Below are positions 1 through 8,081 of a DNA stretch of 8,081 nucleotides, piece by piece. The position numbers and the translations under genes were made by a program. Where the stretch lies: the NCBI GenBank assembly GCA_002007315.1, contig LNZQ01000102.1, forward strand, positions 1-8,081. Direction: 5' to 3'. Numbering within the stretch: the first letter of the stretch is position 1; every line of letters starts with the position of its first letter. The notes under the pieces were generated by a model, which was not told the DNA's origin, did not search any database, and was given only the letters and a program-made list of their open reading frames with translations. Source of the stretch: Epulopiscium sp. Nele67-Bin004 (GTDB taxonomy: Bacteria; Bacillota_A; Clostridia; Lachnospirales; Cellulosilyticaceae).

Positions 1-640
1 TGGTAATGACTGGTGTTTGACCAGAAAAATCTGTTGAAGTCTTGAAATCATGCTGGTCTGAAATTAAAACTTGCCACATGCCAAATGCAGGCAGATTTTT
101 TATTTGTTATGTAAATTTTTACAGTCAGACACTCTTAGTTTAGGTTTAATTTTCCTCCTCTGCATTTCTCCTTCAAACAGGCAAACGCATTACTGAGGGG
201 GGCTCAGGGCTGTGCTGACTAAATCGAGCAGATTTTAAAAAAGCGTTGTGCATGTCTGTTGAAGCAAGTTTTTATCTTTTCACAGCAATTACCTTCAGCG
301 TGACTCTCCTCTCTTAACTCAGCTGTTATCTGCAGAAGTTACCTCATATTTGGCGTGATGCAGTCAGGAGTCTAGCTTGTTAAATTGTGCTGCCAATTGT
401 AAGCAGCTCTTAAAATATCTTCACTTCACAGCCAGAGTGCCAACAGCACAGTTGAAAGTAAATGTAGTCTGTTGCAGAAAGCACTAACTTTACACCATCC
501 GTTCATATAACGGAAATTTATGGATATTAAAACTAAATATCTAAACTCCCCTCTTCACACACGCAATTACCCCACTGTCACAGACAGTCTCTCTGTCCAG
601 TGCCCACAGGGATTAACAACGGTAAGACTCTCCTCTTGCT
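1..640. other. Left flank, probable vertebrate (fish) non-coding DNA
   Basis: No bacterial-type ORF, ribosome binding site or promoter is visible, and the composition (mixed, with T-rich runs and CTG/CAG words) differs from the AT-rich bacterial block. A pyrimidine tract ending in CTGTCCAG at 593-600 resembles a eukaryotic splice acceptor. The word ACGGTAAGAC at 619-628 resembles a splice donor. Together they could bound a tiny exon, but this is weak. The bacterial reading frame of Cas5c loses family resemblance at about 640, which places the junction at about 636-641. I see no gene in this stretch. The fish origin is inferred from style and from the right flank. Confidence 0.6.
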
Positions 641-754
641 TAAAGCTTCATATGTAGGTAATGATAATGTAGATTTTTCGCCCCCTATTTTAGTAACTGG
701 ATCAGTAAATAATGCATATCGTCCAGTCACTTTAAACACTATTTCGTTTTTCAT
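641..754 (-). CDS. cas5c: Cas5c N-terminal fragment (type I-C CRISPR), cut by the contig junction
   Basis: This is the first 38 codons of Cas5 of a type I-C CRISPR-Cas system. Cas5c (Cas5d) processes pre-crRNA in these systems, which lack Cas6, and then stays in the Cascade complex at the crRNA 5' handle. The segment [16 protein letters not shown] followed by [11 protein letters not shown] and PTYEAL is the conserved opening of the family, which normally continues with a KG(I/L) segment and runs to about 210-240 residues. After Leu at 641-643 the frame stays open but resembles no Cas5, because it has entered the foreign flank. The start is the ATG at 752-754, preceded by AAGGAGG at good spacing. 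An upstream in-frame ATG at 770-772 overlaps that ribosome binding site and is unlikely. The promoter at 804-831 lies directly upstream, and cas3 precedes it as in typical I-C operons. The cas8c, cas7, cas4, cas1 and cas2 genes and the array would lie beyond the junction. Confidence 0.85.
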
Positions 755-831
755 TACACTCCTCCTTGTCATTATTTGTAAGATATTAATTATTATGTAT
801 ATAATTATAACACATATTTAACAAATATCAA
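744..831 (-). promoter_or_regulatory. Sigma-A-type promoter and ribosome binding site of cas5c
   Basis: On the minus strand TTGATA (826-831) and TATAAT (804-809) are separated by 16 bases, a near-consensus housekeeping promoter. About 35 bases later AAGGAGG lies just before the Cas5c ATG. It is unusual for cas5 to have its own strong promoter, because in compact I-C operons cas3 and cas5 nearly touch. No experimental support is available; the call rests on consensus and spacing. Confidence 0.7.
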
Positions 832-892
832 CCTATTTCACAAATATTATTACAGAAAATTTATAAAAATATATCATTTTTGTAATAATTAT

Positions 893-937
893 AAGACTAC
901 ACCTCTTGTTTTGTAATATATAAAAAGATGTAGCCTT
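893..937 (-). terminator. Long hairpin after cas3, terminator-like but without a clear U tract
   Basis: The arms 893-907 and 923-937 pair over 15 positions on the minus strand, three of them G-U, around a 15-base AT-rich loop. The hairpin starts 13 bases after the cas3 stop codon. The following minus-strand bases are ATAATTATTAC and not a run of T, so it is not a canonical intrinsic terminator. It may terminate or stabilise the cas3 transcript. The G-U pairs favour function on the minus-strand RNA. Confidence 0.5.
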
Positions 938-949
938 AAAGATTAATTC

Positions 950-1465
950 CTAAAATATATTAATCTTTAATTTAGGAGTACTTGTTACTCCTTTAATATA
1001 GTGGTAATACTCCTCGCTTAATATATATATCCCATCTAGTTCATGTGGGATAAATCCCTTATTAATTAATAGTTCTTGATATAACGAATTAAATATATTA
1101 ACACTATATGATTGGAGTTTAGTAAGTGCATTATATTTTTCTTTAATATTAATATTGCTTAAGATAATATTAATCATTTCTTTTGCTTCGGAATTATATG
1201 GCACTAAAATAGTTTTTGTTTTTGACTCAATTACTTCAAATAACTTTCTAGCAGTTTCAAATTGGCATGTAAATAATAACTTATCTGGTGTTTGAACTCT
1301 TTTTAGGCGATTTCTATCATTTGATACTAAACCTAAAATGCTTTTTTCGTTACTACCATAATGTTCATCCACTTCTATTGGGTAATTCATTAATTTATTT
1401 ATATCCTCATCGCTATAATACATCTGAAAATATTTATTTATACTTACAGGTGACAATAAATCATT
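950..1465 (-). CDS. cas3: Cas3 C-terminal fragment (type I-C CRISPR helicase-nuclease), 5' part missing
   Basis: Cas3 is the HD nuclease-helicase recruited by Cascade to unwind and degrade target DNA. Only the last 172 codons or so remain, out of a usual 730-850. The visible part matches the tail of I-C Cas3: NDLLSPVSINKYFQ, then TILVPYNSEAKEMI, then LQSYSVNIFNSLYQELL, then the closing DGIYILSEEYYHY segment. HD and helicase motifs are absent. The frame is open from the mobile-element boundary at about 1465. A TTG at 1454-1456 could serve as a start, but it lies inside conserved sequence and has no clear ribosome binding site, so I treat this as a 5'-truncated gene. Cas5c follows on the same strand after 195 bases, which supports the assignment. 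The upstream neighbour is the IStron-like element, not the rest of cas3. Without its 5' part the product cannot work. Confidence 0.8.
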   Translation of the reverse strand, partial: NDLLSPVSINKYFQMYYSDEDINKLMNYPIEVDEHYGSNEKSILGLVSNDRNRLKRVQTPDKLLFTCQFETARKLFEVIESKTKTILVPYNSEAKEMINIILSNINIKEKYNALTKLQSYSVNIFNSLYQELLINKGFIPHELDGIYILSEEYYHYIKGVTSTPKLKINIF

Positions 1466-1570
1466 CTGAACCTCCCATCACTAAAGCGACAGGGTTCTTG
1501 GTCGATAGTCTCAACCGACTAAGTATAACCAAGTTATCCCCCTAGTCCCTACGGTTCTTATTATATGTTA
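1466..1570 (-). ncRNA. TnpB omega-RNA-like 3' end and IS605-type right end
   Basis: On the minus strand this segment holds nested hairpins: TTGGT...ACCAA enclosing TAGTC GGTTGA GACTA, then GAACC...GGTTC (1493-1497 with 1468-1472) enclosing GTCGC TTTA GTGAT. The words GACTATCGACCAAGAACCC and GGGAGGTTCA are typical of the right ends of IS605-family elements, where the RNA serves as the TnpB guide scaffold and the guide is the flanking DNA. Here the guide position would hold the first bases of the cas3 fragment, starting AATGATTTATTG. No TnpB is encoded in the window, so any guide activity would need one supplied in trans. The 5' limit of the RNA is not visible. Confidence 0.55.
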
Positions 1571-1610
1571 TATCGTTAAACTCCTTAGTCCTTCTTTGCG
1601 TAAGTTTGTA

Positions 1611-1660
1611 ATATAATTATCCATACTAATACTAAATATAATTATCCATACTAATACTAA
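1611..1660. repeat. Two tandem copies of a 25-bp AT-rich unit
   Basis: Bases 1611-1635 and 1636-1660 are identical copies of a unit that begins ATATAATTATCCATACTAAT. They lie in the AT-rich centre of the IStron-like element, between the intron core and the right end, where a tnpB gene would sit in a full-length copy. The repeat probably arose by slippage. With only two directly adjacent copies and no spacer it is not a CRISPR array. Confidence 0.85.
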
Positions 1661-1737
1661 TAGTAAAGGATTTTTTATAATTATTTATATAACATATGCT
1701 AAAAACCGTAAGTCTTTAATAATTTTGGAGGTTGTTG

Positions 1738-2173
1738 TTCAACGTAAAACGCTACTTTTACGCCAGTTCTCTTATGAACTTCTTATGCTTTCACATAAGC
1801 ACAGACTATATCTTCATCTTCACCATTACGTGTTAAGCGTCACCCACTTCCACTACCTATCGCTTGTAGTGTACTTCCCTCAAGAGGAATAGTCGTTGAA
1901 GTTTACCTTTCGGTCTTACCTGCTGATTGCCCATTATTTCAGTGTTTAGGATTTAACCTTGCACCATCTAACTAATTTTTTCTGCTTTCGCAACATTCAC
2001 ACCGTAACCGTTTAAGGTTATATGTTGTAGTTTAGTTAGCTTTAGGGGTTTCCAGCAATTCAAGTGATATTGCAACGGTCTAGCCGTTGTCTACGTATAC
2101 ATTTCTGTGTACGCTGACTAATTTTAGATTTACTTACTCACGACTAAAGTCACGAGTTTGCGTAAATCATTTA
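1738..2173 (-). ncRNA. Group I self-splicing intron core
   Basis: On the minus strand the four conserved core segments appear in order: P as AATTGCTGGAAACCCC (2045-2060), Q as AATCAGCAGGTAAG (1915-1928), R as TTCAACGACTATTC (1887-1900) and S as AAGATATAGTCTG (1802-1814). Expected pairings form: TGCTG with CAGCA for P4, TTGAA with TTCAA for P3, and GACTAT with ATAGTC for P7. Peripheral hairpins are also intact: 2073-2089 with 6 bp, 1782-1799 with 6 bp around a TTTCAC-type loop, and 1743-1762 with 7 bp. The 5' splice site is predicted after the T of TTGAT at 2174, the usual U before a group I intron. No homing endonuclease ORF is present. The core seems structurally complete; splicing activity is inferred. 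A group II intron is excluded because there is no domain V and no reverse transcriptase. Confidence 0.85.
2127..2168 (-). repeat. Left-end hairpin of the IStron-like element
   Basis: The inner stem CTCGTGAC/GTCGTGAG (2137-2144 with 2149-2156) closes a TTTA loop on the minus strand using one G-U and one U-G pair. The outer arms 2127-2133 and 2162-2168 pair perfectly over 7 bases. In IS200/IS605 elements subterminal hairpins are what the TnpA transposase recognises; in the intron RNA the same fold would be a P1/P2-region stem. The wobble pairs point to selection on RNA structure. Confidence 0.65.
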
Positions 2174-2911
2174 ATCAAGCTTAATTCTTAACATCTCGGC
2201 TAAATAACAAAAGTTAAACTCTCGCCTTTGATATTCGATTACCTCATTGCACAGCTCAAGCAAAAAATCATACTTTTGTTGGCTAATCAAATCCTGCTCA
2301 ATCTCACAAATTAGCTTTGGCAAAAATATTGATTTTACAACAGTGTCACTTCTACTATTTCGTAAATATTCTATCAACTCAAAATATAACGTTAGCCCAC
2401 TATGTTTATCAACTGCTTTAAGCTCCTTGGCATACTTCGCTATTAAATATATTTCAAAATAACTAAGCAACAACTCCGTCAGAGGAGCTTCGCCAAACTT
2501 TGGCACTGTTAACTGTATCACTTCTTTATATTGTCCAGCAGTTGACGTTGCTCCTGCTAGTTTTGCAAACTTAAAAAATTGTAAATAAACTTTATCTTTT
2601 AAGTTTGCTGTATTTTCATAAATCTCCAATAACTCCTGTGCTGTTTCAAACAATTCATCTTCTATACAATTAGCGATATTTAGTCTAAGCATCAGCAAGT
2701 TATATTCTTCGGCAAATAAGTATACCATAAACCCGAATTTTTCAACTTGTAGTCGTTGCAACACCGTGTCTATAATCGCTTTTTTTGGAGTTACTTCTCC
2801 ATTTGCAATTTTGCCAACTTCGTTGTAATACGATAAACCACTAGCAAGTTGGTATTTTGAAATGCCCCGTTCTTCCATTTTATGTTCGATATATTGTGTC
2901 AGTAAATCCAT
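2171..2911 (-). CDS. HTH/TPR-like transcriptional regulator, C-terminally truncated by the IStron-like element
   Basis: The 246-residue product begins with an Xre-type helix-turn-helix (about residues 14-45, ISKYQLASGLSYYNEVGKIANGE), followed by paired amphipathic helices to the end. This resembles the TPR-like sensor half of Rgg/PlcR-like regulators that are common in Lachnospiraceae and are usually some 400-450 residues long. Its last residues, YLAEMLRIKLD, stop in the middle of a helix, and in related proteins this position continues into further helices. The last sense codons contain TTGAT, and the TAA stop is the first three bases of the mobile element, so the gene has probably been interrupted. 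The start ATG at 2909-2911 is preceded by GGGGGT. It follows the beta-helix gene by 24 bases and is in the same operon. Ligand and target genes are unknown. Confidence 0.75.
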   Translation of the reverse strand: MDLLTQYIEHKMEERGISKYQLASGLSYYNEVGKIANGEVTPKKAIIDTVLQRLQVEKFGFMVYLFAEEYNLLMLRLNIANCIEDELFETAQELLEIYENTANLKDKVYLQFFKFAKLAGATSTAGQYKEVIQLTVPKFGEAPLTELLLSYFEIYLIAKYAKELKAVDKHSGLTLYFELIEYLRNSRSDTVVKSIFLPKLICEIEQDLISQQKYDFLLELCNEVIEYQRREFNFCYLAEMLRIKLD

Positions 2912-2935
2912 GTTGTACCCCCAAAAATCGTCCCT

Positions 2936-4114
2936 TTAATACTCAAGCTTCGCCGAATCAACCACCGTGTTATTAACATTTTCGCTTAGCTTAGAAAACA
3001 GCACACTCCCCGAAGTGCCCTCATCTCTAGTGTTATTACTGTGATAATGCCAGCAATTTTCAAACTTGCTATTTGTAACGCTCGCCTTGCAATTTGAAAT
3101 AATCGAATTGCCATATTCCTTATTGCTTCGCACACTAATGTTGTTAAATTGGCAATTGTCTATCGTAAGCCCCTCGACGTTGTAGCCATAAATCGCAACG
3201 CCAACTTCTTGACTAGTTTTACCATCAAAATCAAAATCTCTAATTTTCGTATCTTTTATTACCACTTGCCCCGTCCTATTTTGACAGTACACAACGTGCG
3301 TTTTATATTCTTTAAACACACAATCAACGATGCTAATATTTTTGCACTTCGCCATAACAACATTATGCTCACCACCGATAAACACACAGTTTACAAACTC
3401 AATTTGGTCAACATCAGTAAAAGAAAGTTGCATATCACCAAGATTTATATACAGCCCAAAAAATCTAACTAGCTTTTTATTTGAAAACTCACATTTGCCA
3501 TTTTTGATATATGTAGAAAAATCCATACTAACTAAGTTGTCACTTTCAAACACCACTGTATCATCTTCAACCGTCGCCAAAACCTCGCCTTTTTGTATCA
3601 AATAACATAACACATCTGTATATTCAATCGGTGCAAAACGAGTTGTTTCGTCCAAGTATATTTCCATATCTTGCTCAAGTATCGCCTTAGCAAGCTTTAG
3701 CAAATACACAAGTTGAGTTTCATCAATTTTTAGACATTCAACTAATTCTGTTATAAACTGTATAGTTTCATCTCCAAGTTTACTAATTTGTGTAAATACC
3801 AAAACATCAGCGATAAACGCATATTTTATTTCATCAATCAACACTTCCTCAACAAAAGTTTTATATAGTTTGTTGTCAATTTCATACGACTGTCTAATGT
3901 ATTCACCAATAGTGTGGCGAGCATTCGTCCCCAAAATAAGTCGCTCCAACAGTATAGTTTGCTCTTTATTCATCTCGCTATTGTATTCAAGCACAAGACA
4001 CATCATCTTAAAATACATGTCTTTTTCGTATGCAGCTTTTTGTTGTATCGGGTGTGCGTGAACAGGATAGCTTGCCCCCCTAGTTTTTTGTAAATAAGCT
4101 CTAAATTGTTCCAT
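2936..4114 (-). CDS. TerB-like helical domain fused to a right-handed beta-helix, function unknown
   Basis: This is a protein of 392 residues with no signal peptide or membrane segment, so probably cytoplasmic. Residues of about 20-160 are all-helical and resemble the TerB fold (segment YEKDMYFKMMCLVLEYNSE and later acidic helices). Residues of about 225-365 contain repeated short strands ending in Asn-Cys-x-Phe, such as IEFVNCVFIGG, ISIVDCVFKEY, LTIDNCQFNN and VTNSKFENC, the pattern of a right-handed parallel beta-helix as in pectate-lyase-like proteins. No catalytic site is recognisable. The start chosen is the ATG at 4112-4114, with GGAGG eight bases upstream. An in-frame ATG at 4127-4129 overlaps both that ribosome binding site and the stop of the preceding gene, so it is unlikely. 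It is the middle gene of a three-gene operon. The domain roles are inferred from sequence pattern only. Confidence 0.65.
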   Translation of the reverse strand: MEQFRAYLQKTRGASYPVHAHPIQQKAAYEKDMYFKMMCLVLEYNSEMNKEQTILLERLILGTNARHTIGEYIRQSYEIDNKLYKTFVEEVLIDEIKYAFIADVLVFTQISKLGDETIQFITELVECLKIDETQLVYLLKLAKAILEQDMEIYLDETTRFAPIEYTDVLCYLIQKGEVLATVEDDTVVFESDNLVSMDFSTYIKNGKCEFSNKKLVRFFGLYINLGDMQLSFTDVDQIEFVNCVFIGGEHNVVMAKCKNISIVDCVFKEYKTHVVYCQNRTGQVVIKDTKIRDFDFDGKTSQEVGVAIYGYNVEGLTIDNCQFNNISVRSNKEYGNSIISNCKASVTNSKFENCWHYHSNNTRDEGTSGSVLFSKLSENVNNTVVDSAKLEY

Positions 4115-4128
4115 AAAAATTTCCTCCA

Positions 4129-4464
4129 TTAGTTTACATATTGTTTTATAACTGTTTCTAAATGTTTTTTGTACATACTACCGCCTGGCAATCGTCTAAA
4201 CTTAGCTGTTGTTTCTTGCATATTATCTTTTAAAAGCGTGTATATAGCTTGGCTATTTTGTATGTTGACATCTTTTTTATAGTCTTGTACAACTTTTAGT
4301 GCATCAACTGTGTTTATACCTACCGAGTTTGCCACTTTTTTAAGCTCCAGCTCAAACATTGCAAGCATACTTTCAATACTTGATGTATCCACATTTTCGC
4401 CCGTTTCTGCAATTTTATTTATCAGCTCTATATTGTTTTGAAGTCTTTGTGCTAACTGTTCCAT
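4129..4464 (-). CDS. Small helical protein of unknown function (111 aa)
   Basis: I do not recognise a family. The product is charged and mostly helical, with a heptad-like N-terminal half (MEQLAQRLQNNIELINKIAE and ELELKKVANSVG), no membrane segment and no signal peptide, and a basic Gly-Gly turn near the C-terminus (KFRRLPGGSMYKKH). The ATG at 4462-4464 has a GGGGGAG ribosome binding site four bases upstream and a -10 box at 4493-4498, making this the first gene of the operon. The beta-helix gene starts 14 bases after its stop codon. Its composition is normal for the block, so it is likely a real gene that works with the next two products. Confidence 0.75.
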   Translation of the reverse strand: MEQLAQRLQNNIELINKIAETGENVDTSSIESMLAMFELELKKVANSVGINTVDALKVVQDYKKDVNIQNSQAIYTLLKDNMQETTAKFRRLPGGSMYKKHLETVIKQYVN

Positions 4465-4492
4465 AATTCTCCCCCTTTCGTGCTAATACTAT

Positions 4493-4498
4493 ATTATA
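4493..4498 (-). promoter_or_regulatory. -10 box of the three-gene operon
   Basis: TATAAT on the minus strand lies 29 bases before the start of the 111-residue protein and just after the terminator of the symporter gene. No good -35 hexamer is found at 16-18 bases; that position falls within the T-run and stem of the terminator. The promoter and the preceding terminator therefore share sequence. Confidence 0.55.
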
Positions 4499-4510
4499 CC
4501 ATAAATGTAT

Positions 4511-4541
4511 AAAAAAAAAGTAGCAATTTTTGCTACTTTTT
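4511..4541 (-). terminator. Rho-independent terminator of the symporter gene
   Basis: AGTAGCAA (4530-4537 read on minus) pairs with TTGCTACT (4519-4526) around a three-base loop. The stem extends by A-T pairs, and nine T residues follow on the minus strand (4511-4519). It begins seven bases after the stop codon of the symporter. The A tract on the other side would allow some function on the plus strand too. Confidence 0.9.
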
Positions 4542-4548
4542 GTATTTT

Positions 4549-5817
4549 CTAGTTTGCTACTGCTCCATCTATAGGTGTTTCGATTGCTCCTTCTTGATGT
4601 GCAACAACCATAGTACAAACAGCATCACCTGTAATGTTAACTGCAGTACGGCTCATATCAAGAATACGGTCAATACCCATAATGATTCCGATACCTTCAA
4701 GTGGCAATCCAACTGATGCAAATACCATCGATAACGTTATAAGCCCAACCCCTGGAACGCCTGCTGTCCCGATTGATGCCATAGTGGCAGTGAAAATAAC
4801 TGTTAAATATTCCGTCATTCCAAGGTCAATCCCAAACGCTTGAGCGGTAAACATAACGGCAACCCCTTGCATAATTGCAGTACCGTCCATATTTATTGTC
4901 GCTCCAAGTGGAACTGTAAATGATGAAATACGTTTTGAAACACCCATTTTTTTGCTCAACGTATCAATTGAAAGTGGAATTGTTGCATTTGACGTTGCAG
5001 TTGAAAATGCAAATCCCATAACTGGTGCAAACTTTTTAAGGAAATCAATTGGGTTTTTGTGTGCAAACACTCTAAGAATACCCATATACACGACGAAACA
5101 TTGAATTGCTAGTGCAAATATTACCCCAAACATATATTTCAACATCGGTACAAACGCACTAAATCCAAGTTCAACAAACGTTTTAGCTATTAGGCAAAAC
5201 ACCCCAACAGGTGCAACCATCATAACTATGCTAGTCATTTCCATCATTATAGCGTTACATTGTTCGCAAATTTTTGCTACGCCTTCAACTTTTTCTCCAA
5301 GTTTGGCAAGCACAACGCCAACCATAAGAGCGAAGAAAATAATTTGCAACATAGTCCCTGATGCAAGTGACGATATAGGGTTTGTTGGGATAATATTTAA
5401 AAATGTGTTAACAACACTTTGAGATTCTGCAACTGTTGTTTCTGCAATCTCAACCGTTGACATATCAAGTCCAATCCCTGGTTGAAGTATACTCCCTACC
5501 GATAGTGCAATTGTTATAGCAATTGCTGTTGTAACCAAATAAAATCCAATAGTTTTTACGCCAACTTTTCCAAGCTTTTTCGTGTCCCCGATAGCCATTG
5601 ACCCACATATTAGTGAGAAAAACACCAACGGTACAACAAGCATTTGCATCGCACGTAAAAACCCGTTCCCAACAAAATAAAAAATTCCGTTAACTATAAA
5701 ATCATTTTTAAATGCACTATCTGGAACAAAATAATGCATCATAACTCCAGTTACTGCTCCAAGTAACAGTGCAATAAATATTTGGGTCGTTAGTCCTAAC
5801 TTTTTGTTATCTTCCAT
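4549..5817 (-). CDS. Dicarboxylate/amino acid:cation symporter (DAACS, SLC1 family; GltP/GltT/DctA-like)
   Basis: A full-length inner-membrane transporter of 422 residues that would couple Na+ or H+ entry to uptake of glutamate, aspartate or C4-dicarboxylates. Family hallmarks are all present: the HP1 segment FSTATSNATIPLS (271-283), the TM7 motif NMDGTA (309-314), the HP2 segment ASIGTAGVPG (347-356), and the TM8 motif DRILDMSRTAVNITGD (383-398). By comparison with GltPh, Asp387, Arg390, Thr391, Asn394 and Asp398 are the conserved binding residues. The TM8 Arg favours an acidic side chain as substrate, although neutral dicarboxylates cannot be excluded. The ATG at 5815-5817 has a GGGGGAA ribosome binding site. 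It is a single gene with its own terminator and a promoter about 280 bases upstream. It is intact, with normal length. The exact substrate cannot be told from sequence, so no gene symbol is given. Confidence 0.93.
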   Translation of the reverse strand: MEDNKKLGLTTQIFIALLLGAVTGVMMHYFVPDSAFKNDFIVNGIFYFVGNGFLRAMQMLVVPLVFFSLICGSMAIGDTKKLGKVGVKTIGFYLVTTAIAITIALSVGSILQPGIGLDMSTVEIAETTVAESQSVVNTFLNIIPTNPISSLASGTMLQIIFFALMVGVVLAKLGEKVEGVAKICEQCNAIMMEMTSIVMMVAPVGVFCLIAKTFVELGFSAFVPMLKYMFGVIFALAIQCFVVYMGILRVFAHKNPIDFLKKFAPVMGFAFSTATSNATIPLSIDTLSKKMGVSKRISSFTVPLGATINMDGTAIMQGVAVMFTAQAFGIDLGMTEYLTVIFTATMASIGTAGVPGVGLITLSMVFASVGLPLEGIGIIMGIDRILDMSRTAVNITGDAVCTMVVAHQEGAIETPIDGAVAN

Positions 5818-6204
5818 ACAAATTCCCCCTACTCAATATTATTTACATTGCATAATTATTCATAATAATATAAATATTCTCTAAGCTATATTGACATTTA
5901 TATGTTTATGAAATTCAATTATGCATGATTAGCAATATGTTTGTTACAATTTTACCTAGTCTGTGTGTGAATTTATTTACTAAAAAAGAAACTTTACTAT
6001 ATAAAAATTTCTTTTATTAGTTTTTTCTTACATATTGCATTGATTAAATGATAGCATATATTATACATTTATGCACCAACTTTTTATTGGTAATTATAGA
6101 TTTTATGACAACTCACATACAAAGTTTTATTAAAAATTTTTTCATAGTACAAATATAAGTAAATTTCCTCTATGATTTGTACTATTTTAGACATATTCGT
6201 CTAC
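5818..6204 (-). promoter_or_regulatory. 387-bp intergenic region with the symporter promoter and a long leader
   Basis: No ORF is present. On the minus strand TTGTAT (6117-6122) and TATAAT (6093-6098), with an 18-base spacer, form a plausible promoter. A second TATAAT at 6060-6065 has no good -35. Either would give a 5' leader of about 240-275 bases, very AT-rich, with a near-palindromic ATGCAT-centred word at about 5919-5932. I see no recognisable riboswitch or T-box. The right-hand part holds the hairpin listed separately. Confidence 0.5.
6144..6185 (-). terminator. Terminator-like hairpin after the permease gene
   Basis: Perfect 11-base arms ATAGTACAAAT (6144-6154) and ATTTGTACTAT (6175-6185) enclose a 20-base loop, starting about 20 bases after the permease stop. 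The following minus-strand bases are GAAAAAATTTTT, a short T run. The loop is long for an intrinsic terminator, so a regulatory stem is an alternative. Confidence 0.6.
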
Positions 6205-6385
6205 TTATAAAATAAATATAGCTACAGCTGTTGTTACAACAAGCCCCGATACAACAGGAACTATGTTGCGATGTGCAAGCTCGATAGGGCTTACCCCCGC
6301 AATTGATGACGCCGAAACGAGTGCCCACGGCATCAAACAACCCCCACCAACCCATACACTAGCAATTTGTCCCCATTGCCGTTGG
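6205..6385 (-). CDS. C-terminal end of an unidentified membrane permease, cut by the contig junction
   Basis: About 55 codons of bacterial-looking coding sequence end in TAA at 6205-6207. They encode GQIASVWVGGGCLMPWALV, then SPIELAHRN, then a hydrophobic helix PVVSGLVVTTAVAIFIL at the very end. The layout (Gly-rich re-entrant-like segment, short charged turn, last transmembrane helix) suits a secondary transporter of the ion-transporter type, but I cannot name the family. Upstream of about 6385 the frame runs into the right flank. A run of four C on the plus strand (6371-6374) may hide a one-base error: with one base less, the protein would read PTAMGQIASVW, a more natural sequence than RQWGQIASVW. 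The symporter gene follows on the same strand after a terminator-like hairpin. Confidence 0.6.
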
Positions 6386-6980
6386 AAACACACTGTTCTG
6401 CACCAGCCTGTCCTGCTACTCCAGGTAAGACACTGCTGCCTGCATCTTCTGCATTTCAAATAATTATTTTTCAACTTATGATTTGCTTAAAACTTCCGTT
6501 AGTTAAGGTTAATGAGGAAAATGTTCCGAGAGTTTGAGCATGAATACCTTGCAACATCTGCTCCACAGGTTCGAAGGATTTGAAACAGATGTCACATTGA
6601 TGCTTGCAATTACTTTTGTGTTGAATTCAGAAAAACCTCTTGGCAGCAGCTTGTGGAAACACTTCTAAAATAGCATTTTGCCATCATGTGACATTTAAAC
6701 TCTCCACTGAAACTCAGACAAATAAAATTATTTTAGGCTCAGCTTGTCTTTAAGACACTGAACCACTGCAGCTGTTCCTGAAGTGTGGTGCTTCCTTTAG
6801 TTGAAGGGGAGCCATTATCAACTGATCTGTGGGAAACTGAGGCGTCAGTGTGACATCAATAAGTACCAGCTTTATAGTCAGTTTATCTGTGGGAAAAGGT
6901 TTTGTCTTTAAATCAATCTCTATGTGGAAGTAAAAACACTTGTATACGTCATTAATGCTGTGGTGTGTATGCAGGTAGGA

Positions 6981-7005
6981 CTGAGTATAAGGTTTACATA
7001 CTCAG
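6981..7005. repeat. Short inverted repeat
   Basis: CTGAGTAT (6981-6988) and ATACTCAG (6998-7005) are perfect 8-base inverted arms around a 9-base centre. It lies in the probable vertebrate flank. It could be chance or part of a decayed transposon; no function is claimed. Confidence 0.5.
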
Positions 7006-7141
7006 TGGGATATTTTAAATTTGAAAAATGAACTGTTACCTCTGATGGACCAACTATGTTACTGTGACAGTCTTTGTTAATCACCTCAAACCTATAAATT
7101 TGTCTCTTACCTCCTGGCTGACAGAGTCACTGAAGCAGCAT

Positions 7142-7164
7142 GAGAGAAAGAAAGAAAGAGAAAG
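7142..7164. repeat. GAAA-type purine microsatellite
   Basis: An uninterrupted purine run made mostly of GAAA units on the plus strand. Such simple repeats are frequent in vertebrate genomes and rare in low-GC Firmicutes coding DNA, which supports a eukaryotic origin for this flank. Confidence 0.8.
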
Positions 7165-7938
7165 TAAACGTTTTGTCTAGAGCCGTAAGAACTGGATGAT
7201 TTCTATGTTAAAGGAAAACTAGCTGGACTAGTTAGAAACAATTATTAATTGTTTTAGTCTCTTTTTAAACAATTAGTCTCAATTTGAACAGTTTCTGGTT
7301 CCAGTTTCGTGAATGTAATGATTTTCTGCTTTTCTTTTTCATTCATGGTTCTTTAATTTTAAGTGTTTTGGTTTTAGACCGTTTCACCATTTCTGGACAT
7401 TTTGTAGAATATCAGTTCATCCTGTAAATAAGCAGCATAAGCATAATCAATGATTAAAATTTAAAGTGTTCAATAATTTGGAGCTATTTGTAGCAAGGAT
7501 ACTCTGTGCTTAATTAAGTCCATTTGTTCAGCATGTAATTGAACTTTCAGCTTTATATCATCTTTAAAATTTTTTGTGTAATTATCATTTTTACAGGTTT
7601 TTGTTTTTGCCATTTTTCCTTCTTGCTGTGTCTGGTGGGCCTGACCGAACTTTTGGGGGTGATGCAGACACCGATATCTGGGAGAAAGAAAATTCTGATA
7701 TCCAAAATCAAAATGTTCAAATTCTCCTAACAAAGATATGTAGTGGTGGCAGGATATCTCACATCTTAGCAGAACTTTGATCATGAAACACTTCACTTAT
7801 TTATCATTTAAAAACAAATCCCTTTGCTGGACAAACCATGTAATTACACCCAGGGAAAATTTGCGCCTCAGCTGACGAACACAGCCGAACTGATGCCTCT
7901 CAGAAAAGGGGATGGATGATTAAATATCAGAAGAACGA

Positions 7939-8081
7939 GCTCTGGAGCATACCATTCAAAAAATGTCTTCCTCATAGTCCGACAGTCAGAGTCTGTTTGA
8001 CTCTGAGGAAGACTTTTTTCTTGAAACGTCAGTCTTTTGCTCCAGAATAAATTGCCTTACTTTAACCATGTGCTCCAGAGC
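7939..8081. repeat. Nested inverted-repeat unit, probable 3' tail of a vertebrate interspersed repeat
   Basis: Three sets of inverted arms are nested. GCTCTGGAGCA (7939-7949) pairs with TGCTCCAGAGC (8071-8081). GTCTTCCTCA (7965-7974) pairs with TGAGGAAGAC (8004-8013). TCAGAGTC (7986-7993) pairs with GACTCTGA (7999-8006). The string TGAGGAAGAC followed by CTTGAAACGTCAG and then AATAAA (8046-8051) resembles the GAGGAAG...GAAACGT tail seen in many animal interspersed repeats. The outer arm ends exactly at the window edge, so the unit may continue. Confidence 0.6.

What the first reader, a model, noticed from the sequence alone, without database searches (positions are those of the whole stretch)
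1466..2173. Miniature IStron: a group I intron joined to IS605-type ends, with no transposase or TnpB
The minus strand carries P, Q, R and S group I core elements in order, an IS605-type right-end hairpin ending in GGTTCAG, and a start directly after TTGAT. IStrons (CdISt1 of C. difficile and relatives) are known hybrids of exactly these parts, but most described copies carry tnpA and/or tnpB. A 708-bp copy with a complete-looking ribozyme and both DNA ends, and no protein, would be a non-autonomous form that hides itself by splicing.
Basis: partly seen in the sequence, partly recalled or inferred. Interest (0 to 1): 0.85.

Follow-up and report, generated by a model that had tools for sequence, protein, structure and literature searches.

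The report
Protein-free mini IStron, Epulopiscium relative
A 708-base jumping piece of bacterial DNA has lost its protein genes but keeps its DNA ends, a guide-RNA-like end and a complete-looking self-splicing ribozyme; relatives in giant surgeonfish-gut bacteria sit inside housekeeping genes that read correctly again once the piece is taken out.

Summary
Window 1466-2173(-) is a group A (IS200/IS605-type) IStron without a protein gene: RF00028 match of 71.5 bits, insertion after TTGAT, end GGTTCAG, both ends homologous to CdISt1. It is an internal-deletion derivative of a tnpB IStron: beside the 1767-bp Epulopiscium copy it keeps the tnpB leader, about ten last TnpB codons and the omega-RNA-like right end. 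The host is an Epulopiscium-clade bacterium. Two corrections. Its flanks are parts of different genes, an HTH gene cut at codon 246 and a type I-C cas3: recombination or misassembly, so splicing of this copy cannot be judged. And it is not isolated: 22 other complete ORF-less IStrons were found, 13 of them in one Epulopiscium single-cell assembly that holds 35 intron-core motifs. Of 15 testable insertions 13 restore a frame exactly, among them uvrB, dnaB, fmt, cysK and metA. Splicing and trans-mobilisation are inferred. New variant of a known kind.

The parts
1466..2173 (-). ORF-less group A (IS605-type) IStron, 708 bp
2174..2178 (-). TTGAT target / last five bases of the 5' exon
   Evidence: sequence; same pentamer before CdISt1 copies
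2136..2157 (-). left-end subterminal hairpin (ACTCGTGAC TTTA GTCGTGAGT)
   Evidence: DNA fold of the first 47 bases with target, z -2.45; aligned to CdISt1
2114..2118 (-). internal guide sequence GTCAG, can pair with TTGAT with U.G at the 5' splice site
   Evidence: sequence; target/IGS table of relatives
1782..2161 (-). group I ribozyme core
   Evidence: RF00028, 71.5 bits
1687..1697 (-). 5' arm of the inverted repeat that flanks the ORF region (ATATGTTATAT)
1563..1573 (-). 3' arm of that inverted repeat (ATATAACATAT)
1611..1660 (-). 25-bp tandem duplication of the tnpB leader/start
   Evidence: sequence; alignment to the tnpB leader of L101
1568..1624 (-). 18-codon remnant frame MDNYITNLRKEGLRSLTI: start in the tnpB leader fused to the TnpB C-terminus (compare NILKEGLRCLTYI in L101)
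1466..1556 (-). right end: omega-RNA-like scaffold and terminal hairpin, ends GGTTCAG
   Evidence: 12-sequence alignment, 24 pairs, 12 with changes on both sides
2174..2911 (-). 5' flank: HTH-type gene (name by eye, no model hit) cut at codon 246; its two relatives are 601 and 611 codon frames
953..1465 (-). 3' flank: C-terminal part of Cas3, type I-C
   Evidence: PADLOC Cas3c E 1.7e-17, profile 883-999 of 1009
640..772 (-). start of cas5c, cut off at about 640

Best explanation
The 708-bp element is a non-autonomous group A IStron that arose when a tnpB-carrying IStron of an Epulopiscium-clade bacterium lost about 1.1 kb of tnpB by internal deletion. It kept what acts in cis. (1) DNA: TTGAT target, left-end hairpin and right end with TCAG, the substrate of an IS605-type TnpA in trans (inferred). 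(2) RNA: a group I ribozyme whose guide sequence GTCAG pairs with the TTGAT that the transposon itself selects, so each TTGAT insertion brings its own 5' splice site; splicing joins the T to the base after TCAG and the host frame reads through (frame restoration shown in relatives; the chemistry is inferred). (3) The right end still encodes an omega-RNA-like scaffold whose guide would be the 3' flank; with TnpB from another copy it could cut the emptied donor site and favour retention (inferred from published TnpB biology, recalled). In this contig the element joins the 5' part of one interrupted gene to the 3' part of another, by recombination between two copies or by misassembly at the repeat.
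For: CM match; both ends homologous to CdISt1; deletion scar against the 1767-bp TnpB copy L101; covarying right-end structure, 0 of 500 shuffles reach the covariation score; target and guide sequence agree in 42 of 43 elements with both read: TTGAT with GTCAG 25, NTTAT with GTAAG 15, ATTAC with GTAAG 2 (many of the 25 lie in one C. difficile genome, and the start rule admitted only these target types); 13 of 15 testable insertions other than the window restore the frame exactly; 9 of 10 joined peptides match family profiles through the junction; host clade; first 55 bases identical after a different 5' flank in G001, where the contig ends; the same kind of deletion at two places in Clostridium sp. 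DSM 8431.
Against: No second copy of this exact deletion was found. The TnpA genes seen in G001 (two whole, one cut by a contig end) lie in elements whose ends show no similarity to this one (the blast with a 50-base left end is not sensitive). The contig looks chimeric and its flank genes do not belong together, so the 708 bp could be a mosaic of two copies. Folded alone, the window's right end prefers another structure: of the consensus helices only the 3' hairpin appears in its minimum-energy fold, and one pair (columns 5/15) is broken in the window only. The right hairpin alone is weak as DNA (z -1.04). No splicing or transposition was observed.
Confidence: 0.9

Rival explanations
1. The short form is an assembly product: two tnpB-carrying copies were joined across their repeats, so no real 708-bp element exists.
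For: Flanks from two genes; similar wrong joins in Epulopiscium assemblies (L136: M32-peptidase-like 5' flank and uvrB 3' flank; L046: dacF-like 3' flank after an unrelated 5' flank; M32 and dacF named by eye); fish-like DNA at both contig ends (by eye).
Against: A join between two full copies should fall in shared sequence and keep tnpB; here a leader duplication and an in-frame 18-codon remnant mark a deletion, and ORF-less copies occur in other species, one on a complete P. larvae plasmid.
Confidence: 0.12
2. It is a remnant that no longer moves; the ribozyme persists only because the host gene needs it.
For: No TnpA with these ends seen in G001; other Epulopiscium copies have eroded DNA ends, e.g. 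L140, where the guide sequence follows the target almost at once.
Against: In the window the target, the left hairpin and the right end are all present, unlike the eroded copies.
Confidence: 0.35
3. It is a plain group I intron that happens to lie after TTGAT.
For: Full group I core.
Against: Both transposon ends align to CdISt1, and a tnpB remnant with the inverted repeat lies where IStrons carry their genes.
Confidence: 0.02

Closest known systems
CdISt1 of Clostridioides difficile (group A IStron)
   Same: TTGAT target, TCAG end, group I core, left and right ends
   Different: In Table 1 of PMC4227781 each CdISt1 form carries ORF A and/or ORF B, at least truncated; here only about ten C-terminal TnpB codons remain
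ORF-less BcISt1 of emetic Bacillus cereus (group B IStron)
   Same: IStron without any ORF that keeps the inverted-repeat stem-loop (PMC4227781)
   Different: IS607-type, GG-ending target, CGG end; five strains, orthologous loci, vertical inheritance
IStron of Epulopiscium sp. Nuni2H_MBin001, G001:C18 (L101)
   Same: closest relative found, 84% identity over element positions 1-538, same target and end
   Different: 1767 bp with a TnpB frame
ORF-less IStrons of Clostridium sp. DSM 8431 and of Paenibacillus larvae plasmid NZ_CP019656
   Same: internal deletions beside a tnpB-carrying copy in the same genome or plasmid
   Different: the P. larvae copy keeps only the last ~25 bases of the right end, so no omega-RNA-like part; both DSM 8431 copies are cut at their 5' side by contig ends
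Thiomargarita nelsonii dsrA 'MITEtron' (PMC4853749, passages seen)
   Same: protein-free mobile ends plus a group I intron inside a core gene of a giant bacterium
   Different: a MITE that the authors liken to IS630, not IS605-type ends
TnpB-bearing IStrons studied by experiment in 2023-24 (recalled, paper not held here, nothing seen)
   Same: intron and guide RNA in one transcript
   Different: carry tnpB; whether that work describes protein-free forms I could not check

Membership tests
Group A IStron (Tourasse et al. 2014) | group I intron component | tested here: met
   RF00028 71.5 bits, full model
Group A IStron (Tourasse et al. 2014) | intron subclass IA2 with P7.1/P7.2 and P9.0-P9.2 | not tested
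   expected from 80% identity to CdISt1; helices not drawn one by one
Group A IStron (Tourasse et al. 2014) | inserted after TTGAT, ATTAT or TTTAT | tested here: met
   TTGAT at 2174-2178
Group A IStron (Tourasse et al. 2014) | 3' terminus TCAG | tested here: met
   GGTTCAG at 1466-1472
Group A IStron (Tourasse et al. 2014) | subterminal palindromes of IS200/IS605 type at both ends | tested here: met
   left hairpin z -2.45; right hairpin weak alone as DNA (z -1.04) but conserved with changes on both sides in 3 of its 8 pairs
Group A IStron (Tourasse et al. 2014) | inverted-repeat stem enclosing the ORF region | tested here: met
   11-bp perfect repeat at 1687-1697 / 1563-1573
Group A IStron (Tourasse et al. 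2014) | IS component with ORF A and/or ORF B | tested here: not met
   no such ORF; tnpB leader and about ten last codons only. The source counts ORF-less BcISt1 copies as IStrons, so I call this a deletion derivative
Group A IStron (Tourasse et al. 2014) | self-splicing restores the host transcript | not testable with these tools
   own flanks are from two genes; frame restored in 13 of 15 other testable insertions
MITE/PATE-like non-autonomous element | both ends, no ORF, same form at several sites | tested here: inconclusive
   ends and lack of ORF met; this deletion seen once; two interrupted genes in one contig hint at two insertions

The most novel reading that the evidence does not exclude
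Protein-free IStrons have colonised Epulopiscium-clade genomes as true protein-gene introns: one single-cell assembly (SCG-D08, 2.2 Mb) holds 35 IStron-type intron-core motifs and at least 13 complete ORF-less copies, some in genes such as uvrB, fmt, metA and cysK. The copies form a gradient from elements with all transposon ends (this window) to ones that have lost the DNA hairpins but keep the guide sequence and the 3' splice site, so the series shows a mobile IS605-type element turning into fixed introns.
Probability: 0.55. Interest if true: 0.78.

Novelty: new variant of a known kind. Interest (0 to 1): 0.62.

Why it matters
The 2014 IStron survey started from genes of mobility functions (PMC4227781), so protein-free copies are easily missed. 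If these copies splice, a giant bacterium carries dozens of self-splicing introns in or between protein genes, and the agreement of target and guide sequence (TTGAT with GTCAG, NTTAT with GTAAG) explains how a transposon can insert at many sites and still be removed from the RNA. The graded loss of transposon parts gives a testable path from mobile element to resident intron.

Tried and rejected
Size-matched exact pattern for this mini form in genome contigs and viral contigs: 0 matches each. Exact left-end and right-end strings in viral contigs: 0 each. HTH protein against 5.8 billion proteins: only itself. Cas3 fragment in 24 family genomes: no match, which by the tool's own note shows little; Pfam two matches below cut-off, NCBIfam none, PDB none; PADLOC gave Cas3c. 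TnpA elements of G001 as partners: ends not similar. The idea that the in-frame join of the HTH and Cas3 frames means one gene: rejected, since the HTH relatives run on for about 350 other residues. Weak Ref70 match at 1455-1560 (24.1 bits, cut-off 115): not used. Paper search for Epulonipiscium or intron: 5 of 137,083 papers listed, none holding the name; uninformative.

Choices made after looking: the boundary of the ATTAC class (L137, L173) was moved by three bases after the first join of the dnaB copy left a stop codon; the threshold of 40 codons on both sides was mine; only the sense strand was scored; the end rule missed elements, the window too, and was changed; the end of L020 was set by hand. 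38 of 68 intron cores could not be given both ends, many because the contig or locus ends there, and were dropped; 7 of the 22 ORF-less elements other than the window had too little open frame to test.

Full report
What is there. On the minus strand, window 1466-2173 is bounded by TTGAT|TAAATG and GGTTCAG|AATGAT. Rfam's group I intron model matches 1782-2161(-) over its full length with 71.5 bits against a cut-off of 50. Blastn against CdISt1-type copies gives 80% identity over 518 columns at the 5' side, from the TTGAT on (plasmid CP103805; 79.5% over 528 for phage CP067352), and 70-71% over 123-127 columns at the 3' end, through GGTTCAG. Between them the plasmid copy has a 1110-bp tnpB; the window has about 115 bp between the inverted-repeat arms and no ATG frame above 35 aa.

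How it became small. The nearest relative found is a 1767-bp IStron in Epulopiscium sp. Nuni2H_MBin001 (L101, 84% over element positions 1-538), with a TnpB frame 57.5% identical to CdISt1 TnpB. Aligned to it, the window keeps the tnpB leader (25-bp tandem duplication, 1611-1660), then a short frame MDNYITNLRKEGLRSLTI whose end matches the TnpB C-terminus NILKEGLRCLTYI, then the right end. The 11-bp inverted repeat that in group A IStrons encloses the ORF region is perfect in the window. So this is an internal deletion inside tnpB.

The right end. Twelve right ends (window, CdISt1, Epulopiscium, Clostridium and relatives, two viral contigs) share a consensus fold of 24 pairs; 12 pairs have at least one sequence changed on both sides; 94.8% of cells pair, and 0 of 500 shuffles reach the covariation score, though 95 of 500 reach the number of pair types. 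Against it: the window's sequence folded alone prefers another structure and shows of the consensus only the 3' hairpin, and one pair is broken in the window alone. That this is the omega-RNA scaffold of TnpB follows from its place at the 3' end of tnpB in the full copies and from recalled knowledge of IS605 elements, not from a test here.

Host. A pattern scan of genome contigs with a conserved IStron motif returned 40 loci: 23 in C. difficile (21 of them in strain CD160), 14 in three Epulopiscium assemblies, 1 in Clostridium sp. DSM 8431 and 2 in uncultured Clostridia. The window's dicarboxylate symporter is 81% identical to that of Nuni2H_MBin001, the best among 24 genomes of the family. 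Both outer ends of the window (about 1-630 and 6400-8081) look like fish DNA by eye; no call tested this. Epulopiscium lives in surgeonfish guts (PMC4789555, abstract in the listing and one passage).

The flanks do not match. The 3' flank is the C-terminus of a type I-C Cas3 (PADLOC E 1.7e-17, profile 883-999 of 1009), followed by the start of cas5c. The 5' flank is an HTH-type frame of 246 codons; its two relatives (both in G019) lie in frames of 601 and 611 codons and align up to residue 245, the insertion point. The frame happens to run through the join (254 + 171 codons), but the two halves are different genes. Either two copies recombined or the assembler joined them. Similar wrong joins are seen in Epulopiscium assemblies: L136 (M32-peptidase-like 5' flank, uvrB 3' flank), L046 (dacF-like 3' flank after an unrelated 5' flank) and probably L020 (CARDB-like, shikimate-kinase-like); names by eye except uvrB. 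Read positively, the window shows two IStron insertions in protein genes.

Other protein-free IStrons. Among 68 distinct intron cores in the loci held, 30 elements had both ends defined, and 23 of these had no ORF of 100 aa: 13 in G002 (Epulopiscium SCG-D08), 4 in G003 (SCG-B11), 2 in G016, 1 each in G014, G015, a P. larvae plasmid and the window; sizes 453-1163 bp. A strict core motif occurs at 35 places in G002, 5 in G003, 3 in G001 and 0 in G014, G015 and G016; the reversed-pattern control is 0 in all six. G002 is a single-cell amplified assembly, so some places may be redundant. In Clostridium sp. DSM 8431 nearly the same ORF-less junction is followed by two different 3' flanks (both copies cut at the 5' side by contig ends), with a tnpB-carrying copy in the same genome. 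In P. larvae a 519-bp copy is 97.8% identical over 502 columns to the tnpB-carrying copy on the same plasmid and then jumps to its last 25 bases.

Frame restoration. Of the 22 ORF-less elements besides the window, 15 have at least 40 open sense codons on both sides in one of the three joins; 13 of 15 are in frame with the exact join, 1 with one base and 1 with two bases dropped (with equal chance for the three offsets, 13 or more of 15 has probability 3e-5). The two exceptions are L046 and L136, the flank mismatches above. One of the 13 (L137, dnaB) needed its boundary moved by three bases after the first look. Ten joined peptides of about 130 residues per side or less were scanned; nine match NCBIfam models with one continuous best stretch across the junction: fmt, DnaB, sulfite reductase C, CysK, HscA/DnaK, PRK06835 ATPase, UvrB, MetA, RbsR-like regulator. 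Only PRK06835 passes the full-length cut-off, as expected for pieces; the tenth peptide had no match. For sulfite reductase C, DnaB (TIGR00665) and CysK (TIGR01139) the matched residues and profile positions are equal in number, so there is no net gain or loss.

Guide sequence and target. For 43 elements both the five bases before the element and the guide pentamer were read. 42 agree: TTGAT with GTCAG (25, many from one C. difficile genome), NTTAT with GTAAG (15), ATTAC with GTAAG (2); in 9 of these the outermost base does not pair. One (L023, GGAAA) does not fit and was not followed up; 18 of 61 lacked one or both readings. The start rule admitted only starts after these target types, while the guide was read independently. 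The transposon's target and the ribozyme's guide thus change together.

Mechanism. Shown: anatomy, deletion origin, conserved right-end structure across relatives, frame restoration in relatives. Inferred: self-splicing, movement by TnpA in trans, guide use by TnpB in trans. No TnpA with matching ends was found in G001, so trans-mobilisation is the weakest step.

What is known. From Tourasse et al. 2014 I read sections 14-16 and passages of others: it defines groups A and B, gives sizes from 482 nt, reports ORF-less group B BcISt1, and screened upstream of mobility genes. Its Table 1 lists no ORF-less group A form. Searches for IStron (43 papers, 40 listed), IStron with TnpB (2), TnpB with group I intron, guide RNA and IS605 since 2021 (4), Epulopiscium with intron (11) and IS605 with non-autonomous and group I intron (3) showed no title or abstract start on IStrons of Epulopiscium; most subscription journals and all bioRxiv preprints outside PMC are missing. 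A protein-free 'MITEtron' in dsrA of Thiomargarita is a parallel (PMC4853749, passages).

Verdict. A real, complete-looking, protein-free group A IStron; new variant of a known kind. The wider finding, many such elements whose removal restores housekeeping genes in Epulopiscium-clade bacteria, deserves more interest than the single copy.

Noticed in passing
window 1-~630 and ~6400-8081: Sequence that looks like fish DNA by eye on both sides of the bacterial part; the contig seems chimeric.
   Followed up: no
L084 (G001:C10:12000-13322), left end at 1034, right end from 1238: Short element after TTGAT with similar left and right ends but no intron: a PATE/MITE-like relative in Epulopiscium Nuni2H_MBin001; the contig ends inside its right end.
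   Followed up: partly
L140 (G002:C53), 713-1199 of the reverse strand: IStron-derived intron that has lost its left-end hairpin: the guide sequence follows the TTGAT target almost directly; a LacI-type gene is restored by the join.
   Followed up: partly
L145 (G002) and L166 (G003): ORF-less IStrons at the same place of two similar proteins in two Epulopiscium genomes, which suggests inheritance in place.
   Followed up: no
window 640-1465 minus: Piece of a type I-C CRISPR operon (cas3 C-terminus, cas5c start) next to the IStron end.
   Followed up: partly
L048 (G001:C17), 5059-6944: TTTAT-type IStron with a 417-aa frame not similar to CdISt1 TnpB by tblastn, although a Cas12f1-like/TnpB domain (PF07282) was found at G001:C17:6555-6785.
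   Followed up: no
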